Source of the DNA: Coriobacteriaceae bacterium
GTDB lineage: Bacteria > Actinomycetota > Coriobacteriia > Coriobacteriales > Atopobiaceae
NCBI GenBank assembly: GCA_003862195.1
Contig: QOUO01000002.1
Span: forward strand, 1 to 64,000
Direction of reading: 5' to 3'
Length of the DNA stretch: 64,000 nt
How positions within the stretch are numbered: position 1 is the stretch's first letter; the number at the start of each line of letters is the position of its first letter. Both the position numbers and the translations under genes were made by a program. Shown piece after piece: positions 1-64,000 of this stretch. The notes beneath the pieces are model-generated. The model searched no databases. It was not told the origin of the DNA and saw only the letters and a program-made list of their open reading frames with translations.

Positions 1-13
1 CTGCGAATTTACA

Positions 14-89
14 TGGAGCCAGCTATCAGACTCGAACTGATGACCCCCGCTTTACGAGAGCGGTGCTCTACCAACTGAGCTAAGCTGGC
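14..89 (-). tRNA. tRNA-Thr (anticodon CGT)
   Basis: Read on the minus strand this is a complete 76-nt cloverleaf ending in an encoded CCA. The acceptor stem GCCAGCT pairs with AGCTGGC, the D arm carries AGCTCAGTTGGTAGAGC, the anticodon loop is CTCGTAA between CCGCT and AGCGG, and the T arm is ATCAG-TTCGAGT-CTGAT. Positions 34-36 read CGT, which decodes ACG threonine codons. Nothing else recognisable lies between it and the gene ending at 247. Confidence 0.95.
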
Positions 90-246
90 AACCGATGGCT
101 GCCTGAACAGCGAATATTTATTATACGGACGTCTCGCGATGATGCAAGCACAAGTTTTCAATTCGCAGAGCGCACAAAACTCTGGGTGGCAAATGATACC
201 CCGCACCACAGGCTTCCAGACCGATGGCAAGGGGACCATTCGTTTT

Positions 247-1437
247 CTACAGCAGGTGCAGGACGCCCCTGACCAGGCGCTCAAAGTCGTCCGCGTGGCG
301 GCCGGCCTCCTCTAGCACGCTCTCGTGCGTGACGGTAGGATCGCCGGACTCGTTGGCGGCAAGCGTCAGGCCAAGCACGTTCATGCCCAGCGCGTGAGCC
401 ATGATGACCTCGCACACCGTGGACATGCCCACGTAGCTCACGCCCAGGCCCTTGAGCATCGCGACCTCGGCCGGGGTCTCGAAGGTGGGGCCGAGCATGC
501 CCGCGTAGACGCCCTCCTCCACCGTGATGCCGGCGTCATCCGCAACGCCGCGCGCAAGCGTGCGCAGGTACGGCGTGTAGGCGTCTGCCATGCCCACAAA
601 CGGCGTGTCGAGCTCGCGCACGTGGTCCCACTCCGCCAGGGGGTTCCTGCCCGTGAGGTTGATCTGGTCCGTCAGGATGCCCAGGCCCTTGTGGGCGTTG
701 CCGGGGATGCAGCCCGTCGCGCACGCGAAGATGATGTCGCGGCAGCCCAGGTGGTGGGCATGGCGCACCAGCGAGGTGACCTCCGCGGCACTGTAGCCCT
801 GGTACAGGTGCACTCGGCCGGGGTACACGACCACGGGCACGCCGTCGATGCTGCCGATGGTCGCCTCGAACTTGTGGCCGCTGATGGGACGGGCCTCCTT
901 GGGGAAGCCCTCAATCTCGTGATAGTCGATGCGTCGGACGGGCTTCACGAGCTGCGCCAGGTGGCCGAGGCCCGACCCCAGCACGATCGCGACAGGATGC
1001 TCGACGGACGGCCTGCAGCTTTCCACAACGTCTTCGGTAACCACGCAGATACCTTCTTCCTCCAAGAGGCGCGCAAACACGCCCGTGCCCCGGGTCAGAC
1101 TTCCCGTATACGTTCCATCGTAGATGACTCCCACGCCGCAGGAGGGGCTCTTCGCCTTCAGAATCGCAAGCGGCGCGGGATGCGCGTGCACCTTGGCAAG
1201 GGATATGCAAGCACCGCGGGCAAAGTCCTCCGTCACGTCCGTGCCGTCGCGTAGCATCACGCGGCCGTCGCGCTGCTCCGCGGGCGGCCTCGGCACGGGC
1301 AGCCCGCTGGCAGACTCCGGGCACACGCCCACCACGTCCACCTTGCCGCACAGCTCCCGCACGGCGGCGTTGGGTTTCGCTCCCCCGTCGTACCTGCATG
1401 CGGTGCCGCGCAGGCACTCGCTCACTATGACGCGCAT
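247..1437 (-). CDS. DUF523 (TudS-type thiouracil desulfurase) fused to purine nucleoside phosphorylase
   Basis: This 396-aa protein joins two enzyme families in one frame. Residues 1 to about 145 are DUF523, whose characterised member TudS is a [4Fe-4S] 2-thiouracil desulfurase. The family cysteines are visible in SECLRGTAC, VCPE and SPSCG. From about residue 150 it is a class I purine nucleoside phosphorylase: phosphate-binding GSGLG, GRVHLYQG, LTDQINLTG, GPTFETPAE, then MSTVCEVIMAHALGM with the ESGDPTVTHESVLE tail. The PNP part has normal length, so both halves look intact. The ATG at 1437 was chosen because GGGGAGGTG lies just upstream. An upstream in-frame extension lacks family similarity. 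By inference the fusion couples thiobase desulfurisation to nucleoside phosphorolysis; the substrate is untested. Confidence 0.88.
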   Translation of the reverse strand: MRVIVSECLRGTACRYDGGAKPNAAVRELCGKVDVVGVCPESASGLPVPRPPAEQRDGRVMLRDGTDVTEDFARGACISLAKVHAHPAPLAILKAKSPSCGVGVIYDGTYTGSLTRGTGVFARLLEEEGICVVTEDVVESCRPSVEHPVAIVLGSGLGHLAQLVKPVRRIDYHEIEGFPKEARPISGHKFEATIGSIDGVPVVVYPGRVHLYQGYSAAEVTSLVRHAHHLGCRDIIFACATGCIPGNAHKGLGILTDQINLTGRNPLAEWDHVRELDTPFVGMADAYTPYLRTLARGVADDAGITVEEGVYAGMLGPTFETPAEVAMLKGLGVSYVGMSTVCEVIMAHALGMNVLGLTLAANESGDPTVTHESVLEEAGRHADDFERLVRGVLHLL

Positions 1438-1574
1438 GGCCACCTCCCCGCAAGGTCTGCCAACGATTATGGCACGACGTCCGGACGAGAAAAACCGCCG
1501 CCTCGGACGACGCCGTCTCGGGCAGCAGCGCGATGCCAGTCGAACCGTCCGCCGCGCCGCCTCGGCATAAAGCA

Positions 1575-1603
1575 CGAGGGCCCCGGAACTTCCGAGGCCC
1601 TCG
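1575..1603 (-). terminator. Rho-independent terminator after the SurA-like gene
   Basis: Arms CGAGGGCC and GGCCCTCG are complementary, and the stem continues inward as CGGAA/TTCCG across one wobble pair. On the minus strand it is followed by TGCTTTATG. It lies between the gene ending at 1652 and the TudS-PNP gene, so it should end the former's transcript. Confidence 0.75.
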
Positions 1604-1620
1604 CGAGGATGGCTCATGTT

Positions 1621-1630
1621 CTTCTCGCCC
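1621..1630 (-). repeat. Uptake-like motif GGGCGAGAAG, intergenic copy
   Basis: An intergenic copy of the motif family described in the findings, reading GGGCGAGAAGAAC on the minus strand. It lies in the 3' untranslated stretch of the gene ending at 1652, beside its terminator. Confidence 0.7.
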
Positions 1631-1651
1631 GTGGTGGGCGCGACGTCGCTC

Positions 1652-2635
1652 TTAGGCGACCAGGGAGACCATGTTCACCTGGGCGTTGCAGAGCAGTTTG
1701 TTGACGTAGTTGGTCCACTCGGTCGTGATCTTGGTCTGGTTGGTCGAGTACTCCTGGTACGCGACGTAGTAGGCGGCCTGCGCGGCCTCGTACGTGGCGG
1801 AGGTGGAGGTGATGGTGTAGCTCTTCAGAGCGGTCTCGTAGGTGCCACCCTTGCCGGACCAGGTGCCCTTGGTGGCATCCCACTCGTCGCCGGCGAGGTT
1901 GATGATGTACTTGGCGTAGTCCGCGCTGGCGGTCTGGGTGTTGCCGTCGGAGGGCTGGGTCGGCGCGGTGGGAGCGCTGACGGACTTGGTCTTGACGACC
2001 TTGTTGCGCAGCTTCTGCATGAGGGCGGACTGCTTGATGAGCTTCTTGACCGTGGACTTGCTCATGCCGTAGTTGGAGGCGATGGTGGCGTAGTCGCTGG
2101 AGCCAATCGTGGACTCCGCGTAGGACTTCATCTCCTTGGCGGAGACGGTCAGGCCCTTCTCCTTGGCGGCCTGCTCGATGATCTCGGAGCGCGCGTAGGA
2201 AAGGACGCCGTCCGTGGACGGGATCTTGTACGTGCCGTCGCTCTGCTTCTGCGCGCTGAGCGAGGACGTGCTGTTGATGACGTCACGCACGGTGACCTTG
2301 TACGTGACGCCCTTGTAGGTGTAGGTGGCCATCGTCGCGTCCAGGTCGCTCTTGGAGACCGTGGTCTTGCCGCTCACGGCACCGCTGCCGGAGGACGCTG
2401 CCCCGCCAAACGCGAAGTAGCCGATGCCCAGGCCCACGGCGAGCGCGACGATGGCGCACACCAGCGGCACCACAAACTTGGGAAGCGGCTTCTTGGCCTT
2501 GGGAGCTGCCTTCTTGGCGGCCTTGTCAGCCTTCTTTTCGGCCTTCTTGTCAGCCTTGTCGGCCTTCTTGCCGGACTCTTTGGTCTTCTCGACCTCGTCC
2601 TTCTCGTCCTTAGCGTCCTTGGGAGTGGACTCCAT
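1652..2635 (-). CDS. Membrane-anchored SurA/PrsA-N-like protein
   Basis: Predicted 327-aa protein. The first 50 or so residues are almost only Lys, Ala, Asp and Glu (KKADKADKKAEKK-type), followed by one membrane segment (FVVPLVCAIVALAVGLGIGY). The outside part contains a helical SurA N-terminal-like region: VLSYARSEIIEQAAKEKGLTVSAKE... with a second helix-turn unit DYATIASNYGMSKSTVKKL. That pattern is typical of extracytoplasmic foldase-like proteins such as SurA, PrsA and trigger factor. No parvulin domain is present, so a chaperone or adaptor role is inferred rather than isomerase activity. The second of two close ATGs (2635) is preferred because GGAGG sits 7 nt before it; the first, at 2641, is too close to it. 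An intrinsically basic/acidic cytoplasmic tail could bind membrane or nucleic acid. Confidence 0.75.
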   Translation of the reverse strand: MESTPKDAKDEKDEVEKTKESGKKADKADKKAEKKADKAAKKAAPKAKKPLPKFVVPLVCAIVALAVGLGIGYFAFGGAASSGSGAVSGKTTVSKSDLDATMATYTYKGVTYKVTVRDVINSTSSLSAQKQSDGTYKIPSTDGVLSYARSEIIEQAAKEKGLTVSAKEMKSYAESTIGSSDYATIASNYGMSKSTVKKLIKQSALMQKLRNKVVKTKSVSAPTAPTQPSDGNTQTASADYAKYIINLAGDEWDATKGTWSGKGGTYETALKSYTITSTSATYEAAQAAYYVAYQEYSTNQTKITTEWTNYVNKLLCNAQVNMVSLVA

Positions 2636-2841
2636 GCTCATACCTCCAGAAACCGTGGGGCCGCATGGCCCTGACGACGAAACCACTTGACTCTACTACA
2701 AATCGCGCGCGGCCACCCCGCGGTGACCGCGTTTGCCACCCAGGCCACACGCTCTGTCAAAACATTAAGGCGACCTTATGGGAGAAGAACGCGCCACCGC
2801 GCCAGCTGCCGCCTCGGGACGGCCGCCACCCGTGGCTGCGG

Positions 2842-3423
2842 CTACTTGTCCTCCGCGGCGTCGATGATTTCCTGCGAGAGGCGCTTGACGTAGTCGCGGC
2901 CGTTCTTGGCGTCAAACGACACGCGCTCGACCAGCGCGTCACGCACCTTCTGGGAGATCGTGCCGTGCGCGAACTCGCCCAGCGCCACCAGCATGTCGTG
3001 GTACTCCGGGTCGCCGTGGTAGCACTGGACGGCCTCGGCCAGAAGCGGCCACACCGCCTCGGAGAGCCGTGCGGAGTGGCTGCCCACCTCCGCGAGGAAC
3101 TTGAAGGCCGCGAGCCTCACGATGGCGGAGTCCTCGTCGAACAGGGACGACTCCGCGCCCTCGAGGGCATCCTCCGTCGCGTCCGCGTCCACGGTCGCGA
3201 GCGAGGTCAGCGCCTCGAGCACCTGCCAGCGCGTCTGGGCCTCCGGGCGCTCCAGGGCGTCTACCAGGTCGTCCACGTAGGGCAGCACGGCATCGGGGCT
3301 CGCCTTCGCGATGGCGGCCACGATCTTGGATGCCTCCTGCCTGCTGCGGCGACGCGGCCCCCCGAGCTGGCTCACGAGCAGCTCCAGGCTCTTCTCGTCC
3401 GCGGTCTTGCTATCCTCTGCCAT
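2842..3423 (-). CDS. HEAT-repeat-like helical protein
   Basis: A 193-aa all-helical protein with no signal peptide or membrane segment. Alternating helices such as RQEASKIVAAIAKASPDAVLPYVDDLVDAL, RWQVLEALTSLATVDADA and IVRLAAFKFLAEVGSHSARLSE (each spans more than one helix) have the spacing of HEAT/armadillo repeats, suggesting a protein-binding scaffold. GGAAAGGAAG precedes the ATG. The gene starts a run of minus-strand genes with the NYN-LOTUS gene 21 bp upstream, so the two are probably co-transcribed. No catalytic motif is visible. The partner is unknown. Confidence 0.7.
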   Translation of the reverse strand: MAEDSKTADEKSLELLVSQLGGPRRRSRQEASKIVAAIAKASPDAVLPYVDDLVDALERPEAQTRWQVLEALTSLATVDADATEDALEGAESSLFDEDSAIVRLAAFKFLAEVGSHSARLSEAVWPLLAEAVQCYHGDPEYHDMLVALGEFAHGTISQKVRDALVERVSFDAKNGRDYVKRLSQEIIDAAEDK

Positions 3424-3444
3424 GGCGGCTTCCTTTCCTACGCG

Positions 3445-4221
3445 CTACTCGCGGAACCCGTCCACCATGACGGTCCCGCTCTTGCTGTCCTGATGAATGT
3501 CGATAAAGCCCAGCTTGGAGGCCTCGCGAAGGAGCGTGGAGAACGACCTGTAGCCGTAGCTGCGCTCCGAGAACTGCGGCCGCTTGCGCTTCATGGTGTC
3601 CTTGAGGCGCGACGCCAGGATGGCGCTGTCGCTTTCCGCCTGCAGCGCGTCGATGGTCTCGAACAGCAGCTGGTAGCAGGGGTGCTTATCGGGCGCCACG
3701 CGCGAGGCGAAGTCCGGCACGCCGCTCGTGTGCACGATGTCCTCGTAAAAGAGGAACTCGTCGCACACCTCCGCCAGAAGCGGGCTCGTGGACTGCTTCA
3801 TGCCCACGCCGATGACCGTCTTGCCAAACTCCTTCAGCTTGGTCACGAGGGGCGAGAAGTCCGAGTCGCCGGACAGGATGGCGAAGGTGTCGATGTGGTC
3901 CTTCGTGAGGCACATCTCCATCGCGTCGACCGAAAGCCTGATGTCCGCGGAGTTCTTGCCCGTGTACGCGCGGTCCGGGATCTCTATCAACTCGATGCCC
4001 AGCTCGTGCAGGGGCGTTATCGCATCCTCGAAGCGCTGCCAGTCGCAGTACGCGCGCTTTGCGGTGATGCGGCCCTTGTCGACCAGGCGCTCCAGGATGC
4101 GCTTCACGTCAGGCCTGGGGCCCGGCTCCTGGTGCCCGTTCTTCTTGCGCTTGCCGGTTCCAAGCGCGAGGTTCTCGTAGTCTATAAGAACTGCCAGAGA
4201 GCTCTGGCTGGATTCGCTCAT
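3445..4221 (-). CDS. NYN-domain ribonuclease with C-terminal LOTUS (OST-HTH) domain
   Basis: 258 aa. Residues 1 to about 165 form a NYN (LabA/PIN-like) nuclease domain. The acidic metal-binding set is visible in LIDYENLAL, NSADIRLSVDAME and LSGDSDFSPLV. Residues about 185-255 look like an OST-HTH/LOTUS winged helix (LASRLKDTMKRKRPQFSERSYGY followed by FSTLLREASKLGFI). NYN-LOTUS proteins are predicted RNases or RNA-binding factors; the eukaryotic relative is MARF1. All acidic residues look present, so it is probably catalytically active. The neighbouring HEAT-like gene may encode a partner, but that is inference from adjacency. Confidence 0.88.
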   Translation of the reverse strand: MSESSQSSLAVLIDYENLALGTGKRKKNGHQEPGPRPDVKRILERLVDKGRITAKRAYCDWQRFEDAITPLHELGIELIEIPDRAYTGKNSADIRLSVDAMEMCLTKDHIDTFAILSGDSDFSPLVTKLKEFGKTVIGVGMKQSTSPLLAEVCDEFLFYEDIVHTSGVPDFASRVAPDKHPCYQLLFETIDALQAESDSAILASRLKDTMKRKRPQFSERSYGYRSFSTLLREASKLGFIDIHQDSKSGTVMVDGFRE

Positions 4222-4224
4222 GTA

Positions 4225-4698
4225 TCACTTGCCTTTCGAACGCTTGCGCGGCGCCCCCTTCGCCTTGCCGGAGCCCTCCTTGGGAGAGTCGTCCGCGACG
4301 CTTATGACCTCGGGCATGGGGGTGCCGTCCCTCCTGGCGCGGCGCACGGCCTCGGCGTTGCCGTCCTGCGCGCGGCGCAGCTGGTCCTTATTTACCCTAA
4401 AGGCCTTGTCATGAAACTTCCAAGGACCCACGCTCTCGCCAAAGTCCATCTTGAGCGAAGCGATGGCGCCGGCCATGGCGCCAATGGGGATGCCCGCGAC
4501 CAGCGTGAACCCCGTGAGGCCGATCAGCGCGGACACGAGCACGCCGCCGACCAGGATCTTAAGGTTGGCAATCCAGTACTCGCGCTTGGTGACGCAGCCC
4601 TTGGCGAGCTCGCTGCCGATGCGCACGCCGATGATGATGCCGAGCAAGAACAGCATCACGGCCACGATCGCGAGCGCGAAGGCTCCGTTGCCGCCCAA
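4225..4698 (-). CDS. Small integral membrane protein with basic tail, TTG start
   Basis: 157 aa. One N-terminal membrane segment (FALAIVAVMLFLLGIIIGV), then two more hydrophobic stretches around residues 45-85, then a soluble tail ending in the basic string KGAPRKRSKGK. The start is TTG, supported by GGAGG six bases upstream; the only possible ATG upstream would lie inside the preceding gene. No family recognised. It abuts the hydroxyacid dehydrogenase gene by a few bases and the NYN gene by 3 bp, so it belongs to the same transcript. Confidence 0.7.
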   Translation of the reverse strand: MGGNGAFALAIVAVMLFLLGIIIGVRIGSELAKGCVTKREYWIANLKILVGGVLVSALIGLTGFTLVAGIPIGAMAGAIASLKMDFGESVGPWKFHDKAFRVNKDQLRRAQDGNAEAVRRARRDGTPMPEVISVADDSPKEGSGKAKGAPRKRSKGK

Positions 4699-4699
4699 G

Positions 4700-5752
4700 C
4701 TATGCCTCCCCGTTCTGGCTGGCCGTGCGCGTGTGGCTCACAAGCTGCACGCGCTTGCGTCCCGCGGCGGCCTGGGAGGGCGCGTCCTTCTCGCCCGCGG
4801 AGTCCTTGTCCACGTAACCGCCGTCGTCCGCGTCCAAGAGCGACCAGTCGAGCCCGGCCGCCGCGGCATCGCCCTCGTTCTGGTACAGGAGCGTCAGCGC
4901 CTGCGTGCCCAGCTTGGAGCCGCCGATCTGGCACAGCACGTCGTACAGGTTGAACGCCGTGTCCGCACCGGGCAGGTCCACGCCGATGTCCTCCGCGTCC
5001 TTGAGCGCGAGGCCGATGTCCTTGCGCATGTGCTCGTTCAGGAAGCCGGGGCGGTAGTCGCCCACCACGGATTTGGGCGCCAGCCTCTCGAGCGCGGCCG
5101 AGTCGCCCATGCCCTGGCTCAGCACGTCGACCACCTGGTCGAGGTCGAGCCCGGACTGCCGCGCCAGCGCAAGCGCGTCCGCGTAGCCCACCATGCACGA
5201 CGCTAGCGACACCTGGTTGCAGAGCTTGCAGGTCTGGCCGTCGCCCGGCCTGCCCAGGTAGTTGATGCTCTTGGCAAAGGTGTCGAGCACGGGGAGAAGG
5301 ACCTTGGCCTCCACCTCGGTGGCCCCCATCATGAGCGTGAGCGTGCCGTCCTCCGCGCCCTGCTGGCCGCCCGTCACCGGGCAGTCCACGGCGTGCTTGT
5401 TCACGACCTCCGCGGCGTCGTGCAGCTCGCGCGCGAGCGTGGGCGAGCTCGTGGTGAGGTCGACCATCCAGGCGCCCTTGGGCGCGGCGTCCAGGATGCC
5501 GTTCTTGCCCAGGTAGACGTCCTCCACGTCGTCGGGATAGCCCACCATGGTAAAGATCACGTCCGCGTCCTTGGCGGCAGCGGCGGGGGTGTCGGCCCAA
5601 TGGGCGCCCGCCTCCACCAGGGGGTCGGCCTTCTCCTTGGTCCTGTTGTGGACGGTCAGGTCGAAGCCGGCGTCCAGAATGTGACGGGCGATCGGGGCGC
5701 CCATGATGCCGGTACCCACGAACGCCACCTTGCGTACGCGCACAAATGCCAT
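4700..5752 (-). CDS. NAD(P)-dependent beta-hydroxyacid dehydrogenase (HIBADH/tartronate semialdehyde reductase family)
   Basis: 350 aa. The Rossmann motif FVGTGIMGAPIARHIL opens the protein, followed by VHNRTKEK (consistent with NADP preference), the substrate motif DCPVTGGQQGAEDGTL, and GQTCKLCNQ holding the catalytic lysine. These are diagnostic of 3-hydroxyisobutyrate dehydrogenase, tartronate semialdehyde reductase and the glyoxylate/succinic semialdehyde reductases. The exact substrate cannot be told. The last 45 residues extend beyond the family core and include GEKDAPSQ, where a copy of the GGCGAGAAG motif falls. Start ATG at 5752. Confidence 0.88.
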   Translation of the reverse strand: MAFVRVRKVAFVGTGIMGAPIARHILDAGFDLTVHNRTKEKADPLVEAGAHWADTPAAAAKDADVIFTMVGYPDDVEDVYLGKNGILDAAPKGAWMVDLTTSSPTLARELHDAAEVVNKHAVDCPVTGGQQGAEDGTLTLMMGATEVEAKVLLPVLDTFAKSINYLGRPGDGQTCKLCNQVSLASCMVGYADALALARQSGLDLDQVVDVLSQGMGDSAALERLAPKSVVGDYRPGFLNEHMRKDIGLALKDAEDIGVDLPGADTAFNLYDVLCQIGGSKLGTQALTLLYQNEGDAAAAGLDWSLLDADDGGYVDKDSAGEKDAPSQAAAGRKRVQLVSHTRTASQNGEA

Positions 5753-5779
5753 GTAGATCCCTTCAAGACGCGGCCGGGC

Positions 5780-6805
5780 CTAGGCGCCCGCGCCGCCCTT
5801 CCTCACCTTGCGGGCGATCCTGTCCGTAAGGGACATCTTCTCCCTGCGGTCCGTGCCCCAGAACACCAGGGCCACCATGCCCGGCCCCACGTGGCTGCCA
5901 AGGATGGGAGAGACGCTGCTGTGGATGATCGCCACGTCCTCGCAGCCCTTCTCCTTGCGGACCTCCTTCTCGAGCCAGTCGGCGTCCTTCTGGGCGTCCG
6001 TGCTCACGATCGCGAGCGGCAGCGTCGTGTCGTGGGCGTAGTTGTCGCGGAAGTCCTGCAGGATCGCGCGCAGGGCCTTCTTGCGGCCGCGGCACATGCC
6101 GCGCAGCGTGAGGGCGCCGTTGGTGTCGTACGAGAGCTCGGGCTTGATGTCGAGCTTGCCGCCCACGTTGGCAGCCGCGGGCGGAATGCGCCCGCCCGCC
6201 GCCAGCGCGTCAAAGCTGTCGAGCGTGAAGTAGCCGTGCACAAAGTAGCGGGCGTCGCAGGCCCAGTCGTACAGCTCCTTGGCCGAAAGCCCGTTTGCCG
6301 CCTGGCGCACGACCTCGATGGCCAGCAGCTCGCCCGCGGCGGAGTCGCACTTGTTGTCCAGCACGTAGATCTCGAAGTCGGGATACTCCTTCTTCACCAT
6401 CTCAGCCGCCTGGCGCGCCGCGTTAATGGAGGAGGAAAGCCCCTCGGACAGGCCCATGTACATCGTAGGCGTGCCCTCCTCAGCCGCGCGCTTGAACACC
6501 TCGTAGTACTTGCCGGGCGTGACCGCCGCGGTCTTGAAGTGCACGTCCGGGTGCTTGCGCATGTACTCGTAGAACTCGTGCGGGTCGCTGTTGCGCCACA
6601 TGTCGTCAACGTGCTCGCCGTCGGGCCCCACGTACGAGAACGGGATGACCTCGACCCCGAGCTGCTCGACCACGCCAGGCGCAAAGTCCGACGTGGAGTC
6701 CACGATGATCCTGACGTTTCGCCTTTGATGATACGCACGGCCGGCGCTTTGGACGCCGGCCGGAACGTCAGAGGCGTTGGTTGAAGAACCCTGCTTCTGA
6801 TCCAT
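5780..6805 (-). CDS. DegV family fatty-acid-binding protein
   Basis: 341 aa. The EDD-fold start RIIVDSTSDFAPGVVEQLGV is preceded by about 30 extra residues. Family motifs TAAVTPGKYYEVF, MGLSEGLSSSINAA, ALAAGGRIPPAAANVG and SPILGSHVGPGM are all present. DegV/FakB proteins present fatty acids to the FakA kinase for phospholipid synthesis. No fakA is visible here. A second DegV gene starts at 31979 but is only distantly similar, so the two probably bind different acyl chains. Confidence 0.9.
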   Translation of the reverse strand: MDQKQGSSTNASDVPAGVQSAGRAYHQRRNVRIIVDSTSDFAPGVVEQLGVEVIPFSYVGPDGEHVDDMWRNSDPHEFYEYMRKHPDVHFKTAAVTPGKYYEVFKRAAEEGTPTMYMGLSEGLSSSINAARQAAEMVKKEYPDFEIYVLDNKCDSAAGELLAIEVVRQAANGLSAKELYDWACDARYFVHGYFTLDSFDALAAGGRIPPAAANVGGKLDIKPELSYDTNGALTLRGMCRGRKKALRAILQDFRDNYAHDTTLPLAIVSTDAQKDADWLEKEVRKEKGCEDVAIIHSSVSPILGSHVGPGMVALVFWGTDRREKMSLTDRIARKVRKGGAGA

Positions 6806-6828
6806 CAGCTTTTAAACCTCACTCAGCG

Positions 6829-7416
6829 TTACGCGTCCTCTGGCTCCAGACGCGGCTTGATGATTCCATATCCTCCATTATGACGGTGGTAGATAACGTT
6901 CACCAGCCCGGTCGCAGCATTTTCAAACACGTAGAAGTCGTGGCCCAGCAGGTCGGTCTGCACCAGCGCCTGCTCCTCGGTCATGGGCTTGAGGTCGATG
7001 TACTTCTCGCGCACCAGCACGTCGTCGTCCTCGGGCTCCTCCTCGGTCGGCTCGATTAGGTCCGCCAGGTCCTTCACGTGCTCCGGCTCCGCGATGACCG
7101 CGCGCTGCTTCTTGTCGATCACGCGCGTCTTGTACTTGCGGAGCTGGCGGGTGACCTTCTCCGCCGCCTCGTCGATGGCCGCGTACATGTCGGGGCTGCT
7201 CGCCTCGACGCGCACCACGTAGTCGCGCACGAACACCGTGACCTCGCACATCTTGCGGTCGGGGTTCGACGGGTTCTTGTCCACGCGCAGCACGACGTCG
7301 CAGCTCATCGGCTTGATATCGAATACCTTGAGCGCGTCGCCGATCTTATCGTTCACGTGGTCACGCATGGAATCGGACACGGAGACCTTGCGCCCGGAAA
7401 TCTTGATATCAGCCAT
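6829..7416 (-). CDS. hpf: Ribosome hibernation promoting factor, long form
   Basis: 195 aa, the usual length for long HPF. The N-terminal S30AE domain (residues 1-100) begins DIKISGRKVSVSDSMRDHV and carries the basic face around RQLRKYKTRV. An acidic linker EPTEEEPEDDDV separates it from the C-terminal dimerisation domain VREKYIDLKPMTEEQALVQ with the conserved GHDFYVFENAATG and VIYHRHNGGYGII. It dimerises 70S ribosomes into 100S particles in slow growth. A TATTAAT-like -10 lies upstream at about 7468-7476 on the minus strand. Confidence 0.95.
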   Translation of the reverse strand: MADIKISGRKVSVSDSMRDHVNDKIGDALKVFDIKPMSCDVVLRVDKNPSNPDRKMCEVTVFVRDYVVRVEASSPDMYAAIDEAAEKVTRQLRKYKTRVIDKKQRAVIAEPEHVKDLADLIEPTEEEPEDDDVLVREKYIDLKPMTEEQALVQTDLLGHDFYVFENAATGLVNVIYHRHNGGYGIIKPRLEPEDA

Positions 7417-7552
7417 CAGTGCCTCCCACTATCGCGTCTTCTGCTCGTTTGGAGCACTTGCGTACCCTATTAATACCCAATGGTGCCGATGTTGGCGTGT
7501 TGCATTCGACAGTCGGTACGTTTTCGTAAAGTTTGGGAAAAGATGCTGACGC

Positions 7553-7580
7553 AGGCGAGAAGGACGCGCCCCCTCGCCTG
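7553..7580 (-). terminator. Hairpin containing the GGCGAGAAG motif, 3' of the binding-protein gene
   Basis: The arms CAGGCGAG (7553-7560) and CTCGCCTG (7573-7580) are perfect reverse complements around a 12-nt loop. The plus strand reads AGGCGAGAAGGACG, so the repeat motif supplies one arm. The hairpin lies 33 bp past the stop of the minus-strand gene ending at 7613 and probably terminates it. Confidence 0.65.
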
Positions 7581-7612
7581 ATGGCACCGTGCCCACGGCA
7601 TCGCCGATGCCG

Positions 7613-8575
7613 CTAGATGGTCGCGGCGTTGGCCCCCGCCGTCGCCGCGCCGCCGCCGACGGAGGCCGTGGTCCCGTCCGAGGTGTCGCTCGTGCCTGCC
7701 GGGACGTTTTGGATCTGCATGCTCGAGTCCAGGCTCTTCTCCCCGTTGACCCAGCGCTTGCGGATGAGCTCCATCACGCCGTTGCCGTCGATCTTCTTGA
7801 GGGCGCTCGCGAGGGCCTCGGAGAGCTCCGCGTTGCCGGAGGACACGGCCACGCCGCGCTCGACCGGGGCGTCAAGCGTGCCCGCAAAGCTTGCCTCTGG
7901 ATAGCTTTCCTGCAGGTAGAAGCCACAATAGGCGTCGCAAAGCACGTAGTTGATCTTGCCGGACGAAAGCGCCGCAAAGGCGGAGTTGAGGTCGTTGTAG
8001 CTCTTGACGGTCATCTTGAGGCCCGTCTTCTGGAGCGTGCTCTGCGACACGGAGGCGCCCTGCAGGCCCACGGTCTTGGACGAGAGGTCCTCGACCTTGG
8101 CCACGCCCGTGCTGCCGTCGTGGAAGAACGCGGACGCCGTCTGCGTGTAGTTGCCCACCACGGTCGAGCCGCTCACGTCGCCCTTGGCGGCGCCCATCAC
8201 CACGTCGCACGTGCTGCCCAGTTTTGCCGAGCCGGCGCTCACGCTCACGAAGCGCACGCGCAGCCCCAGCTCGTCGGCCAGCGCCTCCGCCACGTCCACG
8301 TCGAGCCCGTACGCCTTGCCCGAAGCCTCCACAAAGAGCAGCGCGCTGTCAGAGTCCGGGTCGATGCCCACCGTGAGCACGTTCTTCTCGACCGTGTTCG
8401 TGACCTTAGGAGAGAGCGCCGCCGTCTTCTTTGCGATGGAGTCGGACACGCTCGTGTGCGTGCCGGCAAGCTGGGAGAACGGGTTGGAGCAGCCTGCGAG
8501 CAGCACCGCGAGCGATGCCGCGGCTGTGGTGCAGAATGACCTGCGGCTGATGGCTCGTGTGGATGCTCTTCTCAT
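7613..8575 (-). CDS. Amino-acid-type ABC transporter substrate-binding lipoprotein
   Basis: 320 aa from the ATG at 8575, which has GAGGT upstream. The N-terminus RRASTRAISRRSFCTTAAASL has a twin-arginine-like stretch and then the lipobox LLAGC, so the mature protein is a lipoprotein. The body is a family 3 periplasmic-binding protein: VLTVGIDPDSDSALLF, GLDVDVAEALADELGLRVRFV, then the hinge KTVGLQGASVSQSTL and YVLCDAYCGFYL. The C-terminal 35 residues are a Gly/Thr/Ala-rich low-complexity tail. No permease or ATPase gene is adjacent, so it works with components encoded elsewhere or as a stand-alone sensor. A long 5' leader precedes it. Confidence 0.85.
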   Translation of the reverse strand: MRRASTRAISRRSFCTTAAASLAVLLAGCSNPFSQLAGTHTSVSDSIAKKTAALSPKVTNTVEKNVLTVGIDPDSDSALLFVEASGKAYGLDVDVAEALADELGLRVRFVSVSAGSAKLGSTCDVVMGAAKGDVSGSTVVGNYTQTASAFFHDGSTGVAKVEDLSSKTVGLQGASVSQSTLQKTGLKMTVKSYNDLNSAFAALSSGKINYVLCDAYCGFYLQESYPEASFAGTLDAPVERGVAVSSGNAELSEALASALKKIDGNGVMELIRKRWVNGEKSLDSSMQIQNVPAGTSDTSDGTTASVGGGAATAGANAATI

Positions 8576-8874
8576 GGTGCTACCTCGCGTTCCGTCGTGT
8601 CCCAAGCGTCCCACCCAGCTGACCTGGTATTTGACCCCACACTCGCGCACCGGGGCCGTCGCTTCGGGGCTGCTCGGCCCCCCACTGTTGGCCCTCTCGC
8701 CCGTGGGGCCGGATGCCCCAAATGTGGCGGGCGGTGCGACTTGCTTCTAGGACGAGCCATGCTCGCTCGGCCGCGCACGTCCGAACTTACGTGGATCCCT
8801 TTGGCCTCGTCTGCCATGGACTAGGGGACTGGCCCCGCAACCACAGACCTGGATGGAACGACCAGAGTATACCA
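8576..8874 (-). promoter_or_regulatory. Extended -10 promoter and about 285-nt structured leader
   Basis: An extended -10 (TGG-TATACT on the minus strand, 8866-8874) would start transcription near 8859. That leaves some 285 nt of GC-rich leader before the lipoprotein ATG. It contains several short hairpins (GGGG-CCAGT-CCCC; GGGGC-ATCCG-GCCCC) and no credible reading frame with a ribosome-binding site. I could not match it to a known riboswitch. The remainder up to 8910 holds a direct repeat of CGTTGGAA and nothing else recognised. Confidence 0.45.
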
Positions 8875-8910
8875 ATTCCGTTGTTATTTTCGCACGTTGG
8901 AACGTTGGAA

Positions 8911-9702
8911 CTACCACACGCGGGCCAATGCGCATGCGCTCACCTCCCCCGCGCCACGCGCAAGGAGCGCGCGGGCGGCCTCGCGCACCGTCGCTCCCGT
9001 GGTGATCACATCGTCCAAAAGCAGCAGGTTGAGGCCCCGCACGTCGTCCACGACGTCCACGGAGCCGGCCAGGTTGAGCGCGCGCTCGGCCCGCCCCAGC
9101 TCGCGCTGGTCCCGTGCGGAGCGCCTGGCAAGCACGTCCACCAGGGGAATCCCCGTTGCGGCCGAGAAGTGCGAGGCCACGAGCTCCATGTGGTCGAACC
9201 CACGGCGGGTGTAGGCCTCGGCCGTGGCGGGGACGAAGCACACGCCGTCGAGCGTCGCCACGTCGAAGCGCGACCGACCGTCCACGCGGGGCCAGGACGA
9301 GGCCTCGTCCAGCGAGGTCAGCATTGCCGCCGCGATCACGGGCGCCATGCGACGCTCGCCCTCGTCCTTGTAGCAGGTGATCATGCGCGCCGCCACGCCG
9401 GAAAACGGCAGGCAACACACGGTGGTGGCAAGCTCCCAGTCGCGCTTGCACTCCGTGCAGGTGAGCCACCCAAACGGCGCCCCGCACACGGGGCACGCCC
9501 AGCGCTGCCCTATCCACGGCATGCGCTCGCGACAGTCCCCGCACAAGAGCTCGCCAGGCATGTCGCATCCAACGCAGCGCGTTGGCCACAGGAGTTCCTG
9601 GATTCCCTCCAGTGCCTCCGCGCAAAAGTCTTGTTGCCCCAATACGCACACGACCCTCCGGCGCTTGGCGCGGGGGGTCGCGGTGTACGTACATAGTAGC
9701 AC
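8911..9702 (-). CDS. comF: ComF family competence / phosphoribosyltransferase-like protein
   Basis: About 263 aa. It opens with a zinc-ribbon region (RCVGCDMPGELLCGDC, then ACPVCGAPFGWLTCTEC), giving the four CxxC pairs of ComF. It ends with a type I phosphoribosyltransferase fold: FVPATAEAYTRRGFDHMELVA and the PRPP loop LLLLDDVITTGAT. ComF proteins (E. coli GntX/YhgH; B. subtilis ComFC) support uptake of transforming DNA in naturally competent bacteria. The GTG start at 9702 has no good ribosome-binding site; a GTG or TTG start 17-20 codons in, after CGGAGGG, is possible. It is downstream of tatD, rsmA and metG on the same strand. Its presence supports reading the repeated motif as an uptake signal. 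Confidence 0.88.
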   Translation of the reverse strand: MLLCTYTATPRAKRRRVVCVLGQQDFCAEALEGIQELLWPTRCVGCDMPGELLCGDCRERMPWIGQRWACPVCGAPFGWLTCTECKRDWELATTVCCLPFSGVAARMITCYKDEGERRMAPVIAAAMLTSLDEASSWPRVDGRSRFDVATLDGVCFVPATAEAYTRRGFDHMELVASHFSAATGIPLVDVLARRSARDQRELGRAERALNLAGSVDVVDDVRGLNLLLLDDVITTGATVREAARALLARGAGEVSACALARVW

Positions 9703-9768
9703 GCGACGAGGGCCGCGTCCACGGTTCTACGTGGGAAGACGCGTGCCGCGAGCACGGCCGAGCCGACG

Positions 9769-10782
9769 CTACGGACGAAGCGTGAGCAGCTCGTTCGCGT
9801 TTCTCCAACAGGCGTCGTACGTTGCCTGGCGGGAGTGGCCCTGCCCCGCGCGGACGTCAGCCAGGCGGCTGACCGTGAACGCGACCATGGCCGGCTCGCA
9901 CTCCTCACCGCGTAGCGGGACGGGCGCCATGTAGGGGGCGTCGGTCTCGGTCAGGAGGAGCTCCTCCGGACAGACGGCAGCGGCCGCGCGGATGTCATCC
10001 GAGCGGTTGAAGGTCATGGCGCCGCCGAAGGCGATGTGGCAGCCAAGCTCGACGAAGGGGGCCATCACGTCCTGCCCCTGCGTGAAGCAGTGCAGGTCGC
10101 AGCCGCGGGCCGGGACGCCCTCCTCGGCCAGGACCCGGGCCGCGAGCACGTGGGCCGAGTTCCTCTCGTCCTCGGGATTGTCGCGAATGTGCAGCTCGAC
10201 GGGAAGGTCGCGCTCGTGCGCGATGCGCAGCTGCGCGCGGAACGCCCGCTCCTGCACGTCCGCGGGAAGCTCGTTGTAGGGGCCGTAGTCGAGGCCGATC
10301 TCCCCCACGCCCACGCAGCGCGGGCTGTCGAGAAGGACGTCGAGCCTGGCCAGCGCCTCCGCCGTGAGGTCGGCCGCGCCGTAGGGGTGGGCACCCGCCA
10401 CGATGCGCACGTTGTCCACGAGCGCGGGCACGTCCGGCGAGAAAGCGGGCGGCACGAGGCCGTGTTCCGCGCACTCGTCCAGACGCTGCGCAGCGCGCTC
10501 CACCTGCTCGTCGAGCCAGGAGAGCATCGCCTGGGCCGTGGGGAACTTGCGCGGGATCTCGTCCACCGGGTCGACGGGGACCACGAGCAGACGCACGCCT
10601 GCGAGCGCCGCGCGGCAGATCGCAACGGACGCGTCGTGCTTGTGAAAGCTCGTGAGGTGGCCGTGCGAGTCCGCAATGGGCGCGAGCGGCGTGGGGAGGG
10701 GCTTGGGACGACCCTTGCGGTCGTGAAAGAGCTCGCCGTCCTCGAGCGTGAGGGCGTCCATGCCCAGGATCTCCTGCGGCAT
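9769..10782 (-). CDS. tatD: TatD family metal-dependent DNase
   Basis: 337 aa, longer than the usual 260 owing to about 35 N-terminal residues and an insert. The TIM-barrel metal ligands are visible in IADSHGHLTSF, VGVGEIGLDYG, LPVELHIRDN, CDLHCFTQG and LLLTETDAPYMAP. TatD enzymes are 3'-5' exonucleases/deoxyribonucleases of DNA repair and turnover. The start codon overlaps the rsmA stop as TGATG, so translation is coupled. Confidence 0.9.
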   Translation of the reverse strand: MPQEILGMDALTLEDGELFHDRKGRPKPLPTPLAPIADSHGHLTSFHKHDASVAICRAALAGVRLLVVPVDPVDEIPRKFPTAQAMLSWLDEQVERAAQRLDECAEHGLVPPAFSPDVPALVDNVRIVAGAHPYGAADLTAEALARLDVLLDSPRCVGVGEIGLDYGPYNELPADVQERAFRAQLRIAHERDLPVELHIRDNPEDERNSAHVLAARVLAEEGVPARGCDLHCFTQGQDVMAPFVELGCHIAFGGAMTFNRSDDIRAAAAVCPEELLLTETDAPYMAPVPLRGEECEPAMVAFTVSRLADVRAGQGHSRQATYDACWRNANELLTLRP

Positions 10783-11702
10783 CAGGCCTCGCCTCCCGCG
10801 GGAAGCGCGTCCGCAAGCCGGATGAAGTCGGCGGTGTCGAGCTTCTCGGCACGCGTCGTGGGCGAGATGCCCGTGGACTCGAACGCGGCATCGAGCGCCT
10901 GCTTGTCGAAGCCCGAGGACGACATGGAGTTCCTGATGGTCTTGCGGCGCTGTGCGAACGCGGCGTCAATCACGTTCCTCACGTGGGAGAGCCGCGCCTC
11001 CGTCAGGATGGCACCCGTCTGGGGATCGGTCGCGGGCTCGCGGTCGATGCGCACGACGGCGGAGTCCACGTGGGGCGGTGGCATGAAGTTGCCGGGAGAG
11101 ACCTCGAAGCGGCCCGTCACGCGACCGTAGAGCGAGAGCTTGGCCGTGTAGGCGCCATAGGTCTTGCCGCCGGGCTGGGCGGAGATCCTGTCCGCCACCT
11201 CGGCCTGGACCATCACGACCGCACGACGGACCGTGGGCATCTGCTCGAACGTCTGGAGGATGATGCTGGCAGCCACCTGATAGGGCAGGTTTGATACGAG
11301 CATCGTGGGGCTGGGGTCGAGACCCTCGATCCCGAGCCCATCGACGGCCTCGCGCAGCTGGTCGGCGTCGACCTTGAGCGCGTCGCCCATCAGGAGGGCG
11401 AAGCGCTCGGAGTCACGCGAGCAGGTCTTGGCCAGCACGGGCGCGAGCGTCCGGTCAGCCTCGACGGAGCACACGGCCCCGGCGTGGCGCAGCAGCGCCA
11501 CGGTCAGGGTCCCGATGCCCGGTCCGACCTCGAACACCACGTCCTTCTCGCCCAGGTTGGCAAGGTCGAGGATGCGCGTGATGACCGAGTCGTTGACCAG
11601 GAAGTTCTGACCGAGGCGGTGCTTTGTGTAGAGCCCGAAATCATCCAGGACCGCACGCGTCTGCGTGGGGTTGGCGAGCCAAGAGCTGGGCGCCTGCGCC
11701 AT
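10782..11702 (-). CDS. rsmA: 16S rRNA (adenine1518/1519-N6)-dimethyltransferase
   Basis: 306 aa. KHRLGQNFLVNDSVITRIL is the classical KsgA start, followed by the SAM site VFEVGPGIGTLT and the catalytic NLPY motif (LVSNLPYQVA). FMPPPHVDSAVVRI closes the methyltransferase domain, and the helical C-terminal domain ends at DALPAGGEA. It dimethylates two adjacent adenines in helix 45 of 16S rRNA. ATG at 11702 lies 6 bp after the metG stop, inside a metG-rsmA-tatD operon. Confidence 0.96.
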   Translation of the reverse strand: MAQAPSSWLANPTQTRAVLDDFGLYTKHRLGQNFLVNDSVITRILDLANLGEKDVVFEVGPGIGTLTVALLRHAGAVCSVEADRTLAPVLAKTCSRDSERFALLMGDALKVDADQLREAVDGLGIEGLDPSPTMLVSNLPYQVAASIILQTFEQMPTVRRAVVMVQAEVADRISAQPGGKTYGAYTAKLSLYGRVTGRFEVSPGNFMPPPHVDSAVVRIDREPATDPQTGAILTEARLSHVRNVIDAAFAQRRKTIRNSMSSSGFDKQALDAAFESTGISPTTRAEKLDTADFIRLADALPAGGEA

Positions 11703-11707
11703 GGCCG

Positions 11708-13312
11708 CTACTTCTTGGCGAGGCGCGGGAAGAGCGCGTCGCCCTTGGTGACGGGGAGCCCGCCCTTGAGCTGGCCCCAGGCGCAGGCAGCCGCAAGGTC
11801 CGTGCACTCGGCCTCATCTGCGTGGCTCATGCGCGCGAGCGCCTCCGCGGAGGTCTTGGGCATGAAGGGCGCAAGCAGATGCGCGCTGATGCGGATGGAC
11901 TCGAGCAGGTTGAGGATGATGCGGACGAGCTCGCCCTCGCGGGCGGGGTCCTTCGCGACGTTCCAGGGCTCGGAGTCCTCGATGTAGTGGTTGGCGGCGT
12001 GGACGAGCTCCATCACGACGTCCTTGGCCTGGACGTACTCGATCTTGTCCATGTGCTCGCTGTAGCGCTGCTCGATGCCCTCCGCGATGTCGTGCAGGGG
12101 GTTCTTCTCGCCCGCCCAGCCCTCGGGCACCGCGGGGCTCTTGCCGTCGAAGTACTTGGCGCTCATGTTGAGGGCGCGGGACACTAGGTTGCCCCAGCTG
12201 TTAGCGAGGTCCGCGTTGTAGACCTGCTCCATGCGGCTGAAGCTGATGGCGCCGTCCTCGCCGGGCGTCACGTCCGTCATGAAGTAGTAGCGGTAGCCCT
12301 CGACGCCCAGGAGGTCGATGACCTCCTGCGGGGCGATCGCGTTGCCGCGAGACTTGGACATCTTCTCGCCCTGGCCGGTCTCCTCGTTCTTCACCATGAG
12401 GAAGCCATGCGCGAAGACGTGCTCGGGCAGGGCCTCGTCGATCGCCATGAGCATGGCGGGCCAGATCACGCAGTGGAAGCGGATGATGTCCTTGCCGACG
12501 ACGTGGAACTGGGCGGGCCAGCGGTAGGCGAGCTCCTTCTGGGCGGCCTCGCTCGGGTCGCCGTAGCCGACGGCAGTCATGTAGTTGAGGAGCGCGTCGA
12601 ACCAGACGTAGGTGACATGCTTCTCGTCAAACGGCAGCTTGATACCCCAGTCGAAGCTGGTACGGCTGACGGAGAGGTCCTGCAGGCCACCCTCGACGAA
12701 GGTGCGGACCTCGTTCATGCGGAAGGAGGGCATCACGAAGTCGGGATGCTCGTCATAGAGCTTGAGCAGCTTGTCCTGGAAGGCGGAGAGCTTGAAGAAC
12801 CAGGACTCCTCCTGGACGCGCTCGAGCGGGCGGCCGCAGTCCGGGCAGAGGTGCTGGCCCTCGGTGTGGCGCTCCTCGTCCGCGTGGGCCACCTGGGTCT
12901 CCGTGAAGTAGGTCTCCTCGGGCACGCAGTACCAGCCATCATAGGAGCCCTTGTAGATGTAGCCGGACTCCTTCATGCGTTCCCACAGGTACTGGACCGC
13001 GCGGGTCTGGCGCGGCTCCGTGGTGCGGATGAAGTCGTCGTTGGAGATCTCGAGCGTCTTCCAGAGGTCCTTGAAGTACGGCGCCTGGCTGTCGCACCAC
13101 TCCTGCGGCTCCATGCCGTGCTCGTGTGCGGCCTCCTCGACCTTCTCGCCATGCTCGTCCATGCCCGTGAGGAACTTGACGTCGTAGCCCTTGGCACGAC
13201 GGTAGCGCGCCTGCACGTCGCACAGGATCGTGGAGTAGGCGGTTCCCAGGTGGGGCTTGGCGTTGACGTAGTAGATGGGCGTTGTGATGAAGAATGAGTT
13301 CTTGTCTGCCAT
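11708..13312 (-). CDS. metG: Methionyl-tRNA synthetase
   Basis: 534 aa, class I synthetase. HIGH-type PHLGTAYS near residue 22, the zinc knuckle CPDCGRPLERVQ, the WF-containing HVTYVWFDALLNY, and GEKMSKSRGN (KMSKS) are all present. The anticodon-binding helical bundle follows. There is no C-terminal EMAP-like domain, which fits the shorter bacterial form. ATG at 13312 is preceded by GAGGAGA. Three copies of the GGCGAGAAG motif lie within the gene (12104, 12362, 13142), each read in frame as Gly-Glu-Lys. Confidence 0.97.
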   Translation of the reverse strand: MADKNSFFITTPIYYVNAKPHLGTAYSTILCDVQARYRRAKGYDVKFLTGMDEHGEKVEEAAHEHGMEPQEWCDSQAPYFKDLWKTLEISNDDFIRTTEPRQTRAVQYLWERMKESGYIYKGSYDGWYCVPEETYFTETQVAHADEERHTEGQHLCPDCGRPLERVQEESWFFKLSAFQDKLLKLYDEHPDFVMPSFRMNEVRTFVEGGLQDLSVSRTSFDWGIKLPFDEKHVTYVWFDALLNYMTAVGYGDPSEAAQKELAYRWPAQFHVVGKDIIRFHCVIWPAMLMAIDEALPEHVFAHGFLMVKNEETGQGEKMSKSRGNAIAPQEVIDLLGVEGYRYYFMTDVTPGEDGAISFSRMEQVYNADLANSWGNLVSRALNMSAKYFDGKSPAVPEGWAGEKNPLHDIAEGIEQRYSEHMDKIEYVQAKDVVMELVHAANHYIEDSEPWNVAKDPAREGELVRIILNLLESIRISAHLLAPFMPKTSAEALARMSHADEAECTDLAAACAWGQLKGGLPVTKGDALFPRLAKK

Positions 13313-13474
13313 GGCGTGGGTCTCCTCATGACGGAATGGATGGCTTTGGCGTCGCGACACTGGGGCGACGCTGACAATGGGCAATTGTAACGCAGGCGAC
13401 GCAGAGGGTGCAGCGGCTCATGCGGTCGCACATCTGCTCCACCCCTAGGTACAATACGGTGCGATATGGGCAGG

Positions 13475-14347
13475 CTACTCACCCTGCTGACGCAGGATGG
13501 CATCGTAGGCCTGGGCCTTGCTGAGCGAGAAGTCCTTGGCAATGCGCTTGGCGAGCTTTGTCTTGGGTTCGCCCGCCTCGAGCCCCTGGCGGATGGCCTC
13601 CTCCATCGTGGTGGCACCGGACTGCGTGGCTTGGCGGCGCTGCTCGAGCTCCTCCTGCGAGGGCGCACCTATCACGATCACGCACTCGCCACGAAGGTCC
13701 TCGCGCGCCGCGATGATGGCCGCGAGTTCCGCCGAGGAGCCGCGGACGCACTCCTCGTGCAGCTTCGTGAGCTCGCGCACGAGGGCGACCTGGCGCTGCG
13801 GGAACACCTCCGCGATGCGTGCGAGCGTCTGGGCCGCGCGATGCGGGGACTCGTACACGACGAGGGCGCCGGGTATGGGGGCAAGCTCCCCCAGGCGCTC
13901 GCGCATGGCACCCGCCCTGCGGGGCAGGAAGCCCTCGAAGAAGAAGTGCTCCATGGGAAGCCCCGACGCGACGAGCGCGCAGATGGCAGCCGACGGACCA
14001 GGGATGACCTCGACCCTGATGCCCCTGTCGAGCGCGGCGTCCACGAGCCTCTGGCCAGGGTCGGACACGCCCGGCATGCCCGCGTCCGACACGAAGGAGA
14101 CGCGCTCCCCCGCCTCGAGGCGCGAGAGCGTGGGCTCGATCTTCTCGCCCAGGACGTTCTCGTCCGCACGCTGCAGCGGGACGCGGATGCCGAAGCGCGC
14201 GAGGAGCTTGCTCGTGACGCGCGTGTCCTCGCAGAGCAGCAGGTCGGATGACCTGAGCGTCTGGAGCACGCGTGGCGAGGCGTCATCGAGGTTGCCGATG
14301 GGCGTGCCGACCACCGAGAGCACGCCCGCCCCCTCGGCCGCCGTCAC
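13475..14347 (-). CDS. rsmI: 16S rRNA (cytidine1402-2'-O)-methyltransferase
   Basis: 290 aa from a GTG start. LSVVGTPIGNLDDASPRVL, LLCEDTRVTSKLL, VSFVSDAGMPGVSDPG and the SAM-binding VIPGPSAAICAL are the RsmI signature. LVVYESPHR and the C-terminal winged-helix tail TKLAKRIAKDFSLSKAQAYD follow. It 2'-O-methylates C1402 in 16S rRNA. The GTG overlaps the stop of the upstream GH5-like gene as GTGA, so the two are translated as a coupled pair. Confidence 0.95.
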   Translation of the reverse strand: MTAAEGAGVLSVVGTPIGNLDDASPRVLQTLRSSDLLLCEDTRVTSKLLARFGIRVPLQRADENVLGEKIEPTLSRLEAGERVSFVSDAGMPGVSDPGQRLVDAALDRGIRVEVIPGPSAAICALVASGLPMEHFFFEGFLPRRAGAMRERLGELAPIPGALVVYESPHRAAQTLARIAEVFPQRQVALVRELTKLHEECVRGSSAELAAIIAAREDLRGECVIVIGAPSQEELEQRRQATQSGATTMEEAIRQGLEAGEPKTKLAKRIAKDFSLSKAQAYDAILRQQGE

Positions 14348-15387
14348 GAGAGCATCCTTCGCTCGAAGGACGCGAGCGAGATGCGCGCGTCCCAGCTCGA
14401 GAGCTTGCCGTCCGTCTTCCACGTCTGGTAGAACCAGCCCGCGCAGTCGCGGAACGCGGCGAGCTGCTCCGAGATGTAGACGCGCTCGAGCGCGATGCGC
14501 CCCTCCGGCGTCGTCATGGAGTCCGCGAAGGGCAGCGCCGCCGACCACTTGCCGACCATGACGGGAAGGCCGCTCCTGCGCGCGGCGCGAAGCGACTTCT
14601 GGGACTTGTTGACCAGCGTGCGGACGCCCGAGGGACCGGCCGTCCTCACGTCATCCGTGTAGTGGTAGAGATGGCAGTCGAGCCAGACGTTCTTGTAGCG
14701 GTCGTGCGCCATGAAGTGGCGCCACGAGGCGGGCTCGTGTGCCGCGGGGATGATGACGCGCAGATCGTCGCCCGCCTCGCGGCGGATGGCGTCGTACGCG
14801 TCGCGGTAGTAGTTGCGGAGCCTGTGGATAGGCACGCCGTCCGTGAGCGTGAGGCCATGACGGACCTGCGCCACGGGCGAATCGGCCACCTCGATGCCAG
14901 CAAACGACGCACGCGTGGCATAGCGTTTGGCGAGCATCCCGAGGACGGCGATCATGTCGTTGCGGTAGTGGCCGAAGTCGCTGTGGTTGCGCACGAGTGA
15001 CGTCTGGTCGCTGGCGGAGCCAGGCGCGATGTCCAGCACGAGGACGAGGTTGAGGTTGATGTCGTCCGCCCAGTCGAACGCCCTGTCCACCTGAGCGATG
15101 CAGCCCAGGAAGGGACCGGCATCGGGCCCGTCGTCCCCGAAGACGTACCAGGGAACCGGAAGACGCACCGCGTTGAAGCCACGTGCCGCGATGTGCGTGA
15201 AGTCCGTCTGCTTGACGAAGTTCGCGCGATGCTCGCGCACGAGGTCGCGATAGTGGGTCTTGCCGAGCGAGGTGACCAGGCTCTCCTCGTCCAACGCACC
15301 GGAATCCGCGAACAGGACGGGAGACACCCATGGCTCGAGCGTGAGCCAACCGCTGAGGTTCACCCCGTGCAACGCCCTTTCAGCCAT
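14344..15387 (-). CDS. GH5 exo-beta-1,3-glucanase-like protein lacking both catalytic glutamates
   Basis: 347 aa. The fold markers match GH5 (Exg-type) closely: ALHGVNLSGWLTLEPWVSP at the start, FNAVRLPVPWYVF, and LDCHLYHYTDD. However, the acid/base motif NEP is replaced by DSP (GIEVADSPVAQ), and the nucleophile motif GEWS is replaced by GKWS (LPVMVGKWSAAL). Both glutamates are therefore missing and the protein should not hydrolyse glycosides. No signal peptide is seen, so it would act in the cytoplasm. ATG at 15387 has GGAGGT four bases upstream. The 4-bp GTGA overlap with rsmI suggests a linked role, perhaps glycan sensing or a scaffold. That is speculation. Confidence 0.8.
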   Translation of the reverse strand: MAERALHGVNLSGWLTLEPWVSPVLFADSGALDEESLVTSLGKTHYRDLVREHRANFVKQTDFTHIAARGFNAVRLPVPWYVFGDDGPDAGPFLGCIAQVDRAFDWADDINLNLVLVLDIAPGSASDQTSLVRNHSDFGHYRNDMIAVLGMLAKRYATRASFAGIEVADSPVAQVRHGLTLTDGVPIHRLRNYYRDAYDAIRREAGDDLRVIIPAAHEPASWRHFMAHDRYKNVWLDCHLYHYTDDVRTAGPSGVRTLVNKSQKSLRAARRSGLPVMVGKWSAALPFADSMTTPEGRIALERVYISEQLAAFRDCAGWFYQTWKTDGKLSSWDARISLASFERRMLS

Positions 15388-15501
15388 CTGACCTCCATTC
15401 CTGCTGGTAACTGCTTTGGTTCGAGTATACCCGCTCTTCGGGACACAAAATTGACAGTAAGCTTTTCTCGCCCATACGCCATCGTCCACCCGCCGACGGC
15501 A

Positions 15502-15774
15502 CTAGTCCGGATATGTTGGCGGAACCTTTGCCTCCACGAACCAGCGAGGTCCCTCGAAGTAGAGGAAGGTGCTCCTTCCCCCTATCCTCACGGTGTAGCG
15601 CATGCCTGTACCTCCCGTCCTGAGCGAGTGTGCCTGCCTGCAGTCGAGCACGCGGTCTATGTCGTAGCGCGTGCCGTCGTCCCACACGACCACCAGGGGT
15701 CGCGTCCTGCCCTCCGCGTCGGTCTTGGAGATGACCTCCACGTAGTGCTTCTTCCTCTCCACGATGCCGTCCAA
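15502..15774 (-). CDS. Small conserved protein of the dinB operon
   Basis: A 90-aa beta-rich protein (LVVVWDDGTRYDIDRVLDCRQ, MRYTVRIGGRSTFLYFEG) starting 11 bp after the dinB stop, so almost certainly co-transcribed and SOS-controlled. In Firmicutes a small YolD-type protein accompanies Y-family polymerases in the same way. Similarity to YolD is positional only and I do not claim homology. Confidence 0.65.
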   Translation of the reverse strand: MDGIVERKKHYVEVISKTDAEGRTRPLVVVWDDGTRYDIDRVLDCRQAHSLRTGGTGMRYTVRIGGRSTFLYFEGPRWFVEAKVPPTYPD

Positions 15775-15785
15775 CGCGGGTCACC

Positions 15786-17060
15786 TCACGCGAAGTAGGA
15801 GACCGGGTGCGTGAAGTGGTCGCGCTCGGGATCGAGTCCCGAGAGGCGCGGGTCCGTCAGCTCCGACGCCCGGCGCACCGCATGGTTGCCAAAGCGATGC
15901 CTGAGCTCGTCTATGGACTTATCGAGGGCTCGACGCCTCAGGCGCCCGGCCTCTATCCCCTCAAGGTCGAGTTGGACGGGACCCGTCGCGGGAACGAGGT
16001 TGGACGCGCGCACCCCGATGGCTCTGATCTTCTCGTACCGAAAGTCCCAGTCCGAGCACAGGAGGCTTGCCGCGAGCGAGCAGATCTCGCTCGTGATGTT
16101 GCTGGGCCGTTCGAGCGGCGCCTGCCTGCCGTGACAGGCCAGGGTGCGGAAGTCCCGTCCCGTGGCGGAGACCGTCCGCGCCGCCAGGCCAAGCTGGCGC
16201 AGGCGCTGGGCCACGGACTCCCCCATGAGCCAGACGACCTGCCTGGCAGTGTGGGCATCCTCCACGTCGAACGGACAGGTGATGCCGTTGCCGACGCTCT
16301 TGACCTCGTGGTCGATGTCCGTGACGGCGAGGTCGAGCGGCCGCACCGGGCTTGCGTCCCTACCCTGGGCGAACGCCTGGACGACGAGGCCGGGCTTGCC
16401 CAGGAGCCGACGTATGAGGGACTCGTCCGCGCGGGCGAGCTGGCCGATGGTCATGATGCCCAGGTGGTTGAGCTTGTGCTCCGTCGCGGGCCCCACGTAG
16501 AGCAGGTCGCCCACGGGCGCCTTCCATACGAGGTCGGTCGCGTTGTCCGGGAGCACCTCCATGTAGCCGTCAGGCTTGTCGTGGTCGCTCCCGAACTTTG
16601 CGAATATCTTGTTCCACGAGTAGCCGATGGAGCAGGTAATGCCCAGCTCGTGCTTGACGCGCGACGCGATGTCCGCCGCGACGGCTCGGACGTCGCCATC
16701 CCAGAGGTGGATGGACCCCGTGAGGTCGAGCCAGGCCTCGTCCGGGCCGAACGGCTCCACGAGGTCCGTGTAGTCGTAGTAGATGCGCCGCGCGGCATGC
16801 GAGTAGCGGCGGTACAGCTCGTAGCGGGGAGGCACGATCACGGCGTCCGGACAGACCTGACGCGCCTGCCAGAGCGCCATGGCGGTCTTGACCCCACGCC
16901 GCTTGGCCTCGTAGCTCGCCGTGAGCACGATCCCGTGACGCAGCTCCTCGTTGCCGCCCACGATGAGCGGGAGGCCCCTCAGCTCCGGCCGCTCCGCCTG
17001 CTCGACGCTCGCGTAGAAGGCGTTCATGTCACAGTGCAGTATGATGCGAGATGTGTCCAA
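15786..17060 (-). CDS. dinB: Y-family DNA polymerase (Pol IV/UmuC-like)
   Basis: 424 aa from TTG at 17060, or 432 from ATG at 17084. IILHCDMNAFYASVEQ (catalytic Asp), the YRRYS steric-gate region and FGPDEAWLDLTGS (catalytic Asp-Glu) are the polymerase motifs. GITCSIGYSWNKIFAKFGSDHDKPDGY and a helix-hairpin-helix region (HLGIMTIGQLARA) follow. It performs translesion synthesis. The TTG is favoured because GGAGGGGG lies just before it and because the ATG sits three bases from a LexA box, leaving little room for a transcript leader. The small gene at 15502 is downstream in the operon. Confidence 0.9.
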   Translation of the reverse strand: MDTSRIILHCDMNAFYASVEQAERPELRGLPLIVGGNEELRHGIVLTASYEAKRRGVKTAMALWQARQVCPDAVIVPPRYELYRRYSHAARRIYYDYTDLVEPFGPDEAWLDLTGSIHLWDGDVRAVAADIASRVKHELGITCSIGYSWNKIFAKFGSDHDKPDGYMEVLPDNATDLVWKAPVGDLLYVGPATEHKLNHLGIMTIGQLARADESLIRRLLGKPGLVVQAFAQGRDASPVRPLDLAVTDIDHEVKSVGNGITCPFDVEDAHTARQVVWLMGESVAQRLRQLGLAARTVSATGRDFRTLACHGRQAPLERPSNITSEICSLAASLLCSDWDFRYEKIRAIGVRASNLVPATGPVQLDLEGIEAGRLRRRALDKSIDELRHRFGNHAVRRASELTDPRLSGLDPERDHFTHPVSYFA

Positions 17061-17087
17061 CGCTCCCCCTCCGTCGACTTCCATTTA

Positions 17088-17101
17088 AGAACATCTGTTC
17101 G
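17088..17101 (-). promoter_or_regulatory. LexA (SOS) box of the dinB operon
   Basis: The minus strand reads CGAACAGATGTTCT, matching the CGAAC-N4-GTTC operator of Gram-positive and actinobacterial LexA at nine core positions. It lies directly upstream of dinB, so the operon should be damage-inducible. Confidence 0.8.
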
Positions 17102-17265
17102 TAGTTTGGAAGTGGCAGAGGACATTAATTCCGCGCGTGCGCGGCCCCATCGGGATGGTGGCAGACGTTGGCGCAGCTCAGTGCGGGCAGCATACGAATT
17201 CGAACACCTGTACTAATTTCTTGGCAGTCACGAGGGTGTCTCCCGATGGCCCAAGGCCACGCAAA

Positions 17266-17293
17266 CTGCCGAGAAGGGCGCCCTTCTCGGCAG
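17266..17293. repeat. 28-bp perfect palindrome built on the GCCGAGAAG variant
   Basis: The arm CTGCCGAGAAGGGC is followed immediately by its exact reverse complement. The motif core CCGAGAAG is thus present on both strands back to back. It lies in the 292-bp gap between dinB and the hydroxyacid dehydrogenase gene; the rest of that gap (17102-17265) shows no gene. Confidence 0.75.
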
Positions 17294-17327
17294 GGACGTC
17301 GGCGGCAAGGTTCCGGTCGAGTGCCGA

Positions 17328-17360
17328 GGGCCCGCCCTGACGTCGCGTCGGGGCGGGCCC
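17328..17360 (-). terminator. Terminator hairpin of the alpha-hydroxyacid dehydrogenase gene
   Basis: GGGCCCGCCC (17328-17337) pairs perfectly with GGGCGGGCCC (17351-17360) around a 13-nt loop. It stands 17 bp past the stop codon at 17377. No long T tract follows. Confidence 0.65.
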
Positions 17361-17376
17361 CTCCTTGTCCCATGCC

Positions 17377-18324
17377 CTACAGGTACAGCACCGTGGGATC
17401 GAACAATCTGGTGTCGCGAACACCCGTGTAGAGCATGAGCTCGCTAAGCTGCTCGTTCATCGCGCAGACCTTCTTCACCACGCCCGCGGTCCCCTCTGCG
17501 AGGAGCGGCCTCAGGATGCCCCGGCCCACGGAGACCGCGTCGGCGCCGAGCGCAAGCACCTTGTAGGCGTCATACCCGGTGTCGATCCCGCAGTCGCAGA
17601 GGATTGCGACGCCCGAACCCTCGAGCGCCTCGCGGATGCGGGGCAGCACCTGCGCCGGCGCCACGCCGAAGGGAATGCGGCCGTGATGGTGCGACACCAC
17701 GATGGCGGCGCATCCCGCGTTCGCGGCCTTTCGGGCGTCGCTTACGGACAGCACGCCCTTGGCGACAAAGGGCACGCCCGCCGCCTTGGCGTACGCGGCG
17801 AGGTCCCGCTGCGTCACCGGGCCCAGGGGGATGCCGTCGACCACGTCGTAGCCGCCATCGGTTCCGACCACGTGGTCAATGTCCAAGCCCACGGCCACGG
17901 CGTTGTTCTTCTCCGCAAACTCGATCTGCTCCAGGATCGCGTCGTGGTCGGCAAAGGGCTTGATGATGCGGACCGTCGGCGCGCCCACGGCGGCGATCCT
18001 GGCGTACTCGTCGTCCGGCTCCATGCCCACCCAGTTGAGGACGCCCAGCTCGCGGGCGGCCCGCGCGTACTCCTCCATGGGCGTGCGGCCACCCTCGCCC
18101 ACCTTGTTGAGGTGCGAGAACGCCGGCATCATGATGGGGGACGAGAAGGTCCTGCCAAAGACGCTCGTCGTGAGGTCCGGCCGCGCGGAGTCGATCACGC
18201 GCATCTCCACGTGGATGCGGTCGAGGTAGGCCCGGTTGTAGACGTTGGCGTCCTCGGCCTTGCCGCTAGTGACGGGAATCAGGCCCGCGGGTCCCGGCCA
18301 GGGACTTCCTGTCGCTTCGCTCAT
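17377..18324 (-). CDS. FMN-dependent alpha-hydroxyacid dehydrogenase family protein
   Basis: 315 aa TIM barrel. FSSPIMMPAFSHLNKV, VPFVAKGVLSVSDARKAANAG, the active-site region AAIVVSHHHGRIPFGVAP and VAILCDCGIDTGYDAYKVLALGADAVSVGRG follow the glycolate/lactate oxidase pattern, including the phosphate-binding GADAVSVGRG. The usual SNHGGR is SHHHGR, so the catalytic His is kept but its neighbours differ. The substrate may not be lactate. It also resembles type 2 IPP isomerase, which is the main alternative. ATG at 18324 has GGGAGG upstream. Confidence 0.8.
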   Translation of the reverse strand: MSEATGSPWPGPAGLIPVTSGKAEDANVYNRAYLDRIHVEMRVIDSARPDLTTSVFGRTFSSPIMMPAFSHLNKVGEGGRTPMEEYARAARELGVLNWVGMEPDDEYARIAAVGAPTVRIIKPFADHDAILEQIEFAEKNNAVAVGLDIDHVVGTDGGYDVVDGIPLGPVTQRDLAAYAKAAGVPFVAKGVLSVSDARKAANAGCAAIVVSHHHGRIPFGVAPAQVLPRIREALEGSGVAILCDCGIDTGYDAYKVLALGADAVSVGRGILRPLLAEGTAGVVKKVCAMNEQLSELMLYTGVRDTRLFDPTVLYL

Positions 18325-18355
18325 GTCAGCCTCCCAACTCGTGCGGGCGCGGCCA

Positions 18356-18375
18356 CGGGCGAGAAGAACCGCCCG
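18356..18375 (-). terminator. Hairpin holding an uptake-like motif downstream of ricT
   Basis: CGGGCG (18356-18361) pairs with CGCCCG (18370-18375). The plus strand reads GGGCGAGAAGAAC across it. It lies in the 118-bp gap between ricT and the hydroxyacid dehydrogenase gene and could end the ricT transcript, although no T run follows. Confidence 0.5.
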
Positions 18376-18442
18376 GCCACCCGCGGCCTGGTCCCTGTTG
18401 GCGCGCCCGCGATCCGGGACGCGGGCTCGCTTGGCAGGACGG

Positions 18443-20089
18443 CTACTCCGAGGAGGGTGATGCCGCACCGCCGGGCTTGCCGCCCCCGTTGCCGTTGGAG
18501 CCGCCGTTGCCGTTGGCCCCACCGTTGCCGCCATTGCCGCGGTGGCGGCGGCGGCGCCTCTGCCTGCCCTCGCTCTGGGCGTCGGCCGGTCCGTTGCCCC
18601 CGTTGCCGTTGGCACCGGCGCCAGGCGTGCCGGCCGCCTGGCCTCCGTGATCGCCCGGACGGCGACGGCGCCTCGCGCCCTGCTTCTGCGCGGGTGCCGA
18701 CCCCTTGCCGGACGCGCCCTCGGGCTTGGGGGCGCGACGCTGGCGCTGGGAGGCTCCCGCCTGCGCGCCGGCGTCCTGCGCCTGGCCGTCGGCCGCGCTG
18801 TGATGGTGGCGCCTGCGGTGCATGCCACCGTTGCGAGGCTGGTCGGACGCGTTCTTCTCGCCCGAGTGACGCTCGCCGCGCGGCGTGGGGGCACTCGTCT
18901 GGGCATCCTCGGCCTCGGCCTTCTTGCGACGGCGGCGGCGCGGCGTGCCCTCCTGCGCGGGCTCGTTGCCCGCTGCGGACGCGGGGCACGCGTGCTTTGG
19001 ACGGGGCTTGCGGCCGGCTTCCTCGGCGGAGGCGGCGTTGGGACCGGACGCCTGCTGGCCCTGCTGGCCCGCGCCGCGGCGACGGCGACGCGGCTTGGTC
19101 TCCACGAAGATGTCCGAGTCGTCAAAGGACTCCTCCGGGGCCTTGCCCATCTTGCGGTCGAGGTCCGCCAGGGCCATCTGCACCTCGGGGGACTGCAGCT
19201 TCTCGAGCGCGGCGCGGCTCACGGTGTCGGGGCGGCAGGGGCAGCCCAGCTCCTCGCTCTTCTTGTGCGCGGCGGGAGAGGCCTCCATGTCCGCCAGGGG
19301 CACCCTGACCTGCTTGCCGTTTTCCAGCCTGAGGCAGATCTGCTCCTTAGGGGTGTCGTACTCCACGATCTTGGCCTTGCCGAGCGGCGTCTCGATCACG
19401 GCGTTGCGCTTGGGCGCGCGGCTCTTGAAGTCGCGGTAGGCCTCGAACTCGTAGCGCAGGCAGCACATGAGGCGGCCGCACGCGCCGGAAATCTTGGACG
19501 AGTTGAGGGGCAGGTCCTGCTCCTTGGCCATGCGGATCGAGACCGGCTCGAAGCGCCTGCCAAAGCGCGTGCAGCACAGCTCCTGGCCGCAGTGGCCAAA
19601 GCCGCCCACGATCGCGGCCTCCTCGCGCACGCCGATCTGGCGCATGTCCACGCGCTCGTGCAGCTCGCGCGAGAGGTCGCGCACGAGCTGCCTGAAGTCG
19701 ACGCGGTCCTCGGCCGAGAAGTAGCAGACGACCTTGCCGCCGCCAAACAGGTACTCCACGCCCACGGGCTTCATGTCGAGCCCGGACTCGTGCGCGAGCC
19801 GCTTGAACGTGGGGAAGGCCTCGTCCCCGCGGTCCGCGAGCATCTCGGCCCGGTCGAGGTCCTTCTCGCCCGCCACGCGAATGACGGGCTGGAGCTTGCC
19901 GGACTCGCCTATGACCTCGCGGAGGTGCTCCTTGGTGACCTCCATGGGGTCCATCGTGGCGAGGCCGATCTCCTGGCCGCGCTCCGTGGCGCATATGACG
20001 TGGTCGCCCTCCTGCGCGCCCGACTTTGCCGGGTCGAACCACAGGTCATGGGCGGCATACTTGAACTTCACCGAGAGTACGGTGGGCAT
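18443..20089 (-). CDS. ricT: RicT/YaaT family PSP1-domain protein with long disordered tail
   Basis: 548 aa. Residues 1 to about 260 are the PSP1 domain with the family cysteines: VGGFGHCGQELCCTRFGRRF and SGACGRLMCCLRYEFEAY, ligands of [4Fe-4S] in the B. subtilis RicAFT complex. VKFKYAAHDLWFDP starts the fold. The remaining 250 residues are disordered, with repeated RRRRR clusters (KPRRRRRGAGQQG, RRRRHRGNGGNG) and an Asn-Gly-rich end. Such RGG/NG-type tails usually bind RNA. In Bacillus, RicT directs RNase Y-dependent mRNA maturation and is needed for competence and biofilms. The tail is unusual for the family. Its stop overlaps the holB region and the genes form ricT-holB-tmk-topA in reverse order. 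Confidence 0.9.
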   Translation of the reverse strand: MPTVLSVKFKYAAHDLWFDPAKSGAQEGDHVICATERGQEIGLATMDPMEVTKEHLREVIGESGKLQPVIRVAGEKDLDRAEMLADRGDEAFPTFKRLAHESGLDMKPVGVEYLFGGGKVVCYFSAEDRVDFRQLVRDLSRELHERVDMRQIGVREEAAIVGGFGHCGQELCCTRFGRRFEPVSIRMAKEQDLPLNSSKISGACGRLMCCLRYEFEAYRDFKSRAPKRNAVIETPLGKAKIVEYDTPKEQICLRLENGKQVRVPLADMEASPAAHKKSEELGCPCRPDTVSRAALEKLQSPEVQMALADLDRKMGKAPEESFDDSDIFVETKPRRRRRGAGQQGQQASGPNAASAEEAGRKPRPKHACPASAAGNEPAQEGTPRRRRRKKAEAEDAQTSAPTPRGERHSGEKNASDQPRNGGMHRRRHHHSAADGQAQDAGAQAGASQRQRRAPKPEGASGKGSAPAQKQGARRRRRPGDHGGQAAGTPGAGANGNGGNGPADAQSEGRQRRRRRHRGNGGNGGANGNGGSNGNGGGKPGGAASPSSE

Positions 20090-21234
20090 TAAAGTGCCTC
20101 CTTGACGGCAAGCAGCATGACCTCGAGGGCCAGCTGGGGTGTGACGTTGTGAAGGATGTCGTCGGCAGCGTGGCGCACCGCCTCGAGCGCGCGCACGACG
20201 CCCTCGGTCGTAGCGTGCGTGGCCAGGCGGTCCACGATGTCCGCGGCATCCTCGTTGGTGATCGCCTCTGGGACGCCCTCGCAGCGCAGCAGCACGTCCC
20301 TCAGCAGGGACTCCGCGGCCGCGAGTGCCTCCATCATACCCGAACGCTCACGGGCGGTGAGCTCGCGCTTGTTGGCGTCCTCCAGCTGCTTCATGGCAGA
20401 CCTGGCCAGGTAGTCGGCGCTTTCGCCCAGCGCGGCCTCCTGCTCCGCCTTGAGGTCGGCCAGCGGCGCGCGGGCCGCCTCCACGATGGCCTTGGCAGAG
20501 CTGAGCACGTCCCAGCTGTCGTCGCGGGCGAGCTCACCCAGCGTGCGCACCACGAGCCGCCGCACCTCACGCCGGCCCGGGCTCGCGAGGAACTCCGCGG
20601 CGCCCTTGGGCGTGTGCGTGACGGCCAGGGCGATGCGGGCCTCGGTCCCGCCGATGCCGGACAGGCGCTCGACCGCGCGCTGCGCCGCGTCGGGCGACAC
20701 GATGGCGAACGGGATCTGCTGGCAGCGCGACACGATGGTGGGCATGACCGAGGCCACGGAACGCGCGATCAGGATGAACATGACGCCCGCGGGCGGCTCC
20801 TCGAGGGTCTTGAGCAGCGCGTTTGCCGCGGCGCCGCGCAGGAGCCCCGCGTTGTCCAGGATGTAGACCTTCGCGTGCGCGCGGATGGGCGCGCGCGAGA
20901 CGTCCTCCGTGAGCTCGCGCACCTGAGACACCAGGTAGCCCGTGACGCTCTGTGGGCTGAGGTAGCGCACGTCGGGGTGGGTGTGGTGCGCCACGCGGAT
21001 GCACTCGTCGCAGCTGCCGTCGCCCCCGTTGGGGCACACGGCGGCCTGGGCCACGGCATAGGCGGCCTCGAGCATGCCGGAGCCCGGCGCCCCCACAAAG
21101 AGGTACGCGTGGCTCAGCCGTCCCTCGTCAATGGCGGCGGCGAGAAACTCCTGCACCCTCGGCTGGGAGGACAGTCCCTCCAGCACCTTGGGAACGGGCA
21201 TGGAGGCCGCGGCCGGCTCGGACGCGCTACCCAT
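20089..21234 (-). CDS. holB: DNA polymerase III delta-prime subunit
   Basis: 381 aa AAA+ clamp-loader subunit. LSHAYLFVGAPGSGMLEAAYA is a degenerate Walker A without lysine, as expected for non-ATP-binding delta-prime. CPNGGDGSCDECIRVAHHTHPDVRYL holds the zinc cysteines. KVYILDNAGLLRGAAANALLKTLEEPP is the Walker B/sensor region. It loads the sliding clamp with DnaX and HolA. ATG at 21234 overlaps the end of tmk by 8 bp. Confidence 0.92.
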   Translation of the reverse strand: MGSASEPAAASMPVPKVLEGLSSQPRVQEFLAAAIDEGRLSHAYLFVGAPGSGMLEAAYAVAQAAVCPNGGDGSCDECIRVAHHTHPDVRYLSPQSVTGYLVSQVRELTEDVSRAPIRAHAKVYILDNAGLLRGAAANALLKTLEEPPAGVMFILIARSVASVMPTIVSRCQQIPFAIVSPDAAQRAVERLSGIGGTEARIALAVTHTPKGAAEFLASPGRREVRRLVVRTLGELARDDSWDVLSSAKAIVEAARAPLADLKAEQEAALGESADYLARSAMKQLEDANKRELTARERSGMMEALAAAESLLRDVLLRCEGVPEAITNEDAADIVDRLATHATTEGVVRALEAVRHAADDILHNVTPQLALEVMLLAVKEAL

Positions 21235-21922
21235 GGCGCACCCCCTCGCCCACGGGAAGCCCCAGCCCCGCCAGGGCCTCGTCCACGCGGCGCGCAACTT
21301 CGTCCGGCGTGCCGGATGCGTCCACCACGCGCACGCGCGCGGGATCCTCCTGCGCCAGGCCCAGGTAAGCGTCGCGCACCCGCCGCTGGAAGGCGAGGCC
21401 CGCTGCCTCGATGCGGTCCGCGCCGCCGGACGCGCCCACGGCACGGCCCAGCGCCTCGCGCGCGGGCATATCGAGCACGAGCGTGCGGTCTGGCAGCACG
21501 CCACACGAGCCCAGCGCGTTGCAGCTGCGCACGAGCCCGGCGTCCAGCCCGCGCCCGCCCGCCTGGTAGGCGAACGTGGAGTCCAGGTAGCGGTCGCACA
21601 CCACCACGGCGCCGCGCGCCAGGGCGGGCTCGATCACCTCGCGCACGAGCTGCGCGCGCGAGGCCTCGTACAGCAGGAGCTCGCACTCGTCGCACATGGC
21701 CCCGTTGGCGGGGTCGAGCAGAATGCCCCTGATCTTCTCGCCCAGGGCGGTGCCGCCCGGCTCGCGCACGCTCACCACGTCGAGCCCGGCCGCGCGAAGG
21801 CGCTCCGCCAGGGCGCGGGCTTGCGTGGACTTGCCACAGCCGTCAACGCCCTCGAGCGAGAGGAACGTGCCGCCGCGCCTTGCGGGCGCGTGCGCTGCCG
21901 CGTCTGCTGCCATGGCCGTCAC
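21227..21922 (-). CDS. tmk: Thymidylate kinase
   Basis: 231 aa. FLSLEGVDGCGKSTQARALAE carries the P-loop; VSVREPGGTALGEKIR and the DRYLDSTFAYQAGGRG motif bind dTMP. The LID region follows near the Gly/Ala-rich ASGGADRIE. It phosphorylates dTMP to dTDP. Placement between topA and holB suggests a DNA-synthesis operon. GEK in ALGEKIRG is encoded by a motif copy at 21734. Confidence 0.95.
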   Translation of the reverse strand: MTAMAADAAAHAPARRGGTFLSLEGVDGCGKSTQARALAERLRAAGLDVVSVREPGGTALGEKIRGILLDPANGAMCDECELLLYEASRAQLVREVIEPALARGAVVVCDRYLDSTFAYQAGGRGLDAGLVRSCNALGSCGVLPDRTLVLDMPAREALGRAVGASGGADRIEAAGLAFQRRVRDAYLGLAQEDPARVRVVDASGTPDEVARRVDEALAGLGLPVGEGVRHG

Positions 21923-24562
21923 CTACTCCGCGTCCTTGGCGCTTGCCTTGGTCGCGCGCTTGGTGGTGGACTTGGAAGCCGTCTTGCGGGTGGTGGACTT
22001 GGCAGTCGTCTTGCGCTTGGCGGTGGACTTGGTGCCGGACTTGGCGCCCGCGGCCTTGGTGCCGGACTTTGCCGACGCCTTGCTTGCGGAGCCACGGCCC
22101 TTGGCCTCGGCCTTCTTCTGCTTGGCGGGGCAGTCCATGTTGACGCAGAGGCGCCACGGGCCGCGCTGCGTCACGACCTCCACGATGGGCGCGCCGCAGT
22201 CAGGGCAGACCTCGCCCGTGGCGTGCAGCTCGCCGCGCTGCGGCAGCGGGTAGCTCGTGCCGCACTCGTCGTAGTTGGTGCAGCGTATGAAGCGCTTGCC
22301 GGTGCGCTCGCTCTTGTGCGCCACCAGGTCGCCGTGGCGGCCCGCCGCCTTGCACGCGGCGCACTCGCCCACGATCACGTCGGGCTCGCGGTTGGTGGGG
22401 CAGGCGGGGTTCACGCACAGCTCGTAGGGCCGCTGCCTGAAGGGATGCACGCGCACGCGCGGGGCGTGGCACACGGGACACACGCCCTTCTCGCCCTCGA
22501 TCGCCTGGATGCGGCCCTTGGGCACGGGGTAGGTCACGTCGCAGTCGGGCCAGCCCATGCAGCCTATGAAGTTGGAGTGGTTCTTGGCGGACGTCTTGAG
22601 CACCAGGTCCTTGCCGCACTTGGGGCACACACCCACCTTGGCGTCGGCCGTGACGGCGTCCGCGATGGCCTCGCCCAGGTCCTTCTGGTGCTCGATGAGC
22701 GGGCCCACCATGCTCGCGAGGAGCGCGCGGGAGTGGTCCACGACCTCGCGCTGGGTCTCCTCTCCCTCCGCGACCTCGGTCATGTCGTGCTCGAGCTCGG
22801 CCGTCATGTCCGGGCTCGTGATGTGCGGCGCGTACTTGGTGAGCGCCTCGATCACGGCGATGCCCAGCTGGCTGGGCTCCACGGGGTCGTTGCGCAGGTA
22901 CTTCACGTCGTACAGGCGCTGGATGATGCTCGCGCGCGTGGACTTGGTGCCAAGGTTGCGCTTCTCCATCTCCTGGATGAGGCGGCCCTGGCTGTAGCGC
23001 GCGGGCGGCTCCGTCTGCTTGGCGTCGAGGTTCATGGTCAGAACGTCGCAGGTGTCGCCCACCTCAAGCGCGGGCAGCTGCTCGTCCTTGCGCAGGCCAA
23101 ACGGATAGATACGGCGGAACCCGGGCTTGACGAGCACCGTGCCCGACGCCGTGAGCGGCTCGCCCTCGGCCTCGAAGCTGAACTTGGTGCTCTCGCTCAC
23201 GGACGCCTCGGAGAGCGTCGCCAGGAAGCGCCGCGCGATGAGGTTGTAGAGCTTCCACGCCGCGCCGTCGAGCCTGTCCGGGTCGGCCGCCGCGGTGGGA
23301 TAGATGGGCGGGTGGTCCGTCGTCTCCTGCTTGCCGCGCGTTGCCGTGAGCTTTGGCCGGGCGAGAAGATCGTTGCACACCGCCCGGTAGTTTGGCACGG
23401 CCGCGAGCGTCTGCACGCACTCGCGCAGGTCGAGCGACTTGGGATAGACCGTGTTGTCGACGCGCGGGTACGAGATGAGGCCGTCCATGTAGAGCGACTC
23501 GGCCAGGCGCATGGTGCGTGCCGGGCTGATGCCCTCCCCCGCCGCCGCGGTCTGGAGCGACGTGGTGTTGAACGGCGCGGGCGGCTTGGTGGTGCGGCTC
23601 TTGCGCTCGATGTTGGTGACGGTCGCGACCTTGGCGTCCTTGAGGTGGGACCAGGCGAGGTCGGCCTTCTGCTTGTCCTTGAAGCGCGCCGTGGCGTGCG
23701 TCACCTTGAAGCTGTCCGCCTCGTCCTTGTCACCCGCAGGCACCATCGTGCCCGAGATGACCCAGTAGTCCTCCGGCACGAAGGCGTCGCGCTCGCGCTC
23801 CTTCTGTACCACGAGGGCGAGCGTGGGCGTCTGCACGCGGCCGGCGGAGCGAACGTTGCCCAGGCCGCCGCGGCGCGCCGTGGTGAGGTAGCGCGTGAGG
23901 ACGGCGCCCCAGATGAGGTCGATGTACTGGCGGGACTCGCCGGCGTCGGCCAGGTCCTGGTCGAGGTCCACGAGGTTCGCGAAGGCATGGTCGATCTCGG
24001 CCTTGGTGAAGGCGGAGTAGCGGGCCCTCGAGACGGGCGTGTCGGGCGCGACCTCGCGCATCTGGCGCAGGGCGTCGGAGCCGATGAGCTCTCCCTCGCG
24101 GTCGAAGTCCGTGCCGATCACGATGGAATCGGCCTTCTTGGCGAGGTTCTTGAGGGCGCGGATGATGCCCTTCTCGGCCGGGAGCTTCTCGATGGGGGCC
24201 CAGACGAGGTACGGCAGGCTGAGCGGGCGCCAGCCCTTGATGTCCACGCCGTCAGCGAGGAAGGGCTTGCGCTTGCTTTCGTAGGGCGGCTTGGCGAGCG
24301 AATCCGGCAGGTTGGCGGGCATGACCTCGCCCTCCTGCGAGACGGCCCACCAGCCGTCCTTCTTGCTGTAGTGGAGCTCGCTCGGGAAGTCTGGCGCCAT
24401 GATGTGGCCGCGCAGACCAATGGTGACCCAATCCTCCCCGTCGTGCTTGAAGCGGTAGACGGGGGTGTCGTACACCTTGTCTGCCTTGGGCTTGCCCACC
24501 GTGCAAAGCAGGCGGGCTATCTGCTGGGCAGCGTCGTTCTTCTCGGTTACTACAAGCCTCAA
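21923..24562 (-). CDS. topA: Type IA DNA topoisomerase (archaeal-type TopA) with zinc ribbons and Lys-rich tail
   Basis: About 879 aa. LRLVVTEKNDAAQQIARLL opens the Toprim domain, followed by IVIGTDFDREGELIG with the acidic metal ligands. The catalytic tyrosine lies in LYMDGLISYPRVDN. Four or five C4 zinc ribbons follow (CPKCGKDLVLK, CPVCHAPRVRV, CTNYDECG, CPDCGAPIVEV), then a 70-residue SAKSGTKAAG/KSTTRK basic tail typical of DNA binding. It relaxes negative supercoils. Sequence resembles archaeal TopA/TopB more than E. coli TopA. A TTG start at 24562 is supported by GGGGGA; an ATG at 24604 lacks one. A -10-like TATAAC is upstream at about 24631. Confidence 0.9.
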   Translation of the reverse strand: MRLVVTEKNDAAQQIARLLCTVGKPKADKVYDTPVYRFKHDGEDWVTIGLRGHIMAPDFPSELHYSKKDGWWAVSQEGEVMPANLPDSLAKPPYESKRKPFLADGVDIKGWRPLSLPYLVWAPIEKLPAEKGIIRALKNLAKKADSIVIGTDFDREGELIGSDALRQMREVAPDTPVSRARYSAFTKAEIDHAFANLVDLDQDLADAGESRQYIDLIWGAVLTRYLTTARRGGLGNVRSAGRVQTPTLALVVQKERERDAFVPEDYWVISGTMVPAGDKDEADSFKVTHATARFKDKQKADLAWSHLKDAKVATVTNIERKSRTTKPPAPFNTTSLQTAAAGEGISPARTMRLAESLYMDGLISYPRVDNTVYPKSLDLRECVQTLAAVPNYRAVCNDLLARPKLTATRGKQETTDHPPIYPTAAADPDRLDGAAWKLYNLIARRFLATLSEASVSESTKFSFEAEGEPLTASGTVLVKPGFRRIYPFGLRKDEQLPALEVGDTCDVLTMNLDAKQTEPPARYSQGRLIQEMEKRNLGTKSTRASIIQRLYDVKYLRNDPVEPSQLGIAVIEALTKYAPHITSPDMTAELEHDMTEVAEGEETQREVVDHSRALLASMVGPLIEHQKDLGEAIADAVTADAKVGVCPKCGKDLVLKTSAKNHSNFIGCMGWPDCDVTYPVPKGRIQAIEGEKGVCPVCHAPRVRVHPFRQRPYELCVNPACPTNREPDVIVGECAACKAAGRHGDLVAHKSERTGKRFIRCTNYDECGTSYPLPQRGELHATGEVCPDCGAPIVEVVTQRGPWRLCVNMDCPAKQKKAEAKGRGSASKASAKSGTKAAGAKSGTKSTAKRKTTAKSTTRKTASKSTTKRATKASAKDAE

Positions 24563-24643
24563 TCTGTCCCCCGTAGGCCGTCGCGTTAGTTCGTGCGCCC
24601 GCACGAAATTGCCGTGCGACCGCGTCTTGCCGTTATACCCGAA

Positions 24644-24661
24644 GGGCGCCTTGCGGCGCCC
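24644..24661 (-). terminator. Short GC hairpin downstream of tatC
   Basis: GGGCGCC and GGCGCCC flank a 4-nt TTGC loop. It lies between tatC and topA, about 60 bp past the tatC stop, immediately before the -10-like TATAAC of topA. No T tract, so termination is only likely. Confidence 0.45.
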
Positions 24662-24720
24662 GTAAGTCGGTAGGTTGCATCAAATACTAGAGGTCCGTCA
24701 CTTTACCAGACCGGCGACCC

Positions 24721-25524
24721 CTAGGACTTTGACATCTCCTCCTCGTACTTGTGGTCCTCGTACTCCTCGCGCGACCACTTGAGCGCTGCCTTGCCGTCGC
24801 GCGCAATGATCACGTAGCGCGCGATGCCGAGGGCGACCTCGTACAGGGCGATGAGCGCCGCGAACATGAGGATCATGGTGACGGGCGAGGCGTCGGGCGT
24901 GACGACGGCGGAGAGGACCATGAGGCCGACGTAGATGTAGCGCCACTGGGCGCGGAACGTCTTGTACGGCACGAGGTGCAGCACCGAGAGGTAGAAGATC
25001 ACGAGCGGCAGCTGGAACGCGATGCCGAAGCCGATCTCGAGCAGCATCATGATGTTGAGGTAGTCCTCGGCGTTGGCGAGCACGTTGGCGAAGTCGATGG
25101 ACTGATCGACCATCCAACCGATGGCCGCCTTCTGGATCACGAGGTAGCAGAAGATCATGCCGAGGTAGAACAGGGCAACCATGGCCGCGACCGTGGGGAC
25201 GACCCACTTGCGCTCGTTCTTCTTGAGCGCGGGGAGGAAGAAGGCCATGATCTCCCAGATGATGATTGGCGAGCAGACGATGCCCGCGAAGAACATGGCG
25301 ATCTTGAAGCGGATGGTGAAGCCGCCGAGGACGGAGAGGACCGTGAGCCTGGTGCCGTGCGGAAGCGCGGAGCGGATGGGGTCCATCATGAAGTCGATGA
25401 GGACGGGCGTCGCGTTGTAGAGGACGACCGCCGTGATGATGAGCGACACCACGATGATGGTGAGGCGTCGCCTGAGCTCGCCGAGGTGGTCGGTGAGCGG
25501 CATGCGTGCTGGTCCGATGGGCAT
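24721..25524 (-). CDS. tatC: Sec-independent translocase subunit TatC
   Basis: 267 aa with six membrane segments. The conserved start MPLTDHLGELRRRLTIIVV, the loop PEx-like FFLPALKKNERK, and the periplasmic and transmembrane residues around NIMMLLEIGFGIAFQLPLVIFYL are TatC hallmarks. It forms the receptor for twin-arginine signal peptides. Its ATG shares the A of the TatA stop (TAATG), so the two are coupled. Confidence 0.95.
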   Translation of the reverse strand: MPIGPARMPLTDHLGELRRRLTIIVVSLIITAVVLYNATPVLIDFMMDPIRSALPHGTRLTVLSVLGGFTIRFKIAMFFAGIVCSPIIIWEIMAFFLPALKKNERKWVVPTVAAMVALFYLGMIFCYLVIQKAAIGWMVDQSIDFANVLANAEDYLNIMMLLEIGFGIAFQLPLVIFYLSVLHLVPYKTFRAQWRYIYVGLMVLSAVVTPDASPVTMILMFAALIALYEVALGIARYVIIARDGKAALKWSREEYEDHKYEEEMSKS

Positions 25525-26297
25525 TACTCGTCCCTCCCGTCAGAGGCGGCGCCTGTCGGGGCGTCAGCGTCGGAGTCAGAATCGAGGTCGGCGTCGGAAT
25601 CCGCATCGGAATCGGAATCGATGTCCGCGTCGGAGTCGACGTCGGCGGGAGCCGCCTGCTTGGCATCAGCGTCGGAGTCCGCGTCCGCGTCGCTGTCGGC
25701 ATCGGAGTCGGAGTCCGCGGCCTCGTCCTTCTCGCTCGGCTTTGCCTTGCGCTTGCCCTTCATGGCATAGAGCGAGGCGACGCTCTTGCGGGGCTCGGGC
25801 TTGGCGTCGGAGTCGTCCGCGTCGGAGTCGGAGTCGGCATCTGCGTCGGACGTGGCGTCCGCGTCGGAGTCGGAGTCCGCGTCGGAGTCGAAGCTGGCGG
25901 ATGCGGCCTTGGAATCGGAGGAAGCCTCCTCGTCGGAGGGCGCGTTCTTCTCGGCCTCCTCGCGCTCGCGCTCGAGGCGCTCCCTGCGCTCGGCGAACGT
26001 CTCGCGCTTGGGGGCGTCGCCATCGGAGTCGGAGTCGAGGTCTGCGTCCTCGCCCATGGCGGCCGCGCGGTCCGCGTGACGCTTCTTCTCGTCGTCGTTC
26101 AGGGGCTCGTTCATCGCGTTGTTGAGCGGGTCCATGACCTCGGTCTGCACGACCTCCGTGAAGCCCTCCTGCGCCTCGCGGAACTGCCTGAGCATGCGGC
26201 CGATCGTCCTGCCCATGCTGGGCAGCTTGTCCGGCCCGAAGATCAGGAACGCGAAGATCAGGATGAGGGCAAGCTCTGTCTCACCGATACCAAACAC
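25524..26297 (-). CDS. TatA/TatB-type translocase with Ser-Asp-rich repeat tail
   Basis: 257 aa. Residues 1-55 are a normal Tat[35 protein letters not shown] with the GP hinge and the amphipathic helix. The remaining 200 are cytoplasmic and unusual: a charged helix ([14 protein letters not shown]) and three blocks of [14 protein letters not shown] dipeptide repeats, reminiscent of surface SD-repeat adhesins but in a TatA. The repeats probably act as a flexible acidic spacer. Repeat DNA of this kind can slip in length. Coupled to tatC by TAATG. Confidence 0.88.
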
Positions 26298-26336
26298 GAA
26301 AGCACACCTCCCAGTGCGTCTTTGTGGTCGAGTGTG

Positions 26337-26642
26337 CTACTCGCCGATTCCAAGCTCGCCGCTCACGCCCAGCATGTCGAGGACGCGCGCGACGTTGCGC
26401 TGCGGGTTGGAGACGGAGAGGCTGAGGCCTGCGTCCGCCGCGCGGTGGACGCCGCCCACGAGGACGCCGATTCCCGTCGAGTCTATATAAGTGACCTGGG
26501 AGAGGTCGACCTCGATGGAGGGCGCCTTCTCCTCGAGCGCGGCATCGATTGCGTCGCGCAGGCCGGAGGCGTTGGAGACGTCGACCTCGCCCGAGACCGA
26601 AATCTTGCTGCCGGTGTCAGTCTTGCTGGTGGAGACGTTCAT
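26337..26642 (-). CDS. STAS-domain anti-sigma factor antagonist
   Basis: 101 aa. SKISVSGEVDVSNASGLRDAID and the phospho-acceptor motif IDSTGIGVLVGG (Ser of DSTGIG) match SpoIIAA/RsbV. It would bind an anti-sigma kinase when unphosphorylated. No partner kinase is adjacent. It lies between the TPR gene and tatA, separated by 18 and 39 bp, so co-transcription is likely. Confidence 0.9.
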   Translation of the reverse strand: MNVSTSKTDTGSKISVSGEVDVSNASGLRDAIDAALEEKAPSIEVDLSQVTYIDSTGIGVLVGGVHRAADAGLSLSVSNPQRNVARVLDMLGVSGELGIGE

Positions 26643-26660
26643 GTTCTTCTCCCCTTTGCC

Positions 26661-27614
26661 TTAGTTGCTAGTGGAAAGCCCCAGGCCGCCGAGCGCGCCG
26701 GAAAGGCCCGTGCTGCTCGAGCTGGTGCCAGAGGTAGAGCTGGTGCCGCTCGTGGTGCTCGACGTACTCGAGGCGCTCGCCTCCGCCTTGATGGCCGCGA
26801 GGCGCTGGTTGGCGAAGGACTTGGCACCGTACTCGTCCTTCGGGTCGGTCTTCTTGGCCTTCTTGTAGGCGGCCTCCGCCGACGTGGTGTCACCCTTGGA
26901 CTCGTACACGAGACCCAGGTTTGCCCAGGCCAGCGCGCACTTGGGCGAGTCCTGCGTGATCTTCTGCAGGGCCGCGAGGGCGGCGTCGGTGTCGCCCTGG
27001 TAGAACTGGCAGAGCGCGCGGTTGACCTTGACGGTGTCCGAGTCGTTCAGCTTGAGGTACTGGTCGTAGTAGCTGATTGCCTTGTTGAGCACGTCCTTCA
27101 CGTGCGTCTGCTCGGTGTCCGTCGTGGCGTACGAGGAGGCGGAGTAGCCCCAGGCCATGTAGTCGTTGCCGAGGTTGAGGATCGTCGCGAGGTCGTCCGG
27201 GTCCTTCTTGAGCTTCTTCTCGAGCGCGGAGGTCGTCTTCTGGTAGTTGGCGTCGATTTTCTTGAGCGAAGTGGTCGAGCTCGAACTGCTCGAGGAGTCG
27301 CTGGAGCTGGAATCCGAGGAGTCGCTGGAGCTGGCGCTGTCGCTCGTGGACTCCTTGCTCGAGCTGTTGGCGCTGTTGTTGGACGCGATGGCCGAGCAGG
27401 AGGGAAGCATCATCGCGAGCGCCATGATCACCGCGAAGATGGCGATCACGATGGTCGTGATGCGCTTCTTGCGCTCCGCGCGCTTCTGTGCGGGGGTCTT
27501 GGTGGGAGCCGCCTTGGACTTGGCAGCGCCGTCCTTCTCCGCGGAGTCAGACTCCGTGGACTTGACCTTGGCATGCGCGAGGCGCTTCTTGTTGTTCCTT
27601 CCCGAGCTGGACAT
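26661..27614 (-). CDS. TPR protein with N-terminal membrane anchor
   Basis: 317 aa. A basic head (KTPAQKRAERKKRITT) precedes a membrane segment (IVIAIFAVIMALAMMLPSCS). A 40-residue Ser/Asp stretch (SDSASSSDSSDSSSSDS) follows, then TPR-like helices (LGNDYMAWGYSASS, LCQFYQGDTDAALAALQKI, LAWANLGLVYESKGDTTSAEAAYKKAKK). The tail is Ser/Thr/Gly rich. It is presumably extracytoplasmic and binds protein partners. The Ser-rich linker and TatA repeats in the same operon share a taste for SD dipeptides. Confidence 0.8.
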   Translation of the reverse strand: MSSSGRNNKKRLAHAKVKSTESDSAEKDGAAKSKAAPTKTPAQKRAERKKRITTIVIAIFAVIMALAMMLPSCSAIASNNSANSSSKESTSDSASSSDSSDSSSSDSSSSSSSTTSLKKIDANYQKTTSALEKKLKKDPDDLATILNLGNDYMAWGYSASSYATTDTEQTHVKDVLNKAISYYDQYLKLNDSDTVKVNRALCQFYQGDTDAALAALQKITQDSPKCALAWANLGLVYESKGDTTSAEAAYKKAKKTDPKDEYGAKSFANQRLAAIKAEASASSTSSTTSGTSSTSGTSSSSTGLSGALGGLGLSTSN

Positions 27615-27742
27615 CGGTCAGACCTTTCTACAGCCACGCCGGCTGGCGCGGGACAAGACGAGGGTACGCCCTGTAGCGGACGCGAAAGTCCATTCTACAG
27701 AAACTCGTGGGCGTTCTGTGTGTGGCCGCGCGGGCACCGGCT

Positions 27743-29029
27743 CTACGCGCGCTCCGCCTTGGCAAGCTTGGCCGAGACGAGCTTGACCGCGACGACGAAG
27801 ACGTCGAGCGCCTTGCCGAGGTCCTCGATCGAGGGGTACGTCGGCGCGATGCGGATGTTGGTGTCGTTGGGGTCGTCACCGTACGGCCAGGTGGCGCCTG
27901 CCGGCGTGAGCTTTACGCCCAGCTCTGCCATGAGCGCGACGATCCTGCGCGCGGAGCCCTTGGGGCCGTCGAACGACACGAAGTAGCCGCCGTGCGGGTG
28001 CGTCCAGGTGGCGACGCCCAGGTCGCCCAGGCCTTCGGTGAGCTTCTGCTCCACGAGCGAGAAGCGCGGGCCCACGATCTTGGCGTGCTTTGCCATGTGC
28101 GCCTTGACGCCGTCGAGGTCCTTCAGGAAGAGGGCGTGCGCGAGCTGCGAGAACTTCTCGGAGCTGACGCGCTCGACCTGGAAGGCCTTGCGGATCTCCT
28201 TGATGTCGTTCTTGCTGGCGGCGACGAACGCGATGCCGGAGCTCGGGAACGTGATCTTGGCCGTCGAGCCAAACTCGTAGACCAGGTCCTCCTTACCGGC
28301 CTCCGCAAGCGCGTCGAAGATGTTGAGGAGGTGATCCTCCTCCGGGCCAAACGTGTGGACGCAGTAGGCGTTGTCCCAGTAGATGCGGAAGTCGGGCGCG
28401 GCGGGCTCGAGCGACGCGAAGCGACGTACGACCTCGTCGGAGTAGGTGATGCCGGTGGGGTTGGCGTACTTGGGGACGCACCAGATGCCCTTGACGGAGG
28501 GATCGCCCTCCACCAGGCGCTGGACCACGTCCATGTCGGGACCGTCCTCGAGCATGGGCACGGGCACGTTCTTGATGCCAAGGTGCGCCGTCACGCCAAA
28601 GTGGCGGTCATAGCCGGGGGCCGGGCAGAGCCACTTGACCTCACCCTGCTGGTAGAAGGGCTTGTTGCCCGCGACGCCGTTGGTGAAGCCGTTGGTCACC
28701 AGGTCGTGCATGAGGTTGAGGCTCGAGGAGCCGGACACGACGACGTTGTCAGCGTCGACGCCCAGGATCTCTGCCGCAAGCCTGCGCGCGGAGGGAAGGC
28801 CCTCGGGCGTGCCGTAGTTGTCCACGATGGCGTTGCCGTCGACGAGCGGCGTGCTGGAGTTGATGAGGTCGAGCATGGGACGGGAGAGCGCCGTCTGCTC
28901 GGGCGAGGGCTTGCCGCGCGCCATGTCGAGCGCGAGGTGCTCGTCCTTTAGCTTGTCTGCCTCGGTCTGGAGCTGGTCGATCGCGTTGTCGAGCTCCTCC
29001 GTCGTCATCTGTTGATAGGCATTAGCCAT
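27743..29029 (-). CDS. Aspartate-type aminotransferase (subfamily Ic)
   Basis: 428 aa, PLP fold type I. DMARGKPSPEQTALSRPML at the N-terminus, GSSSLNLMHDLVTN, CPAPGYDRHFGVTAHLGI, VPKYANPTGITYSDEVV, and the PLP lysine in YEFGSTAKITFPSSG fit the Ic aspartate aminotransferase group typical of Corynebacterium, Mycobacterium and Gram-positives. ATG at 29029 has AAGGAG. Co-substrate inferred to be aspartate/2-oxoglutarate. Confidence 0.88.
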   Translation of the reverse strand: MANAYQQMTTEELDNAIDQLQTEADKLKDEHLALDMARGKPSPEQTALSRPMLDLINSSTPLVDGNAIVDNYGTPEGLPSARRLAAEILGVDADNVVVSGSSSLNLMHDLVTNGFTNGVAGNKPFYQQGEVKWLCPAPGYDRHFGVTAHLGIKNVPVPMLEDGPDMDVVQRLVEGDPSVKGIWCVPKYANPTGITYSDEVVRRFASLEPAAPDFRIYWDNAYCVHTFGPEEDHLLNIFDALAEAGKEDLVYEFGSTAKITFPSSGIAFVAASKNDIKEIRKAFQVERVSSEKFSQLAHALFLKDLDGVKAHMAKHAKIVGPRFSLVEQKLTEGLGDLGVATWTHPHGGYFVSFDGPKGSARRIVALMAELGVKLTPAGATWPYGDDPNDTNIRIAPTYPSIEDLGKALDVFVVAVKLVSAKLAKAERA

Positions 29030-29184
29030 GGTTGCTCCTTGGTCCAAGTGTGCACTGGACAGAAAGTATATCGCCACCTGCACGTGATGGTTCATACGGT
29101 AATAATATGTCAAGACACGATGCGCGTATGCCGCGACAGGGCGGCGCGCGCAAGCCCCGCAACCAGGCGCAAGGGAGAAGAGCG

Positions 29185-29463
29185 ATGGCAGACTGGGACG
29201 CCACCTACACGGACGGCAGGCAGGCACCCGACTTTGGGGAGCTGCAGTCGCTTGTGGACGAGCTGTTCGCGGACGGCCCCGTCACGCGCGTGACAAAGCT
29301 GGACGCCCTCGAGCGCGCCCAGATCGACGACCTGGGCGAGGACCTGCTCGAGGTAATCGATCTTCTCCCCAGCGGGCACTATGCCCGTCGGGCGCTCTGC
29401 AACCAGCTCAACTCGATCATCACGGCACACGGCTGGGGCTACACGCACGGGACGGTCTCGTAA
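29185..29463 (+). CDS. Small conserved acidic protein, no family recognised
   Basis: 92 aa, rich in Asp/Glu/Leu (LQSLVDELFADG, LDALERAQIDDLGEDLLEVIDLLPSG) and ending HGWGYTHGTVS. ATG at 29185 is preceded by AAGGGAG. A TAATAT-type -10 at about 29101-29108 makes a start there likely, so an upstream ATG at 29107 would lie at the transcription start and is not preferred. The gene stands alone, divergent from the aminotransferase. Confidence 0.65.
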   Translation: MADWDATYTDGRQAPDFGELQSLVDELFADGPVTRVTKLDALERAQIDDLGEDLLEVIDLLPSGHYARRALCNQLNSIITAHGWGYTHGTVS

Positions 29464-29489
29464 CCCGAGTTGCACCCCTCGCCCACGGC

Positions 29490-29771
29490 TTACAGCATGC
29501 AGTTCAAATCGTTCTCGACAAGCCTCCGCAGGTAGTCAGAGCGGCGTATGCCAAGCTGCTTTGCGCGGCGATCCATGGCGCGAACGACTTCGCTCGACTC
29601 CTTGAAAGTCACCTGTTGCACAGGCTCCTCAAACATGGGAGGGCGACCTGGTCCAGTGACGCTCGAAACGGCATCACCCTCAAGCTCGCCTCGCGACGCC
29701 TTCTCATCGACCTCGCGTATCCTTTCGGATGAGATGCCGAACATGTTCTCAAGCTCTTTAGCCGTCTTCAT
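29490..29771 (-). CDS. Ribbon-helix-helix antitoxin
   Basis: 93 aa. Residues 1-45 are linker/toxin-contact sequence (MKTAKELENMFGISSERIREV). The C-terminal half carries a CopG/RHH-like unit: VQQVTFKESSEVVRAMDRRAKQLGIRRSDYLRRLVEND. The start ATG overlaps the stop of the toxin gene upstream as ATGA. Gene order toxin-antitoxin is the reverse of most RHH modules but seen in BrnT/BrnA. Base composition is clearly less GC-rich than its neighbours. Confidence 0.8.
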   Translation of the reverse strand: MKTAKELENMFGISSERIREVDEKASRGELEGDAVSSVTGPGRPPMFEEPVQQVTFKESSEVVRAMDRRAKQLGIRRSDYLRRLVENDLNCML

Positions 29772-30061
29772 AGTCTGTCCCCCCTTCTCCCTCGAATACC
29801 CAACTCCCTCAGAACCCGTGGTTGAGGTGGTGTCATTGCGTGAATAATGAGCGTCCCAAATTCCTTTACGATGCCAACCATTTGAATCGCACCAGAAGTA
29901 TGTCTTCCGTAACCGATTCTTACGCATTGGTCTTCACGTGGAGTTTTTCGAAATTGGCTTCTGACGAAGTTGTTCCATGCATACAGAATCTCGTCTTCAG
30001 AGAGGCCGTGCTTCAGAGCATGGGGATGCACATAGATGTTCTGCACAGGCCTCACCTCCAA
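29768..30061 (-). CDS. BrnT-like toxin of a toxin-antitoxin pair
   Basis: 97 aa, small and basic with NIYVHPHALKHGLSEDEILYAW, then a beta-hairpin CVRIGYGRHTSGAIQMVGIV and TLIIHAMTPPQPRVLREL. This order of KHG helix, beta sheet and closing HAM-type motif resembles BrnT ribonuclease toxins, but similarity is weak, so the family is tentative. It overlaps the antitoxin by 4 bp (ATGA). It has its own strong promoter at 30075-30103. The module is low in GC and probably acquired horizontally. Confidence 0.7.
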   Translation of the reverse strand: MEVRPVQNIYVHPHALKHGLSEDEILYAWNNFVRSQFRKTPREDQCVRIGYGRHTSGAIQMVGIVKEFGTLIIHAMTPPQPRVLRELGIRGRRGDRL

Positions 30062-30074
30062 TTTCGTAACACGA

Positions 30075-30103
30075 ATTATATCACGAAATCTGATTCAGTC
30101 TAA
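30075..30103 (-). promoter_or_regulatory. Promoter and operator of the toxin-antitoxin operon
   Basis: On the minus strand TTAGAC, 17 bp, TATAAT. The -10 lies inside inverted and direct repeats (TTTCGTGA-TATAAT-TCGTG then TTACGAAA), the usual arrangement for an antitoxin-bound autorepressor site. Confidence 0.75.
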
Positions 30104-30139
30104 TTGCCGCCGCCCTTACAAAAGAGCAATCTACCAACC

Positions 30140-31651
30140 CTACCCGATGTCCTCCACCTGGTCGGCCATCTCGTCCTCGGGGTCGGGCTCGTCGTCACCG
30201 TCATCCGAGTCCTGCCCGCGGTTCATGATCGCGTCGTGCACGCGCACGAAGACGATGCCCAGCAGGCCAGCCGTGATGGAGCCGGCCAGAATCGCGCACT
30301 TGGCGCCGAGCACCTCCTCCGGGTTGGGGAACGCGAGGCCCGCAATGAGAATGGACATGGTGAAGCCCATGCCGCCCATGATGCCCACGGCGATGATCTG
30401 GTCCCAGCTCACGTTGTGCGGCAGCTTGGCGAAGCCGATCTTGACCAGCAGCAGCGTCACCAGGATGATGCCGATGGGCTTGCCCAGCACGGCGCCCAGG
30501 TACACGCCCTGCGTGACGGGGTCGTGCAGAAGCATCCCCAGGTCAACGCCCACAAGGCGCACCTGCGCGTTGGCAAACGCAAACAGCGGCAGAATCACAA
30601 AGTTGACGGGGGTCGAAATGTTGCGCTCCACGCGCTGCAGCGGCGGCGTCACGTGGTGCATGATGTGCTCGACCCTACTGGCGGCCGCCGTGAAGTCGTG
30701 CTGGCCCAGGATGTGCGTGGCGTCATCGTAGTCGTCCTCGAGCTTGGTCGCCTTGGACTGCAGCCACTCGCCCAGGTTGCCCAGCCGCACGTCGGAGCGC
30801 GACGGCAGGAAGAACGCCAGGATCACGCCGGCAAGCGTGGCGTGGATGCCGCTGTTGTACATGCACACCCACAGCACCAGGCCCACGATCATGTACGGCT
30901 TGGCGGAGTACACGCGCGCCTTGTTAAGGCAGGCGAGAAGAACGACCACCACGAGCGACGCCGCGCACCAGGCGATGTCCGGCGTCTGCCCGTAGAACAG
31001 CGCCAGCACCACGATGGCCAGGATGTCGTCCGCGATGGCGAGCGTCTGGAAGAAGACCTTGGTCTCGGGCGCCACGCGGTCGCCCAGAAGCGACATGACG
31101 CCCAGCGCGAAGGCGATGTCCGTGGCGATGGGGATGGCCCAGCCGTGCGGCGCACCCGCATGGTTGAAGAGCAGGTAGATGATGGCGGGAACGGCCACGC
31201 CGCCCACGGCCGCAAGCATGGGCAGCGCCGCCTGGCGGGGCTTGCGCAGCTGGCCCACGGTCATCTCGTACTTGAGCTCGATCCCCACGAGCAGGAAGAA
31301 AATCGCCATCAGGAAGTCGTTTATGAAGCCCTCGAGCGAGATCCCCACAAAGGCCGGGCCAATCCTCAGCCCCAGCGGCATCTCCAAAAACTCGTGAACC
31401 GCCCCGTAGGCGGGCGAGTTGGCCACGATCACGGCAAGCAGCGCCGCGATGACCATGACCGCGGCGGCCACGGTGCCGTTCGAGGTGACCTTGCCCAGGG
31501 CCAGCCGCTGGTCCTGGCGGCGCACGACGGCCGGCTCGCGGATGATGGCGCTGCGCCTGCCGCGGCGGCGGTCCTTCTCGCCCGAGGCGCCCGTTACCTG
31601 CGCGTTCTTGGTTGCTGCGACGTCCCTTTCCCGAACCTTGCCCTGTGTCAT
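30140..31651 (-). CDS. nhaA: Na+/H+ antiporter NhaA
   Basis: 503 aa, about 12 membrane segments. IATDIAFALGVMSLLG and AIADDILAIVVLAL contain the two Asp residues of the ion site (E. coli D133, D163/D164). FFLLVGIELKYEMTVGQL, KPIGIIL and GFTMSILIAGLAF are also family motifs. The N-terminal 50 residues are a charged cytoplasmic extension (ASGEKDRRRGRRS) and the C-terminal tail is acidic (DSDDGDDEPDPEDE). It exports Na+ for pH and salt tolerance. Confidence 0.95.
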   Translation of the reverse strand: MTQGKVRERDVAATKNAQVTGASGEKDRRRGRRSAIIREPAVVRRQDQRLALGKVTSNGTVAAAVMVIAALLAVIVANSPAYGAVHEFLEMPLGLRIGPAFVGISLEGFINDFLMAIFFLLVGIELKYEMTVGQLRKPRQAALPMLAAVGGVAVPAIIYLLFNHAGAPHGWAIPIATDIAFALGVMSLLGDRVAPETKVFFQTLAIADDILAIVVLALFYGQTPDIAWCAASLVVVVLLACLNKARVYSAKPYMIVGLVLWVCMYNSGIHATLAGVILAFFLPSRSDVRLGNLGEWLQSKATKLEDDYDDATHILGQHDFTAAASRVEHIMHHVTPPLQRVERNISTPVNFVILPLFAFANAQVRLVGVDLGMLLHDPVTQGVYLGAVLGKPIGIILVTLLLVKIGFAKLPHNVSWDQIIAVGIMGGMGFTMSILIAGLAFPNPEEVLGAKCAILAGSITAGLLGIVFVRVHDAIMNRGQDSDDGDDEPDPEDEMADQVEDIG

Positions 31652-31791
31652 GAGTAAGAATCTCCTCCAAAGCGTGAACGAGTGGCGGCCCGCCGCATGG
31701 CGAGGCCCCTACCAAGAGCATACGGTACGCCGATTTGCCGCCGGCCGATTTGGAATCCGACTACAGAGCGTCTCCAACAGTCACCGCCGAA

Positions 31792-31832
31792 CTTCTCGCC
31801 CGCGTGCCCGCGCACCCGCCTTGGGCGAGAAG
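31792..31832. repeat. Inverted pair of the GGGCGAGAAG motif
   Basis: CTTCTCGCCC (31792-31801) and GGGCGAGAAG (31823-31832) are exact reverse complements around a 21-nt GC-rich spacer. They lie in the 327-bp divergent region between nhaA and degV, where no gene is seen. A hairpin here cannot be a terminator of either flanking gene. Confidence 0.75.
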
Positions 31833-31978
31833 AACGCCCCCGCGCCCGCGGAGTTTGTCGGGGCCAAGTATGCGAGCGTGCGGGGAGGGGAACTATAGTA
31901 GGTATGTCCCTGCTTGGGGCGCGACGCCGCACGCCGCCGACACGTCGGCCGATGCGGACACCAGACCTCGGAGGCAAC

Positions 31979-32848
31979 ATGAACGACCAGAGGATCGCAG
32001 TCATCACGGATTCCGGTACGGACACGCCGGCAGACTTCTGCAAGGCGCACGACGTCCGCGTGATGCCGCTGCACATCAACTATTCCGACGGCAGCACGTT
32101 CCAGAGCGGGGTCGACATCACGGCGGACGAGGTGGTCCGCCGCCTGGAGAAGGAGATCCCGACGACGAGCCTCCCCTCCCCGCACCAGATCCAGGCCGCG
32201 CTCGAGCAGGCCAAGGCGGACGGCTACCAGAAGGCCGTGGTGGTCACGATCGCGTCCGCACTTTCCGCCACCAACCAGACGGCCCACATGGTCGCAAGTC
32301 AGATGGAGGACTTCCCCACCCTGGTGATCGACACCAAATCCATCGGCATGGTCGCGGGCATGGTCGTGGAGCGTGCGGTGGAGCTGGTGGAGAAGGGCGT
32401 GCCCTTTGACCAGCTGGAGGCCAGGCTCGACGAGGTGGCCAGGCAGTCCCACGTGTTCTTTGCGGTCAAGTCCCTCGACTACCTGTACAAGGGCGGCCGC
32501 ATAAACGGTCATATATATCGCATAGGCTCAGTCCTGAACATCAAGCCCGTGCTCACGTGCGACGAGGACGGCTACTATGCCATCGCCAAGAAGGCCCGCG
32601 GCTGGGACCGCGCGCTCGACACCATGGTGAGCCTCGCGTGCGAGAAGGCCCGTGCCTACAAGAGGGCGCGCCTGGCCGTGTGCTGCTCCACGGCGACCTC
32701 GGCCCTGTACAAGCCGCTGGAGGACCGCCTGCGCGACGCGCTCGACAACATAGAGAGCATCCAGCGGCACGACCTCTCGGCCGACCTGCTGGTCCACACC
32801 GGACCGGACATGGCGGGCCTGGGCGTGCAGAACGCGGAGCTGGCCTAG
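31979..32848 (+). CDS. DegV family protein (second copy)
   Basis: 289 aa. RIAVITDSGTDTPADFCKAH starts the EDD fold, with TTSLPSPHQIQAAL, FFAVKSLDYLYKGGRINGHIYRIGSVLNIKPVLT (overlapping the family glycine loop) and LLVHTGPDMAGLGV. Fatty-acid carrier of the FakB type. Start ATG 31979 after GGAGG. It heads a cluster with the methylthioadenosine salvage genes: 60 bp to the aldolase gene, which may mean a shared transcript. Confidence 0.9.
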   Translation: MNDQRIAVITDSGTDTPADFCKAHDVRVMPLHINYSDGSTFQSGVDITADEVVRRLEKEIPTTSLPSPHQIQAALEQAKADGYQKAVVVTIASALSATNQTAHMVASQMEDFPTLVIDTKSIGMVAGMVVERAVELVEKGVPFDQLEARLDEVARQSHVFFAVKSLDYLYKGGRINGHIYRIGSVLNIKPVLTCDEDGYYAIAKKARGWDRALDTMVSLACEKARAYKRARLAVCCSTATSALYKPLEDRLRDALDNIESIQRHDLSADLLVHTGPDMAGLGVQNAELA

Positions 32849-32908
32849 CAAGCAAACCCGGCGCACGCCGCCCCACGGCCACGGCGCCACAAGACGGCGG
32901 GAGGCCGT

Positions 32909-33625
32909 ATGGAGAAGGACATGCAGAGCGACGTTCGCGAAGACATCTGCAAGGTGGGAAGGCTCCTGTACGACCGCGGCTACGTGGCCTCCAACGACGG
33001 CAACATCTCCGTCCGCACCGGCGAGGACGAGCTGATCATCACCCCCTCCGGCGTGAGCAAGGGCCGCATGGACCCCGGCATGCTCGTGCGCTGCGACCTG
33101 CAGGGCAACGTGGTCGCGGGCGATGCGTCAGGCCGCTTTCCCTCTTCGGAGGTAAAGATGCACCTGGCGGTCTACCGCAACCGGCCGGACGTGCGCGCCG
33201 TGGTGCACGCGCACCCCGTATACGCGACGGCCTTCGCCATCTGCCGGCACGCGCTCGAGGAGCCGTACCTCCCCGAGCTCATCCTCAACTTTGGCAAGAT
33301 TCCCGTGGCAGACTTCGCGATGCTCTCTACGGACGAGGTCCCCAACAGCATCCTGCCCTACGTGCACGACTACAACGGCCTCCTGCTCGCAAACCACGGG
33401 GCCGTGGCCTGGGGAAAGGACGTCTGGGCGGCCTTCGACCTCATGGAGACCATCGAGCACAGCGCCAAGATCTTCAAGGCAGTGCACGACCTGGGCGGCG
33501 GCGTGGAGCTCACGCCCGGCCAGGTGGACCACCTGCGCGGCATGCACGAGTTCTATCGCAAGCGCGCCTCGCACCGCGACGACGACGCGGGCACCGCAAA
33601 CAGCAGCAAGAACAAAGGCGAATAG
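32909..33625 (+). CDS. Class II aldolase, 5-(methylthio)ribulose-1-phosphate / 5-deoxyribulose-1-phosphate type
   Basis: 238 aa. AraD/fuculose-aldolase fold: ASNDGNISVRTGEDELIITPSGVSKG, zinc ligands in VVHAHPVYATAFA and LLANHGAVAWG. Placement directly before mtnA (9 bp) and mtnP gives the order of the DHAP shunt: MTR-1-P to MTRu-1-P to DHAP plus (methylthio)acetaldehyde. The substrate is inferred from context. Fuculose-1-phosphate aldolase is the alternative. Confidence 0.85.
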   Translation: MEKDMQSDVREDICKVGRLLYDRGYVASNDGNISVRTGEDELIITPSGVSKGRMDPGMLVRCDLQGNVVAGDASGRFPSSEVKMHLAVYRNRPDVRAVVHAHPVYATAFAICRHALEEPYLPELILNFGKIPVADFAMLSTDEVPNSILPYVHDYNGLLLANHGAVAWGKDVWAAFDLMETIEHSAKIFKAVHDLGGGVELTPGQVDHLRGMHEFYRKRASHRDDDAGTANSSKNKGE

Positions 33626-33634
33626 GAGAAGAAC

Positions 33635-34780
33635 GTGGCAACTAACGAGGAAGACGGCGCCGTGACGGCAGGCTCCCCCGAGGCCGCAGCCGCGGCCAAG
33701 GCGGGCGCGAGCGCGTCGACGGGCGTCACGAACGTGGACGCCGTGGAGCTGGCGCCCGAGGGCGACGCCGTGGTCATTATCGACCAGACGCTCCTGCCCA
33801 ACAGGCTCGAGCACATCCGCCTCACCACGGCGGAGCAGATGTACGACGCCATCCTCAAGCTCAAGGTGCGCGGCGCACCGGCCATCGGCGTGTGCGCGGG
33901 CTACTGCTACTACGTGCTCGCCCGCCAGGAGGCGCAGCGCGCCAGCTCCTATGACGACTTCGCCTCCGCCATGGACGCCCAGCGCGCCTACCTCAACTCC
34001 TCGCGCCCCACGGCGGTCAACCTCTCGTGGGCGCTCAACCGCATGCACGGCGTGACGCTCGCGCACAAGGGCGAGGCCCCAGCCGGCATCGTCGACCTTC
34101 TCCACAAGGAGGCTGTGGCCATCCACCGCGAGGACCTCGCCATGTCCGAGGAGATCAGCCGTCTGGGCGCGAGCCTCCTCAACGATGGCGACGGCGTGCT
34201 CACGCACTGCAACGCCGGCCCGCTCGCGTGCCTGGGCTACGGTACAGGCCAGGGGCCGCTCTTCTACGCGCACGACCACGGCAAGACCGTGCACGTGTTT
34301 GCTGACGAGACGCGGCCGCTCCTGCAGGGCGCGCGCCTCACGAGCTACGAGCTCCAGCGCGCCGGCATCGACGTGACGCTCATCTGCGACAACATGGCGT
34401 CCATCGTGATGAAGAACGGCTGGGTGCAGGCCTGCATGGTAGGCTGCGACCGCGTCGCCATGAACGGCGACGCCGCCAACAAGATCGGCACCTCCGGCGT
34501 GGCGATCCTGGCCGCGCACTACGGTATACCGTTCTACGTGCTGGGACCCACCTCCACCATCGACCAGGGCTGCCCCACCGGCGACGACATCAAGATCGAG
34601 GAGCGCGACCCGGACGAGATCAAGACCATGTGGTACGCGGAGCCCAAGGCGCTGCCCGAGGTCAAGTGCTACAACCCGGCCTTCGACGTGACGGACCACA
34701 GCCTGATCACGGCCATCATCACGGAGAAGGGCATCTGCCGTCCCCCGTACACGGAGTCCCTGGCAGCCCTCTTTAGGTAG
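33635..34780 (+). CDS. mtnA: S-methyl-5-thioribose-1-phosphate isomerase
   Basis: 381 aa with a GTG start after [26 protein letters not shown], the catalytic Cys in [32 protein letters not shown], and the catalytic Asp in [18 protein letters not shown] are all intact, followed by [12 protein letters not shown]. It converts MTR-1-P to MTRu-1-P in methionine and purine salvage. About 40 N-terminal residues are Ala-rich and non-conserved. It lies between the aldolase and mtnP. Confidence 0.94.
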
Positions 34781-34831
34781 CGCACCCGTCGCCCCGCGCG
34801 ACGGTACATAAAACGAGAAAGGAATCGCATC

Positions 34832-35647
34832 ATGGCAGACCTCCCGCAGGCAGAAATCGGCATCTTTGGCGGCTCGGGCTTCTATAGCCTCTTCGAGGGC
34901 GACTACGAGGAGGTGTCCCTCGACACGCGCTGGGGCCAGCCGTCCGACGTCTACACCGTGGGCACCATCGCGGGTCGCAAGGTCGCGTTCCTGCCCCGCC
35001 ACGGCCACAAGCACACGTTTGCCCCCGGCGAGGTCAACTACCGCGCCAACCTCTGGGGCATGCACATGCTGGGCGTCAAGCAGGTCATCGGCCCCTGCTC
35101 CGTGGGATCGCTCTCGCTTGACATCCACCCCGGCGACTTTGTGGTATGCGACCAGTTCGTAGACCGCACCAAGGGCCGCGCGGACACGTTCTTCACGCAT
35201 GACCTGGGCCTGGGCGTGCAGCACCTGCCTGGCGCCGAGCCCTACTGCGCAGAGATGCGCAAGGTGGCCGTCGACTGCTGCCGCGAGCTGTACATCCCCG
35301 TGCACGACGGCGGCACCGTCGTCACCATCCAGGGGCCGCGCTTCTCCACCAAGGCGGAAAGCGAGTGGTTCCAGAAGATGGGCTGGAGCGTCGTCAACAT
35401 GACCCAGTACCCCGAGGCGTGGCTCGCCCGCGAGCTGGGCATGCACTACTGCAACATCAGCCTGGTGACCGACTACGACGCCGGCCTGGGCAAGTACGCG
35501 GCCGTCACCAACGACCAGGTGCTCAAGGTCTTCAACGAGAACCTGCACCTCCTGCGCGAGCTCATCAATAAGATGGTGCCCGCCCTGCCCGAGCAGATTG
35601 ACGACGGCTGCACCGCCTCCGCCCCGCTCTTCGACAAGCTGGCGTAG
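34832..35647 (+). CDS. mtnP: S-methyl-5'-thioadenosine phosphorylase
   Basis: 271 aa. IGIFGGSGFYSLFEGDY, AFLPRHGHKHTFAPGEVNYRANLWG, the SVGSLSLDIHPGDFVVCDQFVDRT substrate region and GPRFSTKAESEW then VVNMTQYPEAWLARELGMHY match MTAP. It phosphorolyses MTA to adenine and MTR-1-P, which feeds MtnA. A strong terminator follows at 35687, so it ends the operon. Confidence 0.94.
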   Translation: MADLPQAEIGIFGGSGFYSLFEGDYEEVSLDTRWGQPSDVYTVGTIAGRKVAFLPRHGHKHTFAPGEVNYRANLWGMHMLGVKQVIGPCSVGSLSLDIHPGDFVVCDQFVDRTKGRADTFFTHDLGLGVQHLPGAEPYCAEMRKVAVDCCRELYIPVHDGGTVVTIQGPRFSTKAESEWFQKMGWSVVNMTQYPEAWLARELGMHYCNISLVTDYDAGLGKYAAVTNDQVLKVFNENLHLLRELINKMVPALPEQIDDGCTASAPLFDKLA

Positions 35648-35686
35648 GCAGCGCCGCAGGCATCCGCAAGGCACGACGCATCAGGC

Positions 35687-35722
35687 GAGAAGGACGGCTC
35701 ACCCAAGGTGGCCGTCCTTCTC
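35687..35722 (+). terminator. Terminator after mtnP, built on the repeat motif
   Basis: GAGAAGGACGGC (35687-35698) pairs perfectly with GCCGTCCTTCTC (35711-35722), loop TCACCCAAGGTG, then CTTTAG. The 5' arm is the GGCGAGAAGGACG motif (35684 on), so the motif forms the terminator. Confidence 0.85.
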
Positions 35723-35777
35723 CTTTAGTACGCGACGCGTGCCCGCCGGCCTGGGGGTCGCGCTCCTCGACGCAAAA

Positions 35778-35863
35778 GTGCGACGATGCGACAAGACGTC
35801 CGTCGCATATGCGACATAACTTGCGTCGCATATGCGACGCTGATATCATCGCATTGTCGCGTT
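35778..35863 (+). promoter_or_regulatory. Promoter with tandem palindromic operators of the AlbA_2 gene
   Basis: Two exact copies of GTCGCATATGCGAC (35802-35815 and 35825-35838), 23 bp apart centre to centre, are flanked by half-sites (TGCGACGATGCGAC, TCGCATTGTCGC). A promoter TTGCGT-17-TATCAT (35821-35849) has the second palindrome filling the spacer. The gene is probably repressed by a protein binding here, maybe its own product. Confidence 0.75.
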
Positions 35864-35885
35864 TGCATCGAAAGGCGAGGTGGCC

Positions 35886-37349
35886 ATGGCCATACCGGTT
35901 GACATGGCAGAGCTCGTAAACGGGACGACCGTCGAATCCACTCGCATCGAGTTCAAGACCGACTTCAATCCCGAGCCCATCGTCCACACCATATGCGCCT
36001 TCGCAAACGACATCGACAACATCGGCGGAGGCTACATCATCATCGGCGTGGAGGAGAGGGACTCCGTTCCCCAACTGCCGCCCAGGGGCATCCCAAAGTC
36101 CCGCATCGACCCCATCCTCAAGAAGCTCGAGGGGTTCTGCCACTGCATCGAGCCCCTGTACCAACCCATCGTCGAGCCACGGCTCCTTGACGGCAAGTAC
36201 GTCATCGTCATCTGGTGCCCCGGCGGCTTCGGCCGTCCGTACCAGGCGGCCAAGAACGTGTACAAGAACACCTCGGACAAGCGCTACTACATCCGCAAGA
36301 TGGCAAGCACGGTCATCGCGTCGCCCCAAGAGGAGCGCGAGCTGTTCTACGTGTCGTCTGACATCCCGTTTGACGACAGGCCAAACCTGACGGCGAGCCC
36401 GGAGGCCCTCAGCAAGGAGCGCATGCGCGACTACCTGCGGTCCGTCGGAAGCGCGCTCTATAGCGACTCCGAGGGGCTAACGCTGGAGGAGCTGGCAAAC
36501 GACCTGCAGCTCCTGTCTGGCCCGCCAGAGGACCGCCACCCACGAAACGTCGGCCTCCTCATGTTTTCGGATCACACCGAGCGCTACTTCAGGTACGCGC
36601 GCATCGAGGTCGTGGACCTTCCCGACCCCACGGGCGAGGGCATGACGGAGCAGGTGTTCACGGGTCCCATCCAAGCCCAGCTCAAGGACGCCCTCCTCTT
36701 CCTGAGGAACTACGCCATCAGGAGCATGACCTTCAAGAGGCCCGACCAGGCCGAGGCGGTCACGGTGTTCAACTACCCCTACGCCGCCGTGGAGGAGATC
36801 CTCTCCAACGCCGTGTACCACCGCTCGTATCAGATATCCGAACCCATCGTGGTCCGCATCACGCCGGAGTCGATGGAGGTCACGAGCTATCCCGGCTTCG
36901 ACCGCAGCATCACGGACGACGACATCGCCAACCTGCACATCCAGTCACGCATCTACCGCAACCGGCGCATCGGAGACTTCCTCAAGGAGCTCCACCTGAT
37001 CGAGGGGTGCAACACCGGCTTCCCCACGACGTTCAGGGCGCTACGGCAGAACGGCTCCCCCCTGCCCAGGTTCCACATGGACCCAGCGCGCAGCTACCTC
37101 GGCGTGGAGATTCCCGTGCACCCGGCCTTCGCGCCAACCGACAAGCAGGGCGAGAAGGACGACGCCCTCGAGCGGCAGATCATGGCTCAGCTACAGGACC
37201 ATCCCCTACTGATGTCCGAGCTCTCACGCCAGTTGGGATACAAGAGCGTGAGCAAGCGCCTGCGCAGGGTCGTCACGGCCATGCTGGGCGACGGCAGGCT
37301 GTCAGCCGTCCACGAGGGTGCCCGCGTCCGCTACACGGCCACGAAGTAA
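35886..37349 (+). CDS. AlbA_2 (Schlafen-like) and GHKL-ATPase domain transcriptional regulator
   Basis: 487 aa. Residues 1-130 are an AlbA_2 (Schlafen) domain (ESTRIEFKTDF, NDIDNIGGGYIIIGVEE). The middle is a HATPase_c_4-like domain: AVEEILSNAVYHRSYQISEPIVVRI, with VTSYPGFDRSI. The C-terminus is a winged helix (LMSELSRQLGYKSVSKRLRRVVTAML). Such proteins are usually annotated ATP-binding or transcriptional regulators. The palindromes upstream suggest autoregulation. ATG at 35886 is chosen over an in-frame GTG two codons earlier. A second member is at 49768 with a different operator. Confidence 0.85.
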   Translation: MAIPVDMAELVNGTTVESTRIEFKTDFNPEPIVHTICAFANDIDNIGGGYIIIGVEERDSVPQLPPRGIPKSRIDPILKKLEGFCHCIEPLYQPIVEPRLLDGKYVIVIWCPGGFGRPYQAAKNVYKNTSDKRYYIRKMASTVIASPQEERELFYVSSDIPFDDRPNLTASPEALSKERMRDYLRSVGSALYSDSEGLTLEELANDLQLLSGPPEDRHPRNVGLLMFSDHTERYFRYARIEVVDLPDPTGEGMTEQVFTGPIQAQLKDALLFLRNYAIRSMTFKRPDQAEAVTVFNYPYAAVEEILSNAVYHRSYQISEPIVVRITPESMEVTSYPGFDRSITDDDIANLHIQSRIYRNRRIGDFLKELHLIEGCNTGFPTTFRALRQNGSPLPRFHMDPARSYLGVEIPVHPAFAPTDKQGEKDDALERQIMAQLQDHPLLMSELSRQLGYKSVSKRLRRVVTAMLGDGRLSAVHEGARVRYTATK

Positions 37350-37357
37350 AGAGCTGC

Positions 37358-37382
37358 CCCTGTCCCCACACGTGGGACAGGG
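37358..37382. terminator. Convergent terminator between the AlbA_2 gene and mtnN
   Basis: CCCTGTCCC (37358-37366) pairs with GGGACAGGG (37374-37382) across a 7-nt loop. It sits between two convergent genes and could end either. Confidence 0.65.
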
Positions 37383-37432
37383 ACAGTCGTATTGCTGACA
37401 CAAACCCGTATGGGCCGATACCCGGCTCGCTC

Positions 37433-38131
37433 CTACGCCAGGTGGGCCACCATGTGGCGTACGATCCTGGCGCAGTGCTCGGCGGCCTTCGCCTCGAACA
37501 CGGGGTACTCCACCTCGGCCGAGCCGTCCGCCTTGTCGCTTATGGCGCGCACGATCACGAAGGGCACGCCGTTGAGCCACGCCGTCTGCGCGATGCTCGC
37601 GCCCTCCATCTCCACGCAGCTCGCATCGAACTCCCTCTTGATGCGGTCCTTCTGGTCCTGCGTGCGAACGAACTGGTCGCCCGAGGCCACGCGGCCCTCC
37701 ACGCACGCCACGTCCGGCGCCGCCGCGCGGACGGCCTCCACGGCCGCGGCGCGCAGGCCCGCGTCCGCAGGGAAGAACCTGATGCCCAGGCTGGGCACCT
37801 CACCTGTCGCATAGCCAAAGTTGGTCGCGTCCACGTCGTGGTGGACGGCGTCCGTGCTTACGAGCACGTCGCCGATGTTGAGGCGTGCATCAAGCGAGCC
37901 CGCCACGCCGGTGTTGATGATGCGGTCCACGCCAAAGCGGTCGATCAGCACCTGCGCGCACATCGCGGCGTCGACCTTGCCCACGCCACAGCGCACGACC
38001 GTGACCGGCGTGCCGCCGATGGTCCCGTCGTCAAACACCATGCCGGCCACCGTCGTGGTGGTCCCATCCTGCACCGCGTCGCGCAGGTGGCGCACCTCGA
38101 CGTCCATCGCGCCGATGATTCCGATCTTCAT
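37433..38131 (-). CDS. mtnN: 5'-methylthioadenosine/S-adenosylhomocysteine nucleosidase
   Basis: 232 aa. IGIIGAMDVEVRHLRDAV, CGVGKVDAAMCAQVLIDRFG, NTGVAGSLDARLNIGDVLV, the catalytic Glu/Met region CVEMEGASIAQTAW and FVIVRAISDKADGSA are the MtnN/Pfs motifs, with D in SDKAD as catalytic acid. It cleaves MTA, SAH and 5'-deoxyadenosine. With mtnP nearby, its main job here is probably SAH or 5'-deoxyadenosine. Confidence 0.95.
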   Translation of the reverse strand: MKIGIIGAMDVEVRHLRDAVQDGTTTTVAGMVFDDGTIGGTPVTVVRCGVGKVDAAMCAQVLIDRFGVDRIINTGVAGSLDARLNIGDVLVSTDAVHHDVDATNFGYATGEVPSLGIRFFPADAGLRAAAVEAVRAAAPDVACVEGRVASGDQFVRTQDQKDRIKREFDASCVEMEGASIAQTAWLNGVPFVIVRAISDKADGSAEVEYPVFEAKAAEHCARIVRHMVAHLA

Positions 38132-38194
38132 GCAATCCTCCAGGTAGTCGTAGTGGTTGGGACGCCCGCGCCGGGCGCCGTTGGGTCGCGGCAG

Positions 38195-38983
38195 CTAGCG
38201 CGAGGGCACGACCTTCTCGCCCGCGTCGTCCCCGTCCGCGATCGCATCCGCAAGCCAGGGCCTGCCCTGCAGCACGCGCGCCACGCGATCCTGCGCTGCG
38301 GAGAAGGTCGCGTCCTCCTTCACGTGCACCCACACCGTGCCGTGCGTGCCGTAGGCGTCCATGCCGGTAAAGCTCACGCTTACCTCGTACGCGGGGTCGG
38401 CCACGCCCTCGAGCGCCACCGCCACGTCGCGCGCCACCTCGGCCGTCACGGCGGAAAGGTCCGCGTCCGGGCGAGCCAGGAAGTCGACGCCGCAGCTGCC
38501 CGCCGAGGAGGCGCTCTTGCGCGTGAACGCCGTCTTGTTGAGCACGCTGTTGGGGATGATCTGCTGGTTTCCCAGGCGGTCCTGCACCGTGGTGTGGCGC
38601 CAGTTGACGTCCGTCACGAAGCCCTCGAACCCGGCGACCTCCACGTAGTCGCCCGGCTGGACCACCTTGCCCAGCATGAGCCCCAGCCCGCTGAACACGT
38701 TTGACACCGTGTCCTGCAGGCCAAACGACAGCACGACGGACGTGACGCCCAGGGCGGCCACAAAGGCCGTGGCCTTGATGCCAAACACGGGATCCAACAC
38801 GGAGAGCAGGCCAAACGCCCAGATCACGCCGCGGATGATGTTCACGAAGATCGAGGCCGAGGGTATGGACGAGGCGTCCAGCACGCGCCGGGTTACGCGC
38901 GTGACGCCGCAGTCCACCAGCGCCGTGACCGCCATGGCCACGGCAAGGTAGACCACCCTCCCCAAAAGATCGTTCCAGTCCAT
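38195..38983 (-). CDS. mscS: Small-conductance mechanosensitive channel (MscS)
   Basis: 262 aa. Three membrane helices, the third being the pore-lining AALGVTSVVLSFGLQDTVSNVFSGLGLML, then the beta domain VQPGDYVEVAGFEGFVTDVNWRHTTVQDRLGNQQIIPNS (several motifs in a row). It opens under hypo-osmotic stress. ATG at 38983 is preferred over GTG at 38989 by spacing from GGGGGG. The C-terminal GEKVVPSR is encoded by the repeat motif. Confidence 0.92.
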   Translation of the reverse strand: MDWNDLLGRVVYLAVAMAVTALVDCGVTRVTRRVLDASSIPSASIFVNIIRGVIWAFGLLSVLDPVFGIKATAFVAALGVTSVVLSFGLQDTVSNVFSGLGLMLGKVVQPGDYVEVAGFEGFVTDVNWRHTTVQDRLGNQQIIPNSVLNKTAFTRKSASSAGSCGVDFLARPDADLSAVTAEVARDVAVALEGVADPAYEVSVSFTGMDAYGTHGTVWVHVKEDATFSAAQDRVARVLQGRPWLADAIADGDDAGEKVVPSR

Positions 38984-38998
38984 GGGCACGTCCCCCCG

Positions 38999-41734
38999 CT
39001 AGCTGATCTTGACGATGGGCGCGAAGCCCTTCATGAGCTTCTTGGTCTTGCCCGTGCGCGTGAAGTACACCGTGATGGTGTCGCCCTGTGCCTCCTTCAC
39101 GACGCCGGGGCCAAACGTCTTGTGCGAAATCTGGTCGCCGGGCGCGAAGGTCTCCGCCGCCTTCTTGCGGTCGGGGCGCATCGCCGGGCGAGAAGAGCCG
39201 GGCACCGTGCCCGAGCCGCCGTGCCCGCCCAGGGTCGCCTTGGACCCCGTGGGCCTGCCGGGCCAGGTGGGCAGGCCCGTGTCCTGCGGCCGGCCGCCGG
39301 TCGAGCGCGTGTGACTGCCAAACACGTGCCCGCCATAGACCTCGGACCCGCGGCCCGAGCCGTACGTGCCGTGACGGTCGCCGCGCTTCTCCCATCCCAC
39401 GCCGCTGAAGCCGGAGGAGCCCACGCCGATGGCGTCCACGTCCTCTGCCGGAATCTCGTTGAGGAAGCGGCTGCGCGGGTTGGTCTGCACGGAGCCAAAC
39501 ATGCGCCTGGTGACGGCATACGTGAGGTAGAGCCGCTCCTCCGCGCGCGTGATGGCCACGTAGGCCAGGCGCCGCTCCTCCTCGATGGACTCCGCGTCGC
39601 CCTCGTGCGCGCGATGCGGGAAGATGCCCTCCTCCATGCCGGCCACGAACACGACGGGGAACTCCAGGCCCTTGGCAGAGTGGATCGTCATCATCGTGAC
39701 GGCGCTCGACTGGCCCGCGAGGGAGTCGAGGTCGCTCCTGAGCGCGAGCCACTCCATGAAGGCCGGGAGCTTCTGCGCCGCGACCGGGGGCAGGGCAGCC
39801 CCCGCCTCCCCTGTGGGCTCGGCGCTCGGCTCCTGCGTCGCCTCGCTCGCTCGCTGCGCTCGCGACTCGCCCTCCGGGGAGCCGGCGGCGCCCTGCGCAC
39901 CCTGGGCGTCCAGCGCCCCGGCCTCGCGCAGCTGCTCCAGGCTCTCGAGCGTGGCCACGGCGTCGTCGTGCGTCTCGTCAAACTCCTGCGCGACGCCAAA
40001 GAACTCCTTGATGTTCTCTACCCTGCTGTCCGCCTCGACGGTCTGCTCCGCCTCGAGCGCCTGGATAAGCCCCGTGCGGTCGATTATCATCTGCACCACG
40101 TCCGCCAGCTCGCCGTCAAAGTGGCGCGCCGCCTCGATGGCGTTGGTGAAGCCCGCCAGCGCGTTTCTGGCCTTGGCCCCAATGAGCCCCGGCTCCGTCA
40201 CGCAGGCCTCCGCGGCCGAGAAGAACGATATGCCGTGCTCCGTGGCATAGTTCCTGATGCGGTTGACCGACGTGGTGCCGATGCCGCGCCTTGGCGTGTT
40301 GATGACGCGCAGCGCGCTCACGTCGTCGTCCGGGTTCACCACGAGCTTGAGGTAGGCCATCACGTCGCGAATCTCCGCGCGGTCGAAGAACCTGGTGCCG
40401 CCCACGATCTTGTACGGCACGCCCGCGCGCAGGAACATGTCCTCGAGCGTACGCGACTGCGCGTTGGTGCGGTAGAACACGGCCACGTCGTCGTAGCTCG
40501 TGCCGTGGTCGTGCAGCTTCTCGATCTCCGAGCCGATCCAGCGGCCCTCGTCCCGCTCGTCCGCCGCCTGGAAGACCTTGATCTTCTCGCCGTCGCCACG
40601 GGTCGTGAACAGGCGCTTTGACTCGCGCTTGGAGTTGTTGCGCACCACGGCGTTTGCCGCGTTGAGGATGTGGCCGTACGAGCGGTAGTTCTGCTCGAGC
40701 TTGACCACCACGGCGTCCGGGTAGTCCTTGCGGAAGCTCAGGATGTTCTTGATGTCCGCGCCGCGCCAGCTGTAGATGGACTGGTCGTCGTCGCCCACGA
40801 CCATGAGGTTGCGGTACTTGCGCGCCAGCAGGTTGGTGATCGCGTACTGCACCGCGTTGGTGTCCTGGTACTCGTCCACGCTGATCTGGCGGAAGCGCTC
40901 CTGGTAGTGGTCGAGCACCTCCGGCTCCTTGCTCAGCAGCTCGAAGGTCTTGACCAGCAGGTCGTCAAAGTCCATGGCGTTTGCGCGGGCCAGGCGGCGG
41001 TCCAGCTCCATGTACACGCGGGCCGCGGCGCGCTCCACGGGCGACTGCGCCTGGGAGCTCATCTCCTCCGCGCTGACGAGCGCGTTCTTGGCCTGGCTGA
41101 TCTTGGAGCGGATGGCCGGCAGCGGGCACTGCTTGGAGTCGATGTCGAGGTCGCTCATGATGCTCTTGACCAGGCGCTTCGAGTCATCGTCGTCGTAGAT
41201 GGTGAAGTTTGGCTTGTAGCCCAAGAGGTCCGCATCCTCGCGCAGCATCCTCACGCACATGGCGTGGAACGTGCAGATCCACATGCCGCGCGTGCCACCG
41301 GGCAGGAGCCTGCCCAGGCGCTCGCGCATCTCCGCCGCAGCCTTGTTGGTGAACGTAATGGCCAGCACCTGCCACGGGCGCACGCCCTCGTCCGCGATCA
41401 TGTGCGCGATGCGGTACGTGAGCACGCGCGTCTTGCCGGACCCCGCGCCGGCAAGCACCAGGAGCGGACCGTGCGTGCACTCGGCAGCCTGGCGCTGCTC
41501 GTTGTTCAGGCCGTCCAGGTCGACCTTTGGGGTCGCGGGGACGGGCGCGGGCGAGAAGGACGCGGCGTCCTGATAGGCGGACTCCTCCTCAGGCTCGGGC
41601 GCGGCGCCATAGGCGTCGAGCGGCACCAGGTCGGGCTCCGGAGCCTGCGCGGAGGCGGGCTGCGCCGCCGCGCCGCCGGGCGCCGGCTGGCCGCCCGCTA
41701 GGGAAAAGAGGGATTGTTGCTGGTCAAAGGGCAT
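38999..41734 (-). CDS. pcrA: UvrD/PcrA superfamily 1 DNA helicase
   Basis: 911 aa. Motif I LVLAGAGSGKTRVLTYRIA, Ia LAITFTNKAAAEMRERLG, II ISVDEYQDTNAVQ, III GDDDQSIYSWRGADI, IV LEQNYRS, V MTIHSAKGLEFPVVFVAG, VI YVAITRAEERLYL. The N-terminus has an 70-residue Ala/Pro/Glu linker and a 50-residue low-complexity insert (GESRAQRASEATQEPSAEP) sits in domain 2B. The C-terminus ends in a Tudor-like KTFGPGVVKEAQGDTITVYF, as in PcrA binding RNA polymerase. ATG follows GGAGAAG. Confidence 0.96.
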   Translation of the reverse strand: MPFDQQQSLFSLAGGQPAPGGAAAQPASAQAPEPDLVPLDAYGAAPEPEEESAYQDAASFSPAPVPATPKVDLDGLNNEQRQAAECTHGPLLVLAGAGSGKTRVLTYRIAHMIADEGVRPWQVLAITFTNKAAAEMRERLGRLLPGGTRGMWICTFHAMCVRMLREDADLLGYKPNFTIYDDDDSKRLVKSIMSDLDIDSKQCPLPAIRSKISQAKNALVSAEEMSSQAQSPVERAAARVYMELDRRLARANAMDFDDLLVKTFELLSKEPEVLDHYQERFRQISVDEYQDTNAVQYAITNLLARKYRNLMVVGDDDQSIYSWRGADIKNILSFRKDYPDAVVVKLEQNYRSYGHILNAANAVVRNNSKRESKRLFTTRGDGEKIKVFQAADERDEGRWIGSEIEKLHDHGTSYDDVAVFYRTNAQSRTLEDMFLRAGVPYKIVGGTRFFDRAEIRDVMAYLKLVVNPDDDVSALRVINTPRRGIGTTSVNRIRNYATEHGISFFSAAEACVTEPGLIGAKARNALAGFTNAIEAARHFDGELADVVQMIIDRTGLIQALEAEQTVEADSRVENIKEFFGVAQEFDETHDDAVATLESLEQLREAGALDAQGAQGAAGSPEGESRAQRASEATQEPSAEPTGEAGAALPPVAAQKLPAFMEWLALRSDLDSLAGQSSAVTMMTIHSAKGLEFPVVFVAGMEEGIFPHRAHEGDAESIEEERRLAYVAITRAEERLYLTYAVTRRMFGSVQTNPRSRFLNEIPAEDVDAIGVGSSGFSGVGWEKRGDRHGTYGSGRGSEVYGGHVFGSHTRSTGGRPQDTGLPTWPGRPTGSKATLGGHGGSGTVPGSSRPAMRPDRKKAAETFAPGDQISHKTFGPGVVKEAQGDTITVYFTRTGKTKKLMKGFAPIVKIS

Positions 41735-41932
41735 GTACTTCTCCTATAGCCTCATTGTTGTACCGAAAGAGTCTAACGCAGGTTCCGGACACAAAGCCCT
41801 CCGCTGGGAGACCTCCGCACGAACGCTGCAAGGCCGGGCGGGGGTCGCGCGCGCTGCCTTGCGGGGCGATGGACGGCCGTGCAGGCAAACGCTATGATTG
41901 CCGCACTGGCCGCACGCCCGATGGGAGCCCCC

Positions 41933-42145
41933 ATGAAGATGAGCAAAAAGTTCTGCAACTGCCGCGACGTGACCTACGCGGACATCATGAAGGCCATCCG
42001 CGGCGGGGCGACCACCGCGGACGAGGTCTCTCGCGTGACCGGCGCGGGCACGGGATGCGGCAGGTGCCGCGAGGCGCTGGACTACGTGGTGCGCGACTTC
42101 TTGGAGGAGTTCCGCGCGGAGTCCGAGGGGACGCTCGGGATCTAG
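41933..42145 (+). CDS. Bacterioferritin-associated ferredoxin-like [2Fe-2S] protein
   Basis: 70 aa. FCNCRDVTYADI and CGRCREALDYV hold the CxC...CxxC iron-sulfur motif of the BFD-like family. In E. coli Bfd reduces iron stored in bacterioferritin; other members are subunits of oxidoreductases. No bacterioferritin is nearby. ATG at 41933 after GGGAG. It stands divergent from pcrA. Confidence 0.85.
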   Translation: MKMSKKFCNCRDVTYADIMKAIRGGATTADEVSRVTGAGTGCGRCREALDYVVRDFLEEFRAESEGTLGI

Positions 42146-42228
42146 GCGGCGTGCCGCTTCGGCGGCCTCGCACACATCCTGCCGGGGCCGCACGGTACCA
42201 GACAATTGGCAAATCATCCTTCTGACGC

Positions 42229-42261
42229 TTGACAGTGCCAAAGGCAGATGCAACACTGTCA
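42229..42261 (+). promoter_or_regulatory. Promoter-embedded inverted repeat upstream of the metal ATPase
   Basis: TGACAGTG (42230-42237) and CACTGTCA (42254-42261) are exact reverse complements, spaced 16 bp. The 5' arm overlaps a TTGACA -35 (42229-42234), and the 3' arm covers the expected -10. A second inverted pair, TGAAC...GTTCA with 12 bp between, follows at about 42272-42293. These suggest an ArsR- or MerR-type metal regulator site. The regulator itself is not in the window. Confidence 0.55.
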
Positions 42262-42364
42262 TCAGTACTTATGAACTATTGCTCATGTGTTCACTTCATA
42301 CTCAAGTTCGCGTAAGCAGACCTCTGGGGTAAAGGGAACCGGGGCACAGGCCAAAGGAGACGCC

Positions 42365-44407
42365 ATGTCCTGCAAGTGCTGCAAACACGACGACGAGGAG
42401 CTCGAGTCCCACCCGGGCGCGCCGGTACACGGCGACGGCTGTGATTGCGACGGCTGCCACGACGCGGACGTCGAGCCGGAGGATGAGGACGAGGATGACG
42501 ACGATGACGAGGACCCCGCCGTCCTCAAGAGGAAGATCGCACTTTCCGCTGTCCTGCTGGTCGCGGCCGTCGTGGTGAACGACCTGGTCGCGCCCGGCCT
42601 GCCGCTCTGGGTGCAGCTCGTCACGTACCTCCCCGCCTACCTGGTGGCGGGCGGCAGCGTCCTCAAGGAGGCCGCGGAGTCCGTCGCGTCCGGCCACCCG
42701 TTTGACGAGGACTTCCTCATGTCCGTGGCGACCCTGGGCGCGCTGCTCATCGGCTTTGTCCCGGGAGGCGAGCCCCAGTTTGCCGAGGCCGTCTTCGTGA
42801 TGCTGTTCTTCCAGGTTGGCGAGCTCTTCGAGGGCCTGGCCGAGGACCGCTCCAAGCGCTCGATCGCGGACCTCATGAACATCCGTCCCGACGTCGCCAA
42901 CGTGGAGCGCGACGGCAAGGTGGTGAGCGTCGACCCCAACGACGTGCGCATTGGCGAGGTCATCCAGGTACGCCCGGGCGAGAAGGTCGCGCTCGACGGC
43001 GTCGTGACCGAGGGCGAGTCCAGTCTGGACACCGTGGCCCTGACCGGCGAGAGCGTGCCGCGCGACGTCACCGTGGGCCAGGAGGTCGCATCCGGCTGCA
43101 TCAACGTGTCTGGCCTGCTGCGCGTCCGCGTGACCAAGGCGTTTGGCGAGTCCACCGCGAGCAGGATCCTCGACCTCGTGCAGAACGCGGGCAAGAGCAA
43201 GTCCCGGTCGGAAAACTTCATCAAGCGCTTCGCCAAGGTGTACACCCCCATCGTGGTGTACCTGGCCATCGCCGTCGCCCTGCTGCCGCCGCTCTTCTCG
43301 GGCGACTTTGCCGGCACGTTTGCCACGTGGCTGCTGCGCGCGCTCACGTTCCTGGTCGCGAGCTGCCCCTGCGCGCTCGTGCTTTCCGTACCGCTGACGT
43401 TCTTTGGCGGCATCGGCGGCGCGTCCCGCCGCGGCATCCTCGTCAAGGGCTCCAACTACCTGGAGGCGCTCGCCAAGACCAGGGTCGTCGTGTTCGACAA
43501 GACGGGCACGCTCACCAAGGGCACGTTCAAGGTGACGCAGGTGCACTCGACCGACCTTTCCGACGAGCAGCTCCTGCACCTGGCCGCCCACGTGGAGGCA
43601 AGCTCCACGCACCCCATCGCCGCGGCGCTGCGCGAGGCCTTCCCCTGCGACGGTGACGACTGCAAGGTATCCGACGTGACCGAGCGCGCCGGCGAGGGCG
43701 TCATCGCGACCGTGAACGGCCACCGCGTCGCCGTGGGCAACGACCGCCTGATGCAGACGGTGGGCGCCACGCCCGTGACCTGCCACACGCTGGGTGGGAC
43801 CATCGTCCACGTGGCGGTGGACGGCACGTACGCCGGCCACGTGCACATCTCCGACGAGGTCAAGCCCGATTCCGCGCAGGCAATCGCAAGCCTGCGGGCC
43901 GAGGGCGTCGCCAAGTCCGTCATGCTCACGGGCGACCGCAAGCCCGCCGCGGCGGCCGTCGCCAAGGAGCTGGGCCTGGACGAGTACCACGCGGAGCTCA
44001 TGCCGCAGGACAAGATCGCGCAGGTGGAGCGTCTCATGGGCGAGAAGGGCGAGGACGCCACGCTCGCATTCGTGGGCGACGGCATCAACGACGCGCCGGT
44101 CCTGGCCCGCGCGGACGTGGGCGTGGCCATGGGCGCGCTCGGCTCCGACGCCGCGATCGAGGCGGCGGACGTGGTGCTGATGGACGACAAGCCCTCCAAG
44201 GTCGCCGTCGCCATCCGCATCGCACGCAGAACCCTTGCCATCGCGCGTCAGAACATCGTGTTCGCCATCGCGGTCAAGGTGGCCATCCTGGTGCTCGCGG
44301 TCTTCGGCCTCGCACCCATGTGGCTCGCGGTCTTTGGCGACGTGGGCGTGATGGTGCTGTGCGTCCTCAACGCGACGCGCACGCTCGCGGCAGGCTCCAG
44401 CAAGTAG
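42365..44407 (+). CDS. P1B-type heavy-metal (Zn/Cd/Pb-class) exporting ATPase
   Basis: 680 aa. The N-terminus has no HMA ferredoxin fold; instead MSCKCCKHDD, DGCDCDGCHD and an all-acidic EDEDEDDDDDED offer metal ligands. VASCPCALVLSVPL is the CPC transmembrane metal site. DKTGTLTKGTF is the phosphorylation site, TGES the actuator loop, HP in SSTHPIAAALREA, and GDGINDAPVLARADVGVAMG the hinge. CPC plus the absence of Cu-type N/S residues suggests ZntA/CadA type. AAAGGAG precedes ATG 42365. Confidence 0.92.
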   Translation: MSCKCCKHDDEELESHPGAPVHGDGCDCDGCHDADVEPEDEDEDDDDDEDPAVLKRKIALSAVLLVAAVVVNDLVAPGLPLWVQLVTYLPAYLVAGGSVLKEAAESVASGHPFDEDFLMSVATLGALLIGFVPGGEPQFAEAVFVMLFFQVGELFEGLAEDRSKRSIADLMNIRPDVANVERDGKVVSVDPNDVRIGEVIQVRPGEKVALDGVVTEGESSLDTVALTGESVPRDVTVGQEVASGCINVSGLLRVRVTKAFGESTASRILDLVQNAGKSKSRSENFIKRFAKVYTPIVVYLAIAVALLPPLFSGDFAGTFATWLLRALTFLVASCPCALVLSVPLTFFGGIGGASRRGILVKGSNYLEALAKTRVVVFDKTGTLTKGTFKVTQVHSTDLSDEQLLHLAAHVEASSTHPIAAALREAFPCDGDDCKVSDVTERAGEGVIATVNGHRVAVGNDRLMQTVGATPVTCHTLGGTIVHVAVDGTYAGHVHISDEVKPDSAQAIASLRAEGVAKSVMLTGDRKPAAAAVAKELGLDEYHAELMPQDKIAQVERLMGEKGEDATLAFVGDGINDAPVLARADVGVAMGALGSDAAIEAADVVLMDDKPSKVAVAIRIARRTLAIARQNIVFAIAVKVAILVLAVFGLAPMWLAVFGDVGVMVLCVLNATRTLAAGSSK

Positions 44408-44424
44408 CAGAATCCGTTGGCAGA

Positions 44425-44500
44425 GGCTCCGCCCGCCCGACTCGGTGCTCAGACAGCACGCCTTCGGCGTGAACTGCGCCCGAGTCGGGCGGGCGGAGCC
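44425..44500. repeat. Palindromic repeat element, copy 1
   Basis: A long hairpin: 21-bp outer arms (GGCTCCGCCCGCCCGACTCGG and complement), then an inner hairpin CACGCC-TTCG-GGCGTG-like. The 68-bp core 44429-44496 recurs in inverted orientation at 45716-45783 with one base different. It sits between the ATPase and the convergent YdcF gene and could act as terminator. Confidence 0.8.
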
Positions 44501-44561
44501 ATGTCGAGGGCCGTTTGCAGTTGGTTGCCGGCACGTGGCCAGGTCGACGGTGCCGCAGCCT

Positions 44562-45665
44562 CTACGCCAGGTTCGTCACGACCCAGAGCAGCACGTTGAC
44601 CGCGAGCACCACGAACGTGATCGCCGTGAACGCGCGCTTGCGCAGCACCACGTATGCCACCCACTCGCGCACGAGCGCGTTGAGCGAGAAGTACAACCTC
44701 ACGTGCGCGCCAAGGCCATCGGCCCTCACGCCGGCCTCGCGTGCAAGCAGCAGCGCGCGGAACACGTGGTAGTCGTCGCTCACCACGAGGATGCGTCCTT
44801 CTCCCCTGGGCCCGCGCGCTTCTCCCCCACCAGTCGCGGTCGCGCGGATGAGGTCGCGCGAGAAGCGGATGTTCTCGCGCGTGTTGCGGGAGCGCTCCTC
44901 GCAGAGGATGGCCTCGGCGGGAACGCCCTGCCCGAGCGCGTAGTCGCGCATAGCGCTGGCCTCGCTCACGGCCTCGTCCGGGCCCTGCCCGCCCGACATC
45001 ACGATCCTGGAGCCCGGGTTGCGCCGCCACGCCCAGATGGCTCGGTCCACGCGGTGCGCGAGCAGCGGTGTCACACGTCGGCCGTCGATGAGCCCCGAGC
45101 CAAGCGCCACAATGTAGCGATAGCGCCTCATCGGGTGCGGCACCTGCGCCACCAGGCCGCTCACCGTGTAGAGCGCAAAGGCGACGCCCGCCACGCCGAT
45201 CAGGCCCGCCGAGATGCCAAACAGCAGGTCAAGCACGCTTCCCACCACGGGCAGCCCCGTCAGGCGCCCGCGCAGCAGCGGCCACACCAGCACATAGGCG
45301 ACCATCGCCACGCCCAGTCCCAGCGAGAGCAGGTTGGCCGGTCGCGCGCCCTCGCGGCGGATCAGCCGCACGCCCGACACGATGAGCGTCACCACGAGCA
45401 CCGCTGGGAACGCGAGCAGCATGACGAGCAGGATCCCCATCACGACGAGGTTCGCCGTCTGCGCGAGGGGATGGTCGCCCAGCGGCAGGTAGCCCACAAT
45501 CAGCACCTCTATCAGCACCACCAGGGACGCCGCCCCGGCCAGCGCCCAGAAGCCAAGCCAGAGGGTGCGCTCCTCTCGCACGCGCACGATGGCAAACGCC
45601 ACCGGCGCCACGCAGAGAAGTGCTATGAGCAAGGGAAATACAGGGTCTGACGTCAAACTTTCCAT
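44562..45665 (-). CDS. YdcF/SanA-like (DUF218) membrane protein
   Basis: 367 aa. About five membrane segments in residues 1-165, then the DUF218 domain: YIVALGSGLIDGRRVTPLLAHRVDRA, MSGGQGPDEAVSEASAMRDYA, EERSRNTRENIRFSRDL and LVVSDDYHVFRALLLAREAG. A final membrane helix ends the protein. In E. coli, related ElyC/SanA act in envelope biogenesis. It is flanked by inverted copies of a palindrome (44425, 45715). Confidence 0.9.
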   Translation of the reverse strand: MESLTSDPVFPLLIALLCVAPVAFAIVRVREERTLWLGFWALAGAASLVVLIEVLIVGYLPLGDHPLAQTANLVVMGILLVMLLAFPAVLVVTLIVSGVRLIRREGARPANLLSLGLGVAMVAYVLVWPLLRGRLTGLPVVGSVLDLLFGISAGLIGVAGVAFALYTVSGLVAQVPHPMRRYRYIVALGSGLIDGRRVTPLLAHRVDRAIWAWRRNPGSRIVMSGGQGPDEAVSEASAMRDYALGQGVPAEAILCEERSRNTRENIRFSRDLIRATATGGGEARGPRGEGRILVVSDDYHVFRALLLAREAGVRADGLGAHVRLYFSLNALVREWVAYVVLRKRAFTAITFVVLAVNVLLWVVTNLA

Positions 45666-45714
45666 TTGGCCCCTCAGAATTGATGGCTAATCGTGCCCGA
45701 TTATATGACGTTGC

Positions 45715-45784
45715 CCCGCCCGCCCGACTCGGGCGCAGTTCACGCCGAAGGCGTGCTGTCCGAGCACCGAGTCGGGCGGGCGGG
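45715..45784. repeat. Palindromic repeat element, copy 2 (inverted)
   Basis: Reverse-complement copy of 44429-44496 with 67 of 68 bases identical; the mismatch is in the loop region. Located just upstream of the YdcF gene on the other side, so the gene is bracketed. Confidence 0.8.
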
Positions 45785-45893
45785 AAATTGGTGACATTCG
45801 TCATGTGGCGCGGGTGCGTCGGCTGGGCTACATTAGAGCTTCGACAGCGCGGGGCAGGGAGCCCATCGCGCTTGTCCCTTGGAAGGAGGCGCG

Positions 45894-46988
45894 ATGCACA
45901 TCCCAGAGAACTACCTGAGCCCGCAGACCTGCGGCGTGATAGCCGTGGCCATGGTGCCCGTGTGGGTGCGCGCCGCCCGGCACATGCGCGAGGAGGTCCC
46001 CCGCCAGAAGATGCCGCTCGTGGGCGTGGCCGCCGCGTTCTGCTTCCTCGCGATGATGTTCAACATCCCGCTCCCCGGCGGCACCACGGGCCACGCCGTT
46101 GCCGGCACGCTGGTGGCCATACTCTTCGGCCCATGGACGGCCTGCATCGCCATCAGCATCGCCCTCGCGATCCAGGCGGTCCTCTTTGGCGACGGCGGCA
46201 TACTCGCCCTGCCGGCCAACTGCCTCAACATGGCCTTCGTGCTCCCCATGTGCGGCTACGCGGTCTTCTCGCTCGTGCGCAGGCGCCAGGCGCGCCATGC
46301 GGGCGAGAAGGACGGCGGCTCCGGGTCCTCGAGCCTTGGCCAGGAGCTTCGCGCCGCCGGCATCGCCTCGTACGTGGGCATCAACGCCGCGGCGCTCTGC
46401 TGCGCCCTGGAGCTGGGAATCCAGCCGTTGCTCTTTCACGACGCGGCTGGGCGCGCGCTCTTCTGCCCCTACCCGCTCTGGGTGAGCGTGCCCGCCATGA
46501 TGATTGGCCACCTCACCGTGTGGGGCGCCGCGGAGGTCGTCTTCACGGTGGGGATCCTGGGCTTCGTGCGGCGCGTCGCGCCGGACTTTGGCCTCGCGCG
46601 CTTTGGCGGGACGGGGTTGGCGGGCGCCAGCGACGACGTGGGCGCGCAGCCGGCTCCCGTGCGCACCGTGCGCGCGGCGGGGCCGGTGCTCGGCCTCGTG
46701 GCGGCGCTCGCAATTGCGACGCCGCTGGGACTCATCGCCACAGGCGATGCCTGGGGCGAGTGGTCCACGGCAGACCTCGCCACGCGCGTGGGATACACGC
46801 CCTCGGGCATGGCACGCGGCTGGGAGTGGTCGTCGCTCATGCCCGACTACTCCCTCGGGGCGCTTCCCAGCTGGCTCGGCTACGTGCTGAGCGCCGTCGC
46901 GGGAGTCTCCCTGCTGCTGATAGCCTTCCGCCTGCTGTCAGGCGCATCCACGCCCAAGGTCGACTTTGGACCGCGTGACGATGACTAG
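45894..46988 (+). CDS. cbiM: Cobalt/nickel ECF transporter substrate-capture protein CbiM
   Basis: 364 aa. It starts MHIPENYLSPQTCGVIA, the CbiM/NikM N-terminus in which His2 and the N-terminal amine bind the metal. About seven membrane segments follow, with GLNxx-type loop FGDGGILALPANCLNMAFV. The C-terminal 90 residues hold a PDYSLG motif and a membrane helix, as in NikN/CbiN-like fused partners. GGAAGGAGG precedes it. It overlaps cbiQ by 8 bp. The upstream 110 bp (45785-45893) have no clear B12 or NiCo riboswitch match. Confidence 0.93.
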   Translation: MHIPENYLSPQTCGVIAVAMVPVWVRAARHMREEVPRQKMPLVGVAAAFCFLAMMFNIPLPGGTTGHAVAGTLVAILFGPWTACIAISIALAIQAVLFGDGGILALPANCLNMAFVLPMCGYAVFSLVRRRQARHAGEKDGGSGSSSLGQELRAAGIASYVGINAAALCCALELGIQPLLFHDAAGRALFCPYPLWVSVPAMMIGHLTVWGAAEVVFTVGILGFVRRVAPDFGLARFGGTGLAGASDDVGAQPAPVRTVRAAGPVLGLVAALAIATPLGLIATGDAWGEWSTADLATRVGYTPSGMARGWEWSSLMPDYSLGALPSWLGYVLSAVAGVSLLLIAFRLLSGASTPKVDFGPRDDD

Positions 46989-47808
46989 CCCGCGTGACGC
47001 GCAGATACCCGCTTGGCTCACGCAGGGCGAGAGCTACGATCCCCCGCGGGACCACGACGGCTTCCTCACCAAGAGCCTGCTCTCGCTCGCGGGCGTGCTC
47101 GCGCGCATGCGCCTGGACGACGGCCAGTCAACCCCGGTGAGTCCCTCCACCCCGCTCAAGCTCGTGCTGGGACTCGGCCTCATCCTGCTCACGTCGCTTT
47201 CCGGCAACTTCGCCTTCGTGCTGGTGGTGCTCTGCCTTGCCCTGGCGAGGGCCGCGCTTCTCCCCCTGCGCGCGCTGCGTCGCTCCATGGCCGTGGCCTG
47301 TGCGGCGGCGGGCCTCACCTTTCTGCTGATGGCCCCCGCGCTCCTCCTGGGCCAGGCGCACTCCCCGCTCCTGCTGGGCACGAAGGTCCTCACCACCTGC
47401 CTCGTGGCCATGGGGGTCGCACTCTCCACCCCTGCCGCACGGCTCACGCGCGCACTCCGCACGCTCCGCGTTCCCGCAACGGCCATCCTCACGCTCGACC
47501 TCGCGCTCAGGAGCATCGTGGAGCTGGGTCGCACCGCGTCAGAGGTGCTCGTGGCACTGCGCCTGCGCAGCGTGGGACGCGACCGCGACAAGCGCTCCTC
47601 CATCGGGGGCGTGGGAGGCGTGCTTCTTCTCAAGGCGGGGCGCTCCGCGGCCGACACGGCCGATGCCATGGCCTGCCGCTGCTTCGACGGCACGTACCAG
47701 GCGGCGCCCGACGCCACCCGCCCGCATGCCCGCGCGGTGGACGCCGCGTGGCTGGCGGGAGGCCTCGTCCTTCTCGTCCTCTTCTTCTACCTGCAGGGAC
47801 TGGTATAG
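46981..47808 (+). CDS. cbiQ: CbiQ/EcfT transmembrane subunit
   Basis: 275 aa. Five to six membrane segments (LKLVLGLGLILLTSLSGNF, ALLPLRALRRSMAVACAA), followed by the Ala-Arg-Gly coupling region ALRTLRVPATAILTL and ALRLRSVGRDRDKRS. EcfT proteins link the ATPase to the S component. ATG lies inside the cbiM stop region (ATGACTAG). Confidence 0.88.
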   Translation: MTSPRDAQIPAWLTQGESYDPPRDHDGFLTKSLLSLAGVLARMRLDDGQSTPVSPSTPLKLVLGLGLILLTSLSGNFAFVLVVLCLALARAALLPLRALRRSMAVACAAAGLTFLLMAPALLLGQAHSPLLLGTKVLTTCLVAMGVALSTPAARLTRALRTLRVPATAILTLDLALRSIVELGRTASEVLVALRLRSVGRDRDKRSSIGGVGGVLLLKAGRSAADTADAMACRCFDGTYQAAPDATRPHARAVDAAWLAGGLVLLVLFFYLQGLV

Positions 47809-48561
47809 ATGCATGGCAACGTACACCCGCTGGGACTCCACCATCCGCACGCCGGGGACTCTCGCCCACCGCTCATGCGCTTTGACGACTTCTGCTTTGC
47901 CTACGGGGACAGGCCGGTGCTGCGTCACATCGACCTCTCCATCGACGCGGGCGACTCCGTGGTGCTGATGGGAGACAACGGCTCGGGCAAGTCCACGCTG
48001 CTCAAGGCCATGAGCGGGCTCGTCCACCCGCAGGTTGGGACGTACCGCTTCGACGGACAGGTGGTGGACGCGGCATCCATGCGCGACGCGGACTTCTCGC
48101 GCCGGCTACACCAGCGCGTGGGCTTCGTCTTCCAGGACAGCGACGCCATGCTCTTCACGGCAAGCGTTGAGGACGAGGTCGCGTTCGGTCCCGCGCAGAT
48201 GGGGCTGCCCGCCGACGAGCAGCGACGCCGCGTGGACGACTGCCTGCGCCTGCTGGGGATCGAGGACCTGCGCGACCGCGCGCCGTACAACCTCAGCGGT
48301 GGCGAGAAGAAGAAGGTTGCCATAGCCGCGGTCCTGGCCCTCAACCCGGACGTGCTCTGCCTGGACGAGCCCATGGCCGCGCTCGACGCACGCACGCAGG
48401 AGTGGCTGCTCGGATTCCTCAAGGAGCTCAAGCGGGCCGGCAAGACGCTCGTGGTGGCGACGCACGACCAGTCGCTCGCGGACGAGCTTGCGGACTACTT
48501 TGTCTACATGGGCGACTTCCACGGCTACGCGGACCGTCCGCACGTGCACGTGAACGAGTAG
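47809..48561 (+). CDS. cbiO: CbiO/EcfA ATPase
   Basis: 250 aa. MGDNGSGKSTLLKAM Walker A, YNLSGGEKKKVAIAAVLALNPDVLCLDEP (signature and Walker B in one run), and VVATHDQSLADELAD. The N-terminus MHGNVHPLGLHHPHAGD has five His in the first 15 residues, which may bind Ni/Co. It directly follows the cbiQ stop. A terminator follows. Confidence 0.92.
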   Translation: MHGNVHPLGLHHPHAGDSRPPLMRFDDFCFAYGDRPVLRHIDLSIDAGDSVVLMGDNGSGKSTLLKAMSGLVHPQVGTYRFDGQVVDAASMRDADFSRRLHQRVGFVFQDSDAMLFTASVEDEVAFGPAQMGLPADEQRRRVDDCLRLLGIEDLRDRAPYNLSGGEKKKVAIAAVLALNPDVLCLDEPMAALDARTQEWLLGFLKELKRAGKTLVVATHDQSLADELADYFVYMGDFHGYADRPHVHVNE

Positions 48562-48568
48562 CGCAGGC

Positions 48569-48622
48569 GAGAAGAGCGCGGCGGACGGCCCCGATGCCCG
48601 GGTGCCGTCCGCCGCTCTTCTC
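48569..48622. terminator. Terminator between cbiO and ldh, built on the repeat motif
   Basis: GAGAAGAG-CGGCGGACGGC pairs with GCCGTCCGCCG-CTCTTCTC, with a 2-nt bulge in the 5' arm. The motif GGCGAGAAGAGCG starts it (48566). It lies between convergent genes and can serve both. Confidence 0.8.
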
Positions 48623-48649
48623 CCCTAGATGGGTTTTCCTGGTCAGACG

Positions 48650-49603
48650 CTAGGCGTCGAGCCTCGCGTAGAACGAGTGCAGGAGCTCCGCCGACTTCTG
48701 CAGCGCGGAGAGCTCGTCCTCCTGCAGGCCGATCTCCACGATCTCCTTGGCGCCGGTGTGGTCCAGGATCGTCGGGACGGACAGGTAGGTGCCGTTGATG
48801 CCGTACATGCCGTCCACGTAGACGGAGACGGGCATGATGCGCCCCTCGTCCAACAGGATCGACTTGGCGATGGACGTCACGCTCGCGCCGATGCCGTAGC
48901 AGGTGTTGCCCTTGCGGCTGAAGACGTCCCAGCCCGCCTGGACCGTGCGCTTGCGCAGGTCCTCGAGCGTGGTACCCTTGGTGCGGGGCGCGTTGTCGCG
49001 CAGCACGGCGTCCACGCGCTTGCCGCCGATGGTCGCGCTGTTCCAGCTCACGATCTCGGAGTCGCCGTGCTCGCCCAGGACGTAGGCCTCAACGCTCGCG
49101 GGCGCGAGGTCGTACATGTCGGAAAGCGCGCGGCACAGGCGCGCGGTGTCCAGGTTGGTGCCGGAGCCGATCACGCGCTCGCGCGGCAGGCCGGAGACGC
49201 GCCACGTGTAGTACGTCATCACGTCGACGGGGTTGGACACCACGATGAAGATGCCGTTGAAGCCCGAGGCCATGACCTTCTCCACCACATCACGCACCAC
49301 GTGGAGGCTCGGCTTGAGCATCTCCAGGCGGTCGTTGGAGTCCTTAGGCATGGGCGCCGCGGCGGTGATGACCACGATGTCCGCGTCCTCGCACTCGCCG
49401 TAGTCGCCGGCGTGGACGTGCATGTTGCGGTTCATGAAGTACACGGCGTCGCGCATGTCGAGCGCCTGGCCCTCCGCGACCTCCTTGTTGATGTCGATGA
49501 GGCAGACGTCCTCGCAGAGACCCTGGCTGACGATGCTGAACGCCGTGGTGGAGCCGACGTTGCCCGCGCCGACGATCACGACCTTGGAGTTCCTGAAGCT
49601 CAT
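48650..49603 (-). CDS. L-lactate dehydrogenase family (LDH / L-2-hydroxyisocaproate dehydrogenase)
   Basis: 317 aa. VVIVGAGNVGSTTAFSIV (NAD site), LIDINKEVAEGQALDMRDA, catalytic Arg in AAPMPKDSNDRLEML, Asp/Arg in GTNLDTARLCRAL, catalytic His in VLGEHGDSEIV. The substrate loop differs from the standard LDH KPGETR, so 2-hydroxyisocaproate dehydrogenase is possible. The upstream region of 164 bp holds the motif at 49730. Confidence 0.88.
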   Translation of the reverse strand: MSFRNSKVVIVGAGNVGSTTAFSIVSQGLCEDVCLIDINKEVAEGQALDMRDAVYFMNRNMHVHAGDYGECEDADIVVITAAAPMPKDSNDRLEMLKPSLHVVRDVVEKVMASGFNGIFIVVSNPVDVMTYYTWRVSGLPRERVIGSGTNLDTARLCRALSDMYDLAPASVEAYVLGEHGDSEIVSWNSATIGGKRVDAVLRDNAPRTKGTTLEDLRKRTVQAGWDVFSRKGNTCYGIGASVTSIAKSILLDEGRIMPVSVYVDGMYGINGTYLSVPTILDHTGAKEIVEIGLQEDELSALQKSAELLHSFYARLDA

Positions 49604-49728
49604 GTGCGCTCCTCGCTGGTTGAGTCCTTCCGCGGCGAGCCGCGGCCGCGGTCATGGTTGCACAACGCAGCGCGCTCGCACGAAACATTTTGGAGACAGC
49701 CTGAAACAGCGCAGCACTGTCACAAAGC

Positions 49729-49757
49729 AGGCGAGAAGAACGAGGCGCCTCGCTCGC
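49729..49757. repeat. Uptake-like motif near the 3' end of the second AlbA_2 gene
   Basis: AGGCGAGAAGAAC at 49729 followed by a CGAGGCGCCTCG palindrome and CTCGC (49753-49757), which can pair with GCGAG of the motif. Located 11 bp past the stop of the minus-strand gene ending at 49768; a possible terminator. Confidence 0.5.
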
Positions 49758-49767
49758 GGCACCAACG

Positions 49768-51273
49768 TCAGAGCGTCAGGATGTAGCGCCGCGTGGGACT
49801 CGTGGCCGCGCCTGGCGTGACGGAGACCATGCCCCGCTGCAGCAGCCGCCGCAGCACCTTGGCGACCGTGCTCCGGCCAAGTCCGGCGCGCTCCGCGATC
49901 TCGGACGTCCGCGCCGGGCCAAGCTCCCCAAGTGCGGAAATGACGGCGCCCTCGGTCCCCGGGAAGCCCGCAACGTCCTGGTGCGGCCTCGCCCCCGGCA
50001 CCGCCCCGGCCTCGGCGGCATCGCCTGCGCCACGCCTCCGCATCACAATCTGGAAGAGCGACGGCCTGTCCGTCACCTCGGGCCCGGGCATGCCGCTCGC
50101 AGCGAGCTCGGACCTGATGAGGGCAAATCCGGTCCCCCTGTTTTCCGCCACGTACCCGCCGTCCTCGTAGGGCGTGGTCTCGAGCAGCGCCGCAAGGGAC
50201 GGGTTCCTCGTGGATGACGCGCCGACCTCGCCGAGCGTCTCCACGGTCACGGCGCCGTACAGCCCGCCGGGGCTCAGCACCTCGAGCCGGTCCTCGTACA
50301 GGTTCACCTGTATCTGCGAGCCGCGTCCCATGGGCGAGTAGTCGCGGTGCATGAGCGCGTTGCAGACGGCCTCGCGCACCGCGTCGAGCGGATAGTCCGG
50401 CCGATCGTACCTGAGCCCGCCCTCGAGCACGCCGCCGACGCGCATGTTCCTGCGCACCGCGGCAACGGTGTCCACCAAAACTGCGGGGATCGGCCCGGCC
50501 ATGCTCTGGGAGTCCAGAAACTTGACGCTCCCCTGCGGGGCCTTGTCCCTCCCGGGAAAGCACGCGAACGTGACGGTGAGCCGCGGAAAGAAGTGCTGTG
50601 GATACGTGCCCAGGGCCAGCAGCCCCGCAAGCGTGACGCAGTTCCGCCCGTCCTTCCGCACAAGCACGTTGAGCGCACGCAGGGCGTCCTCGTCGGAAAG
50701 CCGCGCGAATATCCGCGGGTGAATCTCCCGCTGCCTGCGGATCACGCCGCTCACGAGTCCCTGATCCAGGTCGTCCAGCGTGGCGCCCTCCACAACGTCC
50801 AGGTCGTGGTGCGGCTGCGTTCGCTCCTCCACGAGCCGGTCGACCTCGTACTGCGTAAGCAGCCGGTCGCCGTCACCCGTCCGGATAAATGAGCCCCGGT
50901 ACATGCCCCGCGAGCTGACGTAGCAGGGCTTCTCCGCTGGCAGAAGCTCGGGAATCGTGCCCACGACCACCTGTCCGTCCTCAAAGGGCACCTGCTCGAC
51001 CTCCGCGCGCACGGGAGGCGTGAGGTCGTCCGCGCAGAGCCTCGCAAGCGCGTCGGCGCGGGCACGAGCGTCGAACCCCGGCACCGGCGCAAAGCCGTGC
51101 TTTTCCGACAGGCCGAGAAGGACGAGGCCACCCGAGCCGTTGGCGAGTGCGGAGACCGACTCCCCCATCGACTTCGGGAGCCCGCCGGCCGCCTCCTTCA
51201 CCTCGACGCGCTGCGAGTCGTTTCCGGACAGCCGAAGCGCCTCGACAACCTTTGTCAGGCTCTTCTCGTCCAT
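49768..51273 (-). CDS. AlbA_2 / GHKL-ATPase / winged-helix regulator
   Basis: 501 aa. AlbA_2 domain (residues 20-150: VEVKEAAGGLPKS, LANGSGGLVLLGLSEKHGF), HATPase_c_4-like middle (DAVREAVCNALMHRDYSPMGRG, NRGTGFALIRSELAASGMPGPE) and a C-terminal winged helix (TSEIAERAGLGRSTVAKVLRRLLQRGMVSV). ATG at 51273 has GGGGAGGGGGAGG upstream. A -10-like TATACT at about 51312 lies next to a 9-bp inverted repeat at 51334-51363. Same architecture as the gene at 35886 but little sequence identity. Confidence 0.88.
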   Translation of the reverse strand: MDEKSLTKVVEALRLSGNDSQRVEVKEAAGGLPKSMGESVSALANGSGGLVLLGLSEKHGFAPVPGFDARARADALARLCADDLTPPVRAEVEQVPFEDGQVVVGTIPELLPAEKPCYVSSRGMYRGSFIRTGDGDRLLTQYEVDRLVEERTQPHHDLDVVEGATLDDLDQGLVSGVIRRQREIHPRIFARLSDEDALRALNVLVRKDGRNCVTLAGLLALGTYPQHFFPRLTVTFACFPGRDKAPQGSVKFLDSQSMAGPIPAVLVDTVAAVRRNMRVGGVLEGGLRYDRPDYPLDAVREAVCNALMHRDYSPMGRGSQIQVNLYEDRLEVLSPGGLYGAVTVETLGEVGASSTRNPSLAALLETTPYEDGGYVAENRGTGFALIRSELAASGMPGPEVTDRPSLFQIVMRRRGAGDAAEAGAVPGARPHQDVAGFPGTEGAVISALGELGPARTSEIAERAGLGRSTVAKVLRRLLQRGMVSVTPGAATSPTRRYILTL

Positions 51274-51333
51274 GCCTCCCCCTCCCCACGCGAAGGACAA
51301 TCTACTGTCCAGTATACCCACTACTCTCTCCAT

Positions 51334-51363
51334 AGAGACAGTTACTCTCTACGTACTGTCTCT
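51334..51363 (-). promoter_or_regulatory. Inverted-repeat operator upstream of the second AlbA_2 gene
   Basis: AGAGACAGT (51334-51342) and ACTGTCTCT (51355-51363) are exact reverse complements 12 bp apart. Three TAGAGAG-type repeats overlap. The site is 20 bp upstream of the -10-like TATACT. Confidence 0.6.
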
Positions 51364-51559
51364 CTACTATCTTTCACATCTCTTTATTGCAAGACACGTC
51401 AGCCCAAGCGCCACGTCCTTCTCCCCCCGCCACGCGTGGCGCGATCTGATAGCACGTTGGCGCGTGCTGATGTTCTTTGGCACGGGCGGCTCCCGTACTC
51501 TCTTCATCGTCAAGAGAGCGGCGGCCACGGGTGCCGCACGGAGGAAAGGGACCCACACC

Positions 51560-52089
51560 ATGCAGAACGCAAGCCTCAAGAACGCGGCACTCGTCACCGG
51601 CTCCTACGGCGGGCTCGGCACCTGCTTCGTGAACATCCATGCCGGAAAGGGCGGCGACTCATCCTGGTCGGCCGCAGCCAGAAGAAGCTCGACGCCCAAG
51701 CCGAGCAGATGCGCCAGCGCTACGGCGTCCAGGCCGTGGGCGAGCTGGCGCCTGGCGTGGACGCCGCGTCCGCGCTGATGCAGGAACCTCCCGAGGGCAC
51801 GTCCTTCTCCACCTTCCTGGGATGCGAGCCAAAGGCCGGGCCGCAGAACGCGCTGGCCTTCCGCTCGGAGGACATGGACGTCCCCTTTGTGAGCCACAAC
51901 GATGCCATGTGGGGCTACTTCGAGCCCGAACTGGGGCGTCGCCTGGCCAAGCACTACCTCAAGACCACGGCCATGGGAACCGACCAGATCGCCTACCTGC
52001 TGGGATACCTGGAGCTCAACAGCTTCTTGCGGGCGTTCAGCTCGTGGTGCGACATGAGCCCGAGCGAGTGGCGCAGGCGCAACGCGTAG
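51560..52089 (+). pseudogene. Degraded SDR dehydrogenase fused to an AraC-family C-terminus
   Basis: The first part encodes a short-chain dehydrogenase start (ALVTGSYGGLGTCFVNIH) and shifts frame near 51640-51665, after which LILVGRSQKKLDAQAEQMRQ continues the SDR. From about 51790 it becomes an AraC-type regulator remnant: VSHNDAMWGYFEPEL, then KTTAMGTDQIAYLLGYLELN and SWCDMSPSEWRRRNA. The first helix-turn-helix is missing. A frameshift plus internal deletions explain it. ATG at 51560 has GAGGAAAGGG. The pseudogene is not expected to make a product. Confidence 0.8.
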
Positions 52090-52101
52090 GGCGGGCGGCG
52101 C

Positions 52102-52159
52102 TAACTCATAATAAGAACGCTCCATAGTATGAGTTATTCGCTAAGTCATACTATGGAGC
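52102..52159. repeat. Overlapping alternative hairpins between the pseudogene and the GH3 gene
   Basis: TAACTCATA (52102-52110) pairs with TATGAGTTA (52128-52136), while GCTCCATAGTATGA (52119-52132) pairs perfectly with TCATACTATGGAGC (52146-52159). The two hairpins share 52128-52132 and exclude each other. This is AT-rich in a GC-rich setting. Confidence 0.7.
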
Positions 52160-52177
52160 CGCGGCTCGCCTGCTCGC

Positions 52178-54550
52178 CTACCCCTTGTGCCACGGCGCGC
52201 GGCCGTTGGCCACGTTGAGGAGCACCCGCGCCATTCCCGCGGACAAGGCACCACCCGAGCTGTTGACCAGCCCAAACAACGCGCAGCCCGCGCTGGACAT
52301 GATGGACATGCGGCACTGCGGGTCGGTCTTGTCCTTGTAGCCGCGCTCGACGGCGGCCTTGATCTGGCCCGCGACAAAGCGGCAGACGCCGGAGGTCCTG
52401 CCCATCTCCAGCAGTGAGTCCGTCTCGTCGTAAGTGCCCCTGCTGTGATGTGCCTCCGGCGGGATGGGTCGGCCGAGAAGTGCCTGGAAGTCCTCCCTGC
52501 CCGGCTTGCCGTGGGGCGCGACGTACCACGTGCCCGAGAGCCTTGCCGGGCGCGCGATGCCCTTGCCGGAGACCGCGAGCTCGCCCGCGAGTCGCACGTC
52601 CTCGACCGAGGCCCCAACAAATACCTGGTAGATGCCGCCAATCGTCTTCCGCGCGCCGTCCCACACGGCAAACGCCGCCGTGTCCAGGGGCACGCTCACG
52701 CGCTTCGTCTGGCCGGGGGCCAGCTCCACGCGCGCGAAGCCGGCGAGCACCCGCGCCGGTCGCGGCAGCCCGCCCTCGGGCGCGCCCACGTAGACCTGCA
52801 CGACCTCCGCGCCGGCGACCGCACCGACGTTGGTCACGTCGAAGCTCGCCGTGGCGCCGTGGCCGCGGCCGTCGCCCGGGTCAAGCTCCAAGTTGGCATA
52901 CGAGAAGCTCGTGTACGAGAGGCCGTGCCCAAAGCAGTGCGCCACGGGCACGCCCGCCGTCTGGTAGTAGCGGTATCCCACAAAGACGCCCTCGCGGTAC
53001 TGCGACTGGCGGTGCGGCCTGCCCCACCAGCCCATGCAGGGGGCGTCGTCCGCCGTGAGCGGCCAGGTCTCGGGCAGGCGCCCGGACGGGTTGACCGCAC
53101 CCTCCAGCACGTCGACCGTCGCCTCCGCGCCGGCCTCGCCGCCCAGGCCCGCGTACAGCACCGCGGCCACGTCCTTCTCCCACGGAAGCTCGACGGGGCT
53201 TCCGCACTGCAGCACCACCACGGTGTTGGGGTTGGCGACCGCCACGGCCTCCACCAGGCGGTTCATGCCCTCGGGAAGGCGCATGTCGTCGCGGTCGTAG
53301 CCCTCGGACTCCACGGTCTCGGGCAGGCCGCACACCACCACGGCCACGTCCGCGCCGCGGGCCGTGCGCACGGCCTCGGCCACCAGCGCGTCCGTGGTGG
53401 CGCCGGTGCGTGCGTCGTAGCCGGCGGCATAGGCCCAGCCGGGACGCAGCCCGCGGATGCTGCTCACGTGGCGCGCGTTGATGTGGCTGGAGCCTCCGCC
53501 CTGGTAGCGGGGCCTGTCCGCCATCTGGCCCACCAGCGCCACGCTCGTACCCGCGGCAAGCGGCAGCACGCCGTTATTGGTGAGAAGGACATGCCCCTCG
53601 GCCGCGACGCGGCGCGCGACGGCACGGTTTGCCTCCACGTCCACCGCGGGCGCGCCCTGGGCGTCGTTCGCGTGGGAGATCGCGAGCGCCGCAAGGCGAC
53701 GCGCAGACTCGCGCACGCGCCCCTCGCGGAGCGTCCCAGCGTCCAGCGCGGCGGTCGCCTGGGCCTGCAGGTGCCTGGTGCCGCCGGGCATGGCCAGGTC
53801 GCAGCCCGCCTCGTAGGCGGCGGCGCGGTCATGCATGCCGCCCCAGTCCGTCACCACCACGCCGTCGAACCCCCACTCGTCGCGCAGGATGTCGCGAAGC
53901 AGGTGGTCGTTGTCGCTGCAATAGGTGCCGTTCAGCATCACGTAGGCGCTCATGACCATCTGCGGCCTGGCCTCGCGCACCACCATCTGGAAGGCGCGCA
54001 GGTAGACCTCGCGCAGGGTGCGCTCGTCCACCACGCAGTCGTTACTGAAGCGCTTGTACTCCTGGTTGTTGACGGCAAAGTGCTTGATGCAGGACCCCAC
54101 GCCCGTGGACTGCACGCCCCTCACGTAGCTTGTGCCCAGCGTGCCCGCCAGGTACGGGTCCTCGCTCAGGTACTCGAAGTTGCGGCCGCAGAGCGGGCTG
54201 CGCTTGATGTTGAGGCCCGGCCCCAGCACCACGCCCACGCCGAGCGAGCGCGCCTCGTGCCCGATGGCACGCCCCATCTGGCCCGCGAGCTCCGCGTCCC
54301 ACGTGGCGGCCACGGTAGCCAGGCACGGGAAGCAGGTGGCGGGCTCGGCGGGACCCGCGCCGCGCACGTCGTTTCCGGGCCTCTGGTAGCGGAGGCCATT
54401 GGGCCCGTCGCTCACCGTGAGCGCGGGGATGCCGGCCTCGGGATAGGCCCTGGTGCGCCAGAAGTCCGCGCCGACGTCCAGGTCAAGCAGCTGCTCGCGG
54501 CTCAGCTTGGCCACCCCCTTCTCGGCGGCGTCCGTGCACTTGGAATCCAT
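52178..54550 (-). CDS. Glycoside hydrolase family 3 beta-glucosidase
   Basis: 790 aa, with no signal peptide, so cytoplasmic. The (alpha/beta)8 domain has VSDGPNGLRYQRPG, LGPGLNIKRSPLCGRNFEY, IKHFAVNNQEYKR (KHF), and the nucleophile Asp in GVVVTDWGGMHDRAAAY. A flavodoxin-like second domain (ADVAVVVCGLPETVESEGYDRDDM) and an Fn3-like region (ASFDVTNVGAVAGAEVVQVYV) follow. Substrate probably beta-glucosides. Its ATG abuts the tetR stop, so the pair is an operon. Confidence 0.93.
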   Translation of the reverse strand: MDSKCTDAAEKGVAKLSREQLLDLDVGADFWRTRAYPEAGIPALTVSDGPNGLRYQRPGNDVRGAGPAEPATCFPCLATVAATWDAELAGQMGRAIGHEARSLGVGVVLGPGLNIKRSPLCGRNFEYLSEDPYLAGTLGTSYVRGVQSTGVGSCIKHFAVNNQEYKRFSNDCVVDERTLREVYLRAFQMVVREARPQMVMSAYVMLNGTYCSDNDHLLRDILRDEWGFDGVVVTDWGGMHDRAAAYEAGCDLAMPGGTRHLQAQATAALDAGTLREGRVRESARRLAALAISHANDAQGAPAVDVEANRAVARRVAAEGHVLLTNNGVLPLAAGTSVALVGQMADRPRYQGGGSSHINARHVSSIRGLRPGWAYAAGYDARTGATTDALVAEAVRTARGADVAVVVCGLPETVESEGYDRDDMRLPEGMNRLVEAVAVANPNTVVVLQCGSPVELPWEKDVAAVLYAGLGGEAGAEATVDVLEGAVNPSGRLPETWPLTADDAPCMGWWGRPHRQSQYREGVFVGYRYYQTAGVPVAHCFGHGLSYTSFSYANLELDPGDGRGHGATASFDVTNVGAVAGAEVVQVYVGAPEGGLPRPARVLAGFARVELAPGQTKRVSVPLDTAAFAVWDGARKTIGGIYQVFVGASVEDVRLAGELAVSGKGIARPARLSGTWYVAPHGKPGREDFQALLGRPIPPEAHHSRGTYDETDSLLEMGRTSGVCRFVAGQIKAAVERGYKDKTDPQCRMSIMSSAGCALFGLVNSSGGALSAGMARVLLNVANGRAPWHKG

Positions 54551-55159
54551 CTAGGCCTCCCGTTCGGGCCCCGAGGCCTCGCCCTTCTCGCATAGCGTGG
54601 AGCCCACGGCCACGATGAGCCGGCAGAGGCTCTGGTTGAGCTCCTCCACGGTCTCGCTGCCGTACGTGCCCTCGAGCCAGGAGCCGTACGCGTCGCGCAC
54701 GCCGCCGAGCACGAAGTCGACCACCTCGACCGGGTAGTTGCCGGAATCCGGGAACTCCTGCCTGATCATCTGGTGCAGGCGCTCCGCGATGCGGTTCATG
54801 ATGGCCGTGAGGAAGGGCCCGAGCCGGTCGTTGTCCACGAGCTTGCGGATGAGCGAGAGGTTGTCGCACACGAAGTCTCCCAGGCGCTGCAGGAGCGGCA
54901 TGGGGTCCTGGAAGAACGAGCGGCTCACCAGCGGGCTGAGCGAGGCGGAGAGCCGCTCCGTCAGGTCGTCCATCGTCTGGTCCATGAGCTGGTCCACGCT
55001 CTGGAAGTGGGCATAGAACGTGCCGCGATTGAGGTCCGCGCGGCGCGTGATGTCCGTCACGGTGATCTTGTCGTACGGCTTCTCCGCGATGAGAAGCGTG
55101 AGCGCCTCCTCGAGCAGGCGTATCGACCTCAGGGCGTTGCGATTCTTGGTGGCAGCCAT
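54551..55159 (-). CDS. TetR-family transcriptional regulator
   Basis: 202 aa. The N-terminal helix-turn-helix ITVTDITRRADLNRGTFYAHFQSVDQLMDQ is a standard TetR DNA-binding part, followed by a helical ligand domain. ATG at 55159. It is divergent from the MMPL gene and upstream of GH3, so it probably controls either. Palindromes at 55201-55262 are likely binding sites. Confidence 0.92.
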   Translation of the reverse strand: MAATKNRNALRSIRLLEEALTLLIAEKPYDKITVTDITRRADLNRGTFYAHFQSVDQLMDQTMDDLTERLSASLSPLVSRSFFQDPMPLLQRLGDFVCDNLSLIRKLVDNDRLGPFLTAIMNRIAERLHQMIRQEFPDSGNYPVEVVDFVLGGVRDAYGSWLEGTYGSETVEELNQSLCRLIVAVGSTLCEKGEASGPEREA

Positions 55160-55200
55160 CTTTCCCCCAAACCCATGCGCCGGCCGGTGCCGTGTCATTC

Positions 55201-55262
55201 TCGCACACACAAGTGCGAAATTGTCGCTATTTGAACGGCATTCAAAATGCTGTGCAAATAGC
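55201..55262. promoter_or_regulatory. Nested palindromes in the tetR/MMPL divergent region
   Basis: TCGCAC...GTGCGA (55201-55218), TTGAACGGCATTCAA (55231-55245, a 5-5-5 palindrome) and GCTATTTG...CAAATAGC (55226-55262). The last two share a centre region and suit a TetR dimer. The rest of 55160-55399 holds no gene. Confidence 0.6.
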
Positions 55263-55399
55263 TCCCCCACACCCTTTTCAGCCCTGATGTGGGTAATTTC
55301 CAACATGTGTATGTTTTACCACATTTGGACATACTCAAACGGTCGTTCGCCAGCAACGAGAAAAGTCGTCGGCGGGCGCGGAGAGGGAGGCACCAGGAA

Positions 55400-57550
55400 A
55401 TGGAACGGCTGTTTCGCGGGGTCCTGAAGCACCGCGGCATCGTGATCGGCGTCTTCGTGACGCTTGCGGTCATCTGCGCGTGCCTGATCCCGCAGGTCAA
55501 GATCGACGCGAACATGAGCGACTACCTGCCGCCCACGGCCAAGTCGTCCGAGGACCTCGACGCGATGAAGCGCATCTACGGCAACGACATCACCAACGCA
55601 CGCGTCTACGTCACGGGCATCAGCCTGCCCGACGCCAAGGCGCTCGACAAGCGCCTCAAGGGCGAGAAGGACGTGATCTCGGTCACGTGGCTCGGCGACG
55701 AGGTGGACGTGAGCGAGCCGCTTGAGACCCAGGACGCGGACACGATATCCGACTGGTACGACGGCAAGGGCTACCTGTTCCAGGCCGTGCTCAAGTCCGG
55801 CGTGAAGCAGAGCCAGATCGACCACATCCGCAAGGTCGCCAAGGCCGTCCCCGGCGCCAAGAAGGTCGCCATCGACGGATCGGCCGCGGACGACGCGGCC
55901 AACATGGCCACCATCAACACCGACATGGGCAAGATCATGACGATCGCCGTGATCGTGGTGCTCGTCGTGGTGGCGCTCAACACCACCAGCTACCTGCACC
56001 CGATCGTGATGCTGCTCACCATAGGCGTGGCCATCATCCTCAACATGGGCACGAACATCTTCAGGGGGACCATCTCGTCCATCACGCAGCTTGTGGCGAG
56101 CGTCCTGCAGCTGGCGGTCTCCATGGACTACTCCATCGTCCTTCTCACCAACTTCGGGCGCGCGCAGCAGAAGACGGACGACCAGTTCGAGGCCATGGTC
56201 GCGGCCATGACCAAGTCGTTCCCGGTCATCCTGAGCTCCGCGGCCGTCACGTTCTTCGGATTCCTGTCGCTTTCCGCCATGCAGTTCCTCATCGGCGCGG
56301 ACATGGGCATAGCGCTGGCCAAGGGCATTGTGTGCTCGTTCTTCTCCATCACGCTCCTCATGCCCTGCATCCTGTACAACATGCGCAACCTCGTGGCCAA
56401 GACCACGCACAAGCCGTTCTTCCGCAGCTTCCATGGCATGGCCAAGGTCTGCCACGCGCTGTCCGTCCCCGCGCTCATCATCGCGGCCGTCGTGGCCGTG
56501 CCGGCGCTCCTGGCCTCCCAGTCCGTGAGCTTCACGTACGGGTCTGCCGCCAACATGTCGCCCACCTCGCAGGTCAAGCTTGACGGCGACGTGATCAACA
56601 AGGCGTTCGGCCAGCAGCAGACGTGGGCCATCATGGTCCCGGCCGAGCACTGGGGCGACGAGAACGCCCTGGTGGAGGACCTGCAGAAGCTCCCCACCAC
56701 CAAGAGCGTCCTCTCCTACTCCACCATCGCGAGCTCCGCGATGCCCCACCAGCTGGCTGACAAGAGCCAGATAAAGCAGCTCTTCAGCGGCGGCTACAGC
56801 CGCATCGTCCTCACGTCCAAGATCCCGGACGAGTCCAAGCAGGCCTTTGACCTGGTCGACAAGGTCCGCAGCCTCTGCAAGGCGCGCTATGGCAACAGGT
56901 ACCGCCTCGTGGGCAACGCCGTGAGCTACTCGGACATCAAGTCCGTCACGTCCAGCGACAACACCACGGTCAAGCTCGCCTCGATCCTGGCCATCGGCGC
57001 CGTGCTGCTGGTCATGTTCAGGTCCATCTCCATCCCCATCATCCTCATCATGGCGATCGAGGTCTCCATCTGGATGAACGAGGCCGTCCCCTACCTCATG
57101 GGGCAGACCATGAACTTCGTGGCCTTCCTCGTGATCGACTCCGTGCAGCTGGGCGCCGCGGTCGACTACGCCATCATCTACACGGAGGAGTACCTGGCGC
57201 GCCGCAAGCGCATGCCCAAGGGCGACGCCTCCTTCCAGGCGGTCGAGAAGACCGCGCAGCCCATCATGACATCGAGCTCGATCCTGATCCTCGCGTGCCT
57301 GGGCATCTACTTCAGCGTGTCGAGCCCCATGATCCAGCAGGTGGGCATGCTGATCGCCCGTGGCGCCCTCATCAGCGTCATCCTGATCTTCTTCGTGCTG
57401 CCGCTGCTCTTCAGGCTGCTCGACGGCTTCGTGCGCGTCACCAGCTACAAGATCGGCTTCTATCGCGGCGAGCCCAAGCAGGACACCGCGGCCGCAGACA
57501 GCGGCAACCCAGACCCCAACCAGGGCGCCGGCCAAGGCGCCAACGCATAG
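55400..57550 (+). CDS. MMPL/RND family membrane transporter
   Basis: 716 aa. One membrane helix near residue 15, an extracytoplasmic domain, then a five-helix bundle (IMTIAVIVVLVVVALNTTS, AVSMDYSIVLLTNFGRAQQ); the whole unit is repeated in the second half with QLGAAVDYAIIYTEEYLARR. The MDYS and VDYA aspartates are the RND/MMPL proton relay positions. It probably exports a lipid or amphiphile. ATG at 55400 is preceded by GGGAGG. The next gene starts 49 bp downstream. Confidence 0.9.
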   Translation: MERLFRGVLKHRGIVIGVFVTLAVICACLIPQVKIDANMSDYLPPTAKSSEDLDAMKRIYGNDITNARVYVTGISLPDAKALDKRLKGEKDVISVTWLGDEVDVSEPLETQDADTISDWYDGKGYLFQAVLKSGVKQSQIDHIRKVAKAVPGAKKVAIDGSAADDAANMATINTDMGKIMTIAVIVVLVVVALNTTSYLHPIVMLLTIGVAIILNMGTNIFRGTISSITQLVASVLQLAVSMDYSIVLLTNFGRAQQKTDDQFEAMVAAMTKSFPVILSSAAVTFFGFLSLSAMQFLIGADMGIALAKGIVCSFFSITLLMPCILYNMRNLVAKTTHKPFFRSFHGMAKVCHALSVPALIIAAVVAVPALLASQSVSFTYGSAANMSPTSQVKLDGDVINKAFGQQQTWAIMVPAEHWGDENALVEDLQKLPTTKSVLSYSTIASSAMPHQLADKSQIKQLFSGGYSRIVLTSKIPDESKQAFDLVDKVRSLCKARYGNRYRLVGNAVSYSDIKSVTSSDNTTVKLASILAIGAVLLVMFRSISIPIILIMAIEVSIWMNEAVPYLMGQTMNFVAFLVIDSVQLGAAVDYAIIYTEEYLARRKRMPKGDASFQAVEKTAQPIMTSSSILILACLGIYFSVSSPMIQQVGMLIARGALISVILIFFVLPLLFRLLDGFVRVTSYKIGFYRGEPKQDTAAADSGNPDPNQGAGQGANA

Positions 57551-57599
57551 CGCCCACACGGCGCACGTCAGGCACAACCACACGAACGGAGTGACAGAC

Positions 57600-60287
57600 A
57601 TGAGCAAGACAAACGCAAGCGAGATCCCCCTCGGCAAGCGGATAGCGACCGGCGCCATAGGCGCGGTGCTGAGCCTCAGCATGACCATCCCGTTTGGCAC
57701 CACACAGGCCATCGCGGAGGAGGCCTCCGACACGGGCGAGAAGAGCGTGACCCACGGGGCCAGCACCGCCACCACGGCAAAGCGCGAGGTGGTGTACACG
57801 AGGACCAACGCCTCCGGCTCCTCCACCGGCTCGTACGTGGTGAACGCGTTCGACACGCCCACCAAGACGAACATCCAGGACCCCGGCAGCTACCAGAAGC
57901 TGACGAACCTCACCACCAACAAGAAGCTGGAGGAGAAGGACGGCAAGGTCGACCTGACGACCGTCGCGGGCGAGCCCTTCTACTACCAGGGCAACCTCGA
58001 CAAGGACACGACGCTCCCCTGGACGGTGCAGATAACCTACAGGCTCGACGGCAAGGTCGTGAAGCCGAGCGAGCTCGCGGGCAAGGACGGCAAGCTGGAC
58101 ATCGAGCTCAAGGTGACCGGCCTGGTCGACGACTCCGCCACCGCGGACTTTGCCAAGAGCTTCCTGCTGCAGGCGCAGGGCACCTTCCCCAACCAGAACT
58201 TCAAGCTCGACCAGGCCAACAACGCCACCGTCGCCACGAGCGGCAGCAACACCGTCCTCACCTACGTACTCATCCCCGGGCAGGACGGCGACTGGCACAT
58301 CACGGGCAAGGCCAAGGACTTCACCTACAGCGGCTGGCAGATAGCCGCCATGCCGCTTGACCTCAACCTCGACACGAGCAAGATCGACACCTCGGAGCTC
58401 ACGAGCGCCACGGACAAGCTGCAGAGCGGCGTCGCGCAGCTCGACCAGGGCGGCGCCAAGCTGCGTGACGCCCTCGGCGAGCTCGCCAATGGCGCCGGCC
58501 AGGCACAGTCCGGCGCGGGCACGCTCGCGTCCGGCGCGGACCAGCTCGCTGCGGGCACGCGTGAGGCCAAGGCGGGCGTGGGCAAGCTGGACTCCGGTGC
58601 GGGCACGCTCGCGTCCGGCAGCTCGAGCCTGGCGTCCGGCAGCGCCAGCCTCGCGTCCGGCAGCAGGAGCCTGGCGTCCGGCAACGGCAGGCTCGCCACC
58701 GGCGCCAGGCAGCTGAGCCAGGGCGCCAAGTCCCTGCAGGGCGCGCTCCAGAGCCAGAACGGCAACTTCACCAAGCTCGACTCGGGCGCCAAGCAGGTGT
58801 CCCAGGGCACGCAGCAGCTGTACCAGACGCTTTCCGCCACGCTGCCGCAGCAGCTCCTGCAGGTCAACCAGGGCCTCAACCAGACGCGCGCGTCGCTCGA
58901 GGGCATCCAGCAGAAGCTCGCGACCATCAAGCAGCAAGCGGGCAGCATGTCCTCCGCGGCGCAGGGCGCCATCCAGCAGGCCGAGGCCGTCAAGAGCGAC
59001 CTCACGACGCTCGAGAAGGGCGCGAGCGGCCTCACGACGGCGCTGGGCCAGGCCGGCCAGTCCGCCGGCACGGCGCAGGCCGAAGCCACGGGCTCCAAGC
59101 AGGCGGCGGACGGCGCCAAGCAGGCCGCGGACGCGGCCAGCTCCAGCGCCGCGTCGGCCAGCTCCCAGCTCGATGCGCTGCTTTCCGACACCACGCTGAC
59201 CGCCGACCAGAAGGCCAAGATCCAGGCCGCTGACGAGCAGGCCAAGGCGGCCGAGAAGGGCGCGGGCACGGCGTCGCAGTACGCCGCCACCGCCTCCACG
59301 TATGCCGGCAAGGCAGCGCAGGACTCGGGCTCCGCGCTCAACACGATCAAGGGCCTTGGCTCCTCTCTGCAGGGCATGCAGGCCGCTGGCGCGCAGCTCC
59401 AGAAGGACGCCGAGTCGCTCAAGTCCACGCTCGGCCAGATGCAGGCCGGCATCAAGGGCGTGACCGGCGAGTCCGCCGACGTGCTCGACAGCTCGCAGAA
59501 GGTGCTCGACGGCTCGCAGCAGCTCGTCAACAAGACGCAGCAGCAGCTGTCCGGCTTTGACCTCAGCCAGCTCAAGCAGCTGTCCGACGGCGCGGCACAG
59601 GTATCCAGCGGCGTGAGCTCCCTCGTGAGCTCGCTCAAGGCCACGAGCGGCACCACCACGATTGGCGGCGCGGTGAGCAGCCTCGCGAGCGGCGCGGACC
59701 AGCTCAGCAGCGGAGCCGACTCCGCGGCGTCCGGTGCCAACCAGGTCGCCAGCGGCGCGGGCAAGGTCGCGTCCGGCGCAAGCCAGGTCGCGGGCGGCGC
59801 GTCCCAGCTCAAGAACGGGCTCGACACGCTCGACTCCGGCGCGACGCGCCTCGACAGCGGCGCCAGCCAGCTCGCGTCCGGCGCGCACACGCTCGACAGC
59901 GGCCTGGGCACGCTGGCCAGCGGCGCCTCGCAGGCGCACTCCGGCTCCGCCACGCTCGCGAGCGGCCTCGACACGCTCGCCTCGTCCACGAGCGGCCTCG
60001 ACCAGAAGGTGATTGACAAGCTCAAGAGCACCATTCGCCAGAAGCTCGGCCAGGACTACCAGATCCACTCGTTCGTGGACCCCTCCAACACCAACGTGAG
60101 CGAGGTGCAGTTCGTCTACGTGGTGGACGGCGTCAAGGAGGCCAAGTCCTCGAGCGAGAAGAGCAGTGACTCCAAGAGCAGCTCCAAGTCCGAGTCCAAG
60201 TCCTCCAAGGAGGACGAGGGTTCCAAGAGCTCATCGTTCATGGAGCGGCTGGGCGCGCTCTTCTCCGGCAAGAAGGAGGACGAGTAG
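57600..60287 (+). CDS. Giant secreted SG-repeat coiled-coil protein (YhgE/EsaA-like)
   Basis: 895 aa. The first 45 residues form a signal (LGKRIATGAIGAVLSLSMT, then TQAIAEEA, possible cleavage after AIA). An N-terminal beta domain (residues 60-260: VQITYRLDGKVVKPSELAG) precedes about 30 heptad-like units of the form SGAxxLASGxxxL (for example SGAGTLASGADQLAAG), split by a 280-residue helical section with SAxxxxKQAAD. The C-terminus is Ser-Lys-rich and charged and has no membrane helix, unlike YhgE/Pip. It resembles the extracellular parts of YhgE, YueB and EsaA. The adjacent MMPL gene probably supplies the membrane portion. Confidence 0.8.
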   Translation: MSKTNASEIPLGKRIATGAIGAVLSLSMTIPFGTTQAIAEEASDTGEKSVTHGASTATTAKREVVYTRTNASGSSTGSYVVNAFDTPTKTNIQDPGSYQKLTNLTTNKKLEEKDGKVDLTTVAGEPFYYQGNLDKDTTLPWTVQITYRLDGKVVKPSELAGKDGKLDIELKVTGLVDDSATADFAKSFLLQAQGTFPNQNFKLDQANNATVATSGSNTVLTYVLIPGQDGDWHITGKAKDFTYSGWQIAAMPLDLNLDTSKIDTSELTSATDKLQSGVAQLDQGGAKLRDALGELANGAGQAQSGAGTLASGADQLAAGTREAKAGVGKLDSGAGTLASGSSSLASGSASLASGSRSLASGNGRLATGARQLSQGAKSLQGALQSQNGNFTKLDSGAKQVSQGTQQLYQTLSATLPQQLLQVNQGLNQTRASLEGIQQKLATIKQQAGSMSSAAQGAIQQAEAVKSDLTTLEKGASGLTTALGQAGQSAGTAQAEATGSKQAADGAKQAADAASSSAASASSQLDALLSDTTLTADQKAKIQAADEQAKAAEKGAGTASQYAATASTYAGKAAQDSGSALNTIKGLGSSLQGMQAAGAQLQKDAESLKSTLGQMQAGIKGVTGESADVLDSSQKVLDGSQQLVNKTQQQLSGFDLSQLKQLSDGAAQVSSGVSSLVSSLKATSGTTTIGGAVSSLASGADQLSSGADSAASGANQVASGAGKVASGASQVAGGASQLKNGLDTLDSGATRLDSGASQLASGAHTLDSGLGTLASGASQAHSGSATLASGLDTLASSTSGLDQKVIDKLKSTIRQKLGQDYQIHSFVDPSNTNVSEVQFVYVVDGVKEAKSSSEKSSDSKSSSKSESKSSKEDEGSKSSSFMERLGALFSGKKEDE

Positions 60288-60333
60288 CGGGCTGACGGGC
60301 AGCCGCTAGTGGCGGCCAACAACAGTGCGCGGT

Positions 60334-60375
60334 ATCGGGCCACGTCGCGGGGGCATCCTCGCGGCGCGGCCCGAT
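60334..60375 (+). terminator. Hairpin after the SG-repeat gene
   Basis: ATCGGGCC (60334-60341) pairs with GGCCCGAT (60368-60375), with CGCG/CGCG inside, ending about 90 bp past the stop. Weak T content follows. The rest of 60376-60613 is AT-richer with no gene seen. Confidence 0.6.
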
Positions 60376-60613
60376 TGCCGTCCATTTCCCATGCGTGGCA
60401 CATGGGAAACGTCTCTTAGGCCATCAGTGCAACACGCCAAGTTGGAGCAGGGTCGCAGCGAGTCACGATCGACCCCAATTTTAAATGCGGTACAACCCGT
60501 CCGCTTTCGGACGCAACAATTCGTCGATTGGACCATCCTTTCAAGTAATGTTCCGTCGAGCTTCAGGTATCTTTGTGTCATGCACTGCCAGACCTAAAGA
60601 ACTTGGAGGTCCC

Positions 60614-61420
60614 ATGGGGAACAAACTGCTCAGGATTTGCACGGCGCTCCTGCTGGTCGTTGGAATCGCCGCATGCAGCAACGGCGCCGACAGCAAGGAC
60701 GCAAGCTCTTCAAACAACTACGCGGATGGCAAGGCCATGCAGGTAATCGCGAACGGCCTCGAGGCTCGTTGGAAGCTTACGGATGAGTTTGACTCCGCCG
60801 GCAAGGATGCGACCGCCAGCGACTACAAGGATTGGATTAACGCCGAGCTCAAGATTGATAAGTCACTCAGGAACGAAAAGTTCAAGAGTTCGGCCATGCA
60901 AAAGGACGTCATCGACTACATCAACGTTCTTGAGGAATCCAAGACTGTTGTCGACAAGTACCCCATGTCAGGCCTTGACTTCTGGACCAAGTGGAGCGAG
61001 ACGTACGACAAGAGGACTGCACTCATCAAGAAGTTCGTAGACAAGTACGATCTCAAGGTCAGCAAGGAGTACTCCAAGACCCTGAAGGAGCTCGTCGATA
61101 ACGGCAAAGCCGCACAATCGCAAACCGAAAAGAAGGACGCCATCAACGCGCTGGTATCCTCCCTCGCTTGGACTACGACTGACGACGGATACGGGAACTA
61201 CACCCTCACAGCAACCGCACAGAACAACACCAAGTACAACATCAAAGATCTCAGCATCGTCCTCTCCATATATGATCAGAACAACGTGAAGCAGCAGGAG
61301 ACTTACACTTCCGTCGACTCGTGGAAGGCTGGAGAGACCATCAAGCTTGAAGCGTATGCGCAAAGCGCCCCCACGCGCGTCGAATCAAGCGTGGATTACT
61401 TCGACACCTCTGATGAATAG
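60614..61420 (+). CDS. Lipoprotein with C-terminal beta domain
   Basis: 268 aa. Signal peptide with lipobox VGIAAC (Cys at about residue 21), then a Ser/Asn linker, a helical region (residues 40-170), and a C-terminal beta-sandwich (YTLTATAQNNTKYNIKDLSIVLSIYDQNN... similar to FxLYD-type domains). It has fewer GC-third codons than its neighbours. GGAGG precedes ATG 60614. Function unknown. Confidence 0.75.
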   Translation: MGNKLLRICTALLLVVGIAACSNGADSKDASSSNNYADGKAMQVIANGLEARWKLTDEFDSAGKDATASDYKDWINAELKIDKSLRNEKFKSSAMQKDVIDYINVLEESKTVVDKYPMSGLDFWTKWSETYDKRTALIKKFVDKYDLKVSKEYSKTLKELVDNGKAAQSQTEKKDAINALVSSLAWTTTDDGYGNYTLTATAQNNTKYNIKDLSIVLSIYDQNNVKQQETYTSVDSWKAGETIKLEAYAQSAPTRVESSVDYFDTSDE

Positions 61421-61481
61421 CCAGTGATTATCGCTCAATAGCACGGCGTAACAAATCGAAGGTGCGCGTACCAATACACAC

Positions 61482-61523
61482 AGCGGGCCACATCACGAGA
61501 ATCGTCTCGTAGTGTGGCCCGCT
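61482..61523 (+). terminator. Terminator after the lipoprotein gene
   Basis: AGCGGGCCACA (61482-61492) pairs with TGTGGCCCGCT (61513-61523), and inner CACGAGA/TCTCGT extends it. A perfect 11-bp outer stem. Confidence 0.75.
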
Positions 61524-61598
61524 TCCGTACGCTGCGCAAATGCATGAGAATCAATCGCACCTGCATTTACAGTAGCCTCCATGGCGAAAGGAACGAAC

Positions 61599-61811
61599 AT
61601 GCGCGAAAGCACGAACGGCCCAGTCGATCACAATATGTCCCCTTTCACCACTGCAGAGAGCCACTCCGACAGGCCCGTCGCAATCTCCGAAAACGGCAAG
61701 CCCATGACGGGCAGCTCCCCCACTGTCGAAACCTCTAGTCCGAGCATGGAGGCCGCAGCCGCCAGCTTCATGGACGAGTATGCCGACGTCTTCGGGCGGC
61801 TCGCCAGATAG
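61599..61811 (+). CDS. Small hypothetical protein
   Basis: 70 aa, hydrophilic (GPVDHNMSPFTTAESHSDRP...) ending SFMDEYADVFGRLAR, an amphipathic helix. ATG at 61599 has AAAGGAA. No family recognised; could be a secreted or antitoxin-like peptide. Confidence is limited by length. Confidence 0.45.
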   Translation: MRESTNGPVDHNMSPFTTAESHSDRPVAISENGKPMTGSSPTVETSSPSMEAAAASFMDEYADVFGRLAR

Positions 61812-61944
61812 CGGGCCCCTATCCCAAAACGAGGCAAGCCCACCCCACCCCCAAAACGTGGATAACTTCGCAACCTCTTGCGGCCAGCCGCCGACCCGCC
61901 CCTCCCCCGTGCTACAGTAGGATGCAAGAACGCGCTGTTACTGA

Positions 61945-62040
61945 CGGATAATCGTGGGCTACCACGGGGAAGCAGCGTGAAACATTACCGCCGACCGTCT
62001 GGGCAAGCGCATTCCGCATGGGGTGCCTTGCCCTTTTGTG
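61945..62040 (+). promoter_or_regulatory. ZTP (pfl) riboswitch with intrinsic terminator
   Basis: The aptamer has CGTGG-GCTA-CCACG (61953-61965) followed by GAAACATTACCGCCGACCGTCTGGGC, where the CCGxCTGGGC core is the conserved ZTP-binding 3' part of pfl RNAs. The expression platform is GGGCAAG (62001-62007) and CTTGCCC (62027-62033) followed by TTTTGTG. Its 5' arm overlaps the aptamer core, so ZTP binding frees the operon. It sits upstream of two purine genes, as expected. Purine genes are therefore induced when ZTP rises under folate stress. Confidence 0.88.
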
Positions 62041-62082
62041 TGGCGGGCGGGCCTCCCGGGTGCGCCAAGAGAAAGGGAGACC

Positions 62083-62733
62083 ATGCAGGACCTGCTCGAG
62101 CTCTTACGCAACAACCCCTACCCCGGCCGCGGCATCGTCGTGGGCAAGGGCCGTGTCTACTACTGGATCATGGGACGCAGCTCCAACAGCCGCAACCGCG
62201 TCTTCACCAAGACGGACGACGGCATCAGGACCGAGGCCTACGACCCCACCAAGCTCGAGGACCCCAGCCTCATCATCTACCACCCCGTCCGCACCATGGG
62301 CGACGCCCTCGTGGTCACCAACGGCGACCAGACGGACACCATCGTGGAGAAGAACAGCTTCCGCGACGGCTGCATGGCCCGCAAGTTCGAGCCCGACGGC
62401 CCCAACTTCACGCCGCGCATCAGCTGCATCGTCAACGCCGACGGCAGCTTTGAGCTCAGCATCCTCAAGGCGGAGGACCACGCCCTGGCCGACGGCGGCC
62501 GCTGCGTGCGCGAGTTCTTCTGCTACGAGGGCGCGGACGAGGGCCACGGCTACTTCATCAGCACCTACCAGGGCGACGGCAACCCGCTGCCCAGCTTTGC
62601 CGGCGAGCCCGTGGAGGTCACCATGCCGGAGCCGACCGAGGTCTGGGCCGCCCTCAACGCGGACAACAAGGTGAGCCTGTACGCCAACGTCGCGGGCACC
62701 GTGCGCCTGTTCAACAAGAACCTGGGCGACTAG
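62083..62733 (+). CDS. PurO-like IMP cyclohydrolase
   Basis: 216 aa. NNPYPGRGIVVGKGRVYYWIMGRSSNSRNRV and the later ARKFEPDGPNFTPRIS (near a DGPNFTPR motif) are the archaeal-type IMP cyclohydrolase (PurO) signatures. It closes FAICAR to IMP. In most bacteria this is the N-domain of PurH; here it is stand-alone. ATG at 62083 after AGGGAG. It is followed by the AICAR formyltransferase gene after 26 bp. Confidence 0.85.
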   Translation: MQDLLELLRNNPYPGRGIVVGKGRVYYWIMGRSSNSRNRVFTKTDDGIRTEAYDPTKLEDPSLIIYHPVRTMGDALVVTNGDQTDTIVEKNSFRDGCMARKFEPDGPNFTPRISCIVNADGSFELSILKAEDHALADGGRCVREFFCYEGADEGHGYFISTYQGDGNPLPSFAGEPVEVTMPEPTEVWAALNADNKVSLYANVAGTVRLFNKNLGD

Positions 62734-62759
62734 CCCGCTATCAGGACGAGAGGAACAAG

Positions 62760-63938
62760 ATGAACGAACTGCAGCTCAAGTATGGCGTGAACCCCAACCA
62801 GAAGCCGGCCCGCATCTACATGAAGGACGGCTCGGACCTGCCCGTCAAGGTGCTCCAGGGCCGCCCCGGCTACATCAACTTCCTGGACGCGCTCAACTCG
62901 TGGCAGCTCGTGCGCGAGCTCGCGAAGGAGACCGGCATGGCCGCCGCCGCGTCCTTCAAGCACGTGAGCCCCGCCGGCGCCGCCGTGGGCAAGCCGCTGT
63001 CAGATACCGATAAGAAGATCTACTTCGTGGATGACGAGGGCGAGCTCTCGCCCATCGCGTGCGCCTACATCCGCGCGCGCGGCGCGGACCGCATGAGCTC
63101 CTACGGCGACTGGGCCGCGCTCTCCGAGACCTGCGACGCCCGCACCGCCCAGTACATCAAGCACGAGGTGTCCGACGGCATCATCGCGCCGGGCTACACG
63201 CCCGAGGCGCTGGAAATCCTCTCCCAGAAGAAGAAGGGCAACTACAACGTCGTCCAGATCGACCCTAACTACGAGTGCGCCCCCATCGAGACCAAGGACG
63301 TCTTTGGCATCACGTTCGAGCAGGGACACAACTTCTTCCGCATCAACGAGGACCTGCTCACGGACGTCGTGACCAAGAACAAGGACATCCCCGCGGACGC
63401 CAAGCTCGACATGATCGTGAGCCTCATCACGCTCAAGTACACGCAGTCCAACTCCGTCTGCTACGTAAAGGACGGCCAGGCCATCGGCGTGGGCGCCGGC
63501 CAGCAGAGCCGCGTCCACTGCACGCGCCTCGCCGGCAACAAGGCAGACACCTGGTACCTGCGCCAGCACCCCAAGGTGCTCGGCCTCAAGTTCGTGGATG
63601 GCATCCGTCGCGCCAACCGCGACAACGCGATCGACGTCTACATCAGCGACGAGCACGACGACGTCCTGCGCGACGGCGAGTGGCAGAAGTGGTTTGCGGA
63701 GAAGCCCGAGGTCCTCACCCGCGAGGAGAAGGCCGCCTGGATCGCCACGCAGACCGGCGTGACCCTGGGCTCCGACGCCTTCTTCCCGTTTGGCGACAAC
63801 GTCGAGCGCGCCCACAAGTCCGGCGTGAGCTACATCGCCGAGCCCGGCGGCTCCATCCGCGACGACAACGTGATCGAGACCGCAGACAAGTACAACATGG
63901 CCATGTGCTTCACCCACATGAGGCTCTTCCACCACTAA
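62760..63938 (+). CDS. Stand-alone AICAR formyltransferase (PurH C-domain-like)
   Basis: 392 aa. LQLKYGVNPNQKPARIY, AAAASFKHVSPAGAAVG (catalytic Lys-His), and ARGADRMSSYGDWAALS are AICARFT motifs; SNSVCYVKDGQAIGVGAGQQSRVHCTRLAG and DAFFPFGDNVERAHKSGV (several motifs) complete the fold. It transfers a formyl group from 10-formyl-THF to AICAR. It lacks the IMPCH domain, which the preceding gene supplies. GAGAGGAACAAG before ATG. No gene is seen in 63939-64000. Confidence 0.92.
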   Translation: MNELQLKYGVNPNQKPARIYMKDGSDLPVKVLQGRPGYINFLDALNSWQLVRELAKETGMAAAASFKHVSPAGAAVGKPLSDTDKKIYFVDDEGELSPIACAYIRARGADRMSSYGDWAALSETCDARTAQYIKHEVSDGIIAPGYTPEALEILSQKKKGNYNVVQIDPNYECAPIETKDVFGITFEQGHNFFRINEDLLTDVVTKNKDIPADAKLDMIVSLITLKYTQSNSVCYVKDGQAIGVGAGQQSRVHCTRLAGNKADTWYLRQHPKVLGLKFVDGIRRANRDNAIDVYISDEHDDVLRDGEWQKWFAEKPEVLTREEKAAWIATQTGVTLGSDAFFPFGDNVERAHKSGVSYIAEPGGSIRDDNVIETADKYNMAMCFTHMRLFHH

Positions 63939-64000
63939 GCGCGGCAGGCAGCCAGCCGGCAGCCATCTGCCAGAAACACGCGCAGCCAGCACAACCGGGC

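Follow-up and report, generated by a model that had tools for sequence, protein, structure and literature searches.

What are two near-identical, inwardly facing hairpins doing on either side of a single gene, and how did gene and hairpins come to lie where they do? Within the window (the whole 64,000-nucleotide stretch that was analysed), the features that bear on this question are the following:

42287..44407 (+), P-type (E1-E2) metal ATPase, left neighbour (ORF and domain match)
44425..44500 (+), hairpin A, comprising a 68-mer core (44429-44496) and 4 bp of extra stem
44562..45665 (-), ydcF-type gene, an intact 367-aa DUF218 (YdcF/ElyC/SanA-type) ORF; PF02698, E 3.9e-31
45700..45705 (-), TATAAT, possible -10 box of ydcF, as read from the sequence
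45715..45784 (-), hairpin B, inverted copy of A (67/68)
45894..46988 (+), CbiM/PDGLE cobalt transport protein, right neighbour (ORF and domain match)

Architecture of the locus

One intact gene, encoding a membrane protein, sits between the hairpins; the first-pass annotation had named it YdcF, and the PF02698 match bears this out. The gene itself is an ordinary member of the DUF218 family, other members of which are linked to the cell envelope in titles and abstracts of the literature. Its base composition is not foreign, the GC content being 69.0% and GC3 88%, compared with 68.4-71.0% and 91-92%, respectively, for the neighbouring genes.

The two hairpins occupy different transcriptional settings. 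The ATPase and ydcF genes converge on hairpin A, which is, therefore, downstream of both, 18 bp past the stop codon of the former and 62 bp past that of the latter; ydcF and cbiM diverge from either side of hairpin B, which is upstream of both. As B precedes each of the genes that it separates, a role in transcribed RNA would be harder to envisage for it than a role at the level of DNA. At normal spacing, the -35 element partnering the TATAAT would fall within hairpin B, where the sequence reads GTCGGG, and, consequently, no σ70-type pair is called for ydcF; likewise, a promoter scan of the ydcF locus returned no promoter-like pair. A terminator scan of positions 44200-46100 returned no hits, and neither hairpin is followed by a T-tract.

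The 68-mers at 44429-44496 (+) and 45716-45783 (-) are identical at 67 of 68 positions after reverse complementing, as the first-pass annotation had reported, the sole mismatch (A/G) being at position 23. The likeness extends a further 9 nt towards ydcF (six of these matching), giving 77 nt at 95%, and it ends abruptly on the outer side. This near-identity fits the earlier suggestion of a recent duplication or gene conversion. No inverted repeat in the window is longer than the 68-mer pair, the runner-up in the list being 39 nt at 74%. Both copies possess the stem and inner hairpin originally described: the outer arms are perfect over 21 bp in A (44425-44445/44480-44500) and 18 bp in B (45715-45732/45767-45784), and in each they are followed by a short mismatched stem and then by an inner hairpin with the loop TTC, which in A reads CACGCC-TTC-GGCGTG. 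The predicted folds are exceptionally stable, with energies of -60.8 to -71.5 kcal/mol (z -7.8 to -9.4) as RNA and -35.2 to -42.5 (z -6.7 to -10.1) as DNA; none of 200 shuffles folded as well with either parameter set in any case. Matches in Rfam were confined to sub-threshold microRNA models for the hairpins, of a kind that reflects any long hairpin, and to a single sub-threshold twister-sister match within ydcF.

The self-symmetry of the 68-mers is only partial (42/68 and 44/68 positions match their own reverse complement), so the orientation of each copy is meaningful. Read from outside to inside relative to ydcF, the polarity is the same for both copies, as in terminal inverted repeats.

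Copy number and distribution of the hairpins

A BLAST search of the 68-mer against the draft genome of the same organism (2,422,853 bases in 155 contigs) found only these two full-length places; the remaining seven matches are partial and span at most 37 nt. Across 60 genomes (this one and 59 relatives), matches at E <= 0.1 were obtained in 20, the best of those in the relatives being partial (34 nt, E 9e-4). The stem-loop-stem pattern was found in just one of 140 family genomes, namely this one. In a collection of 84,980 species, each represented by one genome, the stem pattern recovered 10 scattered loci in unrelated phyla, each with a single palindrome, and these matches appear chance-like; plasmid, phage and viral-contig records gave none.

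A scan for hairpin pairs covered 53 stretches of the genome, amounting to 769,462 bases or 32% of it, disregarding seven of the 427 scanned hairpins whose stems of at least 549 bp were taken to be masked runs of N. Within this sample, A and B form the sole near-identical inverted pair lying within 10 kb, with a score of 66 against 26 for the next inverted pair. Forty other DUF218 loci were examined in the same light, and such hairpins flank none of them, although contig ends cut the flanks of a few; this rules out a general association between hairpins and DUF218 genes.

The corresponding site in sister species

Only two other genomes of the same genus are listed (G001 and G002), and in both the cbiM homolog (80-82% identity) comes immediately after the ATPase homolog (76-77% identity), with gaps between the matches of about 123 and 170 bp, respectively. 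The intergenic region contains neither ydcF nor a hairpin of the A/B kind in either species, and their DUF218 matches are distant ones located elsewhere (32% and 39% identity). Closer ydcF homologs are found at E <= 1e-60 in a patchy set of 17 of the 140 family genomes, including this one. The homologs in the 16 further genomes reach 61% identity, and their loci have no neighbouring gene in common with the locus described here, whereas ydcF loci within one genus generally do have neighbours in common. Given the empty arrangement in both congeners and the unshared neighbours of the other homologs, a gain of ydcF at this site is the simpler account: gene and hairpins together would represent a lineage-specific insertion at the ATPase-cbiM site, and parallel loss from both congeners appears less likely.

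When the locus was spliced to recreate the empty site, the best edges were 44420/45774 by comparison with G002 and 44480/45838 by comparison with G001; for the latter, the left edge is within hairpin A and the right edge is in the cbiM leader. The intergenic regions of the congeners are too diverged for the edges to be placed to the base. No target-site duplication can be seen, the longest word common to the 20-bp outer flanks being 4 nt.

Comparison with known systems

The locus has points in common with several described systems. Like REP/REPIN sequences and their RAYT (TnpA_REP) partners, the hairpins are palindromic extragenic DNA; however, REP sequences form a population of copies, and here there are two. 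A likeness to REP/REPIN or small MITEs had been proposed in the first-pass annotation, together with a search for a RAYT-type transposase. That search gave no PF01797 (Y1) match in the draft genome, where a gap could hide one, and matches in 5 of 14 control genomes. With only two copies in the genome, the stem pattern confined to one of the 140 family genomes and no Y1 transposase found, the proposed likeness does not hold, and REP/REPIN can be set aside. Similarly, MITEs, including the Tn3-derived TIMEs, resemble the locus in being non-autonomous and having inverted repeats, but here a full gene is enclosed, and neither dispersed copies nor a parent element were found in the searches described above; the copy number, the lack of a Y1 transposase match, the enclosure of a gene between the two copies and the lack of a visible target-site duplication tell against a MITE.

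In layout, the locus works like a mobile insertion cassette (MIC) or a similar passenger-gene element derived from an insertion sequence: in both, a lone passenger gene is flanked by terminal inverted repeats with no transposase between them, and a lineage-specific insertion would be a further likeness. The ends seen here differ in being 68 bp long and self-palindromic, and the unit is present in one copy and has no target duplication. A MIC shares its ends with an insertion sequence, and no further copy of the present ends was found in the genome, plasmids or phages; as no insertion sequence with matching ends came to light, we do not file the locus as a MIC. Invertons, too, are segments bounded by inverted repeats, but no invertase gene was found nearby, as neither PF00589 nor PF00239 has a match on contig C2.

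Integron attC cassettes also comprise a single gene beside an imperfect palindrome, one that takes up its fold when the DNA is single-stranded. In contrast to the inverted hairpins seen here, attC sites occur in arrays in direct orientation and have GTT-type core sites; the 68-mer contains no GTT.

A description of a hairpin-gene-hairpin arrangement of this kind was not encountered among the titles and opening lines of abstracts surveyed, which lay outside subscription journals and preprints.

Origin of the gene and its flanking hairpins

The account that we favour, though tentatively and at a little short of an even chance, is that the locus is a non-autonomous, single-copy insertion of one gene, bounded by terminal inverted repeats that fold on themselves. 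The data themselves establish the repeat, the polarity of its copies, its restriction to this site and the absence of ydcF from the site in both congeners. In such a scheme, a ydcF-type gene flanked by the two inward-facing hairpins would have inserted in this lineage between the P-type ATPase gene and cbiM; the hairpins would act as the terminal inverted repeats of an element with a passenger gene and without a transposase. Presumably, an enzyme acting in trans and recognizing a folded or long inverted end would have moved it, and hairpin A may now also serve as a terminator between the two convergent genes. Transposition is thus inferred rather than seen: neither a target duplication nor a mobilizing enzyme nor a second copy was found; in the draft genome, the searches returned no second copy of the ends, no insertion sequence bearing them and no Y1 transposase. 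The missing target duplication, second copy and enzyme count against the insertion, as do the unfixed edges, the 40 other DUF218 loci without bracketing hairpins and the unremarkable base composition of the gene.

The main rival dispenses with a mobile element altogether. Hairpin A would be an ordinary strong bidirectional terminator at a convergent junction, and hairpin B a local inverted copy of it that, on the arrival of ydcF, either arose through template switching or was held identical by gene conversion; we regard this as possible, if rather doubtful. The position of A shortly beyond both stop codons is what would be expected of such a terminator, the fold energies are extreme, hairpins are numerous in this genome, and the single difference between the copies preserves the predicted RNA fold (A-U to G-U). 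Yet the terminator scan was empty and a T-tract is lacking from both copies, the two genes beside B diverge, so that a terminator there should be of no use to either transcript, and the 769 kb scanned yielded no second pair of near-identical inverted hairpins. An origin in an unsampled donor, in which the palindrome is a common dispersed repeat and two copies flanked ydcF by chance, would account for the near-identity of the copies and for the patchy occurrence of ydcF in the family. This is unlikely, however, in view of the restriction of the stem pattern to one family genome, the few single, chance-like matches among the 84,980 species and the lack of any match in plasmids, phages and viral contigs.

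Inversion of the enclosed gene, which the first-pass annotation had raised, would involve recombination between the inverted 68-mers, flipping ydcF and so switching its expression. Inverted repeats of 68-77 bp situated 1.2 kb apart would indeed be suitable substrates for homologous or site-specific recombination. Against this, the likely ydcF promoter (TATAAT, 45705-45700) is inside the segment, and, as this is the only good -10 box seen, flipping the segment would move promoter and gene together and yield no obvious switch; moreover, none of the six recombinase matches in the genome (five tyrosine, PF00589; one serine, PF00239) is on the 112-kb contig C2. The same annotation held that a lack of further copies, together with a fixed orientation in all isolates, would tell against its reading: no further copy of the 68-mer is present in the genome, and no second orientation was seen, with one genome per species. 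Overall, inversion is possible but unsupported, and we consider it very improbable.

If, as the insertion reading has it, the hairpins are moving ends, the locus would be a single-copy gene cassette that is invisible to repeat finders based on copy number, and a search for near-identical inverted hairpins flanking genes that sister species lack could turn up more such units. More speculatively, and in our estimation as something of a long shot, there may be a whole class of single-gene mobile cassettes with long self-folding hairpin ends as terminal inverted repeats, which are moved in trans by an enzyme that recognizes the folded ends; being normally present once per genome, they would have been missed by repeat searches. 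If, instead, only a duplicated terminator is involved, the locus offers a tidy case of an inverted duplication flanking a recently acquired gene. On either reading, the hairpin pair stands outside the REP/REPIN world.

A dispersed motif resembling a DNA-uptake sequence

Separately from the hairpins, CGGGCGAGAAGRAC is dispersed hundreds of times in the genome on both strands. Among 10-mers, GGGCGAGAAG ranks first in abundance in the initial 279,648 sampled bases, with 105 copies, and it occurs 258 times in 757,796 unmasked bases, compared with 3.15 expected from base composition; the consensus around it is CGGGCGAGAAGRACG, with example sites at L119 13049-13084, L119 14365-14400, L117 6235-6268 and window 35687-35722. 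The exact 13-mer GGGCGAGAAGGAC is present in 136 + 126 = 262 copies in this genome, where the reversed control gives 0, and in 68 + 76 and 96 + 68 copies in the two congeners; there are 4 + 4 exact copies in the window. Across the 140 genomes, its counts are high in most members of genus g4 and few in most other genera. The core GCGAGAAG also forms inverted pairs in short hairpins, with 14 opposite-strand neighbours within 60 bp against two on the same strand. The ydcF insert has no copy of GGGCGAGAAG.

From its sequence and distribution, the CGGGCGAGAAGRACG motif looks like a DNA-uptake-sequence system, for which the Neisseriaceae and Pasteurellaceae are the cases given in the titles and abstracts surveyed; these contain no report of an uptake sequence for the present bacterial group. 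Alternatively, it is possible that the motif is a dispersed signal of another type, for example, for recombination or segregation. It is a stronger observation than the hairpin finding, and may outweigh it.

Other repeats in the genome and window

Several further repeats were seen. Among the direct repeats of the genome is an 85-nt repeated stretch in L118. An identical 36-nt palindrome, GTTGAACGGC...GCCGTTCAAC, recurs on the short contig C20 (L155 817-852, 1709-1744, 2078-2113 and 2573-2608) in direct order and with irregular spacing, and may belong to a CRISPR-like or other repeat array. A cluster of hairpins sharing GGCACAGAACCC...GGGTTCTGTGCC, several of them within 1 kb, is located on contig C65 (L123 4276-5313), with more in L122, and the window contains nested palindromes built on GTCGCATATGCGAC (35780-35860), possibly an operator. 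Lastly, a long hairpin at about 75.6 kb on contig C2 (L112 11597-11695), with a stem of 28 bp and one mismatch, comprises two copies of CCGCACTTCATGAAGTGCG in what appears to be a REPIN-like layout.
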